Of a DNA stretch of 64,000 bases, positions 1 through 64,000 are shown piece by piece; position 1 is the stretch's first letter, and each line of letters starts with the position of its first letter. Position numbers and translations under genes: made by a program. The DNA is taken from IMG/VR virus record IMGVR_UViG_3300033153_010610, positions 1 through 64,000 of that record. The stretch is one strand, 5' to 3'. Below the pieces are notes generated by a model. The model did no database searches. It was not told where the DNA came from and worked only from the letters and a program-made list of their open reading frames with translations. The stretch is from a virus.

Positions 1-396
1 GTACCAGGGACTCTTCTCAGCCACCCTCTCTTCCTCGTTCCACTCGCTCTTGAGTTGCTCGGTGAAGGTCGGGCCGTCGTCGCCGGGTTCGACCTCGTCG
101 ATGCCCCAGTCCTCGTCAGTCATGCTGTTGAGCAGGGCGTCCAGAGCGACGTCCACTGCGAACATGAGGTCCGCGTGGTCTCTGGCGGTGGAGAGGTCCA
201 AGTCCCAGCCCTCTGCCTTCAGGAAGGCCTGCAGGTGGGTCAGGTCGGAGTGGTCACCCCACTCGAGCGCCGCCGTGAGGTTCTCGACCCGCTCGACGTC
301 AGACCTGAAGGCCTCGTCGGCCCACATGATGACGAGCAGAGCGTTGCCCATAATGGTAGGATTCTGGACGGTCTCAATTACGGTCTCGGAAGCCAT
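1..396 (-). CDS. Hypothetical acidic protein, C-terminus cut by window edge
   Basis: The frame starts with ATG at 396 and stays open for 132 codons to base 1, so the C-terminus lies outside the window. The start follows an AGGAG with the leader GGAGAAACACACG, a leader that recurs before several other genes here. The protein begins MASETVIETVQNPTIMGNAL and is rich in Asp and Glu, with mostly helical-looking sequence and no signal peptide or membrane segment. It is the first gene after the promoter at 424-452, so it probably opens a short leftward operon. I do not recognise a family. Confidence 0.75.
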   Translation of the reverse strand, partial: MASETVIETVQNPTIMGNALLVIMWADEAFRSDVERVENLTAALEWGDHSDLTHLQAFLKAEGWDLDLSTARDHADLMFAVDVALDALLNSMTDEDWGIDEVEPGDDGPTFTEQLKSEWNEEERVAEKSPWY

Positions 397-423
397 CGTG
401 TGTTTCTCCTGTGCTCAGCCAGA

Positions 424-452
424 ATACTGGCAGAGCCTGTGGTGCGTGTCAA
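424..452 (-). promoter_or_regulatory. Sigma70-type promoter, CCGGTTGACA class
   Basis: On the minus strand, TTGACA at 452-447 is followed after 17 bp by CAGTAT at 429-424. The start codon of the leftward gene is 28 bp further on. The motif at 3905-3933 has the same CCGGTTGACA core, the same spacing and CAGAAT as its -10. A perfect -35 repeated twice in matching contexts makes this a credible promoter. Promoter activity itself is inferred. Confidence 0.65.
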
Positions 453-468
453 CCGGTTTGTAGGTTAG

Positions 469-525
469 GGCGCTCCAGGGAATTGAACCCTGCGCGGACC
501 CTGGGTCCGCGGCACATGCAAGACG
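469..525 (-). ncRNA. tRNA-like element 1
   Basis: Read on the minus strand, it starts directly after the TAG of the upstream gene. A weak 4-bp hairpin has a 7-nt loop CUUGCAU, which would place U33 and anticodon UGC correctly. It is followed by a hairpin (GCGGA/UCCGC, loop CCCAGGG) and a perfect T-arm (CAGGG, loop UUCAAUU, CCCUG). The 3' flank GAGCGCC has no matching 5' acceptor strand upstream, where the coding sequence sits. It is therefore tRNA-derived but not a canonical tRNA. One of seven such elements at 469-7656. Confidence 0.5.
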
Positions 526-876
526 CTAGGCCACATTGAACTGGGCCTGGGACCACTTCTTCACCTTCGCCGGAGACCCCCAACACTTCGACGGTAGGTT
601 GCAGTAGACGAACCGGACTAAGTCTGGAAGGGCACTCAGACTGCGGGGGTCAGCCTTGACTACAGCGCTCAGGTCGTTCTCGACCACGGCAGTCAGGAAC
701 CCTCCCAAGGGGCGCCCGTAGTAGCCGTAGTTCACCAGGGCTTCGACGAGGTTACCCACGCCCATGTCGACAAGACACTGGGCAGACTCGACCTCGACCT
801 CACCCCAGTAGAGGCCAGCGGGCTCATCCCAGATGCCTGTGACGGTAGTCGTAAACTCTGTGTCGATGACACTCAT
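526..876 (-). CDS. Hypothetical protein
   Basis: 116 residues from the ATG at 876, which has GAGGAG 7 nt upstream and overlaps the TGA of the preceding gene (ATGA). Earlier in-frame starts are less likely because they lie inside the upstream gene. The protein is small and soluble, with no Cys cluster or membrane segment. It ends in the KKWSQAQFNVA region, which runs into tRNA-like element 1. No family recognised. It is the last gene of the leftward unit 2042-526. Confidence 0.7.
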   Translation of the reverse strand: MSVIDTEFTTTVTGIWDEPAGLYWGEVEVESAQCLVDMGVGNLVEALVNYGYYGRPLGGFLTAVVENDLSAVVKADPRSLSALPDLVRFVYCNLPSKCWGSPAKVKKWSQAQFNVA

Positions 877-1166
877 TGTGTGCTCCTCTCGTGATGCCTG
901 ATGAGTAGGTGCATCGCCCCGCGTATTGTGTGCCACGCGTAGACGACCCCGGGCTCCTCACTCCACGAGCACTCCCACAGGGACTCGGGCCACCCGTCCT
1001 CTCCCACCAGGGAGGTGAGAGTGAACTCGATGTGCACCCCCTCCTCGGGGAGTTGTACTCGGTAGACGTTGTACTCGTAGGGGTCCGCATTGAGGCTGTG
1101 CCCCAGGTCGAAGACCACGTTCCACAACATCTTGATGGTCTCTTTGGTGGTTTCTTGGGTTGTCAT
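873..1166 (-). CDS. Hypothetical protein
   Basis: 97 residues starting MTTQETTKETIKMLWNVVFD. The start overlaps the stop of the upstream gene (ATGA at 1163-1166) and its own stop overlaps the next start, so translation is probably coupled in both directions. It is soluble and rich in Trp and Glu, with no motif I can name. Unknown function in a string of small early genes. Confidence 0.7.
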   Translation of the reverse strand: MTTQETTKETIKMLWNVVFDLGHSLNADPYEYNVYRVQLPEEGVHIEFTLTSLVGEDGWPESLWECSWSEEPGVVYAWHTIRGAMHLLIRHHERSTQ

Positions 1167-1477
1167 GAGACGCGCACCGGTTGACCGGTCTCGTCGTCGT
1201 ACCGGTACTCGACGTTTGGGTCGAGTACCGGCCGGTCCATGCCCAACTCTCCCCGGAGGTACCCCATCATCTGAACCATCTCGTCGAAGAGTTGGATTTG
1301 CTCTGGGGTCATGTCCAGGACGTCCTCGGTGGCGTCAACGAACGCCTCGACCGCCTCCACGAGGCCGTCGCCATAGTTCGCGAGGCTGTCGAAGTTGCCT
1401 AGAAGCAGGTTCAACTGAGCCATCAGCGATCCCGCTATTGCGGGGTAGCAGACCTTACGGGTGTCGTTGTCGCTCAT
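1163..1477 (-). CDS. Hypothetical protein
   Basis: 104 residues beginning MSDNDTRKVCYPAIAG. The ATG at 1477 overlaps the upstream TGA, and its stop overlaps the next start. Upstream in-frame sequence is rejected because it belongs to another gene's region and is Arg-rich shadow. The middle is predicted helical (LLLGNFDSLANYGDGLVEAV) and the end is acidic. No family recognised. Confidence 0.7.
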   Translation of the reverse strand: MSDNDTRKVCYPAIAGSLMAQLNLLLGNFDSLANYGDGLVEAVEAFVDATEDVLDMTPEQIQLFDEMVQMMGYLRGELGMDRPVLDPNVEYRYDDETGQPVRVS

Positions 1478-1662
1478 TGTGTGTCCTCGGTGATGGTGGC
1501 GACCACTTCGCCAGTGTTCATGTTGATGACCGTGATCGGGAGAGACGCCTTGCCGGGTCTCCCTCGAGTCAGATCTGCATACGAATTTGCGCTGAGCTCC
1601 GCCTGGCGGGCGGACTTCCGGCGTGTCACCACGCCGAGGTTGGCTACGTGGATGGCGTACAT
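1474..1662 (-). CDS. Small basic hypothetical protein
   Basis: 62 residues beginning MYAIHVANLGVVTRRKSARQ, with a basic middle and a C-terminus containing VINMNTGEVVATITE. Two adjacent ATGs (1665 and 1662) overlap the upstream TGA. I prefer 1662 because GGAGG would otherwise sit almost against the start. Function unknown. The conserved-looking start/stop overlap at both ends supports a real gene despite its size. Confidence 0.6.
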   Translation of the reverse strand: MYAIHVANLGVVTRRKSARQAELSANSYADLTRGRPGKASLPITVINMNTGEVVATITEDTQ

Positions 1663-2042
1663 CATTCCTCCCAACTCGCCAGCAGTGCCCGCAGAGCCCG
1701 GACCGAATCTGTGATGGAGATGGCGGTGTCGTTGCCGTACTTCGCCATCCAGTAGGACGACGGAGGCTCCTCTTCCTGGTGGCACTCCACCAGATGAAGC
1801 TCGATGGGGAGCGCCTCTGGCGTGACCAGGTGCGAGTCACCCCTGCCCGGTGCGGCCAAGGGATTCAAATATCCCTGCCACACGCACTCGCAGACGTGGT
1901 CGAACCTCTGCACGCTGCACTCCATGTCTGCAACCATCATCCGCAGCGCCTCGATGGGGTTCGCCTCGACGGGGGACTCTTCGAGTGCCTCGTTGAGGAT
2001 GCGGATGGCGGTGACGATCGAGTCTCTGACTTTGGTGTCCAT
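1662..2042 (-). CDS. Hypothetical protein
   Basis: 126 residues starting MDTKVRDSIVTAIRILNEAL after an AAGGAGAGACAC leader. The N-terminal half looks helical. The middle has three Cys (MECSVQRFDHVCECVW), too irregular for a clear zinc site. It is the first gene after the hairpin at 2068-2087 and heads the coupled string 2042-526. No family recognised. Confidence 0.7.
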   Translation of the reverse strand: MDTKVRDSIVTAIRILNEALEESPVEANPIEALRMMVADMECSVQRFDHVCECVWQGYLNPLAAPGRGDSHLVTPEALPIELHLVECHQEEEPPSSYWMAKYGNDTAISITDSVRALRALLASWEE

Positions 2043-2067
2043 GTGTCTCTCCTTGTAAGTTCAGCAA

Positions 2068-2087
2068 CGGCCCCCCGAGGAGGGCCG
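2068..2087 (-). terminator. Intergenic GC hairpin
   Basis: CGGCCC and GGGCCG form a 6-bp stem with an 8-nt loop between two minus-strand genes. There is no U-tract after it, so it is not a classical intrinsic terminator. It may be a weak terminator or an RNA-processing or stability hairpin. A similar hairpin sits in the next gap at 2905-2920. Confidence 0.4.
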
Positions 2088-2105
2088 GAACTCAGCGCAC
2101 AAGGG

Positions 2106-2873
2106 CTAGGCTCGCTCGATGACCTCCCACATCGCGTCGCACTCCTCTCTGGTCAGTTCGTCCAGGTCCTCGGGCAGCAGGTTGATGTGGTTCTCCCACT
2201 CCTCGCACCCGTCGATGTGCTCGTCCATGAGCACGCTGACCTCACCATGACCTCCCTCGTCGGCACGTACGACCGTGCCCTCAGCCCCAGCCGGAACCTT
2301 GAAGTAGGGGTACGCGAGGTCGAACTCTTGGCGGAGCCTCACTCGGTCCCCGACATTCCAGTCCAGGAGTCCCGGTTCGACCTCTACCCAGATGAATCCG
2401 AGGCCCACGTCGTAGACGTTCTCGCCAGCATCGTCACACCACTCTGGGGACACGGGGTCGGCGGCGTCACCCTCCTCCTCCCACTCGCAACAGACGTGGA
2501 GCATGATGCACCCGGTCCCGTCGTCGATCAGGTTCATGGTCACCCCATCCAGGATGGCCACGACCTCAGGGAGCGTCTCAGCAGTCACGCGAGGCACCGC
2601 CCAGCCGTTCCACCTCGACCCATCAGTCCAGCCCTCGAAGGACGCACCGGACTCGTCCTCGTCTATCTCAAAGCGGGTCTTCACCCACTTCGACGCCGAG
2701 GTGACGAACGCCACGTGGTCGGCGAGGAAGGCCTCAGCCTCGTTCGCTGGGACCATGTGCTGGAACCCACCACCGGCGTAGTGGAAGCGCAGGGAACCGT
2801 CGTGCCGCGTCTCGACTCGGATGGCTGCTCCGGCATTGCCGACGTTCGCTTTGTGGATCATCAGGTCACTCAT
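2106..2873 (-). CDS. Hypothetical protein with SH3/KOW-like C-terminus
   Basis: 255 residues starting MSDLMIHKANVGNAG after a GGAGAGACACAC leader. The N-terminal two thirds is acidic and unrecognised. Around residues 165-235 it has a pattern typical of small SH3-like barrels: WNVGDRVRLR, then AGAEGTVVRAD, then a short strand with EVSVLMDEH. Such domains often bind nucleic acid or proteins, but that is inference. It lies between two GC hairpins, so it may be its own transcript segment. Confidence 0.7.
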   Translation of the reverse strand: MSDLMIHKANVGNAGAAIRVETRHDGSLRFHYAGGGFQHMVPANEAEAFLADHVAFVTSASKWVKTRFEIDEDESGASFEGWTDGSRWNGWAVPRVTAETLPEVVAILDGVTMNLIDDGTGCIMLHVCCEWEEEGDAADPVSPEWCDDAGENVYDVGLGFIWVEVEPGLLDWNVGDRVRLRQEFDLAYPYFKVPAGAEGTVVRADEGGHGEVSVLMDEHIDGCEEWENHINLLPEDLDELTREECDAMWEVIERA

Positions 2874-2904
2874 GTGTGTCTCTCCGTTCGTATGGTGAGT
2901 CCAT

Positions 2905-2920
2905 GGCCCCCGCAGGGGCC
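2905..2920 (-). terminator. Intergenic GC hairpin
   Basis: GGCCCC-CGCA-GGGGCC gives a perfect 6-bp stem with a tetraloop in the gap between two minus-strand genes. It lacks a U-run. Both gaps with such hairpins also carry the sequence CTCAGCGCAC next to the upstream stop codon, so they look related. Confidence 0.4.
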
Positions 2921-2943
2921 GCAGGCTCAGCGCACGACCGCCG

Positions 2944-3300
2944 CTACTTGCCTCGCTCTGCGATGGCCAGCGTCACCGCCTCGCAGAGGTACTCCCAGAG
3001 CCTCATCGAGACGTCAGGGAGATCCTCATCGTCGCCCTCCTCAGCCATCTTGTCGAAGAGGCCAGCCGCCTCGACCAAGTGGAAGACCGCCTCGCAGTCG
3101 AAGCTCGGATACATGTCGGTGATGTGGTCGTACACGTATCGTACGACCCCCTCCTCGCCATCAGTGATGGCGAAGGCCGCCTCGACCCTGTAGTCGGCCT
3201 CATCGTCCCACTCGGTCTCTTCGACCGCCCGGTACTCGACCTCGCGCCCACTCTTCTTCCGCTCGTAGCGCCCACAGAAACTGGTCTCGGTCTTAGCCAT
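2944..3300 (-). CDS. Hypothetical acidic protein
   Basis: 118 residues starting MAKTETSFCGRYERKKSGRE. Its start lies inside the end of the upstream gene (8-bp overlap). The centre (FAITDGEEGVVRYVYDHITD) alternates strand and helix. The C-terminal 50 residues look helical and acidic. No zinc site, no membrane segment and no family recognised. Confidence 0.7.
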   Translation of the reverse strand: MAKTETSFCGRYERKKSGREVEYRAVEETEWDDEADYRVEAAFAITDGEEGVVRYVYDHITDMYPSFDCEAVFHLVEAAGLFDKMAEEGDDEDLPDVSMRLWEYLCEAVTLAIAERGK

Positions 3301-3592
3301 TTTTCAATTCCTCCTCGTAGTGGTGTTGCAGGTTCTCCAGCGCCTCGATGGGGCTGGCGCCCACTCCGTAGCCCTTGTCGAGCGTCCAGGAAGCCTCCCA
3401 GACTGCGACCGGAATCCCAGCGCCGTCGACCACTCCAGCGAGAGCCACGGTGGCCCACTCGGTCGGCCCGAGCGCCACGCGAAACTCAGCACTGGAGTCG
3501 GTGGCCTCGAAGGCCGTTCCACCGTGCTGGAGGTCGTAGAGGAGGATTGCGAGATACCCCACGAGACTCGTGTAGTGTCCATGCCTATTCAT
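3293..3592 (-). CDS. Hypothetical protein
   Basis: 99 residues from the ATG at 3592 (MNRHGHYTSLVGYLAILLYD), which overlaps the upstream stop. The body GVVDGAGIPVAVWEASWTLD looks like a beta sandwich or hairpin, and the C-terminus resembles a short helix. This pattern is common in small phage proteins of unknown role. Confidence 0.7.
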   Translation of the reverse strand: MNRHGHYTSLVGYLAILLYDLQHGGTAFEATDSSAEFRVALGPTEWATVALAGVVDGAGIPVAVWEASWTLDKGYGVGASPIEALENLQHHYEEELKNG

Positions 3593-3878
3593 GGTCCCCC
3601 TCCAAGGCTGCGAAGTAGAGGTACTGGTCGAGGTCGGTCCGGATGGCCTCCAAGGCCTGCAGCGCGCGGTCATCCCCGGCGGTCGCTGCGCTCTGCAGCA
3701 CCTCGATGGCCTCGTCGGCCTGCACCATCGGACTGCGAGAGACGCGCAGGAGCGCCTCCACGAGGATAGTCCCGAGGTCCTCATCGCGGATGAGATCTTC
3801 AGCGGCCTCTAGGGCCCGAGGGCCCCCTTTCTCCCAGGTGTCCGCAAATTCAACAGCGAGTTTGGTCAGGTCACTCAT
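3585..3878 (-). CDS. Hypothetical helical protein
   Basis: 97 residues beginning MSDLTKLAVEFADTWEKGG with the leader AGGAGAAACACGC. The sequence is almost entirely helix-forming, with Ala- and Leu-rich repeats like TPR or HEAT-type small helical proteins. This is a resemblance, not a family assignment. It is the first gene after the promoter at 3905-3933 and starts the coupled set 3878-2944. Confidence 0.7.
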   Translation of the reverse strand: MSDLTKLAVEFADTWEKGGPRALEAAEDLIRDEDLGTILVEALLRVSRSPMVQADEAIEVLQSAATAGDDRALQALEAIRTDLDQYLYFAALEGDHE

Positions 3879-3904
3879 GCGTGTTTCTCCTGTGGCTCAC
3901 CGGT

Positions 3905-3933
3905 ATTCTGACGGCGCACCATGCACCTGTCAA
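3905..3933 (-). promoter_or_regulatory. Sigma70-type promoter, CCGGTTGACA class
   Basis: Minus-strand TTGACA at 3933-3928, 17-bp spacer, CAGAAT at 3910-3905 (4 of 6 matches to the -10 consensus), then the start codon 27 bp downstream. It shares the CCGG before the -35 with the promoter at 424-452. Both lie between a tRNA-like element and an AGGAGAAACAC leader. Confidence 0.7.
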
Positions 3934-3949
3934 CCGGAATGTGCGTTTA

Positions 3950-3999
3950 CTCCACGTCAGGGAATTGAACCCCCAGACGAGCGCAGCGCGCGCTCATCC
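3950..3999 (-). ncRNA. tRNA-like element 2
   Basis: On the minus strand it begins at the upstream TGA. A hairpin (GAGCGC/GCGCUC, positions 3979-3995) is followed by GUCU and a T-arm with loop UUCAAUU whose stem carries one mismatch at its base. No 5' acceptor strand complementary to the 3' flank ACGUGGA is seen upstream. Same layout as element 1: stop codon, hairpin, T-arm, promoter, leader. Confidence 0.45.
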
Positions 4000-4377
4000 T
4001 CACCAGTCGCAGTGCCCGGGTTGGGCATGGGTAGAGAGCCACCGAGCGAGGCGCTCGTTGTTGGCGTTGTCCTGCGCTCCGCGCTGCCGCAGTCGCAGGG
4101 ATTGCTTCCGCTCGTAGCAGTCCTGAGCCGCTTCGATCAGCATCTCGTCAGTGACCTCAGACCGACGGAACGATGGCCACTTGAGGCAGTTATGCCTCAG
4201 AGAATCCGCCATCTCGGCCTCGGTCTCGAAGTGAGCGAACCCTCGCCCAGTGTTCCCATCGAGCCACGTCTGCCAGATCGAGACGAGGCACTCTTCGAGC
4301 CCGGCCTCGTTGTCGTGATCGGGCTCGTCATCGTCGGATCGACGCTCCCAGGGACCTGTCTTGCCCCAGCGCTCCAT
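4000..4377 (-). CDS. Hypothetical helical protein
   Basis: 125 residues starting MERWGKTGPWERRSDDDEPD at 4377. The start is just downstream of the stop of the upstream gene and has GAGGGCTGAT before it. The C-terminal half is helical and basic, with many Arg and Gln. The stop is directly followed by tRNA-like element 2. No family recognised. Confidence 0.65.
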   Translation of the reverse strand: MERWGKTGPWERRSDDDEPDHDNEAGLEECLVSIWQTWLDGNTGRGFAHFETEAEMADSLRHNCLKWPSFRRSEVTDEMLIEAAQDCYERKQSLRLRQRGAQDNANNERLARWLSTHAQPGHCDW

Positions 4378-4378
4378 A

Positions 4379-4792
4379 TCAGCCCTCCTCGTGACGGTGT
4401 GTAGCCGTGGGCACAATTTTGACGCCGTTACGATCGAACTGGACGCCACCAATCGCCTCCGCGAAGCGCACCGCGCGGTCTTCCCACGGGGTCGGATTCG
4501 CTTCCCACGCAGACCACTTGGTCGAGAATCCTGCCCACCAGACGCCATCGCGCACCACGAGGGCCGCGATTTCGAGCGGGAGGGAGGGCAGATCCCCCGT
4601 CCAAAGCTCCGACTCAGGGAGGCACAGGTCGTCCTGTGCTTCCAAACTCTTCGCGTCACGCAGCGGGTGGCCCTGGGGCACACCCACGTAGACGTTGACC
4701 CAGGACTGGCCCAGGACTGAGTCGCGCGCGCTCAGGGCCACCATAGGCAGCCCGTTGGCGGTGCCGTTGAACATAATTCGGATGTCACGCAC
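4379..4792 (-). CDS. Hypothetical protein, possible phage-ABA-sandwich type
   Basis: 137 residues beginning MRDIRIMFNGTANGLPMVAL. The ending (WEANPTPWEDRAVRFAEAIG, followed by V-F-R-G-V residues) resembles the small phage proteins of about 110-140 residues that alternate helix and strand and end with DRAxRFAxAIGG-like text. That resemblance is weak. Its start overlaps the upstream stop by 8 bp. Confidence 0.7.
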   Translation of the reverse strand: MRDIRIMFNGTANGLPMVALSARDSVLGQSWVNVYVGVPQGHPLRDAKSLEAQDDLCLPESELWTGDLPSLPLEIAALVVRDGVWWAGFSTKWSAWEANPTPWEDRAVRFAEAIGGVQFDRNGVKIVPTATHRHEEG

Positions 4793-5108
4793 AGCGCACC
4801 TCCACTAGGGTCGGGATTGGTTGGATGGTCACGACGTCGCAGATCGGGCAGTCACACTCAGGGAGCGCAGCCCCGCACTCGTCACAGGAAGCCTCGTAGT
4901 CGCCGCAGCCGGCGCACGTCTGATCGAAGCCTCGCTCGGTGGTCTCGGCGCCCAGGAATTCAACCTGGACTCCGACGTCATCGCCATACTCATCCTGCAT
5001 GGCATCCACCACGCAGGGAAGACAGCACACCACCACACGGTTATGGTGGCGAGCGATCACTCCGAATGGTGGTCGCGAGTAGGTCGTGCAGATTGTCACA
5101 TCTAGCAT
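4785..5108 (-). CDS. Small zinc-ribbon protein
   Basis: 107 residues from the ATG at 5108, chosen because AGGAGAGTAAAA precedes it. The C-terminal half has two CxxC-like pairs: CAGCGDYEASCDECG, then CDCPIC. That gives at least six Cys, consistent with one or two bound zinc ions. The N-terminus (MLDVTICTTYSRPPFGVIAR) looks like a beta hairpin. Probably a nucleic-acid- or protein-binding accessory factor; the target is unknown. Confidence 0.65.
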   Translation of the reverse strand: MLDVTICTTYSRPPFGVIARHHNRVVVCCLPCVVDAMQDEYGDDVGVQVEFLGAETTERGFDQTCAGCGDYEASCDECGAALPECDCPICDVVTIQPIPTLVEVRCA

Positions 5109-5194
5109 TTTTACTCTCCTCGAGTGGGCGCACCTCTGGAGCTCCAGCTCAGCCAGGCGCAAGTGTGGCGTGGGTTTCACGCGATTCAACATGA

Positions 5195-5247
5195 CTCGCC
5201 GAGAGGGAATCGAACCCTCCCGCACGCAGGGACTAGATGGCCGGCGA
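5195..5247 (-). ncRNA. tRNA-like element 3, with full acceptor stem
   Basis: This is the only element with a clean acceptor pairing. UCGCCGG (5247-5241) pairs along all 7 positions with UCGGCGA (5202-5196), the last pair being G-U. The T-arm (GAGGG, UUCGAUU, CCCUC) is perfect. Only about 21 nt lie between, enough for one small hairpin (UCCC/GGGA around loop UGCGUGC) but not for both D and anticodon arms. The 5' strand overlaps the last codons and TAG of the upstream gene. Confidence 0.5.
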
Positions 5248-6072
5248 GGCGACCGACTTGACGCGGGACCGCTTGCCTCCTTCGCCGACCCCGTTACACA
5301 GACCGCAGTCGACACACTGTCGACCGTGGGTGTAGTACGGGCAGAGGACCTCATTGGGCATCAGATCGACGTCCGAGAATCGGCCCTCTTTGACGGCCAG
5401 ACGGTCCTCACCAATCAGAACCCTGTAGTGACGCCAGCCGAGACCCTTAGCCTCGGTCGCAGCCTCTTTGGAGATCCCGACCGACGCCATGGCATAGTGC
5501 TTGAGCCACTGAGCGTGCGCCTCGGTCCACTCTTCCTCGTAGAGGAGGTTCCACGGGGCGGTTAGTTGGAGCAGAGGCTCCGCATACTCTTGGGCCACAT
5601 TCGACGTGTTCCCGTAGGTGCCCCAACGGCCCCATTGACCATCGAGAGCGACCGCTGCCTCTTCCAGGGAGATCGGCTGGTCGTCACGCGTAGACTTCTC
5701 TTTTGACCTCTCGCCAAACATGGTCCGCACGTAACACCGCGGCATCTCTGCCCTACACTTCTCACACTTGCGTGTGGCCGGCATGACAGGGTGTTCATGC
5801 CTGCACTCGGGACACGTAGAGGCGACGAACGGGCGCAACGCGCACCCGTTACAGATCGCCTCATCGGCGCCCGACTTTTGGTTGTCGAGAGGACTCTCGC
5901 CATTGTCGACATACATGGAGACCTGAGGTACGGGCCCGGTCTTCGGGTTGTCGGACGGTTTCTTGACGCCGGACACTACAAGACGCACAGCGTGCCCCTT
6001 GATCGTGTCGCCCTTGAACAGCACAAGGCTGTTCTTGGTCGGGCGCCTCACCTTGGGTTTGGGTCTACGCAT
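5233..6072 (-). CDS. Cys-rich phage protein of unknown function
   Basis: 279 residues from the ATG at 6072 (MRRPKPKVRRPTKN), preceded by GAAGGAGG. A basic N-terminus leads to KTGPVPQVSMYVDNGESPLD, then a Cys-rich region with CNGC, CPEC, CEKC and a CYV motif. A second cluster near the end reads CPYYTHGRQCVDCGLC. The layout recalls a group of phage proteins with a KTG-PVP start and CPxxCPL/CYA motifs (DUF7227-like), but I cannot confirm that. Several zinc ions or an iron-sulphur cluster are plausible. Its end forms part of tRNA-like element 3. Confidence 0.7.
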   Translation of the reverse strand: MRRPKPKVRRPTKNSLVLFKGDTIKGHAVRLVVSGVKKPSDNPKTGPVPQVSMYVDNGESPLDNQKSGADEAICNGCALRPFVASTCPECRHEHPVMPATRKCEKCRAEMPRCYVRTMFGERSKEKSTRDDQPISLEEAAVALDGQWGRWGTYGNTSNVAQEYAEPLLQLTAPWNLLYEEEWTEAHAQWLKHYAMASVGISKEAATEAKGLGWRHYRVLIGEDRLAVKEGRFSDVDLMPNEVLCPYYTHGRQCVDCGLCNGVGEGGKRSRVKSVASPAI

Positions 6073-6075
6073 TGT

Positions 6076-6180
6076 AGCCTCCTTCATAGTTTCGTGCTGT
6101 GGTTAGTTGAGCCCAGGGATTTGAACCCTACGGACATGTCGGGTGTCCGTCGCACCAAGCGACCCAGGGAACAGAACAGG
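6076..6180. repeat. 105-bp direct repeat, copy A
   Basis: Nearly identical to 6386-6490 (offset 310 bp, a handful of substitutions). The unit spans an RBS-proximal sequence (CCTCCTTCATAGTTTCGTG), tRNA-like element 4 and the CAGGGAACAGAACAGG tail. One short gene (6185-6382) sits between the copies, suggesting a segmental duplication of an intergenic module. Confidence 0.8.
6106..6163 (-). ncRNA. tRNA-like element 4
   Basis: Minus strand: three consecutive hairpins. GUCGC-UUGGU-GCGAC (6163-6149) can also be read as a 4-bp stem with 7-nt loop CUUGGUG. Next is GGACA-CCCGACA-UGUCC (6148-6132), then a T-arm with loop UUCAAAU. The middle stem differs from element 5 by a C to U change that keeps pairing as G-U. 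No acceptor strand matches the 3' flank GGCUCAA. Confidence 0.5.
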
Positions 6181-6184
6181 GAAT

Positions 6185-6382
6185 TCACCCAGCGGAGGCG
6201 GTCTCTTTTTTGAGAGCAGCCTTCGCCTTCAGTTCTTCGATCCTTCCGTACTTGCCCCAGTATATCCCCTCCCGGGCGTCTGATAATTGAGCGCACTTCC
6301 ATCTCTCGCTGTTGTCAACTGGGAATGATGTGTGGCCGACAGGTCTACCTGTCGTCAGTAATCCTCGTGCAGAGCGGGACAT
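6185..6382 (-). CDS. Small hypothetical protein
   Basis: 65 residues starting MSRSARGLLTTGRPVGHTSF after GAAGGAGGTCATT. A middle segment (CAQLSDAREGIYWGKYGRIE) precedes a Lys/Ala-rich helix. Its flanks are the two copies of the 105-bp repeat. No family recognised. The strong SD and the position between duplicated modules support it as real. Confidence 0.6.
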   Translation of the reverse strand: MSRSARGLLTTGRPVGHTSFPVDNSERWKCAQLSDAREGIYWGKYGRIEELKAKAALKKETASAG

Positions 6383-6385
6383 AAT

Positions 6386-6490
6386 GACCTCCTTCATAGT
6401 TTCGTGCTGTGGTTAGTTGAGCCCAGGGAATCGAACCCTACGGACATGTCGGGTATCCGTCGCACCAAGCGACCCAGGGAACAGAACAGG
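6386..6490. repeat. 105-bp direct repeat, copy B
   Basis: Second copy of the module at 6076-6180. It contains tRNA-like element 5 and continues into CAGGACAGGACAGGGA, a short expansion of the CAGG motif not present in copy A. Confidence 0.8.
6416..6473 (-). ncRNA. tRNA-like element 5
   Basis: Paralogue of element 4, 310 bp away. The three hairpins are the same, with GGAUA-CCCGACA-UGUCC in the middle and T-loop UUCGAUU instead of UUCAAAU. Both changes respect the structure: a G-U pair in the middle stem, and R57 in the T-loop. This supports selection on RNA shape. Confidence 0.5.
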
Positions 6491-6502
6491 ACAGGACAGG
6501 GA

Positions 6503-6706
6503 TCAGTCTTCGTCGGGATAGGCACACTCGATTTCCTCACCACATTCGCAGTTGGTGGGGGTTTCCCAATTGACGTATCCAACGATCTCCACGCCAGTTT
6601 CCTCTGCTTCTTCTTTGGCGCATTCGTCGCAGAGAACCTCATTCTCATCGGTGAGGTACAAGAGTGGGTAACAACCCACGCTGGTGTACTTTGGGTATGC
6701 GGACAT
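6503..6706 (-). CDS. Small zinc-ribbon protein
   Basis: 67 residues from the ATG at 6706 (MSAYPKYTSVGCYPLLYL), overlapping the upstream TGA as TGATG. It has CDEC in the middle and CECGEEIEC near the end, a plausible four-Cys zinc site. This is the pattern of small phage proteins that start with a sequence-display segment, then ENEVLCDECA. Function unknown. Confidence 0.7.
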   Translation of the reverse strand: MSAYPKYTSVGCYPLLYLTDENEVLCDECAKEEAEETGVEIVGYVNWETPTNCECGEEIECAYPDED

Positions 6707-6933
6707 CACAGCCACCCCTTAGCCTTCGCTCGGACTTCACCGCGCACACAATTTTCCACCGTGACAAGGTGCCACAGCGGTCGTTTCGCGACCGCTAGCC
6801 TATAGGCCAAGCGCTCCGCGATTATCTGCGCACGACTGCGCCCAGTGTCGCGCAGTCTGTTTGAGAGGAGATAGGCTCGCGCAGATCCGACCATGGATCG
6901 TCGCCTCGGCCACATCTCTGCTGATCGTTTCAT
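6706..6933 (-). CDS. Small basic hypothetical protein
   Basis: 75 residues starting MKRSAEMWPRRRSMVGSARA after GTAGGAGGTCCAA. Strongly basic (many Arg) and helical, so RNA or DNA binding is possible but unproven. Its stop overlaps the start of the zinc-ribbon gene. Confidence 0.65.
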   Translation of the reverse strand: MKRSAEMWPRRRSMVGSARAYLLSNRLRDTGRSRAQIIAERLAYRLAVAKRPLWHLVTVENCVRGEVRAKAKGWL

Positions 6934-6942
6934 TTGGACCTC

Positions 6943-7152
6943 CTACTTGTTGAAGTGATGGCGTGGGCCCGGAAAGTCAGGGACCACGACCTGACAGCGC
7001 AACTCGTGCCCGCACCGGTACTCGGGCGCAGGGAGCATGAACACGGTGAAGGTGTTGAAAACCCTGTTTCGCTCCAGACCGAAGTCGTAATTCGGGAGCA
7101 ACATCGTCTGTTTCCGAGCGTAGGCGTACGCCTCGCCATAGTTCTTGAACAT
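6943..7152 (-). CDS. Small hypothetical protein
   Basis: 69 residues from the ATG at 7152 (MFKNYGEAYAYARKQTMLLP), with GAAGGAGGTTCTA before it. It ends GPRHHFNK. One CGHELRC motif is too small for a complete zinc site. No family recognised. Confidence 0.65.
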   Translation of the reverse strand: MFKNYGEAYAYARKQTMLLPNYDFGLERNRVFNTFTVFMLPAPEYRCGHELRCQVVVPDFPGPRHHFNK

Positions 7153-7201
7153 TAGAACCTCCTTCAATTAGGGAATGAGCAGGGATTCAGGGAACCCCAA
7201 T

Positions 7202-7278
7202 TGCGAACGGGGGGAATCGAACCCCCACACCCAGAATCGTCATTCCAGGTGTCTACCAAGACGCGCACATGAGACCGC
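7202..7278 (-). tRNA. Degenerate tRNA, possible Val(GAC), with 8-nt anticodon loop
   Basis: The most complete of the tRNA-like elements: 77 nt on the minus strand. It has a perfect 5-bp T-stem (GGGGG/CCCCC, loop UUCGAUU), a D-region with UUGGUAG, and an anticodon arm CUGGA/UCUGG. The loop AUGACGAU has 8 nt; with U33 in place the anticodon would be GAC. The acceptor (GCGGUCU with CGUUCGC) pairs at 5 of 7 positions, one of them G-U. It is either a decaying tRNA or a non-decoding tRNA-like RNA. Confidence 0.4.
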
Positions 7279-7285
7279 TATCGGT

Positions 7286-7335
7286 CAGGGAGCAGGGATT
7301 CAGGGAACCCCAGGGAGCAGGGAGCAGGGATCCGA
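7286..7335. repeat. CAGGGA repeat tract
   Basis: The plus strand has six irregular copies of CAGGGA/CAGGG with 2-5 nt spacers, between the degenerate tRNA and the stop of the gene at 7337. The same hexamer forms one side of the T-arm stem in the tRNA-like elements. Related tracts are at 7663-7738 and just outside elements 4 and 5. Confidence 0.7.
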
Positions 7336-7336
7336 C

Positions 7337-7579
7337 CTAGTTCGAGTGGAAGTACAGACCGTACACCCGCAAGGCCTTCTGTGCCTTGGCGAAGCGCGCA
7401 TAGCACCCGACCAGATCCATCTGCACATTGTGCAGGATGCCCGCCTGTACCTCGGACGGGTGGCGGACTGCCTTGTGAAGCGTCCGGAACCGGTCGGTGC
7501 ACTCGGTGTAGGCCTTGTGTGCGCTACGCGCCTCGCGCGTCAACTCTGCCACGCGGGATCCTGGGTAGTCGTCAGGCAT
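7337..7579 (-). CDS. Small hypothetical protein
   Basis: 80 residues starting MPDDYPGSRVAELTREARSA after ACAGGAGGGCAAA. Almost entirely helical, a probable two-helix coiled coil (residues 10-65). No Cys cluster or membrane segment. Unknown function. It ends at a CAGGGA repeat tract. Confidence 0.65.
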   Translation of the reverse strand: MPDDYPGSRVAELTREARSAHKAYTECTDRFRTLHKAVRHPSEVQAGILHNVQMDLVGCYARFAKAQKALRVYGLYFHSN

Positions 7580-7611
7580 TTTGCCCTCCTGTCGTGTGTT
7601 TCGTCAGGGAA

Positions 7612-7656
7612 TGCGCACGCAGGGAGTCGAACCCTCAGGGACCCGCCGATCGGGTC
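7612..7656 (-). ncRNA. tRNA-like element 7
   Basis: Minus strand: a perfect 5-bp hairpin GACCC-GAUCGGC-GGGUC (7656-7640) is followed by a T-arm (loop UUCGACU, four pairs plus one mismatch at the base). A weak hairpin with loop CCCUGCA lies just upstream. No acceptor pairing is seen for the 3' flank CGUGCGC. A CAGGGA tract separates it from the upstream stop. Confidence 0.4.
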
Positions 7657-7662
7657 ACGATT

Positions 7663-7738
7663 GCAGGGATCAGGGAGGCAGGGATCCCAGAGGCAGGGAG
7701 GCAGGGAGCAGGGGAGTCAGGGAGCAGGGATCTTCAGA
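7663..7738. repeat. CAGGGA repeat tract
   Basis: About ten CAGGGA-type units, mostly spaced as CAGGGAG(G/C) or CAGGGATC, running from the tRNA-like element into the last codons of the gene at 7717-7998. The C-terminal codons of that gene (LKIPAP) are therefore partly made of this repeat. Confidence 0.7.
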
Positions 7739-7998
7739 TACCTGTTTTGGGCATCCGCCACCCGCCCCTCGCGAATCGAAAGGGTGACGTCGATTCTGTC
7801 GTGGAACGCCGCAGACTTGGAGCCCACGTGCGACCACTGTGAGAATTCGCGGGGTAGGCTGGGCACAACGCTGGCGTTGCGCCGGAGTGCAGCCGCGACC
7901 GCTGCTGCGGTCTTGGCATCGGCATCGGGGGACGGGTCGCCGAGGTCCTCCCAGAGCCTGTCAAGTTCGTCCAACAATTGACGCGTTGATCCGTTCAT
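7717..7998 (-). CDS. Small hypothetical protein
   Basis: 93 residues from the ATG at 7998 (MNGSTRQLLDELDRLWEDLG) after CAAGGGGAAAA. A helical N-terminus leads to DAKTAAAVAAALRRNASVVP and then a strand-rich end (DRIDVTLSIREGRVADAQN). This is the rightmost gene of the leftward array; its upstream side is the repeat-rich non-coding region. No promoter is obvious there. Confidence 0.65.
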   Translation of the reverse strand: MNGSTRQLLDELDRLWEDLGDPSPDADAKTAAAVAAALRRNASVVPSLPREFSQWSHVGSKSAAFHDRIDVTLSIREGRVADAQNRYLKIPAP

Positions 7999-8059
7999 TT
8001 TTCCCCTTGCGCACATTGTGCGCTCATGTAGGTGCCCAGGTGCGCATGTAGGCGCCTAG

Positions 8060-8112
8060 GCGTGTGTCCGCACCCGCACACCCGCTCGCACACCCGCACC
8101 CGCACGCCCGCA
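8060..8112. repeat. CCCGCA-type low-complexity tract
   Basis: Irregular tandem copies of CCGCAC/CCCGCA on the plus strand, strongly C-rich on this strand and G-rich on the other. It is the first of three adjacent simple-repeat tracts and directly precedes the GGAGT tract. Confidence 0.75.
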
Positions 8113-8124
8113 CACGCGTGACCG

Positions 8125-8244
8125 ACATGTAGGTGGAGTGCATTAACGTGGAGTGGAGTGGAGTGCATTAACGTGGAGTGCATTAACGTGGAGTGGAGTG
8201 GAGTGGAGTGGAGTGGAGTGCATACATGCACTCCACCTACATGT
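8125..8244. repeat. GGAGT tandem repeat framed by a 19-bp inverted repeat
   Basis: ACATGTAGGTGGAGTGCAT (8125-8143) is matched exactly in inverse at 8226-8244. The 82 bp between hold about eleven GGAGT pentamers and three copies of the 15-mer GTGGAGTGCATTAAC. The right arm overlaps the perfect 18-bp palindrome CCACCTACATGTAGGTGG (8233-8250). This can form a large cruciform or serve as an array of protein-binding sites. Confidence 0.85.
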
Positions 8245-8262
8245 AGGTGGCGCGCATCACTT

Positions 8263-8302
8263 CACCGCACCTCACTTCACCTCACTCCACCGCACCTCAC
8301 TT
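8263..8302. repeat. 25-bp-period direct repeat
   Basis: CACCGCACCTCACTT occurs exactly at 8263-8277 and again at 8288-8302, with CACCTCACTC between. The tract is C/T-rich on the plus strand and continues the asymmetry of the neighbouring repeats. Confidence 0.8.
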
Positions 8303-8305
8303 ACA

Positions 8306-8396
8306 GTGTCGAATCTTGGCACCCTACCCTTGATGTATGCAAAGGTAGGATACCGACATTCGACACCGCAAATCGCGGTGTAGGTGTGTTGCATAC
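8306..8396. other. Nested inverted repeats, candidate origin or regulatory structure
   Basis: Three perfect inverted pairs are interlaced: GTGTCGAAT (8306-8314) with ATTCGACAC (8358-8366); GTATGCAA (8335-8342) with TTGCATAC (8389-8396); and the hairpin CACCGC-AAATC-GCGGTG (8364-8380). CATGTAGG motifs occur at 8025, 8045, 8126, 8240 and 8536. Together with the tandem repeats this is a typical look for a replication origin or a DNA-processing site; no test is possible here. Confidence 0.55.
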
Positions 8397-8571
8397 CCTT
8401 GGCTACATTTAACCCTTATGTAGTCAGTTGTCGGTGTGTAGACTACCCTAGAAGACGACTCCCTATTCAGGATATAAAGTCCTAAATGTCTTGTGTCTAC
8501 CACGGAGTGTGTGACACCGACTCACGTTTGCCTACCATGTAGGCGTAAATCGCACACTACCGAATTTTGAA

Positions 8572-8604
8572 GTGTGAGACTCAAATTCTCACACAGTGTT
8601 TTTT
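8572..8604 (+). terminator. Intrinsic-terminator-like hairpin
   Basis: GTGTGAGA and TCTCACAC form a perfect 8-bp stem with a 7-nt loop. AGTG and then six T follow. The T-run is 4 nt from the stem, which weakens the call. No upstream plus-strand gene is visible, so any transcript it ends would be an untranslated RNA from the 8.3-8.57 kb repeat region. Confidence 0.4.
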
Positions 8605-9565
8605 CCGCTCAACTCAGGCTAACTTTCTACTGGAAAACCGCTAGGTTAGACCTAGTCGACAAGCCGCACACTTGCTCCCCATATGCACCTACATTTTAAA
8701 TCGGTACGGCGACCGCCCTAGCAAGCCTATGATTTCATTGCGAAATTTGGCGTCTGCCCCGGGCTATATGGGATTAGCATTCCAGAATACTTGCTTCGCT
8801 TCACGCTAAGCTACTGAAAACACTTCGCAACTTGCGCCCAAGTGACCCAAGTTGCGCGTTCTATGTGCGGCCGCCGGTTTTACCCGCTCAGGCCAATTGT
8901 CGAAAGCTTGTCCAGCGAATTTCGCTAGTCGGACGAATAGCAGTGCGAGCAGTGTGCCAAGATACCGGCGCACACCTGGACAAAGTGACAAGCGGTTGAT
9001 CTTGCTGGTGTTTTTGTTTTGGGTCCAGAATCCCGATTTTAAGCCCAGGATAGCCCAAGAAACGCCGCAAAGCTACGCCACTGCTCGAGTTCCGGCGTTT
9101 TGACCCCCCATTCTTGTATTCAAGCGAAACGACCCCCTAGAATACGCCTCGCCAAAAGATCACGATCGCGGAAACCCACGGCCAGCCTGCCCCAACCTCA
9201 GCTCTGCCTACATTTGACTACCAGAAAGATCTTCGCACTCCATGGCGAGATCCTGAATACGGCTCGGAGGCTCAGATCGTGCCTGGCACATACCCAGCCT
9301 CACTTTGCGACGATCCACGCCCTGAATACAAAAGATCCTACCACAGACCCAAATCTGGCCCAAAAACGCCGGAAACCTATACACCGGGCGGAGCTCCGGC
9401 CCTTTTGTCGCTTTTTTCTCTAGGTGTGACATCTGCACCGAAAACTAGCGAAGGTGTTGCAACCCACGCCCAGCCTCACTTTGCGGGCTTTCTGGACGTC
9501 ACTTTGTCGTGTAGGTGATACAGGCGAACGCCGCAAAGCTAGGCGGGCTCTCACTCACAAAGTAC
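8605..9565. other. Non-coding region with dispersed repeats
   Basis: I see no credible gene here: open frames lack ribosome sites and have atypical composition, and the DNA is more AT-rich than its surroundings. It holds the inverted repeat CGCAACTTG/CAAGTTGCG near 8826-8857. Direct repeats are AACGCCGCAAAGCTA at 9061 and 9527, and CCCAGCCTCACTTTGCG at 9293 and 9469. The palindrome GTGCCTGGCAC lies at 9279-9289 and recurs at 11276-11286. Confidence 0.6.
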
Positions 9566-9594
9566 TTGTAACAGAATCCTGGTTGTCGTAGAGT
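9566..9594 (+). promoter_or_regulatory. Promoter for a probably leaderless operon
   Basis: TTGTAA (9566-9571), a 17-bp spacer and TAGAGT (9589-9594) precede the ATG at 9601 by 6 bp. Transcription starting at the usual distance would begin at or next to the A of the start codon. No Shine-Dalgarno lies in between, whereas the next two genes have clear CAGGAG sites. Confidence 0.5.
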
Positions 9595-9600
9595 GCAGAC

Positions 9601-9960
9601 ATGGAAACGAACAACAACCAAATCAATCTTGACTCACTCGGCGCGGCAATCGTTCAACGCGCGGATGTTACGGCCGTTACGCTGGACAGTCCTCGGCGGA
9701 TGTTTTGGCGCATCGCCCGGGACAACCCGGTCGAGGTCACTCCGCTTGTTGATGGTCCGCATACTGTAGACTCCCCGCTTCTTGACGGTTTCACACCTGG
9801 AAGCGTTCTCGGCAATCACTCCGATATGATGCGTCAAATCTGGGAGTCGGCCCTTGCACTTCCCAATCTGCAAGCATACGAGATCAAAGGCATTCTAGCC
9901 AAATTGCTCGCTTTGAATGATACCGCGACCGATCTTCGCCTCGACAAGAACAATGCGTAA
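9601..9960 (+). CDS. Hypothetical protein, likely leaderless mRNA
   Basis: 119 residues starting METNNNQINLDSLGAAIVQR. The middle holds a strand/turn-rich part (DNPVEVTPLVDGPHTVDSPL) and the C-terminal third is helical. No zinc site or membrane segment. First gene of a four-gene plus-strand unit (9601-10955) isolated between two non-coding regions. No SD is visible before the ATG, and a promoter-like -10 ends 6 bp upstream. No family recognised. Confidence 0.7.
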   Translation: METNNNQINLDSLGAAIVQRADVTAVTLDSPRRMFWRIARDNPVEVTPLVDGPHTVDSPLLDGFTPGSVLGNHSDMMRQIWESALALPNLQAYEIKGILAKLLALNDTATDLRLDKNNA

Positions 9961-9982
9961 CAACGCAACTCAGGAGCACACA

Positions 9983-10348
9983 ATGCGAAGCAATATGAAG
10001 ATCCATCTCACTGACGCCACGATCGTGATAATCACTGTCGACTGCTCGAATTCCGGAATCACAACCAATATGCAACTGGTTTCTTCCGGACTTGAAGTGT
10101 TCAATATGTGGGCCCCACGCGCCGAGTCGATGTACATCTTGGACAATCTTTCAAGAGAGCCCGATATTGACGGACAGTGTGATCGCCTGCTCGCCAGATC
10201 CATCCCGCATTTCGACATTCAAGATCGATCGGTGGAAGGTATGGATCGGATGTGCACTCAGGAACGGCTTCGACTAGAAACGCGCTTTGAACGCTGGTGT
10301 CACTCGCTCAATTATCACTATTGGGTATCCGCTGGACTCTACGCGTAA
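9983..10348 (+). CDS. Hypothetical protein
   Basis: 121 residues from the ATG at 9983 (MRSNMKIHLTDATIVIITVD), preceded by CAGGAGCACACA. An N-terminal beta stretch (TDATIVIITVDCSNSGIT) is followed by a helical, Arg-rich C-terminus. The 22-bp gap to the previous gene and the repeated CAGGAGCACA leader show that the genes form one operon. No family recognised. Confidence 0.7.
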   Translation: MRSNMKIHLTDATIVIITVDCSNSGITTNMQLVSSGLEVFNMWAPRAESMYILDNLSREPDIDGQCDRLLARSIPHFDIQDRSVEGMDRMCTQERLRLETRFERWCHSLNYHYWVSAGLYA

Positions 10349-10380
10349 ACCCGTTACTCACTCACTCAGGAGCACACACA

Positions 10381-10788
10381 ATGAACCGCACCACACTGAA
10401 TGCCCAACTGGCCGCAATCATGATCGGGACCGAGATCAAAGGCCTTATGAATGAGATCCTAGAATCCGCACCGATCAACCGCTTGGGAATTTTGACCTCA
10501 CTAGAAGAGATGGCGGTTGATCAATATTGGGACTGCCCACGCGCGTCTGACTATTGGGCCCACGTCCTACCTGAGGGCGGAGATCAAGGTCTGACCGAGT
10601 CCATCACTCTCCTTGCCACGCTAGAGCGCACACAAGGCATTCCTGAGCGTGACGATCGCGATGTACGAGACGACCCCGTTTATCAGTATTTGTTGTGGGA
10701 CTGCTCGCGGTGGGCATCATGTCTCGCGATCGACAACCAGATGTCAGCCCTGATAGCGCGTAATTCGAGCGGAGGGCCCTCCCAATGA
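10381..10788 (+). CDS. Hypothetical protein
   Basis: 135 residues from the ATG at 10381 (MNRTTLNAQLAAIMIGTEIK), again with a CAGGAGCACACACA leader. Mostly helical, with a Trp/Asp-rich centre (AVDQYWDCPRASDYWAHVLP). Its stop overlaps the start of the next gene (ATGA). No family recognised. Confidence 0.7.
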   Translation: MNRTTLNAQLAAIMIGTEIKGLMNEILESAPINRLGILTSLEEMAVDQYWDCPRASDYWAHVLPEGGDQGLTESITLLATLERTQGIPERDDRDVRDDPVYQYLLWDCSRWASCLAIDNQMSALIARNSSGGPSQ

Positions 10789-10955
10789 CGTCCACACGCT
10801 ATTCACGGGTTAACCCTTACCTAATCATTCTGACGGCCGTTAGCGTGCTAATGATCGCGATTCTGACGAAAGACGCGCATATGTTCCTGGACTCACTTTT
10901 TGCGCTTGTGTGGTCCACCCCGATCATGTGGATCGCGCTATCCTCCGAGATCTAG
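10785..10955 (+). CDS. Small two-helix membrane protein
   Basis: 56 residues starting MTSTRYSRVNPYLIILTAVS. Two hydrophobic stretches, roughly residues 11-28 and 36-51, are separated by a short polar turn (TKDAH). The positively charged N-terminus suggests N-in topology. Start coupled to the previous stop by ATGA. The size and two-helix layout would fit a holin-like or other small host-membrane protein, but it lies far from the lysin gene, so no role is claimed. Confidence 0.6.
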   Translation: MTSTRYSRVNPYLIILTAVSVLMIAILTKDAHMFLDSLFALVWSTPIMWIALSSEI

Positions 10956-10983
10956 ATCCTACCCTCAGGAGCACCTACTAAGA

Positions 10984-11011
10984 CCCGATCCATCCCGATC
11001 GGGTTTTCTTT
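10984..11011 (+). terminator. Rho-independent terminator
   Basis: CCCGATC-CATCCC-GATCGGG (7-bp stem, 6-nt loop) is followed directly by TTTTCTTT. It sits 28 bp after the stop of the last gene of the 9601-10955 unit and is the clearest intrinsic terminator in the window. Confidence 0.85.
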
Positions 11012-11032
11012 CGACCACACAAAGATCTCGGT

Positions 11033-11047
11033 GTGACAACTTGTCAC
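11033..11047. promoter_or_regulatory. Operator-like palindrome
   Basis: GTGACAA-C-TTGTCAC is a perfect 7+1+7 palindrome just beyond the terminator, at the start of a non-coding stretch. The symmetry suits a dimeric repressor. No promoter could be assigned with confidence next to it. Confidence 0.5.
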
Positions 11048-12209
11048 GATATCTCTGTACCCTAGCAATAGCCTCACTCTCCCAGTGTAGACACCTGTCT
11101 ACTTATAGCTAACATGCCGAGAACACTTGGGAATCGGACGGATGGTGTCGGCGCCAATACAAAAGGCCTATGATCTCGCATACTTACGCTCCATTGTCTC
11201 ATTCGGCGTGTATGCATGCATAGCATACCATGCATCACGTAAAGCCCGGAAGTCGAGGCTGGGCCTGGTGTCGAGGTGCCTGGCACCCACCTGTCGAAGT
11301 GACATCTGTAAAGCATATGTCGATCCATTATTGCAATCCATGCAAGAGAGCGGCTCACTCGGTGCTATCTCACTCGGCGCTAGTGTGTGAAGCGGAGGAT
11401 ACCAGGATGCAACGAGGCGAGCTCAGGCGTACCCTCCTGGCCTTCGCGCCCCTCTGCCTAGGCTTGGGTATACCCTAGGTCTCCATGGCGCGCATACGAC
11501 GCCTGAGGACCTTACAGAAAACGCCTTCGTCCCATGGCGCCAGTGTCATACCTCGGACCAGGTTTAGCTTCGACGTGTGGCGAGCAGGTGGCGAGCGCAA
11601 AGCTATACTGGGCTTCAACTTCATGGGATTCGAGGCTAATTTTAGACTCGAGCACCGACAAAAGTGTCGCATACTGGACACCCCCCCGGGGGAGTACTGA
11701 ACGCGCGAGCAGCCGCTATCAGCCCCCTTTTCAAACCGGCGACATTTCTTGAGAGCATTGGCCCTTCCCCTTCCCCTGTCGCATCCGTTTCCCTTCCCCG
11801 ATTGTTCAGTAGTGTTCAGTGTTGGTGTGTACGCACCAAGAATATATGCATTTGATGCAATGTGATGAACTGAGAGATTCTGGGTAGTTAGAGCAAAACG
11901 TTTAGGAGGGCCACGTTTTCCTGCGCGTGCGTCTATATAAGTAACGCATGTGCGCTCGGGCGCGCGAATATAGATCTAATAGTAAAGGGTAAGATCGGCC
12001 GGACTAAGTTGGGCAGTGAGCGCCTACCACTCGCTCCGTTCGACTCGTTTCGTCGTCGGCCTCCTCAACCTTGTCTCAGCTCCGCATTGTTAGTTTACCG
12101 CGCGAGGGTGCATAAGTAGATCAGCACAGATCTTTAGTAGCTAGAAGAGCGCGCGCGTGGGCGGGGGCGTGATGGGTTGAACGGTCAAGGAATCCTTGTC
12201 AGTTGGGGG
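11048..12209. other. Largely non-coding region
   Basis: No gene can be supported. Two short plus-strand frames (11142-11390, 82 codons; 11485-11700, 71 codons) lack good ribosome sites and could be chance. Visible elements are the palindrome GTGCCTGGCAC at 11276-11286 (same as 9279), the hairpin TTGGTG-TGTACG-CACCAA at 11822-11839, TATATAAG near 11934, and the palindrome CAAGGAATCCTTG near 12187. The DNA is more AT-rich than the flanking operons. Confidence 0.5.
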
Positions 12210-12434
12210 TTAGTCGTTCCGGACGGCTTCGGCGGCCATGAGTAGGTGTAGGTGTAGGGCATCCCGAGCTCGGGTGGGTGAGGTTTCCCAGGGGCCATCG
12301 GCTCGGAAGACGGGTCCGTTGTGATTTTCGGTTTGTTCCCGTTGGACAGTTTCGATGGTAGCGGCGACGAGTTGGTTGGTGTTGTTTCCCTCGAGGTCGC
12401 CTATTTGGTGGACGATATCAATTTTGTACTTCAC
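12210..12434 (-). CDS. Hypothetical protein, GTG start
   Basis: 74 residues beginning MKYKIDIVHQIGDLEGNNTN from the GTG at 12434, inside the end of the upstream gene and 8 nt after GGAGGAG. It is a helical, soluble small protein ending LLMAAEAVRND. Second gene of a two-gene leftward unit. No family recognised. Confidence 0.6.
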   Translation of the reverse strand: MKYKIDIVHQIGDLEGNNTNQLVAATIETVQREQTENHNGPVFRADGPWETSPTRARDALHLHLLMAAEAVRND

Positions 12435-12831
12435 GGGGGGGCTCCTCCTTCGACACGTCGAAGTTGGTGAGTGTGATGACAGGCACGAATCCTCCACCGT
12501 GCTCCACCCGACAGGTGGTCATCGGGGCGAATCGTCTCAGCAGGAGATCCTGACGGAACAGTTCGTCCAACTGTCCTCGACTCAGTTTGGTTTGGAGGAA
12601 ATGCAGGAAGTTCATGTTCGCCGTCATCACGAAGTACCCACGCCGCGTCTTTGGCTCGATTGGGTCGGCATCCAGGATCAGACTGTACTCCCAGATGGTG
12701 TTGTCGGTCCGGCTCCAGATGACCCCCGGGCAACTGTCCTTGAGGTTCTCGACCAGGTTGGGTTGGCCTTCGGTGGGGGGCGCCCCAACACGGGCCTTCG
12801 CGATGATATCTAGCGCTTCTTCGAGGGTCAT
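12418..12831 (-). CDS. Hypothetical protein
   Basis: 137 residues starting MTLEEALDIIAKARVGAPPT after TTAGGAGATCAAA. A strand-rich centre (TIWEYSLILDADPIEPKTRR) leads to the helical LHFLQTKLSRGQLDELFRQD. Divergently transcribed from the 13034 operon across a region with two operator-like palindromes. It could be an autoregulated gene, but no DNA-binding motif is seen. Confidence 0.7.
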   Translation of the reverse strand: MTLEEALDIIAKARVGAPPTEGQPNLVENLKDSCPGVIWSRTDNTIWEYSLILDADPIEPKTRRGYFVMTANMNFLHFLQTKLSRGQLDELFRQDLLLRRFAPMTTCRVEHGGGFVPVITLTNFDVSKEEPPREVQN

Positions 12832-12883
12832 TTTGATCTCCTAAGCTCCACAAGTGTGCTTCTGGGGTAGTTGTACAGTTGTA

Positions 12884-12916
12884 TCCAAATTGGAACCAAC
12901 TGTTTCCAGATTGGAA
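12884..12916. promoter_or_regulatory. Twin operator-like palindromes in divergent region
   Basis: TCCAAATTGGA (12884-12894) and TTCCAGATTGGAA (12904-12916) are two related dyads whose centres are about two helical turns apart. They lie between the leftward gene at 12831 and the rightward operon starting at 13034. This fits cooperative binding of a repressor controlling one or both directions. Confidence 0.5.
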
Positions 12917-13033
12917 TGGGTTGGGAACTAGGGAGAAATGATGGTGGAACGTGAAGGAATGGGGTGACAACGTGGGTGGAACTGGGTAATATCGCTTTTG
13001 GGTTTAGTACTACCTTAGAGATGGAGGTCTCAG

Positions 13034-13225
13034 ATGAGCATCACTGAATCAATGGCCAAGTTTTTCCACGAGACGTACGAGCGGATGGCGCCGGACTACG
13101 AGTACGAGACTCGCAAAGAGTCGGCGGTGCCTTGGGATGAAGTGCCCGAGAACAACAAACGCCTCATGATCGCTGTGTGCGGTGATGTTCTGGCCTACTG
13201 GCGCCCGGAGTCCCCGGATGAGTGA
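13034..13225 (+). CDS. Small conserved-looking phage protein
   Basis: 63 residues starting MSITESMAKFFHETYERMAP after GGAGGTCTCAG. The body (WDEVPENNKRLMIAVCGDVL) matches the general form of small phage proteins with a helix, a W-x-x-hP-x-x-NK turn and a second helix. Function unknown. First gene of the large rightward operon. Confidence 0.7.
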   Translation: MSITESMAKFFHETYERMAPDYEYETRKESAVPWDEVPENNKRLMIAVCGDVLAYWRPESPDE

Positions 13226-13607
13226 GCTCGCAAGACACCTGGTCACGCTGAAGGGTTTCCACTGGATGCCGCGGATGCGGTCCATCTGGTCCTACGACGA
13301 AACAGATAACGACCGGCCCTGTTACTGGGACTGCTCCCAAGACCCTCGCGGGTGGGTAAGTTGTGGCCCTATTGGACGAGGCGAGGAAGAGGACAACTTA
13401 GACTCAATCCCCGACCTGGACGATCCCGCGACCAAGGGCTGCGTTTTGGCATTGGTGCGCGAGGCCTTCGCGGTCGACGATTTGTTCGTCTGCCCCACGA
13501 TCAGTGGTCGGTGGGGCGTATACAGGGTCGCACTCGACATCCGGTTCCCCGTCAGAGGCCGGTCCGAGAAAGAGTCGATGGTCAACGCGTTGGAGGCAGC
13601 GCCGTGA
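13218..13607 (+). CDS. Hypothetical phage protein
   Basis: 129 residues from the ATG at 13218 (MSELARHLVTLKGFHWMPRM), overlapping the previous stop. It has the layout of a family often seen in phages: LxGFxWMPGMR near the start, and later PDLDDPATKGCVLALVREAF with a C-terminal strand region. Known only as hypothetical. It ends in LEAAP, encoded by the same 17-bp junction that ends the next gene. Confidence 0.7.
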   Translation: MSELARHLVTLKGFHWMPRMRSIWSYDETDNDRPCYWDCSQDPRGWVSCGPIGRGEEEDNLDSIPDLDDPATKGCVLALVREAFAVDDLFVCPTISGRWGVYRVALDIRFPVRGRSEKESMVNALEAAP

Positions 13608-13912
13608 GCGAACAGGAAGTTGTGCAATCCGGGTGTGACCTGATTGTAGCGGAGCGACATCGCCAAATCACATCAGAGGGATGGGATGAGTCGCACGACG
13701 ATTCCCACGCCGACGGCGGCCTCGCCCTTGCTGCTGCCGTTTATGCGACGCCAAGCGCTCGGCGCCATTACGGCTGGCACGGGATGCCCCAAGGATGGCC
13801 ATGGGATGCACATTGGTTTAAGCCGGATACGCGGATTCGCGAATTGGTCAAAGCCGGGGCTCTAATCGCGGCGGAAATTGATAGGCTTCAAAGGCTGGAG
13901 GCAGCGCCGTGA
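13604..13912 (+). CDS. Hypothetical phage protein, GTG start
   Basis: 102 residues beginning MSEQEVVQSGCDLIVAERHR from the GTG at 13604, which overlaps the previous TGA. The motif VAERHRQITSEGWDESHDD, followed by an Ala-rich ALAAAVYA stretch and WPWDAHWFKP, is typical of a widespread small phage protein family of unknown function. Ends with the LEAAP junction sequence shared with the preceding gene. Confidence 0.75.
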   Translation: MSEQEVVQSGCDLIVAERHRQITSEGWDESHDDSHADGGLALAAAVYATPSARRHYGWHGMPQGWPWDAHWFKPDTRIRELVKAGALIAAEIDRLQRLEAAP

Positions 13913-14322
13913 CTGGACTGGAAGGACCACTGTTTGCCCCGAAAGAGGATGCCTACCGCAAGTCTTTGTTTGGCCAGGGCGGCGGTCACTACAACATCTT
14001 CAAAACCCACAATCCAGACGCGGCCTTGGAACTGTTGCGGATCTGTTTTCCAGATGGGGTGTGTACCGAGGACAACTTCGTGCTGTTCTCCACGTCGGGG
14101 GTGCACGGTGGTTATGCGACCATCGAGTACATCGCAGGACCACAAGACCCATACCCGGGGGACCCTCGGACCACAGAGGTGACCTTTTTACTCGTCCAGC
14201 CCCGTCTCGTCAGCATGACCTACGGCAACGTTCGGGTGAGCCCTGAGAATGTGGAGTGGTTGAAAGGCCTGCGTCAGAGCAGTTGGGACGTAGTCCAGAC
14301 GATAGGAGAGAGCGATGAGTGA
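13909..14322 (+). CDS. Hypothetical protein, GTG start
   Basis: 137 residues starting MTGLEGPLFAPKEDAYRKSL from the GTG at 13909, in the same coupling context (TGGAGGCAGCGCCGTGA) as the previous gene. Alternating strands (FVLFSTSGVHGGYATIEYIA, TEVTFLLVQPRLVSMTYG) suggest a compact alpha/beta fold. No family recognised. Confidence 0.7.
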   Translation: MTGLEGPLFAPKEDAYRKSLFGQGGGHYNIFKTHNPDAALELLRICFPDGVCTEDNFVLFSTSGVHGGYATIEYIAGPQDPYPGDPRTTEVTFLLVQPRLVSMTYGNVRVSPENVEWLKGLRQSSWDVVQTIGESDE

Positions 14323-14548
14323 TATCAAAAAGGCCTTAGACAGCGCCGAGGCGGCCATAGCCTTCTCAGTTGGAGACTGGAGTCAGGACCGGCACTCCGC
14401 CTGGGTCTACGGCATCATCTGTGGATGGGAGGACGCGATGGAAGAAGTCGCGGAGCGGTTTGGGTGGAATGAGAAAGCGGTGGAGCGTCTTGGCCGGCAT
14501 CGCGCGGCGGTGTTGGAGTTGACGTCAGATGGAGGAGAAGATGACTGA
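14315..14548 (+). CDS. Small hypothetical protein
   Basis: 77 residues starting MSDIKKALDSAEAAIAFSVG. Helical and acidic, with a central SAWVYGIICGWEDAMEEVAE segment that resembles small phage helical proteins. Overlaps both neighbours by a few bases, so translation is coupled. Confidence 0.7.
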   Translation: MSDIKKALDSAEAAIAFSVGDWSQDRHSAWVYGIICGWEDAMEEVAERFGWNEKAVERLGRHRAAVLELTSDGGEDD

Positions 14549-15353
14549 ACTTGAGGAAGCGTTGGTTGAGTGGCGGGGTCTCGACCAACTACGTCAGGAG
14601 TACCCGGCTTACATTCTGTGGGAGGCGTTCAACTCTGCGGACAGGCTTCGCAAGCAGTCTGCACATGAAGAGTTACGGGCCATGGAGAAAGACGCCGCGC
14701 TTTGTGCCGGTGGTCTCCGGCTGGCAGCTCTTTTGCTGATTGCCGCCGCAGGTTCAGAGGACGTCCACCAGGTCGATGGTTTGAAGTCGGCCCACAAGGA
14801 CCTCAGGGATTGCCAAGCTCGGCTCGTAGGGCGTGCTAATGACGTGGCAAAGCTCCAGGCTGAGGTCAAACGTCTTCAGGAGTTGCAAGGTAACCTCACC
14901 AAGGTCATCGCCGAGGTCGACCAAGAGGTGGTGGACTTGAAGGCCTCCCTTGAGGTCAGCGCCGGCCTCAACCAAAACCTTCACCGTGACATCTCTAATT
15001 TGAGGGTGGACAACGAAAAGCTCTTCAAGGAGAACGTCGGGCTCGCTCAACGGGATCGGGCCAATGGATGGGAGCGATTCGACCGTCTTCAGGAGGAGGT
15101 CGATGCCTACCGGGCGGGTGAGGTCGCTGAGCTCGTACTCCAGCGAGAGGAGATCTCCTCCCTCGACAAAGAGGCGGTCGAACTACGAAGTGCGCTTGCG
15201 CTCTCCGAGGATGCGAATGGGGCCCTCTTAGAGTCCCTCGCCGAGATGACCTCTGCTCGGAACCGATTCCGGGTGGCGCTGGCAATGAAGAAGGACAGCG
15301 ACAACGACAACGACAACGACCGATCTTGGTTGGATGAGCACAGAGGGAGATGA
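14541..15353 (+). CDS. Long coiled-coil protein
   Basis: 270 residues from the ATG at 14541 (MTELEEALVEWRGLDQLRQE), preferred over 14529 because GGAGGAGAAG then serves as the SD. From about residue 70 to 255 it is nearly continuous heptad-rich helix, for example LQAEVKRLQELQGNLTKV. The end (DSDNDNDNDRS) contains a run of Asp-Asn repeats from GACAAC triplet repetition. No enzymatic motif. A scaffold, tether or assembly role is possible; a second such protein is three genes downstream. Confidence 0.7.
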   Translation: MTELEEALVEWRGLDQLRQEYPAYILWEAFNSADRLRKQSAHEELRAMEKDAALCAGGLRLAALLLIAAAGSEDVHQVDGLKSAHKDLRDCQARLVGRANDVAKLQAEVKRLQELQGNLTKVIAEVDQEVVDLKASLEVSAGLNQNLHRDISNLRVDNEKLFKENVGLAQRDRANGWERFDRLQEEVDAYRAGEVAELVLQREEISSLDKEAVELRSALALSEDANGALLESLAEMTSARNRFRVALAMKKDSDNDNDNDRSWLDEHRGR

Positions 15354-15757
15354 TGACGAGCGAGAAGCACACATGGTCGGACGTCCCTGAGGAGTTTCGG
15401 CAGTACACGTACTCCACGTTGGTCGACCAGTACGAGCAGATGCTCAAAGCGCACGACAAGGCTCGTGAGCGTGGGTTGATCCCGCTGGCGGAGAGACTGA
15501 AGGCCCAGTCCGTTGCGCTGGACTACGCGTTGGTGGAGTTGGGGTACGAGTGGCCTCCTATGAAAGAGGAGGATTCTCCTGCTCGGGGTTGGAATACCGA
15601 CATAAGTTGGACGTTCGACGCCCGCGAGGTACCCGCCCCGAAGTGGAAGCCGTGTGCGGACTGCGGCGGCACTGGCGACTGTCGGGGCAAAAACGCGCAC
15701 GAGCGAGAGTGGCAGGAGTGCTTCACGTGCGACGGCTCCGGCGAGGTGCCAGCATGA
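15350..15757 (+). CDS. DnaJ-like zinc-finger protein
   Basis: 135 residues starting MMTSEKHTWSDVPEEFRQYT. The N-terminal 70 residues are helical. The C-terminus has CADCGGTGDCRG and, 16 residues later, CFTCDGSGE. These match the CxxCxGxG repeats of the DnaJ Cys-rich domain, and one pair of repeats should bind one zinc. There is no J domain, so this is not a chaperone by itself. The ATGATG start overlaps the previous stop. Confidence 0.75.
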   Translation: MMTSEKHTWSDVPEEFRQYTYSTLVDQYEQMLKAHDKARERGLIPLAERLKAQSVALDYALVELGYEWPPMKEEDSPARGWNTDISWTFDAREVPAPKWKPCADCGGTGDCRGKNAHEREWQECFTCDGSGEVPA

Positions 15758-16578
15758 GTGAGTACTTTGAAGCGGGCGATGTGGTCTATCTGACAGGCGG
15801 GCGCAAGGCGAAGTACGTAGCCTCTGTCGAAGATGCTCACCTCATTCGATTGATGTACGAAGATGACGGGGCCGGAGAACCGCACGAGTGGCTTGGAGAT
15901 CCGGTGGTAGTCTCGGTGATCCACCGCCACCCGCCTCGAGCGCAGTGCGACGCCGAGATCGCCTGTTTGAGCCAGACAATTTCGGAGAAAGCCCAGGAGC
16001 TTTCCGAACTGCAAGCCCAGATGCGAGAGCACAGACGTCTACTCGATAAGCTCTCGAAGCAGGTCCCAGTGCTGCAGCACATCGAGGACGTGATCGAGGA
16101 CCGGATTACCCACTTCGTTATGATCGATTATAGTGTAGCCACGATCAAAACGAAGACCGATGCTCTCAAGATTGGTGACGATTCATGGAGTGGTGACCTA
16201 CGTTTGCTCTCTCTACATGGGAAGAGCAAAGGTGAACTCGCCTGGAGAATCAATCGCTACGCTGACGGCTCCGGGAACTACCACACTGCCATCCCATGCA
16301 TCTCTGAGGATGAGGCCCGAACATGGGTGCAAGAGTGGGCGCTAAAAATGATCGCTGGGGGGAAAACATACGATATCGGGCAGGCCGTCGAATCTCTGAA
16401 GCTTGCTGGGTTGCCAGTACCTCCCGCCGCCGAGCTCACGGTAGAATTGGAACTGTTGAAGCGGATGTCGTCCGCCCATAAGAGGGCCAGCATAGCGTGG
16501 GAGAAGGAGCAGGCAAGTATGGCAGCGCAGTTCGCCATAGTCGCACAACTCCGAGCGCGAGGGTCTTCCGATGAGTGA
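15754..16578 (+). CDS. Hypothetical protein with N-terminal barrel and coiled coil
   Basis: 274 residues from the ATG at 15754 (MSEYFEAGDVVYLTGGRKAK). The first 50 residues look like a small SH3-type barrel. A coiled coil follows (about residues 65-105, LSQTISEKAQELSELQAQMR), then a mixed alpha/beta region and a helical end. No catalytic motif is recognised. Overlaps the flanking genes by 4 and 8 bp. Confidence 0.7.
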   Translation: MSEYFEAGDVVYLTGGRKAKYVASVEDAHLIRLMYEDDGAGEPHEWLGDPVVVSVIHRHPPRAQCDAEIACLSQTISEKAQELSELQAQMREHRRLLDKLSKQVPVLQHIEDVIEDRITHFVMIDYSVATIKTKTDALKIGDDSWSGDLRLLSLHGKSKGELAWRINRYADGSGNYHTAIPCISEDEARTWVQEWALKMIAGGKTYDIGQAVESLKLAGLPVPPAAELTVELELLKRMSSAHKRASIAWEKEQASMAAQFAIVAQLRARGSSDE

Positions 16579-17437
16579 GATAACGAACGAGGAGACGCCG
16601 ATAGTGGAGATGACCCCGATGGAGGAGATCCGGGACCGTCTAAACTACTTGAATATCCAAGATAGCCCAGGAGTGCCGCGGGAGCTTCTTACCGCGATTG
16701 GGTTGCTGACCAGCGAAGTGGAGCGGTGGATGGGAATCACGGTCGGTGCTCCGCCCCCGCGTGACCTCCGGGTGTCTTTCTGGGTGACCCCGGCCACTCA
16801 CGAGGAGGTCGTGAAGGACGTGAAGCGTTTGGAAGCCGAGCTCGCTGAAGCCAAAGGCGGCCCCAATTGGATGGAGCGCGACAACCTCCAAGCCAAACTG
16901 TCCTCGGCGATGGCAGAGTTGTCCAAACTGCGGGAGGAGAACCGCGCGTTGGTGGTCGAGGTCGACCGCCTTCGAGAGGCCGGCAGCCGACTCAAAGAAG
17001 ACCGGCTCAAGTTCCTGCAGGAGGCCAGTCGTCTCCGAAAGCAGGGCAAGGACAACTTCGAGTACACCAGAGAATTGGAGTCTCGGTGTGCAACTCAAGG
17101 CCAGGAGTTACTCGACCTCAAACATGATCTGCCAGTCATGCACCGCAAGTTGAAGGAGGCCGAGGCGTACATCAAGGACCTCGAAGATGAGGGCGCCGAC
17201 CGCCAGGCCGAGATCGAACGTCTTGGTGCTCCACTGCATTACGCCCTTGAGATTCAGCAATTGGAGAAGTGTCTGGCCGAGGCTGAGGCCAAGACGGAGG
17301 AGGTGAGGTCCGCATACAATCGGGTGTTCTGGACTCATCAACGGGAATTCGACGCCTACAAGGAAAAGCTGGCGGTACTGCAGCAAACTCTCGACGAGAC
17401 TGGTTTCACGCGCCCGTCGGAGGAGGAGGATGAGTGA
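16571..17437 (+). CDS. Long coiled-coil protein
   Basis: 288 residues starting MSEITNEETPIVEMTPMEEI. Residues about 80-280 form almost uninterrupted heptads (VKRLEAELAEAKGG, LSKLREENRALVVEVDRLRE and more). The acidic tail ends RPSEEEDE. Like the product of 14541-15353 it has no enzymatic motif, and the two may pair or be paralogues that diverged. Not a tape measure by position, because the tail module is elsewhere. Confidence 0.7.
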   Translation: MSEITNEETPIVEMTPMEEIRDRLNYLNIQDSPGVPRELLTAIGLLTSEVERWMGITVGAPPPRDLRVSFWVTPATHEEVVKDVKRLEAELAEAKGGPNWMERDNLQAKLSSAMAELSKLREENRALVVEVDRLREAGSRLKEDRLKFLQEASRLRKQGKDNFEYTRELESRCATQGQELLDLKHDLPVMHRKLKEAEAYIKDLEDEGADRQAEIERLGAPLHYALEIQQLEKCLAEAEAKTEEVRSAYNRVFWTHQREFDAYKEKLAVLQQTLDETGFTRPSEEEDE

Positions 17438-17663
17438 CTACCACCACTACACGTGCTGGGTGAATGGCGACCGGGAGTCCGCAGGATACGTGGAGGCTGA
17501 AGGTCCTGACCAAGCCGCCATCATCTTTGGCGCGGACGCCCTCCAGAAGGCTCGAGGTGAGGAGGATGAGATTGTGATTTGCGTTCGGCACGACGAGGTC
17601 GTCCGGTGGACGAAGTGGCTGGTCAAGTCCTACACAGACTGGTCGGCGATGGAGGTGGACTGA
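17430..17663 (+). CDS. Small hypothetical protein
   Basis: 77 residues starting MSDYHHYTCWVNGDRESAGY, with an SD of repeated GAGGAG supplied by the Glu codons of the upstream gene. The pattern YVEAEGPDQAAIIFGADAL looks like a small alpha/beta sandwich. No family recognised. Confidence 0.7.
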   Translation: MSDYHHYTCWVNGDRESAGYVEAEGPDQAAIIFGADALQKARGEEDEIVICVRHDEVVRWTKWLVKSYTDWSAMEVD

Positions 17664-17854
17664 TGGCTGACCTGTCGATGAGCGACACGTACGCCTACCT
17701 GGGCGCCTACGCTAACGGTCTCCGGTGTCCGTCCTGCGGAAAGTACATCCGCGACGACCAGATACGCGCTGGGGGGTCCACGGTTCGTTTCGCAGACGCG
17801 CTGGTGTTGATGAGCCCTGGGTGCATCCATTGCCGTCCAGACAAGGAGGAGTGA
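17663..17854 (+). CDS. Zinc-ribbon protein, copy 1 of a duplicated gene
   Basis: 63 residues starting MADLSMSDTYAYLGAYANGL. It has CPSCGKYIRDDQIRAGG and near the end CIHC, a four-Cys zinc ribbon. It is almost identical to the gene at 19520-19711 (differences only at the N-terminus and in the last Cys pair), and both are followed by GAGGAGTGATGGG at the next gene's start. Unknown function; probably a nucleic-acid-binding or regulatory ribbon. Confidence 0.8.
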   Translation: MADLSMSDTYAYLGAYANGLRCPSCGKYIRDDQIRAGGSTVRFADALVLMSPGCIHCRPDKEE

Positions 17855-18963
17855 TGGGGAATTCTAAACGCTTGCGTATTCCGCGTGGGGTCCAGTTGCA
17901 GGTACCGACGCTCGAGCAGTGTCGGGCTGAAGTGGCCGCCAAGCGCGTCACCGAACGACGTGATGGCCCGCACTCCATCTTCAACTACCGAGCGTGCGTC
18001 CACTACGACGACTCGCTCTGGAACCCGATTAACAGGGCATGCCGCGGACTCATCTTTGACGTCGTGTCTGAGAAGCCGGTGGCGGTGCCGTTCCCGAAGT
18101 TCTTCAATGTCGGACAGATGCCTGAATCGTCGCCAGAGCGTCTTGCAGGGCTTGAGCTCATCCACGCATCCCACAAGTTCGACGGCTGCCTCGGGATTGT
18201 CTGGTGGGACTCCTACAGGGGGAAGGCCCGTCTGGTGACCCGCGGTACCTTCGACTCGGTGCAGGGGAAGGCTGGAGACGAGATGCTCAAAGGGGTCATG
18301 TCTCTTCGGGAAACCCCTGACCTCTTAAAAATAGCCCTGAAGCAGGGATTCACCTTTCTCTGCGAGATCATCGACCCCGCGACCAAGGTGGTGGTGAACT
18401 ACGACTACGAGGCCCTGGTCGGGATAGCCCGAGTGAGCCCCGACCATGTGTTGGACTTCCACCTGTCCGACTGGCCTGCCACCTGGCCGATAGCCATGTA
18501 CAACGGCCTCTCGGTAGAGGACTCGTTGAAGTTGGCTACAGAGGTGAAGTCCCAAGAGGGTTGGGTGTTCGCGTTCTCGGACGGAACAATGGTGAAGGTG
18601 AAGACCGACGAGTATCGGAAGCTCCACCGTCTCGTCGCCGGGGTCAACAAGCGCCGGGTCTGGGAAGTGCTGCGTGATGGCGGCACCATCGAGGAGGACT
18701 GGGCCGGTCTCCCGGACGAGTACATGGAGGAGGCCAAGGCCTGGGAGTTGGAACTGAACAAGGCCCACGCTAAGGAGAAGATGGCCTTTTACGGTGCCAT
18801 CCGAGCGCCCGAACCATTCTGGACCCGGAAGGATGCCGCTCTCTGGGCCAAGAAGAATCTCCCCGCGAAGTGGCTGCACTGGTACTTCGCGGACCTCAGC
18901 GGCAAGCCCGTCGCCCCGTTTGTTTGGGAACACCTCAAACCGCCCGCGGAGAAGACATCATGA
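17854..18963 (+). CDS. RNA ligase, T4 Rnl1-like nucleotidyltransferase
   Basis: 369 residues from the ATG at 17854. Covalent nucleotidyltransferase motifs appear in order: motif I KFDG with Lys108 as the predicted AMP acceptor; FLCEII (motif III); QEGWVF with Glu235 (motif IV); and MVKVKTDEY with Lys248 and Lys250 (motif V). This is the arrangement of ATP-dependent RNA ligases that join 5'-phosphate to 3'-hydroxyl RNA ends. In T4 such a ligase repairs host tRNA cut by anticodon nucleases. No partner kinase/phosphatase is recognised in the window. It lies between the two copies of the zinc-ribbon gene. Confidence 0.88.
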   Translation: MGNSKRLRIPRGVQLQVPTLEQCRAEVAAKRVTERRDGPHSIFNYRACVHYDDSLWNPINRACRGLIFDVVSEKPVAVPFPKFFNVGQMPESSPERLAGLELIHASHKFDGCLGIVWWDSYRGKARLVTRGTFDSVQGKAGDEMLKGVMSLRETPDLLKIALKQGFTFLCEIIDPATKVVVNYDYEALVGIARVSPDHVLDFHLSDWPATWPIAMYNGLSVEDSLKLATEVKSQEGWVFAFSDGTMVKVKTDEYRKLHRLVAGVNKRRVWEVLRDGGTIEEDWAGLPDEYMEEAKAWELELNKAHAKEKMAFYGAIRAPEPFWTRKDAALWAKKNLPAKWLHWYFADLSGKPVAPFVWEHLKPPAEKTS

Positions 18964-19523
18964 AGAGTGAGCATTACCGCGGGACAATATTTTTGAAGCG
19001 GTGTGGTCTCGAGCACCAGGTCGACCCGGACGGTGTGGACTTCGAGCCGTTCTTGAAGCACGGGTTCCTGCAGACAGACTGGAAGCCTCGGATTCGGAAC
19101 GTGGTTGGTTCGCCGGTGTCGTTCGAGAGGGTCGAGGGTGGATGGGAGTTGGAGGTGAAGGTCTTCAGTCCCGTCCTGCTCGAGGTCGAAGAGTTCGGGG
19201 TATCGATCAGCGGCGTGTTGCGTGACGGCAAGATCGAGGTGGACACGTTGGTGTGCGACGAGGGCAGTCGGAACCGGCTGAAGCGGATGGAGCCAGAGCC
19301 GGTGGCGATGCTGACGACGACCCTGTCACAGTACGAGATCCGGCAGTTGGAGATGGGTGTCAACTCCTACCTCTACAAAGTAGCCGACAACCGTGCTGAC
19401 TTCGGTTACCGATTCTATGCGTATGGGCCTGAGGGAAGTACTCCCACTGAGGCCCGTGAGCTTCTGGTGACCCATTTACGTCAGGCCCTCCAAGCGCTTC
19501 TCGTCGAGAAGGAGGACACATGA
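18960..19523 (+). CDS. Hypothetical protein
   Basis: 187 residues starting MKSEHYRGTIFLKRCGLEHQ, coupled to the RNA ligase stop by ATGA. The first half is strand-rich (VVGSPVSFERVEGGWELEVK). The second half has a helical segment (TTTLSQYEIRQLEMGVNSYL). Position directly after the ligase might mean a related role, but no motif supports one. Confidence 0.7.
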   Translation: MKSEHYRGTIFLKRCGLEHQVDPDGVDFEPFLKHGFLQTDWKPRIRNVVGSPVSFERVEGGWELEVKVFSPVLLEVEEFGVSISGVLRDGKIEVDTLVCDEGSRNRLKRMEPEPVAMLTTTLSQYEIRQLEMGVNSYLYKVADNRADFGYRFYAYGPEGSTPTEARELLVTHLRQALQALLVEKEDT

Positions 19524-19711
19524 CTCAACTCTCAATGAGCGACACGTACGCTTACCTGGGCGCCTACGCCAACGGTCTTCGGTGTCCGTCATGTGGGAAG
19601 TACATCCGCGACGACCAGATACGTGCTGGCGGGTCCACGGTTCGATTCGCTGACGCGTTGGTGCTGATGAGCCCTGGGTGTGTGCGGTGCCGTCCCGACA
19701 AGGAGGAGTGA
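19520..19711 (+). CDS. Zinc-ribbon protein, copy 2 of a duplicated gene
   Basis: 63 residues starting MTQLSMSDTYAYLGAYANGL. Same CPSC and CVRC zinc-binding pairs as copy 1 at 17663, with only a few substitutions at protein and DNA level. Start overlaps the previous stop. The pair brackets the RNA ligase and the gene at 18960, so the duplication may mark insertion of a two-gene cassette. Confidence 0.8.
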   Translation: MTQLSMSDTYAYLGAYANGLRCPSCGKYIRDDQIRAGGSTVRFADALVLMSPGCVRCRPDKEE

Positions 19712-19938
19712 TGGGCTGGTTTGAAGAAGCTCGGAAGTATAATGAAGCCCTCGGGCTCTCCAAGGCAGAGATTCAGAAAATCGATGACCTGACCGGGAAT
19801 GCCCGCCCGGGAGGTGGGTTTGGATACGACACTGTCGAGTCCATCTACCTGTGGCAGGAAACCGAGGATGGGATTGAAGCCACGGGCAAGTTGGACCCAG
19901 AGACGTACTCGCGGATGAAGAAGGAGTGGGAAGCGTGA
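19711..19938 (+). CDS. Small hypothetical protein
   Basis: 75 residues from the ATG at 19711 (MGWFEEARKYNEALGLSKAE). It starts with the same GAGGAGTGATGGG context that precedes the RNA ligase. Helical N-terminus, Gly-rich centre (ARPGGGFGYDTVESIYLW) and helical end. No family recognised. Confidence 0.7.
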   Translation: MGWFEEARKYNEALGLSKAEIQKIDDLTGNARPGGGFGYDTVESIYLWQETEDGIEATGKLDPETYSRMKKEWEA

Positions 19939-20111
19939 TGTTCGAGGAAGAGACGAGGTACGAGACAAAGCACGTCGTGCTCGACTGGAATGGGTCTCGT
20001 TGGATTAAGACCAGTCAGACTGAGGGGTACATCACCGTGAGGCTCATCCCAGTGGAGTCCCGCCGAAGACCGTGTCCCACCAACAAGCCATGTCAAACTT
20101 TCCACTGCTGA
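19938..20111 (+). CDS. Small hypothetical protein, end overlaps opposing lysin gene
   Basis: 57 residues from the ATG at 19938 (MFEEETRYETKHVVLDWNGS), which overlaps the previous TGA. The first 36 residues look like a normal beta-rich small protein. The last 22 (ESRRRPCPTNKPCQTFHC region) are antisense to the amidase gene and look non-native. The 68-bp tail-to-tail overlap suggests a recombination joint that fused this gene to whatever lay beyond. Confidence 0.55.
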   Translation: MFEEETRYETKHVVLDWNGSRWIKTSQTEGYITVRLIPVESRRRPCPTNKPCQTFHC

Positions 20112-21009
20112 TGTGGTGGTGCCCGACGACGCCCGAGAAGTGGCCGTCGTTCAGGGTGCTCTTGTCGAAGACGCCATGCCAGACCTTGCCTTCCTGAGAC
20201 AGACCGTTGGCACCTCGAGGAGCTCGCGCTGGGATGTCGAGGACATGGCAGAGTTCCATCACCAGGTCTCGTGTATGACGAGCCGTCTGGGGGTCAAGTG
20301 AGAGGACCTCGTCGCGACCGCGATCGGTTGGGTTCTTGATCTTCTCTACCTTGTAGCCGGGGCTTTGGTAGTAGTCGTAGTAGTCCCATGTCGGCTGCTG
20401 ACAGATGTCGATGCCAACGGCGTACTTGTTGACGTATCCGGCGTGCCAGGCGCGATGCTGCAGGTCCAGCATCTGGAAGGCACCGTGCGGGTCGACGCCG
20501 AAGTGGGTCGAGAGGTCGCGACTGGGGTTGTCGAAGTAGTTGAAGAGGTTTTTGACGTTCGAGCCGCCCCAGTGGATGACGATGATGCGGATGTCGGACT
20601 TCCGCTTGCTGAAGTTGCCGGCGGGGTGCAGGTCGAACCCAGACGACGGGTCATCCCATCCGAGGATGTGAGGCGCTGCAGTGGGGTATCTACGACCGTT
20701 CCAGGTGATGTAGAACTCGTTCTCTGTGACAGGGTCGAACTTCTGAAGCACCTTGGTCCAGGTACCAGAGCCCATCTTGCCATCGTGCTCTGAGGTGTCC
20801 TCGAAGGTGTTGATTTGGAACAACAGCGTCTCTTGAGCGAATCGCTCCTGCTCTTCGAGACTGCCATCTACGGCGTCATGCCGCCAGCACGGGTGCACGT
20901 TCAGGGCTGCCTCTGGGATGGCGTTGTACCACCCGATGGACTTGGCCTTCCTCTGGTTGTAGTCGACAGCAGATGCGAGGTCGAATCCGTAAGGTGTTGG
21001 GTCGCTCAT
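20044..21009 (-). CDS. Endolysin, N-acetylmuramoyl-L-alanine amidase
   Basis: 321 residues from the ATG at 21009, with CAAGGAGAACAC before it. Residues about 50-92 (ERFAQETLLFQINTFEDTSE, then GSGTWTKVLQKFD) resemble a peptidoglycan-binding helical module. Residues 138-315 form an amidase_2 domain: IVIHWGGS with His146 as a probable zinc ligand, STHFGVDPHG, HRAWHAG, and VVGHHHISSGKFD with a second zinc His near 297-299. The enzyme would cut the bond between MurNAc and the peptide at lysis. There is no signal peptide, so it would need a holin; none is seen nearby. Confidence 0.88.
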   Translation of the reverse strand: MSDPTPYGFDLASAVDYNQRKAKSIGWYNAIPEAALNVHPCWRHDAVDGSLEEQERFAQETLLFQINTFEDTSEHDGKMGSGTWTKVLQKFDPVTENEFYITWNGRRYPTAAPHILGWDDPSSGFDLHPAGNFSKRKSDIRIIVIHWGGSNVKNLFNYFDNPSRDLSTHFGVDPHGAFQMLDLQHRAWHAGYVNKYAVGIDICQQPTWDYYDYYQSPGYKVEKIKNPTDRGRDEVLSLDPQTARHTRDLVMELCHVLDIPARAPRGANGLSQEGKVWHGVFDKSTLNDGHFSGVVGHHHISSGKFDMACWWDTVFGGTPLG

Positions 21010-21281
21010 GTGTTCTCCTTGCCATTGTGAAAAGTTAGGCCACCGTAACTCACGATGCGTGTGACTCGGAGCATCGCCCCAGATGGGATGTCGCACTCGA
21101 CCCGGACCTCTTCCTCATCTAGGAAGGCTTGTTTGATATGCCGTTTCAGGTGGGTCAGGTCGTGTCCGTGGATGCTCGCATGGAAGCAACAGGTGTTGTC
21201 CAAAACTCCGCCCCGGATGTCGAACGTCCATTTATCGAGGTCGAGGCGCCGGACCTTTCCATTTATCGTGATCGAGTTCAT
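21006..21281 (-). CDS. Small hypothetical protein
   Basis: 91 residues starting MNSITINGKVRRLDLDKWTF. Beta-rich (IRGGVLDNTCCFHASIHGHD) with strands that suggest a small barrel. ATGA overlap with the upstream gene and overlap with the amidase start indicate coupling. It could be a lysis accessory by position only. Confidence 0.65.
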   Translation of the reverse strand: MNSITINGKVRRLDLDKWTFDIRGGVLDNTCCFHASIHGHDLTHLKRHIKQAFLDEEEVRVECDIPSGAMLRVTRIVSYGGLTFHNGKENT

Positions 21282-22045
21282 GACGCCATCATCGGGTTGA
21301 GTATGTTCAAGACGTCTGCCTTGGTGATGCTCGTGACGCCAGCGGTGCCTCTAGTTGGTTTCGTTGGCAAATACTCAGTTTCCTGAGTGAGCTCGGTGTT
21401 GAGCACAGCAATGATGTCTTTGAGCCGTGTCTTTGGGCCCCAGGTCATGGTGACCTTCCTGGGCTGCGGGAACAGTTCGATGTTGTCTTCAGACTTCTTT
21501 GACAAGTTCATCCAGGTACGGATCCAGATGGTGACCTGGTCGCCGTCAAAGTGAATGCCGCCACAACGCTTGAAGTAGTCGGCCTGGTCGTTCCATCGTT
21601 CCAGGAAGGCCAGACCACAGAAGCGATAGACACGCCGCTGATGCCCCGTGTAGAGGAGCGCAGGCGACATGAAGCGTAGCACCAGGAGTTCCTCGTTGGA
21701 TATGCGGCACCGATCTTTCCCACCCAGTTCTGTCACGTGGAAGATGGGGTCCCCTCCGAGTTGTTGATCGGTGCGCTGATAGACGCTTATCCCCCATTTA
21801 TGACTGGAATTGCTCTGACAGCGCACCACATCCCCTTGCTTCAGAGGGAGCCCAATCCCGGCCGCGACGTCTCGATAGACCCATTGTGGTTTGAGGTCCC
21901 CAAATCGCTCGATGAGCCTGTGCCTCTGTGGTCCCCACTTCTCACTGATGATGGTGATCTCTTGGCGACCGTCCCAGGGAGAGGCCGCAGTCTCGATGGC
22001 GATGTTCTTCAGGACTCGCGCTTTGTCCGTTTCTTTGGTGAGCAT
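21278..22045 (-). CDS. Hypothetical protein
   Basis: 255 residues starting MLTKETDKARVLKNIAIETA, with the leader AGGAGAAACACAC shared with other transcript-leading genes here. Mixed alpha/beta. The pattern ALLYTGHQRRVYRFCGLAFL in the middle and a Pro/Thr-rich linker (LPTKPTRGTAGVTS) near the end are visible. No family recognised. Confidence 0.7.
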   Translation of the reverse strand: MLTKETDKARVLKNIAIETAASPWDGRQEITIISEKWGPQRHRLIERFGDLKPQWVYRDVAAGIGLPLKQGDVVRCQSNSSHKWGISVYQRTDQQLGGDPIFHVTELGGKDRCRISNEELLVLRFMSPALLYTGHQRRVYRFCGLAFLERWNDQADYFKRCGGIHFDGDQVTIWIRTWMNLSKKSEDNIELFPQPRKVTMTWGPKTRLKDIIAVLNTELTQETEYLPTKPTRGTAGVTSITKADVLNILNPMMAS

Positions 22046-22091
22046 GTGTGTTTCTCCTCAGGTCAGGGCTCGTGGTGCCGAGTGTCGATGA

Positions 22092-22283
22092 TCATGGAAT
22101 GAGTTCTGTGTTCTTCTGGGCTAACTCCTGGCCCAATTTCAGGCACTGAGCCAGCAAAGACGATATGTCATCAGCGACAGCCTGTACGTCATCGTCGGAC
22201 CAGCGGACCCAGGTCCCTTCTCGAAGGTCCTTAATGGCGTTGGCGAGACAGTAGTCTGTCAAGTCAGGAGTGGTTCGTGTCAT
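22092..22283 (-). CDS. Small hypothetical protein
   Basis: 63 residues from the ATG at 22283 (MTRTTPDLTDYCLANAIKDL), with GGGAGGACC before it and an ATGA overlap with the upstream gene. Two predicted helices, with WVRWSDDDVQAVADDISSLL between. Unknown function. Confidence 0.65.
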   Translation of the reverse strand: MTRTTPDLTDYCLANAIKDLREGTWVRWSDDDVQAVADDISSLLAQCLKLGQELAQKNTELIP

Positions 22284-22561
22284 GGTCCTCCCAGGCTTGT
22301 TCCTTGTCCCCTTAAAGTCCCTGCGTCGAATCGTTCCTTCCAAACCTCTTGTGGGTCGATATCCCGTTCATCCGCCTCCTCAATGATATTCCGGGCATCC
22401 TCGGTCGTCATGCCCCAGAAGCCAGCCATGCCAGAAATGAAACCGAATCGTTCCGACTTTCGCTGCTCATCGACCCGGCCTACGAGAACCTCGAGGCTGG
22501 CGTTGATGTTGTGGAGTTGGTCGAGCATCTCGCGGAACATAGCTAGTTCTGGTGCGGTCAT
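22280..22561 (-). CDS. Small hypothetical protein
   Basis: 93 residues starting MTAPELAMFREMLDQLHNIN after AAGGAGGACCTAGA. A coiled-coil start (residues 5-35) is followed by GFISGMAGFWGMTTEDARNI and a helical end. It has the character of a small oligomeric adaptor. No family recognised. Confidence 0.65.
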   Translation of the reverse strand: MTAPELAMFREMLDQLHNINASLEVLVGRVDEQRKSERFGFISGMAGFWGMTTEDARNIIEEADERDIDPQEVWKERFDAGTLRGQGTSLGGP

Positions 22562-22573
22562 TCTAGGTCCTCC

Positions 22574-22720
22574 TTACATGCGGATTAGGAAAGCGCCCTC
22601 GCCAAGTGTCCATCGATACCACTTCCCGGGCCACCCCATATGGAACTCGCCGGCTGTTGTGATCCACAGCGCGAATGTCAGAGTGCGCAGGAACTCGTAA
22701 AATGCGTTCCAGGCTGTCAT
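22574..22720 (-). CDS. Very small hypothetical protein
   Basis: 48 residues starting MTAWNAFYEFLRTLTFALWI, from the ATG at 22720 that overlaps the upstream TGA, to a TAA directly before the next gene's AAGGAGGACC. Residues 4-20 are hydrophobic and could cross or lie on the membrane. The rest is Trp-rich (MGWPGKWYRW). Its exact fit between coupled neighbours is the main reason to believe it. Confidence 0.6.
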   Translation of the reverse strand: MTAWNAFYEFLRTLTFALWITTAGEFHMGWPGKWYRWTLGEGAFLIRM

Positions 22721-22981
22721 TCAGCGGACCTCGACCATCACGAGGAGCTTCAACTCAAGGGAGGCCTCCTCGTCGCAGTCGACGCAATCGACGATATGCT
22801 GTTCCCAATCATTGACCATCGGGTGGCTGAGGTCGTCCCCGTCGAGGTGCCAGGTCTGTGGCACATAGCAATACGGGCAGGTCCACTTGACCTTGTGAGG
22901 TAGATTGAGCCGTTTTATTTCGAGGTCAAAGCCCGGTGGTGTGTGGTCGTGGATGACAGAGATGTCTGTAGCGTCTTTCAT
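22721..22981 (-). CDS. Small zinc-ribbon protein
   Basis: 86 residues starting MKDATDISVIHDHTPPGFDL. CPYCYVPQ and, about 30 residues later, CVDCDEE form a four-Cys ribbon, with the intervening HPMVNDWEQHIVD helical. Similar small zinc proteins are frequent in this leftward operon. Starts 4 bp inside the upstream gene. Confidence 0.7.
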   Translation of the reverse strand: MKDATDISVIHDHTPPGFDLEIKRLNLPHKVKWTCPYCYVPQTWHLDGDDLSHPMVNDWEQHIVDCVDCDEEASLELKLLVMVEVR

Positions 22982-23319
22982 ATGTCCTCCTCACAGATGT
23001 CGCATCTCCGGTGCCCGTGCACACAGACCCCAGAGGCCTTGAAGACTGGTTGGATCTGTTCCTGTCGGGTGGGGGTTCTCAGCCCAGCTTGCAGACGCTC
23101 GACCTCGGCCACCAACCAGTCGATAGCCGGGACCATCTTCTCGTAGGCAAAATCAACTAGGTCGGCCGCCCCGCGGAGGTTTCCGGAAAAGCGACAGAAG
23201 GCAGGGTGCCCGTCTTCGTCTCTTTCCCGTCGTTCGGCTTCGACCACCAGTATCTCGCGGACGAACTCTCGATCAGCGACCAACGGGAGACGTAGTGCTT
23301 TGACTTCCTCGAGTGTCAT
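22978..23319 (-). CDS. Hypothetical protein with C-terminal Cys/His cluster
   Basis: 113 residues from the ATG at 23319 (MTLEEVKALRLPLVADREFV) after GCAGGAGGCAGC. Helical body; the end reads CVHGHRRCDICEED, a short zinc-knuckle-like C-H-C-C cluster. No family recognised. Overlaps both neighbours by 4 bp. Confidence 0.7.
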   Translation of the reverse strand: MTLEEVKALRLPLVADREFVREILVVEAERRERDEDGHPAFCRFSGNLRGAADLVDFAYEKMVPAIDWLVAEVERLQAGLRTPTRQEQIQPVFKASGVCVHGHRRCDICEEDI

Positions 23320-23648
23320 GCTGCCTCCTGCAGGTCGGCCCCCGAGAGGAAGGCCAGAGCAGCCACATCCGGTGGCACCTTCCCAAAGAGGTCTTCGTAG
23401 GTCTCCCCACAATCGAGTTGGAGGTCGATACAGGCATCGTTCCCGTGTACGTCCACGAGCTCCTGGAAGATCTGGTAGCAGCGCAGGCAGTGCTTGATTC
23501 GCCACCACTCGCCGTCCCACAGGCCCTCATGAGCGACGTACTTGTGCCCTGGCTGTATGCTCTCCTGACAGGCTCCACACACGTGGTGGATACGAGCCTT
23601 ACGGTTGTGCAGCATGTAGACGTCTGGCCTGTCGGCGGGGTCACACAT
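23316..23648 (-). CDS. Cys-rich hypothetical protein
   Basis: 110 residues from the ATG at 23648 (MCDPADRPDVYMLHNRKARI). VCGACQESIQPGHKYVAHEG, then IKHCLRCYQIFQEL, resembles the two halves of a treble-clef or LIM-like zinc site found in phage proteins that begin with R-K-A-x-K-xH-x-CxxC. A DNA- or RNA-binding role is likely but unproven. Confidence 0.7.
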   Translation of the reverse strand: MCDPADRPDVYMLHNRKARIHHVCGACQESIQPGHKYVAHEGLWDGEWWRIKHCLRCYQIFQELVDVHGNDACIDLQLDCGETYEDLFGKVPPDVAALAFLSGADLQEAA

Positions 23649-23952
23649 CGGCTGTCTCCCCAAAGAGGTCGATAGTGCGCGTGCAGCGCTCTGGATCTGG
23701 CGGGAACAGTTCATCTGCCCACTCTTGGACGGTCCGGTCTACGCCGGACTCGATAGCCTTGTCTGAGGCGTAGAGAATTGTGTCCATGTCCCATCCGCTT
23801 GGGAGAGAATGCTTTGGCTTCCACTCGAAGGCAGTGGCGCAGTCCCGAGGCCCCCCGTCATCCACGATGGAACTCGCGGACTCGCATGCTTCCGATTCAT
23901 CCTCAGCAACGACAAGGCCTTGAACCTCAATAGTTACAGTCCAGATCTTCAT
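23641..23952 (-). CDS. Hypothetical protein
   Basis: 103 residues from the ATG at 23952 (MKIWTVTIEVQGLVVAEDES), with the leader AGGAGAAACACAC. The N-terminus looks like the beta-alpha fold of small sensor-like phage proteins (TVTIEVQGLVVAEDESEACE). The C-terminus is acidic and helical. No family recognised. Confidence 0.7.
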   Translation of the reverse strand: MKIWTVTIEVQGLVVAEDESEACESASSIVDDGGPRDCATAFEWKPKHSLPSGWDMDTILYASDKAIESGVDRTVQEWADELFPPDPERCTRTIDLFGETADV

Positions 23953-23963
23953 GTGTGTTTCTC

Positions 23964-24383
23964 CTATCGAAGGGGCTGGTAGTGGATCTCCCCTCGGGAG
24001 TCTTTGCGAACCTGGATGACCATTAGGTCCAAACTCCGGGCGATTTGGGTACAACTAGCAGTCCCGCGTCCACCCGGGAACGCGATGACGCACTCTGGTT
24101 TGACCTCGAGTAGCATTGCCTTGTTGCGTCGAGGCCCCGCCCTCTTCCCATGTTCACGCCAGTCCGCCCTGGTCACGGGGAAAGCCTGCGTGGGGATGTG
24201 CATCTGATTGCAGCACTCCTTAGCGAGTGTGTCGAGTCCAGTAGCGTCGCCGTGCCCGAGCAGAGAGATGCCACGGCTCTCCGCAATCCGCTGGATGACA
24301 GACCAAGCAAAGTCCTTGTCGTCGAAGTCACGCCCACCGGTCACCACGACCTTGATGGGCTTTTTGAGTTTCACGTCAGTCAT
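23964..24383 (-). CDS. SLOG/DUF2493-like nucleotide-binding protein
   Basis: 139 residues from the ATG at 24383 (MTDVKLKKPIKVVVTGGRDF). The hallmarks of the YspA/DUF2493 branch of the SLOG superfamily are present: VVVTGGRDFDD at the start, LLGHGDATGLDTLAKECC (GxxxGaDxxA type), RNKAML, and VIAFPGGRGTASC. Such proteins bind nucleotides or nucleotide-derived signals. Phage roles are poorly known, and links to NAD- or nucleotide-based defence are speculative. Coupled to the next gene upstream by overlap. Confidence 0.8.
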   Translation of the reverse strand: MTDVKLKKPIKVVVTGGRDFDDKDFAWSVIQRIAESRGISLLGHGDATGLDTLAKECCNQMHIPTQAFPVTRADWREHGKRAGPRRNKAMLLEVKPECVIAFPGGRGTASCTQIARSLDLMVIQVRKDSRGEIHYQPLR

Positions 24384-24741
24384 CACCAGTCCTTAGCAGC
24401 AGGTTCTCGCGTTGATACCAGTCTACGAGCAGTTCGAGGTCGTCTCGGTCGAGGTCTTCCATACCGATGGGCTTGCCCGGTGCCTCCCCTGTCCCATGGC
24501 AGGCAAAGCAGAGAGTTTCTGCCTTCCGGGGGACCAAAGGCATCAGGTGCGTCACCGCAAGTCCGCCAGCTATTCCCTTGCAAAGCACGATAGTTTGCGA
24601 CCCTACGTCCCACGCTTCAGACCGCGTGGTGGTGTCGCAATGGAGTTCACACGGCCGCTCATCTTCCACCGTGTGTCCCCAGTACCTCACCGCCGTGCCT
24701 TTGGGGTACATCTCGTTCCAGAGCTCGGCGGTCAGGTGCAT
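24376..24741 (-). CDS. Hypothetical protein with CxxC motif
   Basis: 121 residues from the ATG at 24741 (MHLTAELWNEMYPKGTAVRY) after GGAGGAGAAGTC. The centre has LCFACHGTGE, one DnaJ-like CxxCxGTG unit, followed by a helical acidic end (DRDDLELLVDWYQRENLLLR). A related zinc-type motif occurs in the protein at 15350. Function unknown. Confidence 0.7.
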   Translation of the reverse strand: MHLTAELWNEMYPKGTAVRYWGHTVEDERPCELHCDTTTRSEAWDVGSQTIVLCKGIAGGLAVTHLMPLVPRKAETLCFACHGTGEAPGKPIGMEDLDRDDLELLVDWYQRENLLLRTGDD

Positions 24742-25016
24742 GACTTCTCCTCCATCGAGCGAGCGAGCCCGAGGAGCCCGTAGCCAGCGATGTCTCGGAA
24801 GGGGCTTTCGCCTCCAAAGTCCTTGTTGGTGGCAATCCGAACCATCTTGTCGAAGATGCGGACGACCGCGAGCATGTCCCCGTAGGACCCCACAGGTACG
24901 CCGTCCGGCCAGAGGAGTCGCAGGAACTCTCCGCACTTATCAAAACTGCCGCCGTAAGCGTCGTTCTTCTTGTCGACCAGGGCGCCGACCTCTCTGCCGA
25001 GTTGTTCGTATTTCAT
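24732..25016 (-). CDS. Phage protein resembling NMAD1/DUF1599-type families
   Basis: 94 residues starting MKYEQLGREVGALVDKKNDA. The sequence (KKNDAYGGSFDKCGEFLRLL, then YGDMLAVVRIFDKMVRIATN) matches a recurrent phage pattern of K-N-x-x-YG-x-S with a following RIFDK-x-x-RIA helix. I associate this with small phage proteins linked to nucleotide or DNA modification, but the name is tentative. It sits two genes from the Mom-like enzyme. Confidence 0.65.
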   Translation of the reverse strand: MKYEQLGREVGALVDKKNDAYGGSFDKCGEFLRLLWPDGVPVGSYGDMLAVVRIFDKMVRIATNKDFGGESPFRDIAGYGLLGLARSMEEKSCT

Positions 25017-25023
25017 TGTGTTC

Positions 25024-25590
25024 CTACCCGAACAAGTCGAGTTGAGTGGGTGGGACGACTTGACTCGCCCAATTTGCCCATGGGTGTTTGAGCCAGACGT
25101 CAGCTCGCCCGGGGTTCTTCTCTAGATGTGTCCAGCCCGCCATCCGGTAACAATGGCCTGGCAGATTACTCTTGGACCGGCCTCGTTTTGTCTTTTCGGT
25201 CGATATGCCGGTGATGAGCCCCTCGACGGGTCCGGCGTAATGAAGTTGCAGGGCAATCCGGGATTCTGGGGAGTTAAGAGCGGAGACAGCTTTCACTATC
25301 AATTCTGACGCGAGGTCAGTCTCCCCGACACGACGAAACATGGTGCACTCGAGGACGCGTAGTCCGTCCTTGCGCTGGGTACCCGGTCGTCCGTCTTCCC
25401 ACTTGGGCCTCCACCAGCAGAAGAGCGCCTCACCTTGTGGGTACTTCGCATACAAGACAAAGTTGTAGCCGGGCCGCGTCCACATAGGATGCCCCGGGGT
25501 CCCCCGTGTGTAGTGCTTGTCCGCAAGCAAACGAGCCCGGAGGTCGCCTTTATGGGTCGAGGCCCACGGGGATGGGATAGGTTCAGACAT
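25024..25590 (-). CDS. Mom-like adenine modification enzyme (GNAT fold)
   Basis: 188 residues from the ATG at 25590 (MSEPIPSPWASTHKGDL), overlapping the methyltransferase stop. Features typical of phage Mu Mom and its relatives: ADKHYTRGTPGHPMWTRPGY near the start, ALFCWWRP, VLECTMFRRVGETDLASELI, GLITGISTEK and PGHCYRMAGWTHL. Mom-type enzymes convert adenine in phage DNA to a bulky N6 derivative that blocks many restriction enzymes. Coupling to a C5-cytosine methyltransferase suggests a combined anti-restriction cassette. Substrate and sequence specificity cannot be read from the gene. Confidence 0.82.
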   Translation of the reverse strand: MSEPIPSPWASTHKGDLRARLLADKHYTRGTPGHPMWTRPGYNFVLYAKYPQGEALFCWWRPKWEDGRPGTQRKDGLRVLECTMFRRVGETDLASELIVKAVSALNSPESRIALQLHYAGPVEGLITGISTEKTKRGRSKSNLPGHCYRMAGWTHLEKNPGRADVWLKHPWANWASQVVPPTQLDLFG

Positions 25591-26431
25591 CCGCAATCAG
25601 CCCTCTAATGAGGTGTCCGAGGATTTGCCCGACGGCCGGGACGACTGCGTTCCCGAGGGCGGTGATGCGGTCCAATCGATGGGAAACCCTTGGAATATTT
25701 CCGCCCAGACCGGGTTCAATGGTCCCTTCATTCCCAACTTCCGGAGTTTCACGATCAGACCATCCCCGCTCTTTCCCCCATAGGTCGCCTTGTTGTAGTT
25801 CCCCTTGACGGTCAGCGTGGGGAGCCATCCATACGTGGCGAGGCGTCTGATCCCGGCTCTTTTGAAGCCGCCAAGTCCACGCGGCACTCCCAACCGTTCG
25901 AGCGAGTCGAGACAGTTCTCCCTCAGTGTCACCTCGTGTCGTGATGCGACGATGGTAGGCAACGACAAAGCCTCGGTCTCTGGTGTGGGGGAGTCCAACG
26001 TCAAGGGCTCGCAGGCGAGTTGACACAGAGGAATACCCTGATTCCCAGAGGGCGCGCCGCACTGTGGGCATCCAGGTCTTCCACCGGTGTCCGTTGTTCT
26101 CGATGACGACCCACTCTGGCTCGACCTCTTGGACGATTCGGAGCATTTCCCACCAGAGTCCGGACTTGTTCCCGTCGAGTCCGAGGTGCCTGGAGGAGGA
26201 GGCCGGGGAGATGTCGGTGCAGGGGAATCCTCCGCAGATGAGACCAACATAGGGCGGGTTTTTGAGGTCACGGATATCTCCGAAGAGGGTTGCGTCAGGA
26301 TAGTGATGGCGCAGCACCCGCCGCGGGTACTCGGCAGTTTCACACTGCCAGACCACAGGGCCTAGCCCGGCCTGCTCGAGCCCGAGGCCGAGGCCCTCCA
26401 CTCCGGAGAAAAGTGACCCAATCGTCAGCAT
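25583..26431 (-). CDS. DNA (cytosine-5) methyltransferase
   Basis: 282 residues from the ATG at 26431, 7 bp inside the upstream gene. Motifs appear in order: GSLFSGVEGLGLGLE (SAM binding, motif I); CGGFPCTDIS with Cys71 as the nucleophile (motif IV); VVIENN with Glu111 (motif VI, usually ENV); LPHTRDRGFVVA (motif VIII); and ALGNAVVP (motif X). The region between motifs VIII and X is short, so the target-recognition domain is small. It methylates C5 of cytosine in DNA and probably protects phage DNA from restriction together with the Mom-like protein. Confidence 0.9.
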   Translation of the reverse strand: MLTIGSLFSGVEGLGLGLEQAGLGPVVWQCETAEYPRRVLRHHYPDATLFGDIRDLKNPPYVGLICGGFPCTDISPASSSRHLGLDGNKSGLWWEMLRIVQEVEPEWVVIENNGHRWKTWMPTVRRALWESGYSSVSTRLRALDVGLPHTRDRGFVVAYHRRITTRGDTEGELSRLARTVGSAAWTWRLQKSRDQTPRHVWMAPHADRQGELQQGDLWGKERGWSDRETPEVGNEGTIEPGLGGNIPRVSHRLDRITALGNAVVPAVGQILGHLIRGLIADV

Positions 26432-26631
26432 TCTGCTCTCTGCCTCCGAGCGCCCTCTCTCTCGATGGCGTGGCTCCATTTCCGAGTTCGTTTGCAGCAG
26501 ATGCAATCCACCTTTGAGGCCTTCTTCGAGACACGCTCCGGCTCGTTGTAGAATCGACGCCCGCATGCGGTGTCAGCAACTTGCAGGCCCGAGTTCCGGA
26601 AAGACTGGAAGTTGTAGTGGAGTGAGCTCAC
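26425..26631 (-). CDS. Small zinc-binding protein, GTG start
   Basis: 68 residues from the GTG at 26631, inside the previous stop and after GGAGGGAAGCTCCT. It begins MSSLHYNFQSFRNSGLQVAD and has CGRRFYNE, then VDCICCKRTR. The VDCxxCKR ending with a basic tail matches many small phage zinc proteins. Its stop overlaps the methyltransferase start, so the two are probably co-translated. Confidence 0.65.
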   Translation of the reverse strand: MSSLHYNFQSFRNSGLQVADTACGRRFYNEPERVSKKASKVDCICCKRTRKWSHAIEREGARRQRAEC

Positions 26632-27317
26632 AGGAGCTTCCCTCCATGACGGTGTGGCCGGGAGATGTTGTAGTCGTGTTTCATATCCACGACCCTGTCG
26701 ATGTCGATGTTGAGAGCGCCACACAGATCGAGGCAACGGATGATGACGTCGGCGAGCTCAACAGGCATCCCCTCGGGCTTCATGTTCCCTTGGCCGTCCA
26801 TTACGCGGGAGAAGGTCCTTGGGTGGACATGCGGGACTCTGAGGTCTTCAGCGCACTCGGACACTTCGGCATGGATCATCAAGAGCTTCTTGGCGATTTG
26901 GTCTCGAAGAGGGGAGCCGTCTTCCTCCCACCAGCCTTTCGCTTTCGCGAGGTCGTGGATCCGATCGCGCCACTCGTTCAGATCCCAACCTTGTTCCTTT
27001 TTCGACTCCGGAGCCATACGGAGCAGTTCGGCCCACCTTCGCTCGTAGTCCTGGTTCTGCTTCTGAGCCCTGGCGAGTTGCCCTTGTGTAGACTCCAGGA
27101 CCTCTTGGGAACGGTCTAGGGCTACCTTACCCATCGCCAATTCAGTCTTCAAAACTACGAGTTGCACGTTCAACTCGACGATTCTGTCGCTCATCTCTCC
27201 TCCGATTCCGGTGATGACCCCCACTTGCGTGGAAGCGCCTTCTCTCTCGTTGACCAGGAGGACCACGTCGTTCGGTAGCCCCTCGACAATCTTGATCTTC
27301 ATTGGGAACGGGAACAT
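26628..27317 (-). CDS. MazG-like nucleotide pyrophosphohydrolase with N-terminal coiled coil
   Basis: 229 residues from the ATG at 27317, just after the upstream stop. Residues 1-40 are beta-rich (VVLLVNEREGASTQVGVITG) and residues 45-110 form a coiled coil. The C-terminal half carries the all-alpha MazG-type signature: LLMIHAEVSECAEDLR, then GMPVELADVIIRCLDLC. The acidic residues of these helices would bind Mg2+. Such enzymes hydrolyse (d)NTPs or alarmone-type nucleotides and are common in phages. The long N-terminal extension is unusual. Confidence 0.78.
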   Translation of the reverse strand: MFPFPMKIKIVEGLPNDVVLLVNEREGASTQVGVITGIGGEMSDRIVELNVQLVVLKTELAMGKVALDRSQEVLESTQGQLARAQKQNQDYERRWAELLRMAPESKKEQGWDLNEWRDRIHDLAKAKGWWEEDGSPLRDQIAKKLLMIHAEVSECAEDLRVPHVHPRTFSRVMDGQGNMKPEGMPVELADVIIRCLDLCGALNIDIDRVVDMKHDYNISRPHRHGGKLL

Positions 27318-27319
27318 CT

Positions 27320-27718
27320 TCAACTTCTCACTAGCGAACCCTTCGGTTGATGGCATCTCGTAGGTCGTTGCATCAATTCGACGGTCCTCTCGTAGGCCAG
27401 CACTTCTGCGGCGTCACTGTCGAGCACGTCCCCTTCGAGGGTCCCGTGGTAGAGGATGATGGCCACTCGCTCCTCGAAGACCTGCTGCCAGTACTCATCC
27501 CACTCAGCGACGCGCTCCAGGATGGTGGGCTCCAGATGGTGCTCGAGATAGAGCGGGAGGCGGTGTGGGTCCTGCAATTTGGCCAGAGGCTCCTGCCACC
27601 AACAATCCGGACATTTCACGACCGCGATATTGGCCCAGTGCCAGATGCGGCGCCTGCAACTGCACAGGACGTCAAACTGCTCGACCTTTTGGGTATGTTT
27701 GGACCCGACGATTTTCAT
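27320..27718 (-). CDS. Hypothetical protein with zinc ribbon
   Basis: 132 residues from the ATG at 27718 (MKIVGSKHTQKVEQFDVLCS). CSCRRRIWHWANIAVVKCPD plus the next Cys form a CxC/CxxC ribbon in the first 45 residues. The remainder is helical and acidic. Overlaps the upstream gene by 4 bp. Function unknown. Confidence 0.7.
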   Translation of the reverse strand: MKIVGSKHTQKVEQFDVLCSCRRRIWHWANIAVVKCPDCWWQEPLAKLQDPHRLPLYLEHHLEPTILERVAEWDEYWQQVFEERVAIILYHGTLEGDVLDSDAAEVLAYERTVELMQRPTRCHQPKGSLVRS

Positions 27719-27978
27719 GCTTTTTTGAATGGAAGGGGCTGCTTCGGGTCGTACAGGAAGCCGTTCTTCTTGACCCATGCCCGGTACTTCTTCGAGATGC
27801 GGCCGAGACGGTACTGGGACCCGCTGCTCGTCGTGACAACACGCCCTTCACACTTCCGGATGTACGATGTCTCCACATGCTTCCCAGACTTTAGCCGTCC
27901 GCAAAGGTAGTCGCGGCCTAGTTCGGGGGCTCTGTATGGGTTCTCTCGTACGGACCAGTCTGCGATGTGCTTCTCCAT
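27715..27978 (-). CDS. Small basic hypothetical protein
   Basis: 87 residues starting MEKHIADWSVRENPYRAPEL. Contains beta strands VETSYIRKCEGRVVTTSSGS and SQYRLGRISKKYRAWVKKNG, and is basic overall, as in small DNA-binding or SH3-like proteins. Single-base overlap with the upstream start/stop pair. No family recognised. Confidence 0.65.
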   Translation of the reverse strand: MEKHIADWSVRENPYRAPELGRDYLCGRLKSGKHVETSYIRKCEGRVVTTSSGSQYRLGRISKKYRAWVKKNGFLYDPKQPLPFKKA

Positions 27979-28394
27979 CAGTACCTCCGGTCTCGAAGCA
28001 GTTCGGGGTGATCGGCTTTGATCCTGTCCAACTCTTCCCGTCGAAAGAACACCCTAGACGTGCGGTGTGGCCCAGACTTCTCGTATTGGACATCACCATT
28101 CCGCATGAGACGCTCCAACATACGGACGCTGATTTTGAGATATCGGCTCGCTTTGGGCCGGCTCACCCAGTCAGGGTCGTTCGTGAACCCATTGGCGAGG
28201 TGGTCGATGTCCGCACGCTTCGACAGCCACGCTTCGACGTCAGAGCACTTGTAGTAGTACTTCGAGGTCCCACTGCCCGTACCGTTACGCTCGACGTAGG
28301 GAGGCCCGACGCCGCGCTTCCGGGCACGGTAGAGCAGGTTCCAACTGACCCCGAATTGGCGAGCTGCCGCTGTCTCTCCGATGAGGTCACTCAT
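27978..28394 (-). CDS. Tandem helix-turn-helix (MerR/excisionase-like) protein
   Basis: 138 residues starting MSDLIGETAAARQFGVSWNL. Two winged-HTH units are visible: residues 5-55 (ETAAARQFGVSWNLLYRARK, then YYKCSDVEAWLSKR) and residues 75-130 (VSRPKASRYLKISVRMLERL, then VFFRREELDRIKAD). Each has the HTH_17 pattern used by excisionases and phage regulators. It probably binds DNA as a regulator or architectural factor. No integrase is present, so excision is unlikely. Confidence 0.75.
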   Translation of the reverse strand: MSDLIGETAAARQFGVSWNLLYRARKRGVGPPYVERNGTGSGTSKYYYKCSDVEAWLSKRADIDHLANGFTNDPDWVSRPKASRYLKISVRMLERLMRNGDVQYEKSGPHRTSRVFFRREELDRIKADHPELLRDRRY

Positions 28395-29901
28395 CGTCGG
28401 GCTCGCCCTGCATTCGTTGCGCAGTGGGATAGGCGCTCAACGCCCCCGAACCCAAGAGGCCTAGCACTCCCTTTGGGATGGCCAAGCTGTCCAGGAAGCG
28501 CTCCTTCCAGTCATCCATAGTCTTCTTGAGTTCTGAGTACGTATCCGGCCAAGGCGCCCCGACTTCGAAGGTGATGTCAGCCACGTGCTTTTGGGATTTG
28601 TACTCTCTGCTGAAGACAACACCCTCGCCCGCGTCTGGCAACTCACCATCATGGAAGTACCCGTCAGACCTCTGAGGGCCACCCATCATGGCTTTATGTA
28701 TGTCCTCGACATCGGCCGTGCCATAACGCTTAGTAAAGTCCGGGTCTCCGTCCCGGTGATGCATGTTTGACGGGCGGTAGACGACCACCCGCCGCAGCCA
28801 AGAGCACATCATTGCGACGCCCTTGCCCAGGTCATTCCGGTGCCAGCGGTCCGCGCATCGGCGCGAGTAGATGTCGGAGGTATCTCCCTCGCGCCGCTCG
28901 GTCACCTCGAAGTTGTGAGGCGGGATAGCCGGCCATGTGTACTTCCCGCACTTCACATACCCTTCTGGGGTCTTGGGATAGATCTGGAAACCGAAGGTCG
29001 GGTTCGGCGGCAAAAGCATGGTCTCGACCATCTTCTTTCTCGCCGAGACGATTGCCTCCTCCAGGCCTACCGGGTCGGGGAAATTATCCAGGCAGCATCG
29101 AGTCCAGGATTGGAGCCCATCCATCAGGTCAGGGTCCAGATTCCGATTGAGCAGGTGCGCGACCAACTCCCGCTGCATTTGATGTGGCAGCGCGAGGACC
29201 TTGAACTGTAATTCGCCCTCTTGAAGGCCCAAGGCCGCACTACGGTGGCCGTCAACATGGTCCGTCAGCCGCAGGGAGGCTATGTGCTTCATCTGAGTCC
29301 AGTCTCGACCCCTCCGGTCATTCTCGGGCTCGTACCACGTGTGGAGATAGTTGGCGGTGAGGCCGTTGACATCTTTGGGCCAGTAACGGCCTTGGCAGCG
29401 ACTGGGGAGGTCATCAAACATGTAGGCCGCGGCGTTACACCGATCATCAACTTCCACGCCGTAGGTGACTTCGCCGCAGTGGTTGCATACGAGATGGAGG
29501 TCAGTCGTAGCCTCTTTGCGCTCGGACTCGATCTGCACACTGGCGAAGTTGGTCAGTGACTGGAGTAGCCATTCTCCCGGAGACTCCACCTCATCCCAAT
29601 TCTCTGGCGCTACCCAGAGATGACCCAACTTGTTCCGCAGGTGCATCAGGATCCCGCTGATGTTGGTAGATACCTCGTACCTGGGTAGGTCCAAGTTCGG
29701 GGCGTCCGACCACGAGTCGATGGACCGACGGTCCCCGGGCCCAAAATAGAAGGCCACAGCAGGACCGGTCAGATGCGACCTGTACGAGCCCAGGCTAGGG
29801 TGGAACGACACGTCGAGACGTATCCCGAGGTTGTCGCTCGTGTAGACCCGGCTCACGATGCCGAGGACAGTCTGCCCGACTAGTTTTGAAAGGGCCGTCA
29901 T
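28387..29901 (-). CDS. Large protein of unknown function
   Basis: 504 residues starting MTALSKLVGQTVLGIVSRVY. The N-terminal 110 residues are strand-rich (IRLDVSFHPSLGSYRSHLTG). About residues 135-170 hold a possible zinc site (LVCNHCGEVTYGVEVDDRC, then RCQG). Residues around 365-400 contain RWHRNDLGKGVAMMCSWLRR. It is the largest gene of the leftward operon apart from virion genes, and precedes the tandem HTH gene with an 8-bp overlap. No enzyme family is recognised. Confidence 0.7.
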   Translation of the reverse strand: MTALSKLVGQTVLGIVSRVYTSDNLGIRLDVSFHPSLGSYRSHLTGPAVAFYFGPGDRRSIDSWSDAPNLDLPRYEVSTNISGILMHLRNKLGHLWVAPENWDEVESPGEWLLQSLTNFASVQIESERKEATTDLHLVCNHCGEVTYGVEVDDRCNAAAYMFDDLPSRCQGRYWPKDVNGLTANYLHTWYEPENDRRGRDWTQMKHIASLRLTDHVDGHRSAALGLQEGELQFKVLALPHQMQRELVAHLLNRNLDPDLMDGLQSWTRCCLDNFPDPVGLEEAIVSARKKMVETMLLPPNPTFGFQIYPKTPEGYVKCGKYTWPAIPPHNFEVTERREGDTSDIYSRRCADRWHRNDLGKGVAMMCSWLRRVVVYRPSNMHHRDGDPDFTKRYGTADVEDIHKAMMGGPQRSDGYFHDGELPDAGEGVVFSREYKSQKHVADITFEVGAPWPDTYSELKKTMDDWKERFLDSLAIPKGVLGLLGSGALSAYPTAQRMQGEPDDE

Positions 29902-29909
29902 GGGACCTC

Positions 29910-30149
29910 CTAGTTCATCACGATGTCGAGCACGACCAGCTTGGTCAGCATCGACATGAGGTGCGTCGTGCGGTCATGCGCCTCCGCCTCCTCCTCAGAG
30001 GCGTAGACGAACAGCCACATCTCCTTACTTTTGGGGTCTGCAGAGTCCGTATGGAAGCGGCCCCATCGGCCATTCTCCATCGGAACCGGAGCGTAGTCGT
30101 TGATGGACTTTAAGAGCACGAATACTCCTGCTTTTGGAGTGGATGTCAT
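29910..30149 (-). CDS. Small hypothetical protein
   Basis: 79 residues starting MTSTPKAGVFVLLKSINDYA. Strand, loop, strand and helix pattern (WGRFHTDSADPKSKEMWLFV, then ASEEEAEAHDRT), as in compact single-domain phage proteins. Nine bp before the 504-residue gene. No family recognised. Confidence 0.65.
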   Translation of the reverse strand: MTSTPKAGVFVLLKSINDYAPVPMENGRWGRFHTDSADPKSKEMWLFVYASEEEAEAHDRTTHLMSMLTKLVVLDIVMN

Positions 30150-30194
30150 TCAGCATTCCTTGCAATTATACTCGTCCTCCATGACGTCTTGTCT

Positions 30195-31073
30195 CTACGA
30201 GACGAGTTTCTTTTGTGAAGGGCCGATGATGGCCAGGATCTCTTCTTTCAGGTCCGAGGTCTCCCCGCGGAGCTTTTCGAGTGGTCTTTTGGGGAGGCGG
30301 AGGACACTGAGCCGCCTTCCTCGATCGACGTCGTCGAGCAGTTTGAGTGTCACCATCCAGATATCCCCTGCGGAGAATCCACCTCGCTGGCCCTTCAACT
30401 TCTGGCGCAACATTGAGATGCGGAAAGACGCTGTCGGGTGATCCGTTGGGAAACGAGAGGGCTCTGCGAAGGCATCTAGGATTTCGTCTACGCGCTCGAT
30501 ATCGAAACGAAGCCGGCCTATGGCAGCGGCTGAGATGGATGGTCGCGGAAGGAAGGTGTGGGTGGCGTAGTAGAAACGTGAGATGTCGTCCCAGGGCAGC
30601 TCAACCTCGTCCAGCGCGACGACTCCCGCCGTGTCTATGTGGTATTGGTAGGGGGACACGTCGATGCCCCCGTGACGTGCCCACACGCCCAGAGTGCGGA
30701 GGACAGTCTGGCGAAGCCGAGAGTGTTTAAGCCCACGACCAGCGAAGATCTGAGCAGGTGTCCGCATCCGGCCCGCATCGATGGTGGTGGATACGTCACG
30801 TTCGCTCGAACTGTGGCAGTTATAAACGAGCAGGAAGGGGCCTTCTACCCCAGACTCGATGATGGCTTTAAGACGGTGTTGGCCGTCAATCAGAGAGCCG
30901 TCGCCATTGAACTTGATGGTCTCCCCGTTTGCGTAGTCCCACCTGCCTGTGCTCATCAAGTGAGCGTATCGGATGACAGTTGTTCGGCTCACCTTACGGA
31001 CGTTTTCGTTGAGGCTTAGGATGTCCTCAGCGACCTGAGGCGTAATCGTTTGCCATTTAGCATCAGGGAGCAT
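30195..31073 (-). CDS. ParB-like nuclease-fold protein
   Basis: 292 residues from the ATG at 31073, with the leader CGGAGAAACACAC. Residues 15-110 carry the ParB/Srx-fold signature: RYAHLMSTGRWDYANG, then IDGQHRLKAIIESG (the DGQHR motif) and a following strand with TTIDAGRMRTPAQIFA. The C-terminal 180 residues are helical and end in a basic tail. Phage proteins of this type are DNA-binding or nuclease-like, and some are CTP- or ATP-dependent. The role here is undetermined. It is the second gene after the divergent region at 31.74 kb. Confidence 0.8.
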   Translation of the reverse strand: MLPDAKWQTITPQVAEDILSLNENVRKVSRTTVIRYAHLMSTGRWDYANGETIKFNGDGSLIDGQHRLKAIIESGVEGPFLLVYNCHSSSERDVSTTIDAGRMRTPAQIFAGRGLKHSRLRQTVLRTLGVWARHGGIDVSPYQYHIDTAGVVALDEVELPWDDISRFYYATHTFLPRPSISAAAIGRLRFDIERVDEILDAFAEPSRFPTDHPTASFRISMLRQKLKGQRGGFSAGDIWMVTLKLLDDVDRGRRLSVLRLPKRPLEKLRGETSDLKEEILAIIGPSQKKLVS

Positions 31074-31137
31074 GTGTGTTTCTCCGTGTGTGATATTCAG
31101 CTTCCACCGATGAAGGTACCCGGCTAGTCTAATCCCG

Positions 31138-31719
31138 TCAAGGGGTTTCCCGGAAGTGCCAGTGACGACCAGGCTGAGGTGCCGGCACCCCAAGCGTTGT
31201 CAGGAGTACCGGCCAATGCTTGTCGGCGATACTCTTCGTCCCACGCTCAAAAGAACTCACCAAAACCATGTGCACCCCCAGGGCTTCCGCTAGGGTACGT
31301 TGTGAGATCCCAGCGTCTGTGCGGGCGCGGAATAGCCAACGTCCGGTCATCAGGTCCCGGATGTGCTTGGTTATGCGCAGCCCCCCAAAGAGTTGGGGAT
31401 TCTTCACATCCGCCATGATAGGTGTGCAGACGTCTTGACGACCCGACGCTCGAGCTTCCAGGAAGGGGCCCTCGTTCAAGATGTAGCAGGTGTCCATGTG
31501 TGGGATGGGGAGCCCGTATAGGACTACCTCCTCGGTAGTCAGCAACAGGGAATCATCAGGATGATCTCGACGGGAGCGGCCGGTGAATTGGCGAATCACA
31601 ATGTGGCCAGTCGGGTTGAAGGTCCGAGTGAGCCCTCCACCTTGTTTGATGTGCAGAACCTTGCCAGTACAATTGACCCAGTTCAGTCTGTCTGGGCGCC
31701 TTGGGGTGCTTGTCGTCAT
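31138..31719 (-). CDS. XRE-family transcription regulator
   Basis: 193 residues from the ATG at 31719 (MTTSTPRRPDRLNWVNCTGK), preferred to 31737 because AAGAGGA then lies at good distance. The N-terminal 120 residues are beta-rich and unrecognised. The C-terminus is a Cro/C1-type HTH: LFRARTDAGISQRTLAEALG, then VHMVLVSSFERGTKSI. It is transcribed leftward from the divergent region that holds the GTTGTCCA/TGGACAAC dyad, so it may regulate that switch and itself. Confidence 0.78.
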   Translation of the reverse strand: MTTSTPRRPDRLNWVNCTGKVLHIKQGGGLTRTFNPTGHIVIRQFTGRSRRDHPDDSLLLTTEEVVLYGLPIPHMDTCYILNEGPFLEARASGRQDVCTPIMADVKNPQLFGGLRITKHIRDLMTGRWLFRARTDAGISQRTLAEALGVHMVLVSSFERGTKSIADKHWPVLLTTLGVPAPQPGRHWHFRETP

Positions 31720-31775
31720 CGCTTCCTCTTGAGACATAAAGCAGTCGTATCAATAATATCGGGAAATAGGTTGAG

Positions 31776-31841
31776 GTTGTCCAGAGACACTTGTTTTAAG
31801 ATTGGCCAGTCATGGACAACAGGCAGTTCTACTGATATAGA
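31776..31841 (+). promoter_or_regulatory. Rightward promoter with inverted-repeat operator
   Basis: TGGACA (31813-31818), a 17-bp spacer and TATAGA (31836-31841) precede the rightward gene at 31874. The -35 is part of an 8-bp inverted repeat, GTTGTCCA (31776-31783) with TGGACAAC (31813-31820), so a bound repressor would cover the promoter. The XRE regulator gene lies on the other side of this region. Confidence 0.6.
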
Positions 31842-31873
31842 ATTGTGCTCAACCTGCAACCCAACGAGGGGAT

Positions 31874-32230
31874 ATGTCGGAAGAACAGGACCTGATTGAG
31901 CGGCTCTTCGCCGCTGCCATTGTCACACTGTGGCGTCAGCCGATTGATCAACCTATTCCAGAGGTAGACTTCTCCATCACTAAGCCCGGAGCAGACATCC
32001 CAGGGTCCGCCCCAAACATCCAAATCCACATCCGCGGCCAACTCGCACAGGCGGTAATCCAGAGGTGTGCTGAGGAACTGGCCGGAGACTCTGTCTACCT
32101 ACAATTGTGCATGAAAGCGTTCGAGTCCCTGCAGGACGCCCTTGGAGTGGCCGTCGTGAATGGATTCGACCTCCCTCCTGAACTCTTGTCGTTGACGGTC
32201 GGACCAGATCCTATCGAGGTCACCCATTGA
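31874..32230 (+). CDS. Hypothetical protein
   Basis: 118 residues starting MSEEQDLIERLFAAAIVTLW after ACGAGGGGAT. Helix at each end with a beta stretch in the middle (FSITKPGADIPGSAPNIQIH). First gene of the rightward SSB/methylase unit. No family recognised. Confidence 0.7.
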   Translation: MSEEQDLIERLFAAAIVTLWRQPIDQPIPEVDFSITKPGADIPGSAPNIQIHIRGQLAQAVIQRCAEELAGDSVYLQLCMKAFESLQDALGVAVVNGFDLPPELLSLTVGPDPIEVTH

Positions 32231-32601
32231 AGCGGGGGCGTCAAAAACCGCACATTATGGGGGTGACCCCGCTCGTGTTGGTTATGATGAGCGACGGGAA
32301 GGCCTGGTCGATTCCGCAACTCGCCTTTGAAATCTCCAAGTTCCGTGAGCTCGGAAAGAACAATGTCCGGCAAGCAGTGGTACACATGAGCATGGGCGGT
32401 CTTCTTGTTCGAGAACACGTAGAACCTCAGAAAGAGGATGGGGTGTTTTTGCGGGAGCAACATGACAGGGAGCGTGGCTGTTTGGCACGCTGGGCCTACC
32501 GATTGACTACGGAGGGCGCTCAGGAATCCTCCTACGTGCTTCAGCGATTGAAGTGCTTCTATGAGTGGTGTCGAGAAGAAGAGGTGATTCTGTTCTCGTA
32601 G
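32227..32601 (+). CDS. Winged-helix-like protein
   Basis: 124 residues if the TTG at 32227 starts it (overlaps the previous stop, GAGGT 5 nt before); the ATG at 32257 is the alternative. The order helix, SIPQLAFEISKFRELGKNNV, QAVVHMSMGGLLVREHV resembles a winged-helix DNA-binding domain with the wing at VREHVEP. The C-terminal third is helical. Likely a transcription or replication accessory protein. Confidence 0.6.
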   Translation: MKRGRQKPHIMGVTPLVLVMMSDGKAWSIPQLAFEISKFRELGKNNVRQAVVHMSMGGLLVREHVEPQKEDGVFLREQHDRERGCLARWAYRLTTEGAQESSYVLQRLKCFYEWCREEEVILFS

Positions 32602-32614
32602 AGAGGAGTTCCCC

Positions 32615-32827
32615 ATGGGCGCAGAAGTACGAAGATGGTACGACCACTTACCGACATCCAAGAATCAACGGAAGCCAAAAGAACAGGTGGAGTTTCGTGG
32701 CTCGGTTGAAGAGTGGGAGAAGAATGGGGGAACCATCACAAGATGCCCGCCCTGTACGGCGAGCGAATACTGGAAAGAGAAGTGTGCGTGGCAATTCAAA
32801 GCAACCAAGGTACCGGGAAACCTGTAG
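32615..32827 (+). CDS. Small basic hypothetical protein
   Basis: 70 residues starting MGAEVRRWYDHLPTSKNQRK after GAGAGGAGTTCCCC. The centre has CPPCTASEYWKEKCAW, three Cys that could contribute to a zinc site. Basic and soluble. It ends just before the next gene's start. Confidence 0.6.
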   Translation: MGAEVRRWYDHLPTSKNQRKPKEQVEFRGSVEEWEKNGGTITRCPPCTASEYWKEKCAWQFKATKVPGNL

Positions 32828-32829
32828 AC

Positions 32830-33120
32830 ATGAACAAGACTGACATCATCGAATCAATCAAAAACCTCGCGCCAGTATCAGCAACCCCTGAGGTGAACCC
32901 GCCGGCCCCCGCCAAACCTGCTGAGCCCACTATGCAAGACGTGGTGGCCGCCATGCAGCAGACGTTCGGGGAACTTCGCCAGCACGCGGAAGCCCTGCAG
33001 GCCAATCACAACGCCCTCGTGCAGACGACGGCCATGATGGCTGAGCTCATTACCCTGCAGGCGCCCAACAGCGAGTTGGCCAGGACTATCATGGCCCGCT
33101 TTACGAGGAACGCGGAATGA
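32830..33120 (+). CDS. Small helical hypothetical protein
   Basis: 96 residues from the ATG at 32830 (MNKTDIIESIKNLAPVSATP). A Pro/Ala linker (PEVNPPAPAKPAEPTM) separates a short N-terminal helix from a coiled coil (residues 38-90). It directly precedes SSB with an overlapping ATGA. No SD is obvious, so the exact start is uncertain. Confidence 0.65.
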   Translation: MNKTDIIESIKNLAPVSATPEVNPPAPAKPAEPTMQDVVAAMQQTFGELRQHAEALQANHNALVQTTAMMAELITLQAPNSELARTIMARFTRNAE

Positions 33121-33572
33121 ACGTAGTTTCGTTGGTCGGCCGTCTCGGGAAAGACCCAGAACTCAAGACCTACGGCGATAAGTGCGTCACCAACTTCTCT
33201 ATCGCTACCTCCAGCAGGTTTCTCGACAAGTCCACAGACACGTGGGTTGAGAAGTCTGAGTGGCATCGATTGGTGGTGTGGAACGCTCAGGCCAAATCGT
33301 GTTGCGCTCAATTGATAAAAGGGTCCCTGGTTTCCGTCCAGGGGTCCTTGCGAACTCGGAAATGGGAGAGCGATCAAGGGACGCGCTACACCACCGAGAT
33401 TATGGTGTCGCGTATCGACTTCCTGACAGGATGGGGGAACAAGGCAAAGGAAGAAGCTGGGGTCTCTTCTGGATACAAAGACTACCAGAACTCCAAGCCT
33501 CAAGCGCAAGCTCAACCCACCATCTCTGAAGGCCACGACAGCTTCTCAGACGACGATGATATTCCTTTCTAA
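33117..33572 (+). CDS. ssb: Single-stranded DNA-binding protein
   Basis: 151 residues starting MNVVSLVGRLGKDPELK. The OB-fold core is complete: VSLVGRLGKDPEL, SIATSSR, EWHRLVVWN, KGSLVSVQGSLRTRKWE and EIMVSRIDFL. A flexible Gln/Ser region and the classic acidic tip DDDDIPF follow. It matches bacterial-type SSB rather than T4 gp32. It binds ssDNA in replication and recruits partners through the C-terminal tip. The 4-bp overlap with the previous gene indicates coupled translation. Confidence 0.93.
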   Translation: MNVVSLVGRLGKDPELKTYGDKCVTNFSIATSSRFLDKSTDTWVEKSEWHRLVVWNAQAKSCCAQLIKGSLVSVQGSLRTRKWESDQGTRYTTEIMVSRIDFLTGWGNKAKEEAGVSSGYKDYQNSKPQAQAQPTISEGHDSFSDDDDIPF

Positions 33573-33587
33573 TCAAGGAGAGAGAAG

Positions 33588-33893
33588 ATGACACTAGCGG
33601 AACACATCGCAGCCGCCACCGCATTTGAAACCGGAGTCCAGTCGAGGCCGAACGTCCAGTGGGCGGTACGTTCCTCGGGGGACAAAGTCCAGTTCATGGC
33701 CACCAATATCCAGGTCAATCTCGACATCCGCTACTCGGTATCTCTGGACGCCTGGAATGGCACTGTCAACGACACCCTGGTACAGGAAGGCGCTCTTGGG
33801 GCCGTGCTTACAGCAGTCCTCGCGGCAGCCCAAGCCATCCTGCAATCTCAGAAGGACCAGCACGACAGTGACATCACCGTCCTGTCCCCGTAG
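33588..33893 (+). CDS. Hypothetical protein
   Basis: 101 residues starting MTLAEHIAAATAFETGVQSR after AAGGAGAGAGAAG. Strands NVQWAVRSSGDKVQFMATN and a helical Ala-rich end (AVLTAVLAAAQAILQ). Directly follows SSB and might belong to the replication group, but nothing specific supports this. Confidence 0.7.
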   Translation: MTLAEHIAAATAFETGVQSRPNVQWAVRSSGDKVQFMATNIQVNLDIRYSVSLDAWNGTVNDTLVQEGALGAVLTAVLAAAQAILQSQKDQHDSDITVLSP

Positions 33894-33901
33894 GAGAACC
33901 C

Positions 33902-34465
33902 ATGACGGAGGTTGATGAAAAACGTCAGCGGATTTTAGAAATGCGAGAGTTCGCTGGTCTCGTTTTAGACAGTCTGTTTGAGTACGCCATGACTGCTCTA
34001 CAGACTGCACTGAACGAGGCAGAAGCGGCTGTTCTTGAGGAACTTACCCATGAGGAGGGAACGGTAGTACTCGAGGAGTCCCTCCGGAACATGGCCACTA
34101 CCTCGTTGGAATTGCTCCCGGATCCTGAGCCAGAGTTGGGGACGCTTGCGGTGCCGGACCCGGAGCCGGACCTCAATTCTCGAACAGAGGCGTACATCAC
34201 GTCCCTATTCCTTCAGGAGTGCCGTCCTCTGACTGTTGGGGAGATGGAAGATGAGGGGGAGATCGCGTTCGAGTTGGTCAATAGTGACACGTCCTTCGAG
34301 GAGGTCCTTCAGGAGATGGAAGAACGTGGCTTGGTGAGTTCCGCCTTCTCTGACCTGAACTATAAGGTGTGGGACCTGACTGAGACGTTCATGGCTGCTC
34401 TCCAGGAGGCGGAAGATGCTGTTGCAGCAGGACATGTTCCGGGCGTCGAGCCCACCGACGATTGA
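33902..34465 (+). CDS. Acidic hypothetical protein
   Basis: 187 residues starting MTEVDEKRQRILEMREFAGL after GGAGAACCC. Two helical domains are joined by a linker rich in PDPEPE repeats (residues 73-92). The C-terminal domain (LTVGEMEDEGEIAFELVNSD, then LQEMEERGLVSSAF) looks like a winged helix. Its last 50 bp overlap the methylase gene. Confidence 0.65.
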   Translation: MTEVDEKRQRILEMREFAGLVLDSLFEYAMTALQTALNEAEAAVLEELTHEEGTVVLEESLRNMATTSLELLPDPEPELGTLAVPDPEPDLNSRTEAYITSLFLQECRPLTVGEMEDEGEIAFELVNSDTSFEEVLQEMEERGLVSSAFSDLNYKVWDLTETFMAALQEAEDAVAAGHVPGVEPTDD

Positions 34466-34958
34466 CCCCGAGAGCGGCGACGAGAACTACACACCTCCTG
34501 AAATCCTATCGCGAGTCCGGATTGCGTTGGGAGGTCAGATAGACCTCGACCCCGCGAGTTGCGATATCGCCCAATGCGTCATCAAGGCGCGGGACTACTA
34601 CACCATAAAGGATGATGGTCTGATGTTGCCGTGGTATGGCAGGGTGTTTCTGAACCCTCCGTATAGTCAGCCGGCGTGTCGCCTGTTCGTCCGGAAGCTA
34701 ATCGCGTCTCACAAGGCCGGACACGTCCGTAAGGCGGTCCTGTTGATGAACGCGTCCGTTAGCACCATCGCGTTCCACGAGGCGGCAGCGTATGCTCTCA
34801 GGACCTGTCTGCCCAAAGGCCGCATAGGGTTCTGGCGCCCGACTGGTGAGATCCGGAATCAGAACCGATACGACCAGGTATTCTTCTGGTTCGGTTACCA
34901 CACAGGCAACTTTGAGAAGGCTTTCTCCGACTTCGGGTTGATCGGTAATTTGAGATAG
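34416..34958 (+). CDS. DNA N6-adenine methyltransferase (phage Dam type)
   Basis: 180 residues from the ATG at 34416, with CAGGAGGCGGAAG before it. Typical phage Dam features: DENYTPPEIL, DLDPAS (residues 43-48, SAM site region) and FLNPPYSQPA with NPPY at 80-83 (catalytic motif IV). The later RIGFWRPTGEIR resembles the closing part of the family. It methylates adenine N6 in DNA. In phage Mu, Dam methylation controls mom; whether it links to the Mom-like gene here is open. Confidence 0.88.
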   Translation: MLLQQDMFRASSPPTIDPESGDENYTPPEILSRVRIALGGQIDLDPASCDIAQCVIKARDYYTIKDDGLMLPWYGRVFLNPPYSQPACRLFVRKLIASHKAGHVRKAVLLMNASVSTIAFHEAAAYALRTCLPKGRIGFWRPTGEIRNQNRYDQVFFWFGYHTGNFEKAFSDFGLIGNLR

Positions 34959-34969
34959 AATGGGGTCGT

Positions 34970-35137
34970 ATGCCTGATGGGGAACACATCCAGTACGACT
35001 TCAAGCAACACCTCATCATCTGCACCCGCTGCGGGGTAGAGGTGAAGTGGAACTTGGGGCTGGCCACTCTAACTGAGATGATCGAAGGCCTCATGAGGAT
35101 TCGACGGGAGCATGGAAATTGTGTGAAGCTGACCTGA
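34970..35137 (+). CDS. Very small zinc-ribbon-like protein
   Basis: 55 residues starting MPDGEHIQYDFKQHLIICTR. CTRCGVEV and a later HGNC could form a Cys/His zinc site. The SD is weak (GGGG 4 nt before the ATG). It fills the gap after the methylase and overlaps the next gene's upstream start codon. No family recognised. Confidence 0.6.
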   Translation: MPDGEHIQYDFKQHLIICTRCGVEVKWNLGLATLTEMIEGLMRIRREHGNCVKLT

Positions 35138-35322
35138 CCGAACAGGAGATGCGGCACAAGATGTGGACTCACGTCCAGTATCTGCAGGCTGAGATGCTCA
35201 TCACAAGGGTTCTGATGGCAAGGGACCAAACACCTGCCAGCTTTCAGAAGTATACGACTAAACGTGAGGAACTACTGGAGGCATATCAAGAATACGCAAG
35301 GATGACCAGTGCGCCATCTTGA
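35119..35322 (+). CDS. Small helical hypothetical protein
   Basis: 67 residues if the TTG at 35119 is used; the ATGs at 35149 and 35161 are alternatives. Almost entirely helical (TEQEMRHKMWTHVQYLQAEM), probably a coiled coil. Context and codon pattern support a gene, but the start is uncertain. Confidence 0.5.
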   Translation: MCEADLTEQEMRHKMWTHVQYLQAEMLITRVLMARDQTPASFQKYTTKREELLEAYQEYARMTSAPS

Positions 35323-35330
35323 AGGGTGGC

Positions 35331-35441
35331 GTGCTCGAGTTCAAAATAGACGACGTAAGTCGGCGATCACCTGGGCAGTCGAAGGGACAAGGTGGTCTTG
35401 GGTCAGATGGAGGTTCTGGAAGTGGATATGGAGGAAGGTAG
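35331..35441 (+). CDS. Possible tiny Gly/Ser-rich protein
   Basis: 36 residues from the GTG at 35331 to a TAG that touches the next ATG (35442). Begins MLEFKIDDVSRRSPGQ and ends in Gly/Ser repeats (GGLGSDGGSGSGYGGR). It fills the gap exactly and is coupled to the next gene, but composition alone cannot prove it. A competing frame (35309-35500) overlaps the neighbours and looks worse. Confidence 0.3.
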   Translation: MLEFKIDDVSRRSPGQSKGQGGLGSDGGSGSGYGGR

Positions 35442-35948
35442 ATGAAGGCCAACAAAACGAAGCCCACACCGATTCAGAGGATGGCCCGCCGTCATCGTGA
35501 CCTAACGATCAAGTCGTCTAAGGTTGGCTTGAGTGAACAGGAGAAGGAAGAGTACAAGGCAATCACCATTCGGCTACAGCGAATCCAGAAGCCCATCAGC
35601 GAGTCCGGCGAGAAGCCCTTCGAGATGCAGGGTCGTCTGTTGCGCCAGGCTGCTGTCTGGGAGCGTACGGCTCGGTCGATGGCTGACGTCATCGAGAAGT
35701 TCCAAACTGTCGTGAGTGAGAGTGCTCAGGAGGACGGGACCTTCCAGTCCGAGGATCTCACCGAACTGCACGAGGTGCTGAGTTCTGGCGGTGACCTGAT
35801 GGAGTGGTACATGAAGTCAGTGGAGGGGTCCGTCGCTCCCGTCGTCCCCGGGGAAGAACCCAGTGGGTCGAGTCCCGACTCCCATGAGGAAGTCATCGGC
35901 GGCGGGGGTCCCAAAACCGGGTTGCCTCCCACTCCTTCCGAAGGCTGA
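35442..35948 (+). CDS. Hypothetical helical protein overlapping the terminase end
   Basis: 168 residues starting MKANKTKPTPIQRMARRHRD after GGAGGAAGGTAG. Basic N-terminus, a helical middle (residues 30-125) and a disordered Pro/Gly/Ser end. The last 44 codons are antisense to the terminase C-terminus (132-bp overlap). The position next to terminase and the basic start would suit a small terminase or nuclease accessory, which is inference only. Confidence 0.65.
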   Translation: MKANKTKPTPIQRMARRHRDLTIKSSKVGLSEQEKEEYKAITIRLQRIQKPISESGEKPFEMQGRLLRQAAVWERTARSMADVIEKFQTVVSESAQEDGTFQSEDLTELHEVLSSGGDLMEWYMKSVEGSVAPVVPGEEPSGSSPDSHEEVIGGGGPKTGLPPTPSEG

Positions 35949-37631
35949 GGAGACCTCTGGGTCACCCTTGACGGCCTCGTCGTCATCTTCCTGTTCATCT
36001 CCCAACCAGTAGTCATCATCTCCAGCCTCAGCGCTATCCTCTTCGTCGTCGAAGAAGGCTCCGCCAAAGTTGAACTTCTGCAGCAGGAGTTCACTGAACC
36101 ACATCGCCATCACGATATCGTCGTTCTTCGAGGTCGAGACCACTCGGCCGTCATCGACTGTGAAGGACTGAAGCTCGGAGATGAGCAACTCGCTCATCCG
36201 CTTCGACTCCGGGTCCCCAAACGGGAATCGGAACTTTCCGTTCTCTAGGAGCAGCCGAATCATGGGGATGCCACGGTCAGCCATATGTTTCTCGGAACCT
36301 GTCTGGTGCCTTTCAATTGGGAAGGGAGAATCTATGATTGCCTCATCGACGACGAAGGCTTGCGCCTGATTCGACTCGATGATGCCGGCATCGACCCGAT
36401 ATTTCACCCCGAGTTTGATGAACTGTTTGATGATGCCCCTGAACCCCAGCCCCCGAGCTCGCTCGATGAGTAGGATGCGGCGGATACCTCTGGAACTGAT
36501 GCCCACGACATAGAAGACCGTGTAGTCAGCTTTGATGTTGGCAGAGATTCCGATGTCAGCGGAGATATAGGTGGCCTCGCAGTTCCGTTCAATCCAAGAG
36601 CGGCTCGGGTCCATGTGAGCGCTCTCGTCAATTGTGGGCGGCGCGAAGAGTTCCTCGGGGAAGAGAGTTGAGAGCGAGGAGATGGCCTTGCACAAGTACT
36701 CCCGGGTGAAGGTCAGCGGGCCGACCTCTTCATCGCGAATGTAGTGCAATTGCTCTACGCTGAAGCGTGACGGCCACAGTGAGAACTCGACCCCCTCCTC
36801 ATCAGTCTGGAGAGCTGGGAACTCCTCATAGATGAATCCACTGGTGTGTTTGCAGTAGCCGTAGAGGTCTCCGGTGTGCATAGGCGTGCCCACTACAAAG
36901 ACCGGGCCGTTGACGGCGGGCAGCAACTGGCCCTTGAAGTTCTCTAGCGCTCGTTTCCGCTCAGTCGGGGAGAAGAGGCACTCCTGGGCCAGGAGGTCAT
37001 CGATGATCATCCACTTCGTATGCTGGCCACGCAGGGCTGACTTGGCGCCCTTGGCGAATATCTCACTCCCGTTGGCCAATTGAATACGGTCCTTGGTCCA
37101 GGTCTTCTTCGAGTCATCCGACTTCAGATGGAGCAATTCTGGGGTGTGGATGATACCGAGCAGATCTTGGTTTGGTGTGCCTTCCTTTAGATGTCTCAGG
37201 TGGGTCCAGGAGATGTCACCCTCACCCACCATAGCGCCGTACTCGCCGGGGAAGATGACGTGTGCGAGCCATAACGGTAGAGCGTACGAGAACCACGCGC
37301 TCTTGCCATGGTCTCGAGGAGCAAGGAGACACATCGTTTGGCGTTTGATTTTCGGTTCGTCTGCTTTGAGGAGCGTCTTGACGATGAGCTCACTCCACTC
37401 TTTGTGGTGTTGGACCACCAACATGTGCAGGACGTACTTTGCATAGAATGGAAGGCTGACACGACTCATCTCAGTGATGAGACGTTCCTTCTCCTTGCGA
37501 CGGTCATAGACAACCGCGACCTCGCGGTCGTTCCCGTCACGCAGGATTTCCTCTTCCTCTTCAAACTCTTGAAGAAGAGAGAGCATTTCAGCCTTGGAGA
37601 GATTATTGAGGTCTGATGTATCCCAACTCAT
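35817..37631 (-). CDS. terL: Terminase large subunit (packaging ATPase/nuclease)
   Basis: 604 residues starting MSWDTSDLNNLSKAEMLSLL. The ATPase has LAPRDHGKS at 103-111 (Walker A variant) and WMIIDDLL at 205-212 (Walker B followed by Asp-Asp), with KGAKSALRGQHTKW before it. The nuclease domain starts at SADIGIS (first metal Asp) and includes VDAGIIESN and STSKNDDIVMAMW (last metal Asp). The C-terminal 70 residues are acidic and Gly/Pro-rich and look disordered. It cuts and pumps DNA into the prohead. It is transcribed opposite to the rest of the head genes. Confidence 0.92.
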   Translation of the reverse strand: MSWDTSDLNNLSKAEMLSLLQEFEEEEEILRDGNDREVAVVYDRRKEKERLITEMSRVSLPFYAKYVLHMLVVQHHKEWSELIVKTLLKADEPKIKRQTMCLLAPRDHGKSAWFSYALPLWLAHVIFPGEYGAMVGEGDISWTHLRHLKEGTPNQDLLGIIHTPELLHLKSDDSKKTWTKDRIQLANGSEIFAKGAKSALRGQHTKWMIIDDLLAQECLFSPTERKRALENFKGQLLPAVNGPVFVVGTPMHTGDLYGYCKHTSGFIYEEFPALQTDEEGVEFSLWPSRFSVEQLHYIRDEEVGPLTFTREYLCKAISSLSTLFPEELFAPPTIDESAHMDPSRSWIERNCEATYISADIGISANIKADYTVFYVVGISSRGIRRILLIERARGLGFRGIIKQFIKLGVKYRVDAGIIESNQAQAFVVDEAIIDSPFPIERHQTGSEKHMADRGIPMIRLLLENGKFRFPFGDPESKRMSELLISELQSFTVDDGRVVSTSKNDDIVMAMWFSELLLQKFNFGGAFFDDEEDSAEAGDDDYWLGDEQEDDDEAVKGDPEVSSAFGRSGRQPGFGTPAADDFLMGVGTRPTGFFPGDDGSDGPLH

Positions 37632-37643
37632 GTCGGGAGGATA

Positions 37644-37952
37644 TCACGAAACGAATTCGTCGCCCTCGTAGATGGCAAGGATAGCAGACTCATCTACAAA
37701 GAAGCGCCGCTTACCGGCCCAGACGTGTCCGGTGTATCTGCCCAGTAGCACCATGTCCCCTTCTTTCACCCCAGTGTCCTCTGTGAAAGACGAGTGTACC
37801 GAGAGCACTGTGGCAAACTTGTTGTCTGTCATTTGCATCCGAGCATCGGGTACGCGGATGATCCCGCCGGGCGTTTTCTCGGGCTTCAAGGCTAATTCGA
37901 CGAACGCATGTCCGCGATATGCATCGACCTGTTCTGAAGTAAACCAATCCAT
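37644..37952 (-). CDS. GroES-like co-chaperonin
   Basis: 102 residues from the ATG at 37952 (MDWFTSEQVDAYRGHAFVEL), with GGAGGAGAACAAT before it. It has the GroES barrel pattern: AFVELALKPEKTPGGIIRVP with a mobile-loop-like segment, VLSVHSSFTEDTGVKEGDMV and DESAILAIYEG. Phages such as T4 (gp31) and RB49 carry such proteins so that host GroEL can fold the major capsid protein. It lies next to terminase and head genes, consistent with this. Confidence 0.85.
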   Translation of the reverse strand: MDWFTSEQVDAYRGHAFVELALKPEKTPGGIIRVPDARMQMTDNKFATVLSVHSSFTEDTGVKEGDMVLLGRYTGHVWAGKRRFFVDESAILAIYEGDEFVS

Positions 37953-38095
37953 ATTGTTCTCCTCCATCAATTGGATTCTACAAGGTTATGTTGACGAAAA
38001 CTCAGGGTCAAGCCATCATAAGCGCAGCAGAAGAGGGTTTTACCTCTCATTCGCAAGAGGCATCTGAAAGCAATGCCCCGCGTTAGAGAAGCAAA
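37953..38095. promoter_or_regulatory. Divergent region between head-gene units
   Basis: Separates the leftward co-chaperonin/terminase unit from the rightward late genes. On the plus strand TTGACG (about 37990-37995), a 17-bp spacer and CATCAT form a possible promoter. A small hairpin AGAGG-GTTTTA-CCTCT follows near 38033-38048. The late transcript probably starts here. Confidence 0.4.
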
Positions 38096-38704
38096 ATGAA
38101 CGAGCGCCAATTGACGATCGGGTTCGATAGTGCTGAAGACGCGACCTTCACGTTGTGTTGCTACGAGCAGACCATCCCCAGGGTTCTGTCTGCCGAAGCA
38201 GTCTCTGACTTGAGGAAGGCAGTCCAGCAAGCCTTGGCCCTTGGGGTCGATGTGGACGAGTGCGCCCCCTCTCTCTTGAGAGCAGTGCGTATGACCGCAG
38301 CCGACCGAGAGGCTCAATCGTACTCGGGACAACTGTCGTACGCGACCCCACAGTTCGGTTCCATCGTAAAGTCGGGGATGCCCGCGCCGTCTCTGAGCAA
38401 GAATATGCGTCAGCCCTATCTGGCTGCATGCATCAATCGTACGGCGATGGACCAAGTGGGGAAGTACTTCGACGACCACAACACCTTCGCCAAGTCGATG
38501 GGTGTTGGCATGACGTACCCCACGGTTCCACCCTGGAAATCGGACACAATGGTGGGGCATGTGATGGGGGCGTTGCTCGCCAAATCATCCGATGCCAATC
38601 TCATGACGGCCATTGACGAGAACGGAGAAGCCTGGGTAAAGGACTACACCAGGACCGTTCTGGATGATGCGCGTCGTCGCATGTTTCCCAAAGTGAGTTC
38701 CTGA
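38096..38704 (+). CDS. Hypothetical protein in head module
   Basis: 202 residues starting MNERQLTIGFDSAEDATFTL after TTAGAGAAGCAAA. Beta-rich N-terminus, then helical regions with DREAQSYSGQLSYATPQFGS. No domain recognised. The final 40 bp of the gene were copied downstream in the tandem duplication that created the next two genes. Confidence 0.7.
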   Translation: MNERQLTIGFDSAEDATFTLCCYEQTIPRVLSAEAVSDLRKAVQQALALGVDVDECAPSLLRAVRMTAADREAQSYSGQLSYATPQFGSIVKSGMPAPSLSKNMRQPYLAACINRTAMDQVGKYFDDHNTFAKSMGVGMTYPTVPPWKSDTMVGHVMGALLAKSSDANLMTAIDENGEAWVKDYTRTVLDDARRRMFPKVSS

Positions 38705-38716
38705 AGGAGATCTGGG

Positions 38717-39220
38717 ATGACCATTTCCGCACTGACCGAAGAACAAAAGCGGCTGCTCGAGCGGCATGACCCGGCCCTTAAGAAGGCCAATCTCGCGACT
38801 CACTTGGACAACCTCACAGACGACGTCCGCCTGCGTCAAGCGACGGCGACCATCGGTGCTGTTGGGACAGAGACGGCCGGCGCGCCGGACTACTACGACG
38901 TGCCCGTGACGGTGACGGACAATGATGGCGACGCGCTAACCGCGGCAGTCAACGTCCGCGTCCGCATCTTTGATGATGTGGGTCTCGCAACTGTTTCGAC
39001 AGTAGGTGACCATCGTCTGACCGAAGATGGCGCCACGGGTGACATCCATGTCGACAACGTTGTGGACGCCGTGTATCGAACCAGCGCAACCGGGACACTT
39101 GTTGTCCGAGTCGAAGATGTTGCTGGCGGATCTGGAGATTGGATCTACGCGATCGTGACCGACGGCGGGAACGAGTCCGTGCGCATCGTCGGTGGTACTT
39201 TTGCTGTGGAATTCAACTAG
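38717..39220 (+). CDS. Beta-rich protein, duplicated copy 1
   Basis: 167 residues starting MTISALTEEQKRLLERHDPA. A 30-residue helical N-terminus is followed by a beta domain with PVTVTDNDGDALTAAVNVRV and later VVRVEDVAGGSGDWIYAIVT. The fold looks Ig- or jelly-roll-like. It could be a head decoration or structural protein by position. Paralogous to the next gene. Confidence 0.7.
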   Translation: MTISALTEEQKRLLERHDPALKKANLATHLDNLTDDVRLRQATATIGAVGTETAGAPDYYDVPVTVTDNDGDALTAAVNVRVRIFDDVGLATVSTVGDHRLTEDGATGDIHVDNVVDAVYRTSATGTLVVRVEDVAGGSGDWIYAIVTDGGNESVRIVGGTFAVEFN

Positions 39221-39279
39221 CATCAGATGATGCGCGTCGTCGCATGTTCCCCAAAGTGAGTTCCTGAAGGAGATCTGGG

Positions 39280-39786
39280 ATGACCACTTCCGCACTGACC
39301 GAAGAACAAAAACGACTGCTTGACCGGCATGACCCGGCCCTCAAGAAGGCCACTCTTGCAACGCACCTGGACAACGTCACAGACGACGTCCGCCTGCGTC
39401 AGGCGACGGCAGTGGTCGGTGCGAGAGGAACAGAGACGGCCGGTCCCCCAGACTACTACGACGTCCCCATTCAGGTGAATGATGCCGATGGTGTCGCTGT
39501 CACTGCGGCAGTCAATCTCCGGGTGCGCATCTTCGATGATATTGGTCTTGCGACCGTCGCAACCGTTGGTAACCATCGCCTGACCGAAGACGGGGTCACT
39601 GGTGATATCCATGTCAACGACGTCATCGACGCTATCTACCGTACGACCGCGGCCGGCGCCCTGGTTATCCGGATTGAGGATGTCGCAGGCGGGTCGAACC
39701 AAAACCTCTACGTTTTGGTGACTGATGGCGGAAATGAGTCCTTCCGCATCATCGGTGATTCCTTCTTAGTTCTCTTCAACGCCTAG
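39280..39786 (+). CDS. Beta-rich protein, duplicated copy 2
   Basis: 168 residues starting MTTSALTEEQKRLLDRHDPA. It aligns along its whole length with the copy at 38717, with most differences in the beta domain (PIQVNDADGVAVTAAVNLRV). Both copies are intact with good ribosome sites, so both may be functional, perhaps as two forms of one virion component. Confidence 0.7.
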   Translation: MTTSALTEEQKRLLDRHDPALKKATLATHLDNVTDDVRLRQATAVVGARGTETAGPPDYYDVPIQVNDADGVAVTAAVNLRVRIFDDIGLATVATVGNHRLTEDGVTGDIHVNDVIDAIYRTTAAGALVIRIEDVAGGSNQNLYVLVTDGGNESFRIIGDSFLVLFNA

Positions 39787-39804
39787 CACCAGAGGCGCGC
39801 TCTG

Positions 39805-41565
39805 ATGCCGAAGCTGAGATCACGAGCATGGGCAGCATCCAAGGCGGCCTATTCTCAATTCCGCGGTGGCACCACCGCACCCAGCGTGGGGACACCTCCT
39901 CCACAGCCCGTCGATCCATCTTGGGACCAATTGCAAGAGATGCTGACCGGCCGCTCTCGGGGTGAAGCCCAGGAGCAGGCCGAGGCGTTGCGTCAGGCTG
40001 ACACTTGGATGGTGAAGACGGCCCATAAGGTTGGGCACAGTCTTGGGGCTATCAAGAAGGCTCTAGCAGCCGTTGACCCCAAGCCCGTCAGTGAGTTTGA
40101 AGGTCAGGCCATTGATGATGAGGCCTTCTATTCAAACCCCAAGGAATTCCGGGAACGCCCATCTGGTTTGAGCAACGACACCCTTCGGGCAATGTCGTAC
40201 AAAGTCCCCATCATCTCTGCCATCCATCAGACGCGCCTCAATCAGGTCGGCATCTTTGGCCGCCCGCGTACAGAGCCCACAGAAATGGGCTTCATCATTC
40301 TACCCAAGAGCCAGAAGGAACAACGGAGCCCGACTCGAGCGACCTTCCGCCGCATTGAGCAGTTCTCCGACTTCTTCGCTCACTGCGGGAGTAAATGGGG
40401 GGACAGACATCTCCTCCGTCCCAACTTGGAGGGCCTCTTGCGCATGTGCGTTCGAGACTCTCTGACGTTCGACCAGTACGCCATCCAGATGAACTTCAAT
40501 CGGAAGGGCCAGCCTGCCGAGTTCGTCGCGATGGCAGGGCACTCGATGCGCCTCGCGAGTCGTGATGGCGATACCGGGTGGAACTTCGACCCAGATGATG
40601 TCCACTACACTCAGGTCAAAAGACGACTCAAGATTGCGGACTTTACCGCTCGAGAGTTGATTTGGGGTGTCCGTAACCCGCGGTCCGACCTTGAGGTGGC
40701 TGGGTACGGGATGTCGGAGTTGGAACTCCTCATCCAGGTCGTCACAGGCATGCTGTGGGCGGAAGCTCACAACGCCAGGTTCTTCTCAGCCGGCTCGACC
40801 GTGAAGGGCCTCCTCAACATCAAGGGGATGATCAATCGGAAGCAATTGCGCGCCTTCAGACGGGAATGGTTCGCGCTCTTGAGCGGGGTCCAGAACTCCT
40901 GGAGGACCCCAGTTCTCAATGCCGATGAAGTCCAGTTCATCCCGATGCATGCGTCGAATCGGGACATGGAATTCACCGAGTGGTTGTACTACCTATTGAA
41001 GGTTGCGACCGCGGTGTACCAGATTGACCCTTCCGAGGTGAACTTCACCTTCGGCAACGAAGGCCAGGCCGTCCAAGTATTCGAGAGTAACAACGAAGCG
41101 AAGACCCGTCTCTCTCGTGACCGTGGTCTCCGCCCACTCGTGGTGAACATTCAGCAGTCCCTACAGCGTGTCATGGACGCCCTCGACCCGAACTTCATGA
41201 TCATCTTGGCCGGCCTGGACTCGAAGACTGAAGAGCAGAAGGCATCTCTCGCTGAGACGTTGACGCGCTCTGTGTGGACAATCGATGAGGCCCGCGAGAA
41301 GCTCTATCAGATGCCTCCGTTGCCACACTCTGGTGACATTGTGCGTAACGGTGAGTACATGGCATGGCTGAACCAGTTATCCCAACTCTCATCTGACATA
41401 CAACTCGCAGAAGACACGGCTCAGGCTTCGGCTGCTGAGACTACGGCGCCAACGTCGGTACCAGCGCCAACTGCCGGTGCGAAGCCGGCTGCAAAGAAAA
41501 AACCGGAGGTGTCGCCAGATGATGTCACCCCGACCAACTTCAAAGCACCATCATCAGGAAGTTGA
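39805..41565 (+). CDS. Portal protein
   Basis: 586 residues starting MPKLRSRAWAASKAAYSQFR. Portal features in order: PIISAIHQTRLNQVG, a wing region with FAHCGSKWG, AGYGMSELELLIQVVTGMLW, FFSAGSTVKGLLNIKG, the long stem helix region (REWFALLSGVQNSWRTPVL) and TFGNEGQAVQVFESNNEAKT before the crown. The C-terminus is Pro/Ala/Lys-rich and disordered. The dodecameric portal is the DNA channel and docks terminase and connectors. It is followed by a perfect hairpin at 41567-41584. Confidence 0.9.
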   Translation: MPKLRSRAWAASKAAYSQFRGGTTAPSVGTPPPQPVDPSWDQLQEMLTGRSRGEAQEQAEALRQADTWMVKTAHKVGHSLGAIKKALAAVDPKPVSEFEGQAIDDEAFYSNPKEFRERPSGLSNDTLRAMSYKVPIISAIHQTRLNQVGIFGRPRTEPTEMGFIILPKSQKEQRSPTRATFRRIEQFSDFFAHCGSKWGDRHLLRPNLEGLLRMCVRDSLTFDQYAIQMNFNRKGQPAEFVAMAGHSMRLASRDGDTGWNFDPDDVHYTQVKRRLKIADFTARELIWGVRNPRSDLEVAGYGMSELELLIQVVTGMLWAEAHNARFFSAGSTVKGLLNIKGMINRKQLRAFRREWFALLSGVQNSWRTPVLNADEVQFIPMHASNRDMEFTEWLYYLLKVATAVYQIDPSEVNFTFGNEGQAVQVFESNNEAKTRLSRDRGLRPLVVNIQQSLQRVMDALDPNFMIILAGLDSKTEEQKASLAETLTRSVWTIDEAREKLYQMPPLPHSGDIVRNGEYMAWLNQLSQLSSDIQLAEDTAQASAAETTAPTSVPAPTAGAKPAAKKKPEVSPDDVTPTNFKAPSSGS

Positions 41566-41566
41566 C

Positions 41567-41584
41567 GCGCTTTAGATAAAGCGC
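41567..41584 (+). terminator. Perfect palindrome after the portal gene
   Basis: GCGCTTTAGATAAAGCGC starts 2 bp after the portal stop. With pairing to the centre it gives 8 bp and a 2-nt loop; a 6-bp stem with a 6-nt loop is more realistic. No U-run follows, so an RNA-processing, stability or attenuation element is more likely than a full terminator. Confidence 0.5.
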
Positions 41585-41637
41585 AATGATGATGACACCA
41601 TTGACGGCTTTGGGCCGAGAGAACTAAGGAGTACAGA

Positions 41638-42048
41638 ATGGGAAGCCCAGTTCATGGCTCGCACCTTCAGCCGAGCGACATTGGTCAGATGATTCCGTTC
41701 GCCACGCAGGAGCATGTTGACTTCTATCAAGGAGTCATCCTCACTGGCATCGTGCAACTTTCGTGGCGGGCTCCAGCGGATGGTATCCTTGAGAAGGGAT
41801 ACTTCAAGTTGGGCACCTGTGGGACCGGCGCTGGTCCGACCACTTGTGACATCCTGAAGAACGCATCGTCGATGCTCACCGCCGCGATGTCCATCGCGCA
41901 TACCGACACTGATGGTACCGAGGTGGCCGCGTCATTCGATGACAACACAGTGTCGCGAGGTGATTTCATCACTCTGGCGACCTCGGCCGGCGCCACCAAC
42001 CAGGTGACCGCGTGGGCTGGTTTCACCTTCCGGCTCCTGGGTAGCTAG
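41638..42048 (+). CDS. Hypothetical structural protein
   Basis: 136 residues starting MGSPVHGSHLQPSDIGQMIP after AACTAAGGAGTACAGA. Beta-rich (VQLSWRAPADGILEKGYFKL), followed by CGTGAGPTTC and Ala/Thr-rich strands. The pattern resembles head decoration or fibre-like beta proteins. Located between portal and protease genes. Confidence 0.7.
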   Translation: MGSPVHGSHLQPSDIGQMIPFATQEHVDFYQGVILTGIVQLSWRAPADGILEKGYFKLGTCGTGAGPTTCDILKNASSMLTAAMSIAHTDTDGTEVAASFDDNTVSRGDFITLATSAGATNQVTAWAGFTFRLLGS

Positions 42049-42081
42049 GTCTCCGGTTCTTCGTCGAGATAGGAGAAGCCT

Positions 42082-42459
42082 GTGCCAGCCATCTACATGG
42101 AGCGTCAGCTCAAACTACGGACTGCGAGGGATCAGTTCTATCAGAAGCTCCACTTCAAGAGCACTGAGGAAATAGAGTCATACTCGACTCTGACGAACAC
42201 CTCGGACCGAAGTCGTACCATCGCTGCTGCTGGTACGTTCGCGATAGATCTGGGCGGGATGACTGCCGTCAAGACGATCTACATCGAGACAAGCGCAGCA
42301 CTTCAGGTCACCATCGGTGCCGCTGTTTGGACAGTCGCGCCGGTTGAGACTAACAAGTCTGGCATCTTGTACGTCGAGGGGTCCTTCGCCAGTATCACGC
42401 TGACCAATCCAGACGCGGCCAATTCCATCGAAGTGCTCTGGATGCTTGCAGGTACGTAG
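42082..42459 (+). CDS. Hypothetical structural protein, GTG start
   Basis: 125 residues starting MPAIYMERQLKLRTARDQFY from the GTG at 42082, after AGGAGAAGCCT. Helical N-terminus, then strands GTFAIDLGGMTAVKTIYIET. The end touches the next gene (TAGTG). Role unknown; position suggests a virion or assembly protein. Confidence 0.7.
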   Translation: MPAIYMERQLKLRTARDQFYQKLHFKSTEEIESYSTLTNTSDRSRTIAAAGTFAIDLGGMTAVKTIYIETSAALQVTIGAAVWTVAPVETNKSGILYVEGSFASITLTNPDAANSIEVLWMLAGT

Positions 42460-43100
42460 TGCCTGACGTAGACGAGAACACTTGGCGCAAGGCCAAGCGG
42501 ACAGTCCTCACTAAGTTCCCAGAAGTATCACGAGAGTCCCACCGATTCTGGGATTACGTCCAGGACGTGTACCTGACCTACCGTCCTTTTCGTAAAGGGA
42601 AGGCGGGCCAACTCTCTGAGTCTCAACTCGAATCTCTCCAATGGGAGCCTCCGGGTGGTGACCACCCTGCAACCTGGCGAGCTCAGGTAGGCAACGACTA
42701 CGTCTACCGCGTAGAGAAGCCCGGTCATGCAGGTGAAGAGGGAGACGTCGGCGAGGCGTTCACTCAGGAAGAGATGGAGCAGAAACTGAAGGGTGAGGAG
42801 CCAGTGATACTCACCTTTCGCCAAGCAACCATCAAATGGGGGATTGCTGAGCATAAGAAGGCCATGGAGCAGGCTGCAACTAAAACGGTTCATGATTTTC
42901 ATTCTTCGGAGATGCGCCGGAAGTTAGACTTGGCGTCTCTCAAGGTGTCGTTGGCCGAATCTGTGCAGCAGTTCCTATCCGAGACGCCGACCGCAGAGGT
43001 CGCTGCAGAGCAGGTCAAGCTCGAGCGACCTAAGCCAGAAGCGGCCCAGGACGAGAAGGACAAGAAGGACGAGAAGGACGAGGATGGGGCAGACGCTTAA
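42459..43100 (+). CDS. Hypothetical head-module protein, GTG start
   Basis: 213 residues starting MPDVDENTWRKAKRTVLTKF from the GTG at 42459. The first 60 residues are basic with aromatic residues, followed by an acidic segment and a helical region. It ends in a Lys/Glu/Asp-rich charged tail (DEKDKKDEKDEDGADA). The charged tail recalls scaffold or assembly proteins. No family recognised. Confidence 0.65.
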   Translation: MPDVDENTWRKAKRTVLTKFPEVSRESHRFWDYVQDVYLTYRPFRKGKAGQLSESQLESLQWEPPGGDHPATWRAQVGNDYVYRVEKPGHAGEEGDVGEAFTQEEMEQKLKGEEPVILTFRQATIKWGIAEHKKAMEQAATKTVHDFHSSEMRRKLDLASLKVSLAESVQQFLSETPTAEVAAEQVKLERPKPEAAQDEKDKKDEKDEDGADA

Positions 43101-43311
43101 ATGCCCATCATGTGGGTCTCGGTCTGGAAACACCAACAGCAATGGTGGCGTGCATCTCAAGACCCGTAGCATCTATATGTCATCGGATGGTAAGGTCATT
43201 GGTTTCTGCAAACAGTGCCAGAACTCATTCGTTGTTGTCAGGACGAACAAGCAATGGCGATTACGCCTTCTCCCGCAAATGATGAGTTGGCGAGAGAATG
43301 TCGATACTTGA
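43084..43311 (+). CDS. Small zinc-ribbon protein
   Basis: 75 residues starting MGQTLKCPSCGSRSGNTNSN. CPSC and CKQC about 36 residues apart make a four-Cys ribbon reminiscent of small phage Com-like or TFIIS-like zinc proteins. It overlaps the previous gene's end by 17 bp, and its stop lies before the protease start at 43404. Confidence 0.65.
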   Translation: MGQTLKCPSCGSRSGNTNSNGGVHLKTRSIYMSSDGKVIGFCKQCQNSFVVVRTNKQWRLRLLPQMMSWRENVDT

Positions 43312-43403
43312 CGAATATTCCGACTGCTAGTAGCGTGGAGACAATCCATTCAGCCGCGCCAATGGACATTGGCAATGGCATCGGACGACACAGAGGCTTG
43401 GAA

Positions 43404-44360
43404 ATGTCAGAACCATTCCAGTGGTACGTTCCTTTCGACGTCCGAAAGTCAGAAGACTCCGAAGAAATGCTCTTCGGTGGTTTTGTGTCTTCGGAGCGAG
43501 AGGACCTGGAGGGTGAAGAGGTTATCCAGAAGGGGCTCAATTTTGACCCATTCGTCTCGCGCGGATGGTTCAATGAGAACCACGAGTCGTCCTTGTCTGG
43601 TGGCGGAGTGGTGGGAGTTCCCGTCGAGAACCAGTCAGTCCAGTGGCTCAGCAAAGGTCAACTCGACCCGCTGAATCGCACCGAAGTGGACCGTGGCGGC
43701 TGGTACGTGATGGGTCAGATGCTCGATACTCCCCAGGGCAAGTCGATTTTCGATATAGCCTCGGCCTTACAGAAGGCTGGGACATCGCGGCGACTCGGTA
43801 TGTCTCTCGAAGGCAACGTGACAAAGCGCAACGGGCAGCAGGTCGAAGAGGCTGATGTGCACAACATCGCCCTCACACAACGGCCTGTGAATCCCGACAC
43901 GACTGTTGAGGTGATCTGCAAAGCTCTCAAAGGCGAGGGTCCTCTCATTACAGATGAGCCCCGTCGTTTGGAGAAAGAGATCCTCGCCCGCCTTGAGCGT
44001 ATCGAGAAGGCGATGAGCGCAGGCGCTTCCGTCAACGCACCGGGCAGTACGGGCGGCGGTGATGGATTCGCATACAGATCCGAGGACCTGGAGAAGAAGA
44101 AGCCTTCCGCACTCGAAGTGTGTGAGGGGGATGTCCAGGCTTCGATGAACAAAATGGCAGAGAACCTGAATTCCGATGGCGGCGACCCCAAGATGAGCCT
44201 CGTTCGCGAGGTGGCGGAGTCGTCGGAGGCGGAGTACGGGGAGCAACTCGTCCTGGGTTACGGGGCGGCATACGACGTGATTCGGAAGCGGTACCCAAAC
44301 CTGACTGACAGTCAGTGCAAGTCGGCAACGAATCGGATCTTCAATCTTGGAGGCAGCTAA
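43404..44360 (+). CDS. Prohead maturation protease
   Basis: 318 residues from the ATG at 43404 (MSEPFQWYVPFDVRKS), with AGAGG 8 nt before it; upstream in-frame codons overlap the zinc-ribbon gene. The protease part has GGFVSSEREDLEGEEV, NENHESS with His60 and RLGMSLEG with Ser134, the His/Ser arrangement of herpesvirus-assemblin-like phage proteases. VHNIALTQRPVNPDTTV follows. The helical C-terminus could be a built-in scaffold segment. It trims scaffold and capsid during head maturation. Neighbours fit: portal upstream, scaffold-like and capsid genes downstream. Confidence 0.85.
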   Translation: MSEPFQWYVPFDVRKSEDSEEMLFGGFVSSEREDLEGEEVIQKGLNFDPFVSRGWFNENHESSLSGGGVVGVPVENQSVQWLSKGQLDPLNRTEVDRGGWYVMGQMLDTPQGKSIFDIASALQKAGTSRRLGMSLEGNVTKRNGQQVEEADVHNIALTQRPVNPDTTVEVICKALKGEGPLITDEPRRLEKEILARLERIEKAMSAGASVNAPGSTGGGDGFAYRSEDLEKKKPSALEVCEGDVQASMNKMAENLNSDGGDPKMSLVREVAESSEAEYGEQLVLGYGAAYDVIRKRYPNLTDSQCKSATNRIFNLGGS

Positions 44361-45071
44361 ATGGACTTCGCAGACATCAATGCGGCGGCGAAGGCGTTCG
44401 TGAATCAGCAGAATCAGCAGCCGAAGACTCCGCCCGCCGCGCCCGAGCAGCTTGCGAAGTCTCAGGTGGCACAAACCGAGAAGTTGGAAGGTGAGGTGAT
44501 GACCGTCAGCACTGACCTCTTCCAGAAGGCGCTCGCCATTCTCGACAACGAGTTCATCCCGAATGAACTCAACACTCCGGACGTTGTGAAGGCGGCAGCC
44601 GCTGACACATCCGGCGTCATCAAAGCAGTGGTCGGCCGACTCGAAGGCTCCCAGGCTCTCCTGGTCAAGTCCTTCAACGAGAAGACCTCCGCTCTCAGCG
44701 TGCTTCTCCAGAAATCTCTGGAGCAGGTTTCCAACCTGGCCGCACGTCTCGAGGAGTTCGCCTCGGCGCCGATTGGCAATCCGAAGGGTGCCCGCACCGT
44801 GATGGAGAAGTCCTTCGTCGCGCCGGACGGACACCTGAGCGCCACCGGTGCAGAGGGAAAGCCCGTTGACCAACTGACCAAGTCCGACATCACAACGGGA
44901 TTTCGCCTGTTGATCGATGAGGCCGGTCAAGAGTACGCCTCGAATCCGAACCGTGCCAATCAGCAGAAGCTGACGGCGATCGGTACGGAGTCTGGGTCGT
45001 TTGCCCTGAGCAACATGCTGTCGAAGGCACGTCGAGCTCAGATCAGCCAGAAGCTCGAAGCAGCACGATAG
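44361..45071 (+). CDS. Putative scaffolding protein
   Basis: 236 residues starting MDFADINAAAKAFVNQQNQQ directly after the protease stop. Gln/Pro-rich start, long helical middle (residues 40-140) and a basic C-terminus ending ARRAQISQKLEAAR. This profile and position between protease and major capsid gene fit a scaffold. The name is by context, not by a diagnostic motif. Confidence 0.7.
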   Translation: MDFADINAAAKAFVNQQNQQPKTPPAAPEQLAKSQVAQTEKLEGEVMTVSTDLFQKALAILDNEFIPNELNTPDVVKAAAADTSGVIKAVVGRLEGSQALLVKSFNEKTSALSVLLQKSLEQVSNLAARLEEFASAPIGNPKGARTVMEKSFVAPDGHLSATGAEGKPVDQLTKSDITTGFRLLIDEAGQEYASNPNRANQQKLTAIGTESGSFALSNMLSKARRAQISQKLEAAR

Positions 45072-45091
45072 GCCCGACAACGAGCCGGGCC
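45071..45091 (+). terminator. GC hairpin before the capsid gene
   Basis: GGCCCG and CGGGCC form a 6-bp stem with a 9-nt loop, directly after the scaffold gene stop and 42 bp before the capsid start. No U-run. It could protect or process the highly expressed capsid mRNA, or weakly terminate upstream transcripts. Confidence 0.45.
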
Positions 45092-45133
45092 CTCAAGGGT
45101 TAATGCGGCCACGTCGAACACAAGGAGCCAGGG

Positions 45134-46561
45134 ATGTTTCCAAATAGTCAGTCCTTCCTGGGCAACGAGACGGGCGACCACTTTCTCGCGGCCGGACAAT
45201 ACGGTCAGATGACTCGCCAGGAGGTCGGTGACCTCTACAAGGCCCTTGTGGCTGGAAGCGACATCGCGAATCCTGGCACTACGGCCGGCGGTGGTTTCCC
45301 TTTCCGCGTCGAGTTTCTCGACAACATGCTCCGGTACCTCACTTATACCGAAGCTCACATCAAACTGTTCCCCGCTCTCTTCAAGGAGCAGGCGACCAAC
45401 ACCGTCGTTGAGTACAACACGGTCAGTGACTACGGCGTCGACGCTGGCGGTTCTATCGCTGAAGGCGATCTGCCCGAAGAGCACGACATGACGATCGCTC
45501 GCAACTACGCGACGATCAAGTTCCTGGCCACCATGCGACGGGTCACGCACCCGATGCAGGTCATTCGGTCGGCTCACGGCGACGTCATCCGCAAGCAGGC
45601 TGAGGCCGGCACGCGTTGGCTTCTTCGCGCCGCGGAGCAGATGTGCTTCAACGGTGACTCCCGGGTCATCCCCGAGCAGTGGGATGGTATTTGGAGCCAA
45701 GGCAGCCAGAACGGGGCGACCATCGTCGACCTGCGCGGAGCCCGCCTTTCGTCGGAAGAGCTCAACGAGGGCATCGGCGACGTCACCAAGGACCCGAACT
45801 ACGGTATGCCGACCCACCTGCATCACAGCGTGCGGTCCCACACCAACCTGTCGAAGGAGTTCTTCCCGAGCGAGCGCTTCTCGATCAACGGTGGTGCACA
45901 GACCATCACTCCGGGACACCGCTTCAAGCAGTTCCAGAGTTCTGTGATCGACAGCACAATGGACCTCGAGCCCAACGTCTTCATTCGTGAAGGCGCTGCG
46001 CCGATCACGCTCGGAATCGGAAGCGCTGCAAAGCGTCCCGGTGTCCCGGCCATCACGGTGGCAGCCACGGCAGGCGCTGCTGTCGCGACCAGTCAGTTTG
46101 GCGTCGCAGATGCGGCCACCTACATCTATCGCGTCGTCGCCGTCAATCGGTACGGCAAGTCGGCTCCGGTCGACACGGCAACAGTTGCCGTCGCTGCGAC
46201 TGAGAACGTCACATTCACCGTCCAGGACGCTGGTGGTGCCACGGGTTACGAGATCTATCGTAGTCCCGTCGGTGGGGCTGGTGCGGCTGCCACGGCTCTG
46301 TACATCACCTCGACGGCCCGCACGGGATTGGCCACGGTCATCACCGACAACAACGATGACCTCCCGGGTACGAGCAAGGCCTACATGCTCCAGCAGAACC
46401 CGGAAGCCATCACGTTCTACCAATTGGTCCCGATGATGATGTACCCGCTGGCCCAGATCGACCTCTCGGTCCGATGGGCTCAGTTGCTCTACGGGACGTT
46501 GGTTCTCAACGCGCCTGCTAAGCACCTCATCTACAGGAACGTTGGCGACGCTGCTCCATAG
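45134..46561 (+). CDS. Major capsid protein with Ig/Fn3-like inserted domain
   Basis: 475 residues starting MFPNSQSFLGNETGDHFLAA after CAAGGAGCCAGGG. N-terminal and central parts look like an HK97-fold capsid protein: EAHIKLFPALFKEQATNTVV, MRRVTHPMQVIRSAHGDVIR and THLHHSVRSHTNLSKEFFP. From about residue 303 to 412 there is a beta-sandwich insertion with fibronectin-III-like text (TYIYRVVAVNRYGKSAPVD, then GATGYEIYRSPVGG). After it the fold resumes (MMMYPLAQIDLSVRWAQLLY). The inserted domain probably projects from the capsid surface. Confidence 0.88.
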   Translation: MFPNSQSFLGNETGDHFLAAGQYGQMTRQEVGDLYKALVAGSDIANPGTTAGGGFPFRVEFLDNMLRYLTYTEAHIKLFPALFKEQATNTVVEYNTVSDYGVDAGGSIAEGDLPEEHDMTIARNYATIKFLATMRRVTHPMQVIRSAHGDVIRKQAEAGTRWLLRAAEQMCFNGDSRVIPEQWDGIWSQGSQNGATIVDLRGARLSSEELNEGIGDVTKDPNYGMPTHLHHSVRSHTNLSKEFFPSERFSINGGAQTITPGHRFKQFQSSVIDSTMDLEPNVFIREGAAPITLGIGSAAKRPGVPAITVAATAGAAVATSQFGVADAATYIYRVVAVNRYGKSAPVDTATVAVAATENVTFTVQDAGGATGYEIYRSPVGGAGAAATALYITSTARTGLATVITDNNDDLPGTSKAYMLQQNPEAITFYQLVPMMMYPLAQIDLSVRWAQLLYGTLVLNAPAKHLIYRNVGDAAP

Positions 46562-46569
46562 GTAGGGCC

Positions 46570-46995
46570 ATGAAGATTCGATGCCAAATGAAAGACCTAG
46601 TCTTTCACCGGTATGAAGCCAACGTCCCATTCTACGCGGATGCGCAAGGGATGGTGACGCGGGTGGACGGGCAGCCACTTACTGAAGAGCAAGTGGCGAG
46701 CCTGTTGATCTGCAAAGGATTCAGCCTCGTGTCGGATCGGAAACCCAAACCGCCATCTCAACCGGCTCCGCCACCTAAGGCTGTGCCCGCGGTACCTCCA
46801 TCCCCTGTGGCACCCAAGATGGTGCGGAGCCGGTTGAACGATTTCCCACGCAGAAAACTCAATGCGGCCTTGTCGATGCTTGGTCTCGAGGCCGATGATC
46901 GCGCCCGTAAAAGCGTGCTCCTCACAGGACTGTGCAATTACGTGGGTGACTCCAAGGAGCGTTTGGACGAGGTCGTCAACCTCCTGGAGGTCTAG
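46570..46995 (+). CDS. Hypothetical protein
   Basis: 141 residues starting MKIRCQMKDLVFHRYEANVP. N-terminal beta segment, a Pro-rich linker (residues 60-80), then a helical end that resembles a small DNA-end- or head-associated domain. Located between capsid and connector genes. No family recognised. Confidence 0.7.
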   Translation: MKIRCQMKDLVFHRYEANVPFYADAQGMVTRVDGQPLTEEQVASLLICKGFSLVSDRKPKPPSQPAPPPKAVPAVPPSPVAPKMVRSRLNDFPRRKLNAALSMLGLEADDRARKSVLLTGLCNYVGDSKERLDEVVNLLEV

Positions 46996-47934
46996 ATGAG
47001 CCGTCCACGTTTTTGGTGGAATCGAAACCGGAGTGACAACAAGTCGCTCGGGACCATAGCCCAACGCATCTTCAATCGATTTGCCAATGCCGTCGTGACC
47101 ACTCAGGTCATTGGACAGCCACGGTACTTCGATGACGATGGTGTTGCTCTTGCGTCTATCGCAGTGACGGGCTCAGGCGCTACCGGTGCCCTCACTGCCT
47201 CCATCCAGGAAGACATTTCAGAGGCCTTGCCCTTCACTCATTACACGGCTGAACTCGCGAGTGCGGCTGTGGATGACGTGATCGTCTTCCCCGCAGTCCC
47301 TGCTGCGAACGACGTTCACTACTACGGGGCGCCGTTCCAGTTCTCGACGGTCAACTTCATTGTAGGCCAGGCCGGCATTGGTACGTACACGGTGACGTGG
47401 GAGTACTGGAACGGTACTGCTTGGGCAGCCCTAGCGGCCGTTGTTGACGGCACCACCGACTACAAGACGGCTGGCGCTCAAACGGTGACCTACACGTTGC
47501 CTCCGCTGTGGGAGCCAACCACAGTTGACACGACAGGGCCTCTCTACTTCATCAGGTCCGTCTTCAACGCCGGCACGTACACCACCGTCGCGCTGCTCAC
47601 CAGTGCTACGGCGGACATCGTGGCAGTACCAGACCTGTTGAGGGTGCCCAACTTCTATGGGGCTCACTATTCTGGGAAGATTGCCCTGTGGTGGGAAGCA
47701 ACGACTCTGGCAGACACGATTGACGTGAATGTCTGGGTCCGTACGGACTCCGTTGTCGCCTACGACGGTCGTGAAACCCCCGAGAATATTGTCTTCCAGG
47801 GTGAGTATGCTCTCGCCAACAACACCACGGGAATCGTTGACCGAGGTGAACTCATCATTGACACTGGCTTCCGCCCAGTATACGTCGAGGCCACTTCGGC
47901 CAACGCGGGGACTTTGCGTCTCGGCTACGTCTAG
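46996..47934 (+). CDS. Hypothetical beta-rich virion protein
   Basis: 312 residues starting MSRPRFWWNRNRSDNKSLGT directly after the previous TAG, with GGAGGTCTAG as the ribosome site. Almost entirely beta strands and loops, for example TYTVTWEYWNGTAWAALAAV and IALWWEATTLADTIDVNVWV. It looks like a head fibre or decoration protein. No family recognised. Confidence 0.7.
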   Translation: MSRPRFWWNRNRSDNKSLGTIAQRIFNRFANAVVTTQVIGQPRYFDDDGVALASIAVTGSGATGALTASIQEDISEALPFTHYTAELASAAVDDVIVFPAVPAANDVHYYGAPFQFSTVNFIVGQAGIGTYTVTWEYWNGTAWAALAAVVDGTTDYKTAGAQTVTYTLPPLWEPTTVDTTGPLYFIRSVFNAGTYTTVALLTSATADIVAVPDLLRVPNFYGAHYSGKIALWWEATTLADTIDVNVWVRTDSVVAYDGRETPENIVFQGEYALANNTTGIVDRGELIIDTGFRPVYVEATSANAGTLRLGYV

Positions 47935-47949
47935 TGCAGAATAGGTGTC

Positions 47950-48717
47950 ATGAGTGGATCCACTGACTTTTATGACACCGTCCCTGTCAACGAACAATCG
48001 CTGAAGTCGGACTATCTGTTCGGACTTCCTCTCGAAGATGAGGATGGGAACCAATTCCCTTCGTCCATGTACAGGACTGCATCTCGGTATGCGATCGCAT
48101 ACATGGAGCGGCTTCTCGGGGGCGTGTGCATCGTCCCGACGCCATTCACCAATGAAGAACACGACTACATCCACGACAACTACAAGAACTGGGCTTACTT
48201 CCAGCCTGACCATATCCCGATCCTCTCAGTGGAGCGTGTAGCTGCCGAGTTCCCGTCCGGCCAGGAGGCAGTTCGGTTCCCGGCGGAGTGGATCTCTTTC
48301 GACCCGATGCGACACATCCAGATCATCCCGAGGTCTGGCTCGCTCGCTACGGTGTTCCTCGGGCAGGGCCAGATACTCCTACCGCTGGTTCAGGGGATTC
48401 TGGGCTATGTCCCGCACTTGATCCACATCGACTATACGGCGGGCTTTGCCGTCGGCGAGATTCCCCCAGACATCCTGCACGCTATCAGTCTGTTGGCTGC
48501 AATCCAGATCTTGCATCCGGCCGGTGACCTCATCATCGGGCCGGGTATCGCGAACGAAGAGATCCGGGTCAATCGCCTATGGCAGAAGTTGGAGACAACG
48601 GCGTCCCCGACGAACGCTGGTTTTGGGGCGCGCATCCTCAACTACAAAAACGAGTTGAAGACGCTCGTTGAAATGCTCCGGCGCGACTATCATGGTGTGC
48701 CTCTGGCGGTTGCATGA
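47950..48717 (+). CDS. Head-tail connector (adaptor) protein
   Basis: 255 residues starting MSGSTDFYDTVPVNEQSLKS. Helices with YRTASRYAIAYMERLLGGVC, then beta strands, and the adaptor-like end: IDYTAGFAVGEIPPDILHAI, GDLIIGPGIANEEIRV and GARILNYKNELKTLVEML. This matches the general form of head-completion adaptors that bind the portal. Coupled to the next gene by a 4-bp overlap. Confidence 0.7.
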   Translation: MSGSTDFYDTVPVNEQSLKSDYLFGLPLEDEDGNQFPSSMYRTASRYAIAYMERLLGGVCIVPTPFTNEEHDYIHDNYKNWAYFQPDHIPILSVERVAAEFPSGQEAVRFPAEWISFDPMRHIQIIPRSGSLATVFLGQGQILLPLVQGILGYVPHLIHIDYTAGFAVGEIPPDILHAISLLAAIQILHPAGDLIIGPGIANEEIRVNRLWQKLETTASPTNAGFGARILNYKNELKTLVEMLRRDYHGVPLAVA

Positions 48718-49577
48718 GCGACGACACCTACCAAGACGGTGAGACCCAACATCCAGCACTGCTGACGGCTCGACAGAAGACCACCAAAGCTCCCAAGGCT
48801 CCCCGAGCTGGGCGGGCTCACTTCCTGCTGAAGCGCTTCAACGCACTCATAGCTAACCATGGGCAGCGTGTCTTATGGCAGCAGTCCATGCGGTGCGGCT
48901 GCAGGATCAACAGTCAGACTGACCAGCCTAACCCGTTCTGCGCAGTGTGCAGTGGCAGTGGGCGGGAGTACTTCGACGCCAGAGAGATCAGGGGCGTTAT
49001 CGAGAATGTCACCGTCGATGTGGACCCAATGAATGACTTTGGGATCTGGTATCGCGGTGTGGCCAGGTGCACAGTCCGTCCTGAATATCCCATTGGATTT
49101 CGGGACCGTGTGACCATGCTGGATGCCTCCGTTGAGTTTGAGGAATTGGTCGAGCGTAATACGAAGACGCCCGGTCCTATCTTCCGGCTGAGATATCGGA
49201 TAGTTGCCCGGATCGTAACGTTGGAAGACCTCGAGACGTCCAGCCTTGTTCCTGTCGTCGAGCGGATCATCCGGCTACGAGTATGGCGCAGTGATAATTC
49301 TACGCTCCTACTTCGAGAACACGCTGACTTTGATGTGCTAATCGATGGGACGTTGGACATGTCCAAGTCGTTTGCAAATGGGAATGGCCCCGCGGTCGGG
49401 GATAGGTTCTCAGTCAAGTACAACATGAATCCGGTGTGGGTTGTTACAGGCCTCGAGCCACAGTACTACCGGACTCAGCGAGACAAGGACCTCCCGAAGG
49501 CGGAAGATCTGATAGCCTTCCCTCGAAGCGTCATGATGGGAGTGGACTTTGTCGTGAACGAGGGGGATGAAGACTGA
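48714..49577 (+). CDS. Head-tail connector or neck protein with zinc-like motif
   Basis: 287 residues starting MSDDTYQDGETQHPALLTAR. Near residues 61-82 it has CGCRINSQTDQPNPFCAVC, a four-Cys site, followed by SGSGREYFDAREIRG. The rest is beta-rich with RDRVTMLDASVEFEELVERN and a final domain like neck or stopper proteins. Placed between the adaptor and the gp10-like gene. The function is assigned by position. Confidence 0.6.
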   Translation: MSDDTYQDGETQHPALLTARQKTTKAPKAPRAGRAHFLLKRFNALIANHGQRVLWQQSMRCGCRINSQTDQPNPFCAVCSGSGREYFDAREIRGVIENVTVDVDPMNDFGIWYRGVARCTVRPEYPIGFRDRVTMLDASVEFEELVERNTKTPGPIFRLRYRIVARIVTLEDLETSSLVPVVERIIRLRVWRSDNSTLLLREHADFDVLIDGTLDMSKSFANGNGPAVGDRFSVKYNMNPVWVVTGLEPQYYRTQRDKDLPKAEDLIAFPRSVMMGVDFVVNEGDED

Positions 49578-50347
49578 TGCTGTCCTTCTCTTTAGACATG
49601 TCTGAACTCGTCAAAACGATTGATTGGGTCGTGTCTACGGGTGACGCATTCCGGTCGGTGCTCGCGATTGAGCTCACAGCATTCTTCCGAGAACAAGTCA
49701 TCGCGAAGGCTGGGACCGTCCTTTCATCCAGGACAGTGAATCGGTATATCGATGGGCTCTCGGAGGTCAAGATAACTCCCGAAGGCGCTGAGCTTGAATT
49801 AGCCGAAGGGCTGCCCACATGGATTGAGGAGGGGAAGGAAGCTCACGTCATGAAAGGGGACGGGCATATTGTCCCCTTCTTCTTCTGGCCAAAAACTCAG
49901 GGTTGGCAGAAGAAGAAGCATGGCGGCTCTTACGTCAATCCAAAAATCCTCAAGCGCATGCTGGACAAACAATTCCGTACCACACCGGGCGTGCATTTCC
50001 GGAAAGCTGGGGGTAAGGCGCCGGGATGGAAGGTTCGTCAGTTCACGAGGCGAAACCCGCAGTCAGGGGAGAAGGAGAAGGTCGGAGATTGGAGAGGCCG
50101 TGTGAATGCTTCCGACATCGGGAAGAAGCGCCCATGGCACAAACACAGCATGCAGCACAGCATGTATCGCATTCGTAGCAGCCGCAAAGACATGGCGAGC
50201 CCATTCGGGATTACCTTCCGCACCAATGATGGCACGTGGCAGCATCCTGGCATCAAGGCTCACAAGTTTTTTGAGATTGCTGGTAGACGAGTGGACGAGA
50301 ATCTGTCCAGTATAGCTAATCGTCTTTTCCGGGAGTTGTTCGGCTGA
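49577..50347 (+). CDS. HK97 gp10-like neck / tail-completion protein
   Basis: 256 residues starting MLSFSLDMSELVKTIDWVVS, with a TGATG overlap. Features fit the gp10-like family: an N-terminal helix, VNRYIDGLSEVKITPEGAEL, LPTWIEEGKEAHVMKGDGHI and TWQHPGIKAHKFFEIAGRRV near the end. Longer than the family's usual 120-180 residues because of a basic insertion (about residues 105-185). Confidence 0.72.
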   Translation: MLSFSLDMSELVKTIDWVVSTGDAFRSVLAIELTAFFREQVIAKAGTVLSSRTVNRYIDGLSEVKITPEGAELELAEGLPTWIEEGKEAHVMKGDGHIVPFFFWPKTQGWQKKKHGGSYVNPKILKRMLDKQFRTTPGVHFRKAGGKAPGWKVRQFTRRNPQSGEKEKVGDWRGRVNASDIGKKRPWHKHSMQHSMYRIRSSRKDMASPFGITFRTNDGTWQHPGIKAHKFFEIAGRRVDENLSSIANRLFRELFG

Positions 50348-51120
50348 TGGCAGATGCCCCCGATTTCATTGATGTAGAAGACCTTGTTCCCCCATTGCCG
50401 GGGTCCAGGGCTCGCCCTGCTGATGCAAGTTGGCCAGAATCGAGTACGCTCCCGCAGCGGGCTTTGGGGCTGATACTGACTGGTGGGGTCGAGTACTATG
50501 CCCAACCTGCCAACCAAAGCTCAGTCCGCCGTGCTATGCCCTTCCTGGAAGCAGCAGAACTGCTCATAGTAGAGCAATTGGTTCGAGAGAGACCGCTGAA
50601 GGTGGTCCACAACTTCCCTAAGAGCTTAGCCGACTTGCCCACGTTGGCGATCATCCTCGGGAAAGAGGAGACGGCTCAAGATGAGGCTCTCCTCGACCAC
50701 TACGCGACCATCGGCGAAGACACCTACGGGGACTCTGGGTGGGGGCATATCGATGTCCACACGGTAGGCTTCAACACGGTGATAACCCTGTTGATTGTGA
50801 CTCAAAACCCAGACGTCACCACGTACTGGTACGAACTGGTGAAGTTCATCCTGATTCAATCCAGGACTATCTTAGCCAGACTGGGGATTGATATCCCACG
50901 CCTTTCGGGCGCAGACATCGAGACCTTGGACGGCGACAAGGCGGAGTTGGTGTACATGCGGGAGTTGACGCTCTCCTTCCGGACACGCCAAGTCTTTGCT
51001 AAAGAGGCGCCGCTGTTAACGTACATCGACTTGTACATCCAAGAGAATTTGACTCGTGAGCAGATAACGGTCGGGTCGGTATCCATCGATACAGTTCTGA
51101 TGGGAGAAGAAGAGTCATAA
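50347..51120 (+). CDS. Putative tail terminator / completion protein
   Basis: 257 residues starting MADAPDFIDVEDLVPPLPGS. Mixed alpha/beta with VVHNFPKSLADLPTLAIILG, GHIDVHTVGFNTVITLLIVT and YMRELTLSFRTRQVFAKEAP. Strand order and position just before the sheath gene fit a tail terminator. No diagnostic motif; inferred by context. Confidence 0.6.
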   Translation: MADAPDFIDVEDLVPPLPGSRARPADASWPESSTLPQRALGLILTGGVEYYAQPANQSSVRRAMPFLEAAELLIVEQLVRERPLKVVHNFPKSLADLPTLAIILGKEETAQDEALLDHYATIGEDTYGDSGWGHIDVHTVGFNTVITLLIVTQNPDVTTYWYELVKFILIQSRTILARLGIDIPRLSGADIETLDGDKAELVYMRELTLSFRTRQVFAKEAPLLTYIDLYIQENLTREQITVGSVSIDTVLMGEEES

Positions 51121-51186
51121 GTCACACCGAATTGCTCTGCTCAAAAGTTTGTGCGACACTACACGCGATACAGCTTGAGGTGACCA

Positions 51187-51456
51187 ATGGCGGAGTCGAC
51201 ACGCCAAGCCAGCAAGAACAAAGCTCAAAAGAGCAAGACTGTGGCACCAGCAACAGTTCCTGCTCCTCGAGTGGGCGCAAAGCCGGTCCATCGGAATTTG
51301 ACACAGCGATTCACAGCAACACAGTTTGCTGCAATGCGTAATCTCATACCGGGAGCTTCAAAAGCCTTGTCATCGGCCACTTCAGAACCGCGTCGCTGGC
51401 GTACAGAGCGCGAGTGGTGGGCGATCTGGAATCGAATCATGGCTGAGCCGGTTTAG
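51187..51456 (+). CDS. Small basic hypothetical protein
   Basis: 89 residues starting MAESTRQASKNKAQKSKTVA after TTGAGGTGACCA. Very basic, Lys/Ala/Pro-rich N-terminus and a helical end (TSEPRRWRTEREWWAIWNRI). The N-terminus is probably disordered. It precedes the sheath gene; role unknown. Confidence 0.65.
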   Translation: MAESTRQASKNKAQKSKTVAPATVPAPRVGAKPVHRNLTQRFTATQFAAMRNLIPGASKALSSATSEPRRWRTEREWWAIWNRIMAEPV

Positions 51457-51470
51457 AGCAGAGGATAAGC

Positions 51471-53999
51471 ATGGCGTCTGGAGTTACGGTAGACGGTCAG
51501 GAAGTTGTGGTCCCGGGGGTTTATAACAAGACTGACGTCAGTCGAGCCCAGACCCCGGGAATTGTTACTGCTGGCATTCCGTGTTTGGTTGGCACCGCTG
51601 AAGATGGCGAGCCTCAAACCGTTCTGACATTCAACAGTCTCGACCAGGTGCGCGCCACGTTCCGATCTGGCGACATCCTAGAAGCTGCGGAAATCGTGTA
51701 CGACGCTGTACGCGATGACCGTATCCAGGGACGACCTTCTACCCTCTTGGTAGTCAAGGTCAACAGCGATACCCAGAGCGTTCACACCTTCAACTCGGCC
51801 TCTGGTCCGGCCATGACGGTCACCAGCACAGGGTACGGGTCATTTTCGGAGCGCGTCAGCGTCAACATCGTTGCCGGGACGAACAATGGCATCAATCTGA
51901 CCATTGCCCTGGATGGCGTGTCAGAGAACGTGGACGACCTCGGCGGCGAGGACCTCTTCAGCCTCGCGTATGCAGGTAGCGCCACCACGATGACCGCGAC
52001 TGTCGATGCCACGGGGATGTTCTGCGAGCAGACGTTCACCAACATCGGACTCGACCTTGAGGTCGTTGCTGGCTATACCGCGACGGACGCCCCTCGAGTC
52101 GTCTCGGCCCATGCCTACGACGACTACCAGGTGGCCACCGTCTACGGGATCAGTGGTGGTGTGGCCGTCTCTGAGCAACTTACGCTCCAAGGAGTCACTC
52201 CAGTCCTCGGCTCCGTAGCGATGGACGAGGTGACTGGCGTCTCCTTCGATGCTCTCACCGGCGGAATCGTTTCAGTCAGTGACCAGCAGGGCGCCCCCAA
52301 CGTCGTCGTCACTCACGCTGCCGACCTTGCGGCCGTTCATGTGGCTGGAGTTCTGCGAGTCAAGTCCACCAACAATGTGGCAGACATCGGGCAGTTGGTC
52401 AGTATCCGCGGACGCTCCGCTCTTGGCACTCCGCTGTCAGAAGTGGTGACTCTGAATGGGACGACCAAGGTCCCAACGGTCGGTTTGTACACCAAGATCT
52501 CCTCGGTGGTCATCACTGGAGAAACCCTCGGTACGGTCACAGTCGAGGACTCTGCAACGACAGTTGCTGTCAGCATCGGAACTGGTATCGACCAGTACGC
52601 TGGGCTCTACCTCGAGGCCGGCATTCTGTACCTCACCGACCTGAGCGTCGATGGCGCCCTCACCCTTGCAGTCGATGCCGGAGGTTCAGTCAAGAATGTA
52701 GTGATCCGCGGGGTCACTAGCGTCGGTACGGTTGCCAACGAAGTCATTGTCCTAGGTGGAGCGGCACCAGCCACTGTGACGACCACCAACCTCTGGAAGA
52801 CAGTCAGCCAGATTGAGTTGGGCGCAGTCGAGAACGCTCGCACCGTGACCTTCTCGGGCCGGTCGTTCACAGCGCTGCTCGCCAACGGCTTCGACGACTT
52901 CGACGTCCTGGACGCCTACGTGAACTCGAAGCCCGGGTTCACGCTTGTGCTGCTCGCCACCGACATCGGTACCCGCGTGCTTTCGGAGGCTGACTACCTT
53001 GCTGGGGCCGTCATCAAGTCGGCCACGGTCGGCTTCACAGCAGACCTGACGGCCGCCATCGAGTGGATCAACACCAACTCTGCGTTGATCACCGCGGTAC
53101 GTGTCAGCGGTGGTACAGGGGAACTCTCGGTGCTGGCTACGCCTCAGTACCTATCTGGCGGGTCCGACGCGACCGCGACGGCAGCCGATTACGACTCAGC
53201 CTTCACGCTGCTGAAATCAACTGAGTTGGACTACGTCGGGGTGCTGAGCAGTTCCGCGGCCGTGCATGCCTTCGCAGAAGCTCACGCCATCTTTATGGCT
53301 GGCGCCCTAGGTCGTTCTGACCGTTCCATCTACGTTGGGGCAGCGGCTAGCACTACCAAGACGGCACTCAAAGCAGCCACCGCGATTTTCTCGACGTCGC
53401 GCCACATGAACATGTCGTACCAGGAGATTAAGCGCCGCAATTCCGACGGGGACCTGACCTGGTACGCCCCGATATTCGCTGCGGCCCTCCAGATGGGCGC
53501 ACAGGCGAGTGTGAGACGAGGCGTTCCGCTGACGCATAAGCGGGCCAACATCTTGGCCACGCGTGAGCACTCAACTATCGACTCGACGGTGGATGCCGGC
53601 GAACTCATCAAGGCTGGCATCTCGAACATCATCTCGCATCCCACGATGGGATACATCTGGCAGCGAACGGTTACCACCTACACCAGGCGGACCATCAACG
53701 CTTTTCAGGAGAGTTCGGCGAACGACGCAGCGAACGGATCCATCAAGAACCTCCGCAATGAACTCGATGAACGGATCGTCGGCCAGGCGGATGTGGACAC
53801 CTCACCAGCGGCCATCAAACGGCTTACTGAGGACCTCCTCGAGGCTCAGGTCTCGTCGAAACTGATCTCTGACTTCGAGAATGTCACTGTCGCCGCGTCC
53901 GGGACGCAGGTCGCAGTCGCGTACGGTGTAGCTCCGGCGCTGCCTCGCAACTTTGTGGTCCTCACCACGCACCTCTTCGAAACTTCGGCAGCCGCCTAG
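51471..53999 (+). CDS. Tail sheath protein, enlarged by inserted repeat domains
   Basis: 842 residues starting MASGVTVDGQEVVVPGVYNK, a typical sheath start (PGVY, TPGIVTAGIPCLVG). The conserved contractile C-terminal part has KSTELDYVGVLSS, RSIYVGAAASTTKTALKAAT, TWYAPIFAAALQMGAQASVR and GYIWQRTVTTYTRRTINAFQ, and ends with a beta-strand handshake segment. Between about residues 226 and 480 there are three related beta repeats with cores EQLTLQG, EVVTLNGTT and EVIVLGGA. Usual sheaths have 380-660 residues, so the repeats account for the excess and probably decorate the outer surface. Confidence 0.9.
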   Translation: MASGVTVDGQEVVVPGVYNKTDVSRAQTPGIVTAGIPCLVGTAEDGEPQTVLTFNSLDQVRATFRSGDILEAAEIVYDAVRDDRIQGRPSTLLVVKVNSDTQSVHTFNSASGPAMTVTSTGYGSFSERVSVNIVAGTNNGINLTIALDGVSENVDDLGGEDLFSLAYAGSATTMTATVDATGMFCEQTFTNIGLDLEVVAGYTATDAPRVVSAHAYDDYQVATVYGISGGVAVSEQLTLQGVTPVLGSVAMDEVTGVSFDALTGGIVSVSDQQGAPNVVVTHAADLAAVHVAGVLRVKSTNNVADIGQLVSIRGRSALGTPLSEVVTLNGTTKVPTVGLYTKISSVVITGETLGTVTVEDSATTVAVSIGTGIDQYAGLYLEAGILYLTDLSVDGALTLAVDAGGSVKNVVIRGVTSVGTVANEVIVLGGAAPATVTTTNLWKTVSQIELGAVENARTVTFSGRSFTALLANGFDDFDVLDAYVNSKPGFTLVLLATDIGTRVLSEADYLAGAVIKSATVGFTADLTAAIEWINTNSALITAVRVSGGTGELSVLATPQYLSGGSDATATAADYDSAFTLLKSTELDYVGVLSSSAAVHAFAEAHAIFMAGALGRSDRSIYVGAAASTTKTALKAATAIFSTSRHMNMSYQEIKRRNSDGDLTWYAPIFAAALQMGAQASVRRGVPLTHKRANILATREHSTIDSTVDAGELIKAGISNIISHPTMGYIWQRTVTTYTRRTINAFQESSANDAANGSIKNLRNELDERIVGQADVDTSPAAIKRLTEDLLEAQVSSKLISDFENVTVAASGTQVAVAYGVAPALPRNFVVLTTHLFETSAAA

Positions 54000-54012
54000 T
54001 AGGGAGTGAGCA

Positions 54013-54468
54013 ATGGCTACGTCTTTGTCTGAAGGTCCTCGTGGCCGAGTTATCACGGGAGCGCGCGCCCGGCTCTTGGTAAATAACGTCAAGATCGGTT
54101 ACGTGACTGGCCTCGACGTGTCGTTGGACATCTCCATCGAGGCGGTCGAGCCGATCGACACCATCGTTGCTGAAGAGTTGGTGACCACAGGCCTTCGTTG
54201 CAGTTGGAGCGCGCGCATGGTGCGTGTCTACAACCAGAACGAATTCGGCGAGGTCTGGTTCCAGAGCTTCGACGAATTGACTCGTGGTGGGCGTGAGCTC
54301 AGCATGCATGTCCTTGACACGGTCGAGGATGAAGTCGTACATGCACTCAACGGGGTCAAGGTGGGCCAGTTGTCCTTCAACGTAGAAGGGCGCAGTCTCG
54401 CCGCACGCAATATCTCAGGTCAGGCCCGTTACTCCAAGCTTGAGACGCAGCCGAATCTGAGAGGCTAA
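54013..54468 (+). CDS. Tail tube protein
   Basis: 151 residues starting MATSLSEGPRGRVITGARAR. A beta-barrel tube pattern: RARLLVNNVKIGYVTGLDVS, VEPIDTIVAEELVTTGLRCS, VWFQSFDELTRGGRELSMHV and VGQLSFNVEGRSLAARNISG. Size and position directly after the sheath are as expected for the inner tube of a contractile tail. Confidence 0.87.
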   Translation: MATSLSEGPRGRVITGARARLLVNNVKIGYVTGLDVSLDISIEAVEPIDTIVAEELVTTGLRCSWSARMVRVYNQNEFGEVWFQSFDELTRGGRELSMHVLDTVEDEVVHALNGVKVGQLSFNVEGRSLAARNISGQARYSKLETQPNLRG

Positions 54469-54471
54469 CTG

Positions 54472-54903
54472 ATGTCAAAAGTCGCCGTCCTAAGTCCTCC
54501 TGAGAGCCCTGAAGTTGTTCGCGAGGTCCAGGAGGAAGCACTCATCAACGAGAAGCCGGCGGCGGCTGAACCGGTCGGGCGTTACAAGAGCTTCAAGATC
54601 GACGTCTGGTCCAAATTCCTCGAGCGTCAGTTGAAGGGGACGTTCGTCAACGACATCCTGACTCCTCGGATGAACATCACCGTCGGCTCCGTAAAGTCCC
54701 AACTCCTTGCCGGAGCGAGCGCGACTACATTGGACGGCGGCACTCAAGTCACAGCCGAGAAGATCGCTCATCTGTCCGTCTCTCTGAGCGAAAAGCCGGA
54801 CTGGTTCGAGCCGCAATCCTTCGAGGACTCCAAGGTCCTTGAGCTTATCTACCAGGAGGCGGCCTCTCATGAGGCCACTTTTTGGGGGTCGGAGCCCGAC
54901 TAA
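54472..54903 (+). CDS. Tail assembly chaperone, short form
   Basis: 143 residues starting MSKVAVLSPPESPEVVREVQ. Between the tube and tape-measure genes, where the chaperone pair of most long-tailed phages lies. A disordered acidic start precedes a folded part (YKSFKIDVWSKFLERQLKGT, VSLSEKPDWFEPQSFEDSKV). Near its end the sequence CTTTTTGGGGG could allow a -2 slip into the frame of the next gene, as in phage Mu. Confidence 0.72.
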   Translation: MSKVAVLSPPESPEVVREVQEEALINEKPAAAEPVGRYKSFKIDVWSKFLERQLKGTFVNDILTPRMNITVGSVKSQLLAGASATTLDGGTQVTAEKIAHLSVSLSEKPDWFEPQSFEDSKVLELIYQEAASHEATFWGSEPD

Positions 54904-55285
54904 AACAGGTAAGCCACCCAATCCGCTGCAGACCATTCTAGATGGTGTTCGCCAGCGGTCGAATACACTTACAAGTCAAGTGCGCCTTTGGTGGGAGACC
55001 CAGTGGTCACAACCATCTCGTGGCAATTCGCTGTGGGAGGATGTGCCTTTTACGGACCATCTTCGTTCGCTCCTAGAGCGACGTCTAAATGAAGGCGTGG
55101 TACCCTTGATCCATGAAGGGAACCTCTACCTTTACGAGGATGAGGCTGGCCATATCATGCAAGAGAAGCGTGATGATGGGATGACGTACTTGACGTACTT
55201 CGACGAGAATACAGACGATTGGGTGATGCGGGAGTTCGGTGAGGGATCAGACTTCCAGAATCCGTTGGAGTTGCTGAATGCGTGA
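54869..55285 (+). CDS. Tail assembly chaperone extension or separate second gene
   Basis: 138 residues from the ATG at 54869 (MRPLFGGRSPTKTGKPPNPL), with AGGAGG 9 nt before it; its first 35 bp overlap the previous gene in the -2 (equals +1) frame. It can be made as a separate protein or as the extension of the long chaperone by frameshifting at 54878-54888. The C-terminus is acidic with LYLYEDEAGHIMQEKRDDGM. It ends inside the tape-measure start (ATGCGTGA). Confidence 0.65.
   Translation: MRPLFGGRSPTKTGKPPNPLQTILDGVRQRSNTLTSQVRLWWETQWSQPSRGNSLWEDVPFTDHLRSLLERRLNEGVVPLIHEGNLYLYEDEAGHIMQEKRDDGMTYLTYFDENTDDWVMREFGEGSDFQNPLELLNA
54878..54888 (+). other. Candidate -2 frameshift site
   Basis: CTTTTTGGGGG in the overlap of the two chaperone frames. 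The upstream frame reads ACT TTT TGG GGG TCG. The Gly tRNA on GGG (54886-54888) can re-pair with GGG at 54884-54886 after sliding back two bases, which enters the downstream frame. Phage Mu-like tails use a -2 shift at this place in the gene order. Confidence 0.45.
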
Positions 55286-57515
55286 CGTAAAAGTCGGTTT
55301 TACAATTGAGAGTTCTCAATGGCGCGAGTGGGCCGCCGACGCGCGTTTCGCATTCAACATGGCTCAGACGGCTGGCGATAAAGCCTCCGCAAAACTGAAG
55401 TCTGGTTCAGAACAACTCAAAGACTCCCTTCGAGCACAAAACAACGAACTGACAAGTCTGGCTCGTTCACATACAGAAAACGCCAGAGTCTTGAACCGAA
55501 GCGCACGGGGATGGACTCAACTAGGCCTAGTCCAAAAAGGCGTCACGACTGGATTACAGAAGAGCCTCGAGGGTCTCACGCGTCGCTACGAGGCTTATGA
55601 CATCGCCTCAGTCAGGTCCATTGAGACGCAGAAGACTAGGGTCTCTGGGATCAAAGAAGAGGTCCGATATACCAAGGAACTCATTCAGATACATGACAAA
55701 GAGGCTAAGAAGAGCACGGCTACTCCTGCTCAGAAAGCCGCCTCTGAGCTCGCTTCTCAACTTGAGGGCGCTAACCTCGTCAGCAAGCAGATCAGTTTGA
55801 GAACAGAGTCTGAATCCCTCCGAAAGATGCGTGAAGCTAAAACGTTAGATAAGGCCGAAGGGCAGGCGAAGAGTCTCGTTATCCGGGATGACATCTCGCT
55901 AAGCCGCAAGGACCAAGACTTCTTGTACGCTAAGGCGGCCGAGGAAAGGACAAGAGCGACCATAGCGAGTTCTGACGCTGCAAACGTTAGGAACATTACC
56001 GCTGAGCGCAAAGCCCAGGCCAAAATCATGGTCGAGGATGAAACGCGGAAAGAGGAAGCAGAAGCGCTTCGCCTTGAAGCCCGCGCTAATTCTCCGCTCG
56101 GCCGACTCAGAGGCTGGGCTGGAGGCAAAGACATCAACTATGGGTGGGCCGGCCAAGGCATGGGGAACGCCTACCAAAACCTCGCTACAGGTGATGCGAC
56201 GAACCCCATCGGGGCTATCGCTCCGGTGGTCGGGGCCATAGGGTCTATAGCTGGTACCGCTGGTGGCGGGCTGGCGGGTCTAATTTCTGACCTGAACATC
56301 CCGCTCATCAGTGCAGCAGGAGGGTTCATGCGGAGGTTTGCGGAGGTCGCCGGCCCCATGGCGGAGGCGGTGCTTATCTCTGGCATGGAGAACGCCCAAC
56401 AGGTCTATGGGAAGTATGCCGGGTATGAAAGTTCCGTATACCAGGCAGCCCCATTTCTGGGAATGGCTAGTAATTTGACGATGCCGAGAGGGCGCGCTGG
56501 AGTTGATGGTGACATCTTCAGCCTCATGGAACAGCAGGGGTATGACCCATCGTCTGGTATCCAAGCCATTAGCCAATTAGCGCAGGCCTCAGGAACTAAC
56601 TTTGGGGGCCTTGAGTCTGGAGGCGTAGAATTCCTGAACATGTTGCGCAGCGGGATTGGAGAGCAAGGCATCACCGGAATGATGGGACTGGGGCGTCTCG
56701 GTGGTGGTGGCGGAGGTGAAGCGAACGCCTTTTCTGCACTCACTGCCCTAATGCGCACATCTCAAGGATTAGGGATGCCTCCTCAAATGGCGTCTCAATT
56801 GGCTTCCGGGTTTGGAAGTATGCTCGGAGGTATTGGGGATTCTGGCGTCGACTTCAACCTAGAAGGATTGACGACCAACCTTGGGGAGTACAGTGCGTTC
56901 TCTGGCCTTGAGGGGACCCGTGGACTCACGGCTATGCAAGGCATGTCCAACGTGATGGGCCGAGCCTCTCAGGGCGGCATGGACCCGATGATGCAGAGCC
57001 TCATCTGGGGAGCAGCCAAAGACATCGGCGTCACTGACTATCTCAGCATCATGAGGCTCCTTGAGCAGCGTGACCCTGACCTCATGGAAGCGATCCGCTT
57101 ACGAATGTCCGGTCTCGGCCCGATGGGCGGCTTAATTGCATCTCGGGCTGGGGTTGGGAGCATCGGGATATCTGAGAACTTTTTGGCTGGAGAGATGGGT
57201 GGTGCGCCCGCTGGTGCTCAGTACGAAGCACAGATCTCGCGGGGTCAAATGGTCGAAGCCAATGTTGAAGGCGCCCAAATTGCCGCCGGGGCTCCTCTGG
57301 CTGATAGCGTAGAGACGTTGTCACGTAGCTTAATTACCCTGCAGGCAAGTAGTGCGGCGGTAGGCATCGCATTCACCGAGATCGTTGAGCAATTTCTCCC
57401 GGCATTGAGCGGCATGCTCGTGGGTATAACGGCCGAATCTCTGGAATTTGTAGGTGCAGTTACGGCCGAACAGGCTGACGAACTTCACAAATCCTCAGCA
57501 CCTGCTACTCGTTAG
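55278..57515 (+). CDS. Tape measure protein
   Basis: 745 residues starting MRDVKVGFTIESSQWREWAA. Residues 15-270 are coiled-coil-rich with many Lys, Glu and Gln. A hydrophobic Gly/Ala region follows (IGAIAPVVGAIGSIAGTAGG and FISLISAAGG-like text, about 305-390). A long Gly/Met-rich part with TGMMGLGRLGGGGGGEANAF and a helical end complete it. At 0.15 nm per residue it predicts a tail of about 110 nm, which is an estimate. It follows the chaperones and precedes the hub, as expected. Confidence 0.85.
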   Translation: MRDVKVGFTIESSQWREWAADARFAFNMAQTAGDKASAKLKSGSEQLKDSLRAQNNELTSLARSHTENARVLNRSARGWTQLGLVQKGVTTGLQKSLEGLTRRYEAYDIASVRSIETQKTRVSGIKEEVRYTKELIQIHDKEAKKSTATPAQKAASELASQLEGANLVSKQISLRTESESLRKMREAKTLDKAEGQAKSLVIRDDISLSRKDQDFLYAKAAEERTRATIASSDAANVRNITAERKAQAKIMVEDETRKEEAEALRLEARANSPLGRLRGWAGGKDINYGWAGQGMGNAYQNLATGDATNPIGAIAPVVGAIGSIAGTAGGGLAGLISDLNIPLISAAGGFMRRFAEVAGPMAEAVLISGMENAQQVYGKYAGYESSVYQAAPFLGMASNLTMPRGRAGVDGDIFSLMEQQGYDPSSGIQAISQLAQASGTNFGGLESGGVEFLNMLRSGIGEQGITGMMGLGRLGGGGGGEANAFSALTALMRTSQGLGMPPQMASQLASGFGSMLGGIGDSGVDFNLEGLTTNLGEYSAFSGLEGTRGLTAMQGMSNVMGRASQGGMDPMMQSLIWGAAKDIGVTDYLSIMRLLEQRDPDLMEAIRLRMSGLGPMGGLIASRAGVGSIGISENFLAGEMGGAPAGAQYEAQISRGQMVEANVEGAQIAAGAPLADSVETLSRSLITLQASSAAVGIAFTEIVEQFLPALSGMLVGITAESLEFVGAVTAEQADELHKSSAPATR

Positions 57516-57521
57516 GTTGAT

Positions 57522-60500
57522 ATGGGAACGCTTCGTACCTCTCAAGTCCGCGCCTACGTCTACCCGTTTGACGAAGAGCGGCCCATCGATGTCAGCAAGT
57601 ACCTCGTCAACATGCGAGTTTCTCGTAAGACGGATGTTGGAGGTGCGTGGAGCTTGGCTCTCGTCCCAGAGTTCCCGTTCATCTCTATACTACAGTTAGG
57701 CTCCTGGGTTCGCATTGAAGCTCAGACGGGCCCGGCGATGCGATTCCGAACGTTAGTGTGGGGGAGAATCGACATCGTCTCACGCAAAGTGGCGTCCACA
57801 GGCGCGGGAGCTCGTAAACGCATCCATGCGATTTCTGGACGTGACCACTCGGGCGTGTTCCTGGACTACGCTGTCTACTTCAATCCGTTCCTGTCGATGC
57901 GGACGGAACAACTTGGGGTCATTACCCCCGCCGCCCCTCTCCTGAGCCGAGACTTTGTGGATGGGATGGAACTTGCTGCTGCGGAGGGACTGGGGGGGAA
58001 TCCAGCTTCGTACGTCAAGTTCATCTACACGGTCTTCCTGGAGAGGGGAGTGTCATCCATACAGCGCTTCAGCCTCCCAACTTCTGCTGGGCCAGACATC
58101 CTCCGCACTGGGGCTGTGCTGACCGATAACCAGTACACAGAACTCGTTGACTTTATCTATGGTCCACAGGCAACGGCGCTCAGTCTGCCGGGGATGAAGG
58201 GCATCTTCTTCGACGATTCAATCCTGTCGACATCTGATGGTGGGCGTCTTTGGGATTTGATCCGCCAGTACAGTAACCCGTCCTTCAACGAGTTCTTCTT
58301 CACGATCAACAAAGCTACGGGCCGTCCGGAAATCCAATTCCGAGAGCGACCATTCCCGGCCTACGCACTTCGGCCGAGTCCTCTAGAAACCGATTCCATC
58401 GCGGCAGCGATAAGGTCAGTTCGTAATCGAGCACGCGGGTCCCGCGAGATCTATATCGCTTCCCAACAGTGGGAAGACATTCTGGGTGTTGCGGTGTCCG
58501 GGCGCGACTTGTCAGCCATTAGCGTTTCTCGGGACGAGCAAGCTCGGTACAATTATTGGATGTTGTTCGCCGATGGGACGCCGTTACTTCATCAAGACCA
58601 GGTCTTTATGATGGGGGATGGCTATGATGATGGTGCGCCCATCTTGGATTTGGATTCCATCCAGAGATATGGGCTCAAGCGCTTTGAGGCGACCACCTAT
58701 TACACTGGCTACCACGCTGATGCGACGGCAGAAATCTGGATCATCCCAGCGAGTTACTGGCTGGCCCAGTTGTATTCCTGGTACTCGCTCGGGCCTTCGT
58801 TCCTGAAAGGTACAGCGAGCCTGCCATACCTCGAGCGGGCAGAAGTAGGTGAACGCTTCTGGGTCAAGGAAGACGATGGTGGGTTCACAGAGTACTACAT
58901 TAACGGCGTAACCTGGCAGTGGTCTAAGGGTGCTCAGGGAGAGAGTAAGGCGTCAACCAACCTCACGATATCTCGCGGCATCACTGGAATTAACGGGACG
59001 GTTCATCGCGGCGAACACCATGACCTGTTGGAGTGGGACGTCTCCAACAATTACCCGCTTCCTATGCCACCTCCACGAGACGTGAAGACCCTCCTGGAAG
59101 CTGCAGCCCTGGACCACCGTACTTGGAATGACCCAAGCCAATTCGACCGGGAGTCGAGCAATATCGACTTTGAATCTGGTTGGGAGATCAATCGACAGCC
59201 GTTGGAGTACCAAACCTCTGACGCGTCTCTGGTCTCGACACTCGTGGATATGTGGTCTGCCCGAGCTGAGAACTGCCCGCCAAGATACTCGACCAGAGAA
59301 ACCTTGAACGACAACATGTTTGGGACGGCCTATGTTGCGTACTTCGAGGGCGACGGAGGTGCTCTCGGAACTGGGGATGAGGATGCAGAAGGCTACTTCT
59401 ACCATGCCGACGATGAGTTGAGTGAAGCCACGCTGATTGATACGTCACATGAGGCGGAGGAACAAACACAACTCACGTATGTCGACCTCGACATTTTGGG
59501 GTTCTTAGGTTCGAGCAGTTTCGGGGGCGATAATCCAATCGCCGTTGTGCTGCATTCTACAGCAACTACTACGTACGGGCGTGGGAGGGGGACGCGTCGA
59601 TTCAACACGTTCATGCGTAATCATGAATACGACGAAGCCCTGACGGCGATTGCCAATTTGTTCACCAACAATTGGATCTCTCACGAGGTGCCTCTCTCAT
59701 TAACAACTCATTTCCTGATTTCGCTAGAGGGCTTCATTGTCCAATTCCTTCCGCTCAATAAAGAGGCGTGGAGCGCTGGATCCGCCGCGAACGATTTAGC
59801 GATTGCTATCGACCTAGAAGGTAAGCCCAGAGATCATACGAAGGCCCAAAAGGAGTCTCTCCGTTTGTTGCTAGAGTCGTCGGAACTTCGTCGGATGGCC
59901 ATCTTCCCACATCGCTCAATCCCACCTACCACGCACACTGACCCCGATGGGCATGTCGAGTCCGATTGGGGATGGGGCACACCGCCGTATCATATGGTAG
60001 CAGTCCCCGCGGAACCTTCAGCAGGTCCTCCTCGAGTCCCTCTCGGGATGGAAGTAGGTGGTCATGTGGACTCTTGGGAGGGCGACGTCCAGAGGATTTC
60101 AGCGGAGTTGCTGGCCTACACAGGCCCCCGCAATCTCTCCGGCCCTATCAGTTCTCTCGTTGGTAACGCCGCGCATATAAATGCAGCGGAGGGATGGAGT
60201 TTAGATGGGGTATCTCTCTACACCGATCGCACATCTTCGTTTGTAGGGTCGCAGCAAGTCTTGTATGGGATTCCTGTCGGGCTTGATATGGTGGATACGG
60301 GCGTGTACCAGAATCTCCTCTGGGAGAATGGGGTCGAGATAGCCGATGTAGCAGACCTGACGTACCTACGCGACCCAAGGAAGGTCCAGGAGCTCGCGGA
60401 AGCGGGCGTTGAGCCCTTCTGGTACGATTCGGATGACGAGCGGACGATGTTTGCTATCCCGCCTCCGAGTTACTACCCCAACATCTTGCCTGCCTTGTTG

Positions 60501-61484
60501 CTACTTCAAGCCGCGTGGTCGGGCCCGGCTGAGAGGGGCGGGCTTGGTCGTCCTTTGAGCACTTTCCGCGAGTACTTTGAGTTCACAGGAGCGTACCGGC
60601 CTCCGGCTTACAATCAGGCTACTGGAGTCAATCCAAATCCTTCCGTAACACTGTCGCCGGCAGGTCCAGATGCCGACGGATCGATGTACCGATTCAACCA
60701 TGCGCTCTCATTCCGGTTGAAGATGACGCCAACTGTGTACGGCTCTGGCTCAATATCAGACAGCATATGGGGTGAAGTCGACGAGCGTGTCCGCGAGTCC
60801 GATGTCGTGAGCTTTGTGTCCTCCATAGACCAGGAGACGGCATCAATCCACAGAGATGAGGATACCGTCTTGGACGGGCCAGCGGCCAGAGACCAGGTTG
60901 ATGTAGCGGAAGATAGTGATGATTTGCTCACACTGGAAGCACTCGAAACGGCTACTGGCTCAGATGACTTCTTGAGCGAATCTTTAGGGTTGCCGGAAGG
61001 GTTCATTTCCGAGACGCTATATCAAACTATGGCGACTGCTCTCCAAAGTCGGGTAACGTTCTCGTCAGCCGCAGATCATCCACTGCAAGTATCAACTCTT
61101 GGGACTGACCTGTGGTACGCCCTGGAGGCGGTCCGGTCTACAGTTCTAGATGCTGACGGCGAGTTGGTTACACGGTCGATAACCAGCGTGGACGAAGAGG
61201 GGGTAGAAACGACGAGGGACGTCGTCATACACCCCAAAGTTCGCAAGTTGTACAACGCCTATCTGAAGTTCCACGAACAGCACGTCGATGACGGTGATGA
61301 TTCATTCGATGAGTACGGCACCTTCCTCCCGCGGGTAATCTACCTCACACATATCGACGCCGGGTTCTCCAGCGATCTCGACCCTAATGAAGACCAGGTA
61401 GTCCCGAGCCCCAGCCCAGATGGGGTAGTTAGAGAGAGTACCTTACACATCAGAGCAAACTCTTCGATAGCGAGGGACCTGTGA
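57522..61484 (+). CDS. Baseplate hub protein with embedded amidase domain
   Basis: 1320 residues starting MGTLRTSQVRAYVYPFDEER. The N-terminal third is hub-like (gpD-type barrels): YLVNMRVSRKTDVGGAWSLA, WVRIEAQTGPAMRFRTLVWG and YINGVTWQWSKGAQGESKAS. Residues about 670-870 resemble an amidase_2 domain: AVVLHSTATTTYG with His678, SLTTHFLISLEGFIVQFLPL with His730, AIAIDLEGK, IFPHRSIPPTTHTDP with His797 and GGHVDSW with His848. The C-terminal 450 residues are unrecognised, acidic and partly beta. It probably pierces and locally digests the cell wall. Confidence 0.82.
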   Translation: MGTLRTSQVRAYVYPFDEERPIDVSKYLVNMRVSRKTDVGGAWSLALVPEFPFISILQLGSWVRIEAQTGPAMRFRTLVWGRIDIVSRKVASTGAGARKRIHAISGRDHSGVFLDYAVYFNPFLSMRTEQLGVITPAAPLLSRDFVDGMELAAAEGLGGNPASYVKFIYTVFLERGVSSIQRFSLPTSAGPDILRTGAVLTDNQYTELVDFIYGPQATALSLPGMKGIFFDDSILSTSDGGRLWDLIRQYSNPSFNEFFFTINKATGRPEIQFRERPFPAYALRPSPLETDSIAAAIRSVRNRARGSREIYIASQQWEDILGVAVSGRDLSAISVSRDEQARYNYWMLFADGTPLLHQDQVFMMGDGYDDGAPILDLDSIQRYGLKRFEATTYYTGYHADATAEIWIIPASYWLAQLYSWYSLGPSFLKGTASLPYLERAEVGERFWVKEDDGGFTEYYINGVTWQWSKGAQGESKASTNLTISRGITGINGTVHRGEHHDLLEWDVSNNYPLPMPPPRDVKTLLEAAALDHRTWNDPSQFDRESSNIDFESGWEINRQPLEYQTSDASLVSTLVDMWSARAENCPPRYSTRETLNDNMFGTAYVAYFEGDGGALGTGDEDAEGYFYHADDELSEATLIDTSHEAEEQTQLTYVDLDILGFLGSSSFGGDNPIAVVLHSTATTTYGRGRGTRRFNTFMRNHEYDEALTAIANLFTNNWISHEVPLSLTTHFLISLEGFIVQFLPLNKEAWSAGSAANDLAIAIDLEGKPRDHTKAQKESLRLLLESSELRRMAIFPHRSIPPTTHTDPDGHVESDWGWGTPPYHMVAVPAEPSAGPPRVPLGMEVGGHVDSWEGDVQRISAELLAYTGPRNLSGPISSLVGNAAHINAAEGWSLDGVSLYTDRTSSFVGSQQVLYGIPVGLDMVDTGVYQNLLWENGVEIADVADLTYLRDPRKVQELAEAGVEPFWYDSDDERTMFAIPPPSYYPNILPALLLLQAAWSGPAERGGLGRPLSTFREYFEFTGAYRPPAYNQATGVNPNPSVTLSPAGPDADGSMYRFNHALSFRLKMTPTVYGSGSISDSIWGEVDERVRESDVVSFVSSIDQETASIHRDEDTVLDGPAARDQVDVAEDSDDLLTLEALETATGSDDFLSESLGLPEGFISETLYQTMATALQSRVTFSSAADHPLQVSTLGTDLWYALEAVRSTVLDADGELVTRSITSVDEEGVETTRDVVIHPKVRKLYNAYLKFHEQHVDDGDDSFDEYGTFLPRVIYLTHIDAGFSSDLDPNEDQVVPSPSPDGVVRESTLHIRANSSIARDL

Positions 61485-62503
61485 GACGTCGAGTACCCAC
61501 TGACGGATATGACCGGGCCCGTCATGTTCTGGAGTTGGGTATCGTACTCAACACCTACCTGCCAGGCCATCCGAGCAACAAGACGGGGTCCGATGTCGAG
61601 TGTGACGTCCTCCTCGTTGTCTCGCGTCAACTCCACCGGAATGTTCCGGTGATGCAGAAGGGGTCTGGTGTCAATTCTCAGTGGCCCAGATGGATACCTG
61701 TCCCGAGCACAAGAGACATGGCAGACCCAGAAGGGTCTGTGCAGATCGGGTTCAATCCGGACACGTCAAAATTATCGCGCTTGGATGACCTGGACGGAGA
61801 ACAAGTCATCGTAGGGTACGTACGGGGTAACAACACTGACCCCATCGTCATGGGTACCCTTGGGCATAGCCAAAGCAAACTGACCCCTAAGAGCCGAGAG
61901 GGCCGGCTACATCGACTGCTGCATCAAGGCACTGCAGTTGGTGTGAGCGAATCGGGGGCGCCCTTCCTAGACATCCGGCACTCAAAAGGGAGCGTCGCTA
62001 CCAAAGTGACAGTGGCCGTACTCGACCACCAGTCCGTAGATGTAGTCTCCCCTTCCGGCACTTTTTCAGTCCAGGCAGTTAGTGATGGTGTGCTGCTGAG
62101 GCATAGCGGGGGAGGGCGGGTATACTTCGACTCCCAAGGCAATTGCGGGGTGATCAGTGATTCACATAGGGCTGCCGTCCAGATGAGGGTGGGCCCCAGT
62201 TCGTTGGTGCTGGAACAGAACGCTAAGTCCGGTGTTTCCGTCTCAACCCTGGCTGGTAAGACCGTCCAATTGGTGGAGACCTCCAGCGAGTCTGCGAAGG
62301 GAGTCATCTCTCTCCGCGGGTCTGGCATTTCCGTCGAGAAGGACGGGGAGGAACTCCTCCAGATCATCTACGACCTGATGCAAGTTGTTGAAGGCCTTAC
62401 AGACAGTCAAACGGCTAATCCTGTTCTGACCCGTGGAAGTACAGTGATTGATTTGGTTCCGTTACTCCGAGCTCGCCTAGAGAAGATTGGAGACCTCGAA
62501 TGA
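61481..62503 (+). CDS. Baseplate spike / gpV-like protein, GTG start
   Basis: 340 residues starting MRRRVPTDGYDRARHVLELG from the GTG at 61481, overlapping the hub stop. An OB-like part (RWIPVPSTRDMADPEGSVQI, then VIVGYVRGNNTDPIVMGTLG) is followed by beta-helix-like repeats (VDVVSPSGTFSVQAVSDGVL, LEQNAKSGVSVSTLAGKTVQ). The C-terminus is helical. This is the arrangement of gpV/gp45-type spikes that form the central needle below the hub. Confidence 0.78.
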   Translation: MRRRVPTDGYDRARHVLELGIVLNTYLPGHPSNKTGSDVECDVLLVVSRQLHRNVPVMQKGSGVNSQWPRWIPVPSTRDMADPEGSVQIGFNPDTSKLSRLDDLDGEQVIVGYVRGNNTDPIVMGTLGHSQSKLTPKSREGRLHRLLHQGTAVGVSESGAPFLDIRHSKGSVATKVTVAVLDHQSVDVVSPSGTFSVQAVSDGVLLRHSGGGRVYFDSQGNCGVISDSHRAAVQMRVGPSSLVLEQNAKSGVSVSTLAGKTVQLVETSSESAKGVISLRGSGISVEKDGEELLQIIYDLMQVVEGLTDSQTANPVLTRGSTVIDLVPLLRARLEKIGDLE

Positions 62504-64000
62504 CCACCGACTCTGACGTTCTAGGAACTGCGATACGGGACCAACTCGTCACCGACGGGCATATCGTCAATCCGGCCACCTTGAAGGGTGATGCGCTGCG
62601 CTCACACATGCGTACGCAGAACTACGATCGTCTGGAAGAGTGGTGGCAGTCGGTCGCCAAGCAACTGAGGTCTCTCACTGACTCCGTCACAGCCTCTGAC
62701 GTCTCCTCAGACGCCTTCGATGAGGTTACAGCCACCAACGTCCAGACTGCCCTTGAACAACTCGGCAACGCCTCCTCAATTCGCGTGGCTGCGCTCAATG
62801 GTCCTCAGTTCAACACCGTCCAAGAGGTCTTTGACATCACCCTCTCCGCGGGCATCGTCAGCGGAGGGGTTATCACCGACGATGGTGACGGGACCATCAG
62901 CGTGTCGGCCGGCGTAGGATTCATCCGAGCGACAGACTCTGATACCGCAGAGGTCTTGGCCTTCAGTTTCTCAGCGGAGAGCGGCACCCTAGTCAATCTC
63001 GTCGACAACTCTCTCAACTACGTCTACGTCGAGTACAATGCTGGCGTCCCCCGGATAGTTTCTGCGGCAACAGAGCCCACAAACCACAACATGAACGTGG
63101 TGCTCGGGTCCGTCCATCGAGCAGGGACTAACCTACATCCAACAGATCGCCGGGAACGTGTTGGCAACATTGCCCATCGCTTGTCGGAGCGGATGATTGG
63201 TGTTGACGGGCTGACTCATCAGACGGGCGGGATTGTAGGAGCGACTGGGGTTCGCAATCTATCGGCCACCGCAGGTACGTGGTGGCTTGGCCTGAATGAG
63301 ATCACCTCACGAGCATTCGATACGTCGGTAGGCGTCTTCCCAGACACGCTCATCACTTTCTATCGTGATGGTGCTGGCGACTGGACGGTCTTCACCGACC
63401 CTCAGGTCGACAACACTCAGTACGACGATGGGTCTGGAGTGCTGGCCGCCCTCGGCGTGAATCGATACGGCGTCCATTGGATCTTCATCGGTGTCGACGA
63501 CCACATCTATTCGATATTCGGGCGTGGCAACTACACGCTGAACCAAGCAAATGACTCGGATGCTCCGGTCGACCTCCCACCCCATCTCCAGGAGAACCAC
63601 GGCGCGCTCGCAGCCAAGGTCATCATTCAGGAGAGTGCAGCAGCGGTCACTTCGATTGAGTCGGCGTTCATCACCAAGCTCGCTTTCGGTGGTGTGACTG
63701 TTCATGCCGATCTGACTGGTCTAGTCGCTCCTGTTGATGATCATACTCAATACGTGCACGGGGCCGGCCGTGCCGGCGGCCAGGTCATCATTGGCGGCAC
63801 AGGTGCCGGAGATGACCTCACGCTGCAGACGACATCGAATGCAGCCAAGGGCTCCTACCTGTTCTCGGAACTCACGACCAACGGGTTTGTGAAGACCTCG
63901 TCGGGTACCGGCGCCTTGTCAGTCTCAGCCAGTGTTGACCTGACTACCGACGTCACGGGCATCTTGCCCCTGGAGAATGGCGGGACTGAACTCGACGCCA
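62500..64000 (+). CDS. Tail fibre or baseplate-wedge protein, C-terminus beyond window
   Basis: Open from the ATG at 62500 (MTTDSDVLGTAIRDQLVTDG) to the window end, 500 codons. A helical N-terminus is followed by fibre-type beta text: FDEVTATNVQTALEQLGNAS, GGVITDDGDGTISVSAGVGF and YVYVEYNAGVPRIVSAATEP. Later come the repeat motifs DDHTQYVHGAGRAGGQVIIG and TNGFVKTSSGTGALS, which recur in phage fibres. Probably receptor-binding or fibre-attachment. Coupled to the spike gene by ATGA. Confidence 0.8.
   Translation, partial: MTTDSDVLGTAIRDQLVTDGHIVNPATLKGDALRSHMRTQNYDRLEEWWQSVAKQLRSLTDSVTASDVSSDAFDEVTATNVQTALEQLGNASSIRVAALNGPQFNTVQEVFDITLSAGIVSGGVITDDGDGTISVSAGVGFIRATDSDTAEVLAFSFSAESGTLVNLVDNSLNYVYVEYNAGVPRIVSAATEPTNHNMNVVLGSVHRAGTNLHPTDRRERVGNIAHRLSERMIGVDGLTHQTGGIVGATGVRNLSATAGTWWLGLNEITSRAFDTSVGVFPDTLITFYRDGAGDWTVFTDPQVDNTQYDDGSGVLAALGVNRYGVHWIFIGVDDHIYSIFGRGNYTLNQANDSDAPVDLPPHLQENHGALAAKVIIQESAAAVTSIESAFITKLAFGGVTVHADLTGLVAPVDDHTQYVHGAGRAGGQVIIGGTGAGDDLTLQTTSNAAKGSYLFSELTTNGFVKTSSGTGALSVSASVDLTTDVTGILPLENGGTELDA

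Follow-up and report, generated by a model that had tools for sequence, protein, structure and literature searches.

tRNA T-arm elements between the genes of a phage array and their relation to minimal tRNA-like elements of other phages

Why would a phage without tRNA genes place a tRNA T-arm in one gap after another of a gene array? We examined this question in a 64,000-nt stretch of viral DNA (the window), which comprises bases 1-64000 of a virus record of 86,968 bases classed as linear. Phage-family matches in the record include a portal, a major head protein, a terminase, a tail sheath and a head protease, with the portal and head protein showing 33-38% identity to SPO1-like (Herelleviridae) phages. 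Genes of the array stand in blocks, within which they overlap or follow one another closely (Table 1); its last gene runs off the contig, and the array probably continues beyond the left contig end. For most of the array proteins tested Pfam gave no match, and the protein of gene 5233-6072, which ends within element E5, is a member of an uncharacterised phage family. A search of the array's minus strand turned up no intrinsic terminator.

Table 1. Features of the gene array, with positions in the window.
Feature	Position	Strand	Exact GGG-TTCRANT-CCC	Description	Basis
Gene array	1..8016	(-)		about 20 mostly small genes, in blocks parted by elements	gene reading
E1	7612..7665	(-)	7622-7634	T-arm 7620-7636 (GAGGG[TTCGACT]CCCTG); hairpin GACCCG-ATCGG-CGGGTC 7640-7656; no supported acceptor (p 0.995)	sequence, shuffles
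E2	7202..7267	(-)	7212-7224	T-arm 7210-7226 (GGGGG[TTCGATT]CCCCC); 11-bp hairpin; D-loop-like TTGGTAGA; partial acceptor	
E3	6417..6483	(-)	6426-6438	T-arm 6424-6440; D-like hairpin GTCGC-TTGGT-GCGAC; weak acceptor; copy of E4	
E4	6107..6173	(-)	6116-6128	T-arm 6114-6130; second copy of the E3 repeat	
E5	5196..5247	(-)	5205-5217	T-arm 5203-5219; full 7-bp acceptor TCGCCGG/TCGGCGA	acceptor beats shuffles
E6	3951..3998	(-)	3960-3972	T-arm 3958-3974; GC-rich hairpin ahead of it	sequence
Gap	2874..2943	(-)		plain GC-rich hairpin, without T-arm	sequence
Gap	2043..2105	(-)		plain GC-rich hairpin, without T-arm	sequence
E7	469..526	(-)	478-490	T-arm 476-492; hairpin 493-511	sequence, predicted fold

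The pattern GGGTTCRANTCCC, a perfect tRNA T-arm, has seven matches in the record, all on the minus strand and all within 478-7634; the rest of the 86,968-base record has none, and a reversed control pattern has no match anywhere in it. Base composition alone predicts 0.03 exact matches in the record, and with one mismatch allowed there are 8 T-arms against a shuffle mean of 0.82 and a shuffle maximum of 3, so the excess over shuffled sequence on which an earlier note on this DNA had staked its reading is borne out. Intergenic gaps make up 13% of the array and contain all seven T-arms. Seven gaps exceed 100 nt, and a single T-arm lies in every one of them, in line with that note's count of GGG/CCC-stemmed T-arms; the two gaps of 63 and 70 nt hold the plain hairpins, and the remaining junctions overlap or span at most 9 nt. 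All seven elements lie on the sense strand between genes, after a stop codon and ahead of the next leader, as had been described. The TTCRANT loop is present in seven of seven, the inner three stem pairs never vary while the outer two do, and 94% of the cells of the 5-bp T-stem are paired. Because the T-loop and inner T-stem are invariant or conform to the consensus and the other parts of the elements differ, these sequences suggest that selection acts on the T-arm.

Beyond the T-arm, tRNA features are weak or absent. Acceptor pairing exceeds shuffles only at 5196-5247 (p 0.012), the one element for which the earlier note had claimed full pairing, with a combined p of 0.33 over six independent elements; pairing with downstream sequence, also tried for the window elements, is unsupported. 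That note had further described a preceding hairpin mostly with a 7-nt loop, a claim only partly borne out: loop lengths from E1 to E7 are 5, 4, 7, 7, 7, 5 and 3 nt, and the fold of the 45 nt ahead of the T-arm is better than shuffles only in E2 and E7, and weakly there, with a combined p of 0.07. Since support for the acceptor and the preceding hairpin is weak, the robust feature of the window is the T-arm plus its position, not a whole tRNA-like fold. The earlier note's view that the elements are not functional decoding tRNAs agrees with these results. ARAGORN finds no tRNA and no tmRNA in the record, no Rfam family scores at its gathering level in the window, with Rfam tRNA unmatched, and no element combines a 7-nt anticodon loop with U33 (E3, E4 and E5 have the 7 nt without U33). 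The tmRNA match is limited to the T-arm of E2, and the best match to mascRNA-menRNA (RF01684), a weak shape match by E7, scores 21.9 bits against a gathering cut-off of 42.5.

Several elements have distinguishing features of their own. E2 comes closest to genes for tRNA-Leu in Microbacterium phages, with 82% identity over 48 nt, a match that is not significant. E3 and E4 are copies within a 103-bp repeat of 97% identity that extends to the next start codon; the duplicated unit thus consists of element, leader and the next gene's start codon, and it stands before two genes. The anticodon-like hairpin of E3 has the 7-nt loop CCCGACA. The 5' strand of the E5 acceptor lies inside the final codons of the upstream gene, and E7 is predicted to fold with a bulged acceptor (GCG-CTT/GAG-CGC) from the upstream stop codon onward, which is not significant. 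Downstream of E6 is a promoter-like TTGACA-17-CAGAAT at 3933-3905, and a promoter-like site also follows E7.

Among relatives of the window phage, comparable elements are rare. Single-protein scans for close relatives yielded only a 4-kb contig with an identical capsid protein. Most of the tested records among distant capsid-profile relatives have true tRNAs or no element, and only one (G003) has a single comparable tRNA-like element. When tandem TCCCTG was scanned for, the hits were only tandem repeats and one phage rich in tRNAs (L191). One candidate, G002:4086, resembled a tRNA-like element but is better read as a tRNA-Leu gene interrupted by a long insertion, with the 5' half about 90 nt upstream. 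Apparent matches in Tank and Wilde, two phages of Arthrobacter, are not T-arms.

Pattern scans of viral contigs from which tRNA genes had been taken out by ARAGORN revealed minimal tRNA-like elements (TLS) in phages unrelated to the window phage by the tests made. These intergenic elements consist of a 12-bp acceptor/T helix with a T-loop and a short linker containing a D-loop-like GG, usually with no anticodon arm, and some carry an extra hairpin in the linker. One phage (L330/G042) lacks tRNA genes but has nine minimal TLS, all on the same strand; ACGACCA-ctggtgggtat-TGCGG[TTCGATT]CCGCA-AGGTCGT is one of them. Within about 50 bases downstream of most come a hairpin, GGAG as Shine-Dalgarno sequence and ATG, and a strong hairpin precedes several. 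Another (L267/G044) has three tRNA-like elements on the strand of a gene array that faces the structural genes. Further TLS occur in L327/G043, L305/G045, L374 (four candidates), L378, L371 and the group L370/L379/L382/L390/L395, in which the outer acceptor pairs, together with a D-like hairpin, change in concert as judged by eye (GGGGTG/CACCCC, GGGAGT/ACTCCC, GGCACT/AGTGCC); L395:6406 pairs less well than its group. A strict TLS finder returned nothing from shuffles or from 1.1 Mb of phage loci that had been picked on other grounds, so the class is not background. Searches of a phage collection with the L267 and G042 arrays and their proteins gave no match, and the sole hit at Rfam gathering scores across six sources was an element of G046, called as tRNA at 45 bits despite having no anticodon arm.

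The paired positions of these elements show compensatory change. Eight distinct copies in G042, which are related to one another, show standard pairs in 96 of 96 cells, with 9 of 12 pairs changed on both sides; their covariation score is 0.774, whereas shuffles score 0.277 and slid versions, which pair at 40-50%, no more than 0.19. In a diverse set of nine elements from four phages, all 108 cells pair and 11 of the 12 pairs covary (score 1.109 versus 0.262), and the linker GG is invariant, which would fit a D-loop/T-loop contact. One of the pattern scans, which imposed TGGT...ACCA, was shifted by one base against the L267 elements; it missed those but found new ones. Because the scan imposed these four bases, their pairing in its direct hits is not evidence, and covariation was counted on elements where they had not been imposed. 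A covariance model built from the nine elements (R1), whose seed and test sets share the bias of the T-arm search, found a full-length TLS at G045:15082-15123, in a phage outside the seed, with 44.5 bits and E 7e-9. Against the window, R1 gives 16 weak matches that include all seven T-arms, five of them ranked top, each matched over the T-arm part only (E 0.14-9.6). The window elements have the T-arm of a minimal TLS, with a TTCRANT loop and 5-bp stem, and an acceptor strand 5' of the linker is supported in one of seven. Because the acceptor is mostly unsupported and the R1 matches are partial, they are derived or TLS-like and not full members of the class.

Related elements also occur in Streptococcus thermophilus phages, 2972 and Sfi21 among them, which were reached with a query from L325. 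A 121-nt S. thermophilus phage query matched 315 records, a count of similarity to the gap, and in the 17 records inspected two T-arms are common in the gap between a DUF1340-type gene and an ArpU-type late activator. The first lies at the stop codon of the gene upstream and forms a minihelix that reaches 12 bp at most (GGCTTAT-AGTGG[TTCGAGT]CCACT-ATAAGTC), and the second is part of a TLS with the acceptor AACAGCG/CGCTGTT. In SW1 and SW9 the 5' strand of this second acceptor is absent and the T-arm is kept, which parallels the window. Phages C0 and SW5 look recombinant between their two T-arms. Streptococcus prophages, those of S. pseudopneumoniae and S. infantis included, carry TAGCCTG-atcggtagcac-CAGGG[TTCGACT]CCCTG, which overlaps the upstream stop codon.

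We put at about even the chance that the seven T-arms are derived or partly eroded members of this phage TLS class, lying between the genes of co-transcribed arrays, with punctuation of the transcript as the likely mechanism. The intergenic site, the conserved acceptor/T helix, the lost decoding part and the adjoining leader fit an RNA processing signal. The array would be transcribed as one long RNA in which host tRNA enzymes recognise each element, RNase P on the 5' side and RNase Z or other tRNA 3' enzymes on the 3' side, and the cuts would yield separate, stabilised messages with defined ends; the acceptor-poor elements of the window would still be working. RNase P is reported to cleave hairpins made of an acceptor stem, T-stem and T-loop, as well as phage M3 and C4 RNAs and mRNAs (PMC11143913), and tRNA enzymes such as this one probably process the window elements. 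The earlier note's proposal of a processing signal gains from this literature, from the gap placement and from the well-formed, covarying relatives, and loses from the six of seven window elements in which no acceptor is supported. The E3/E4 unit and the missing terminators also speak for punctuation; against it count the restriction of the R1 matches to the T-arm, flanking hairpins that do not clearly exceed chance, and the scarcity of such elements among distant capsid relatives.

For the window elements erosion is a serious alternative, and we consider it possible, if rather unlikely, that they are pseudogenes in decay, left over from an earlier tRNA or TLS array and without present function, found in gaps because coding sequence excludes them. 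The acceptors are gone in most of them, E2 is most like tRNA-Leu genes, E3 and E4 are still cloverleaf-like without U33, distant relatives have true tRNAs, and SW1 and SW9 offer a parallel case of 5' acceptor loss. Decay sits poorly, however, with seven intact T-loops of seven where other parts have diverged, with exactly one element in every gap above 100 nt, and with the compensatory change that maintains the class in other phages. Plain 3'-end hairpins, acting as terminators or exonuclease blocks and resembling T-arms by chance, would account for the ordinary hairpins at the same place in the two shorter gaps and for the promoter-like sites after E6 and E7; a terminator needs no TTCRANT loop, yet all seven elements keep one, and no T-run follows them, which makes this explanation highly improbable.

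Two further readings give the T-arm itself a different role. tRNA 3' ends serve many integrases, and T-arms might be recombination or integration points at which gene cassettes are built and shuffled, as their single orientation at block boundaries, the E3/E4 duplication and the apparent recombinants C0 and SW5 would allow; DNA exchange has no need of the RNA-helix covariation seen in G042 and others, no integrase was noticed in an unsystematic look at the surroundings of the array, and we regard this as quite improbable. Nor is it at all likely that the elements act as decoys or sponges for proteins that bind or cut tRNA, including defence nucleases or T-arm modifying enzymes. The intact part is indeed the T-arm, and E3 and E4 retain a hairpin with a 7-nt loop, but decoys do not predict the exact placement in gaps ahead of leaders. 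Anticodon nucleases would find no target in the best-formed relatives, which have no anticodon arm, and the decoys for tRNA-cutting defences raised in the earlier note are for that reason unlikely as a general account.

Punctuation by tRNA-like elements is a known principle, which in the phage arrays seems to take a new form. The earlier note knew of no such phage array, and the literature likewise yielded no description, which is weak evidence of absence given that most subscription papers and preprints lay beyond reach. Plant mitochondrial t-elements, which RNase P and RNase Z release from the ends of mRNAs, are likewise tRNA-like and non-decoding, but they are mitochondrial, are whole-tRNA homologues and have been observed to be processed, whereas the phage elements, mostly reduced to an acceptor/T helix or a T-arm, are predicted substrates (PMC11658184). 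The mammalian mascRNA and MEN beta RNA (RF01684) are reduced tRNA-like RNAs cut from a longer transcript by the same two enzymes, and weak shape matches of E7, E2 and E4 all fall below the gathering score. Phage transcripts that serve as RNase P substrates include phi80 M3 RNA, the P1/P7 C4 antisense RNA and T4 gene 32 mRNA (PMC11143913); these are single RNAs, not an intergenic T-loop array, and are set apart here by description, not by sequence. Phage tRNA gene arrays share the T-arm consensus, and in many phages tRNAs are interspersed with genes, but the window has no decoding tRNA, and an anticodon arm is usually missing from the TLS relatives. In T7, RNase III sites that lie between early genes cut the early polycistronic transcript into units and are alike in parting an early transcript, although structure and enzyme differ.

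Because unrelated phages carry better-formed elements in the same place, the elements seem to form a class of phage RNA signals that has gone largely unnoticed, possibly for cutting long messages. Cleavage at the elements would mean that phages employ tRNA punctuation as mitochondria do, and that most of the signals escape both tRNA finders and Rfam; it would also bear on how phage mRNA ends are set and on the natural non-tRNA substrates of RNase P. Should the window elements prove to be remnants, the well-formed elements of other phages would still need explaining, because their compensatory change shows that the RNA shape is kept. The S. thermophilus phages, which have a conserved copy and are in culture, make direct testing possible. 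A more specific reading, which we consider doubtful, is that many phages punctuate polycistronic transcripts with anticodon-less TLS, and that in a subset the 5' strand of the element overlaps the upstream stop codon, so that an RNase P cut would remove the stop, silence the gene through non-stop decay and free the next message. Such an overlap is found in the Streptococcus prophages (AATGTAG-CCTG), in the S. thermophilus phages and, in the window, would also apply at 5196-5247 and 469-526.

On the coding (minus) strand of the array (window 1-8016) there are 41 copies of the hexamer TCCCTG, against 1.5 copies expected; the opposite strand has one. Array genes hold 16 copies with all three reading frames represented, compared with 3.3 expected when synonymous codons were shuffled. 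Most T-arms in the array share bases of their 3' side with a TCCCTG copy, and the excess of the hexamer is not accounted for by the T-arms. Runs of the hexamer at 7-8-nt spacing render two of the array's gaps C-rich and G-poor, a composition as expected of Rho loading sites, for which these gaps are candidates.

An inverted repeat of ~98 bp, made up of tandem GGAGT/CACTCC repeats, lies between the array and the genes on the plus strand. Diverged tandem duplications (~76-88% identity) were also observed in the structural gene region, both in the window and in L001.

Coordinates of features in the window, L001 and L120
Feature	Sequence	Positions
TCCCTG runs	window	7580-7730
TCCCTG runs	window	7280-7336
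Inverted repeat	window	8189-8290
Tandem duplication	window	38663-39757
Tandem duplication	L001	1400-3400
tRNA-Leu-like gene	L120 (G002)	3950-4110

Among the other contigs compared, L120 carries a tRNA-Leu-like gene in which ~90 nt of extra sequence separates the 5' half from the T-arm. An unrelated phage, L191, encodes 16 tRNA genes within 9.4 kb, and GATCAGGGATCAGGG-type repeats adjoin its tRNA genes. The S. thermophilus phages C0 and SW5 (L354 and L366) appear to have arisen by recombination between the two T-arms that lie in the gap separating the DUF1340-type gene from the ArpU-type late activator.
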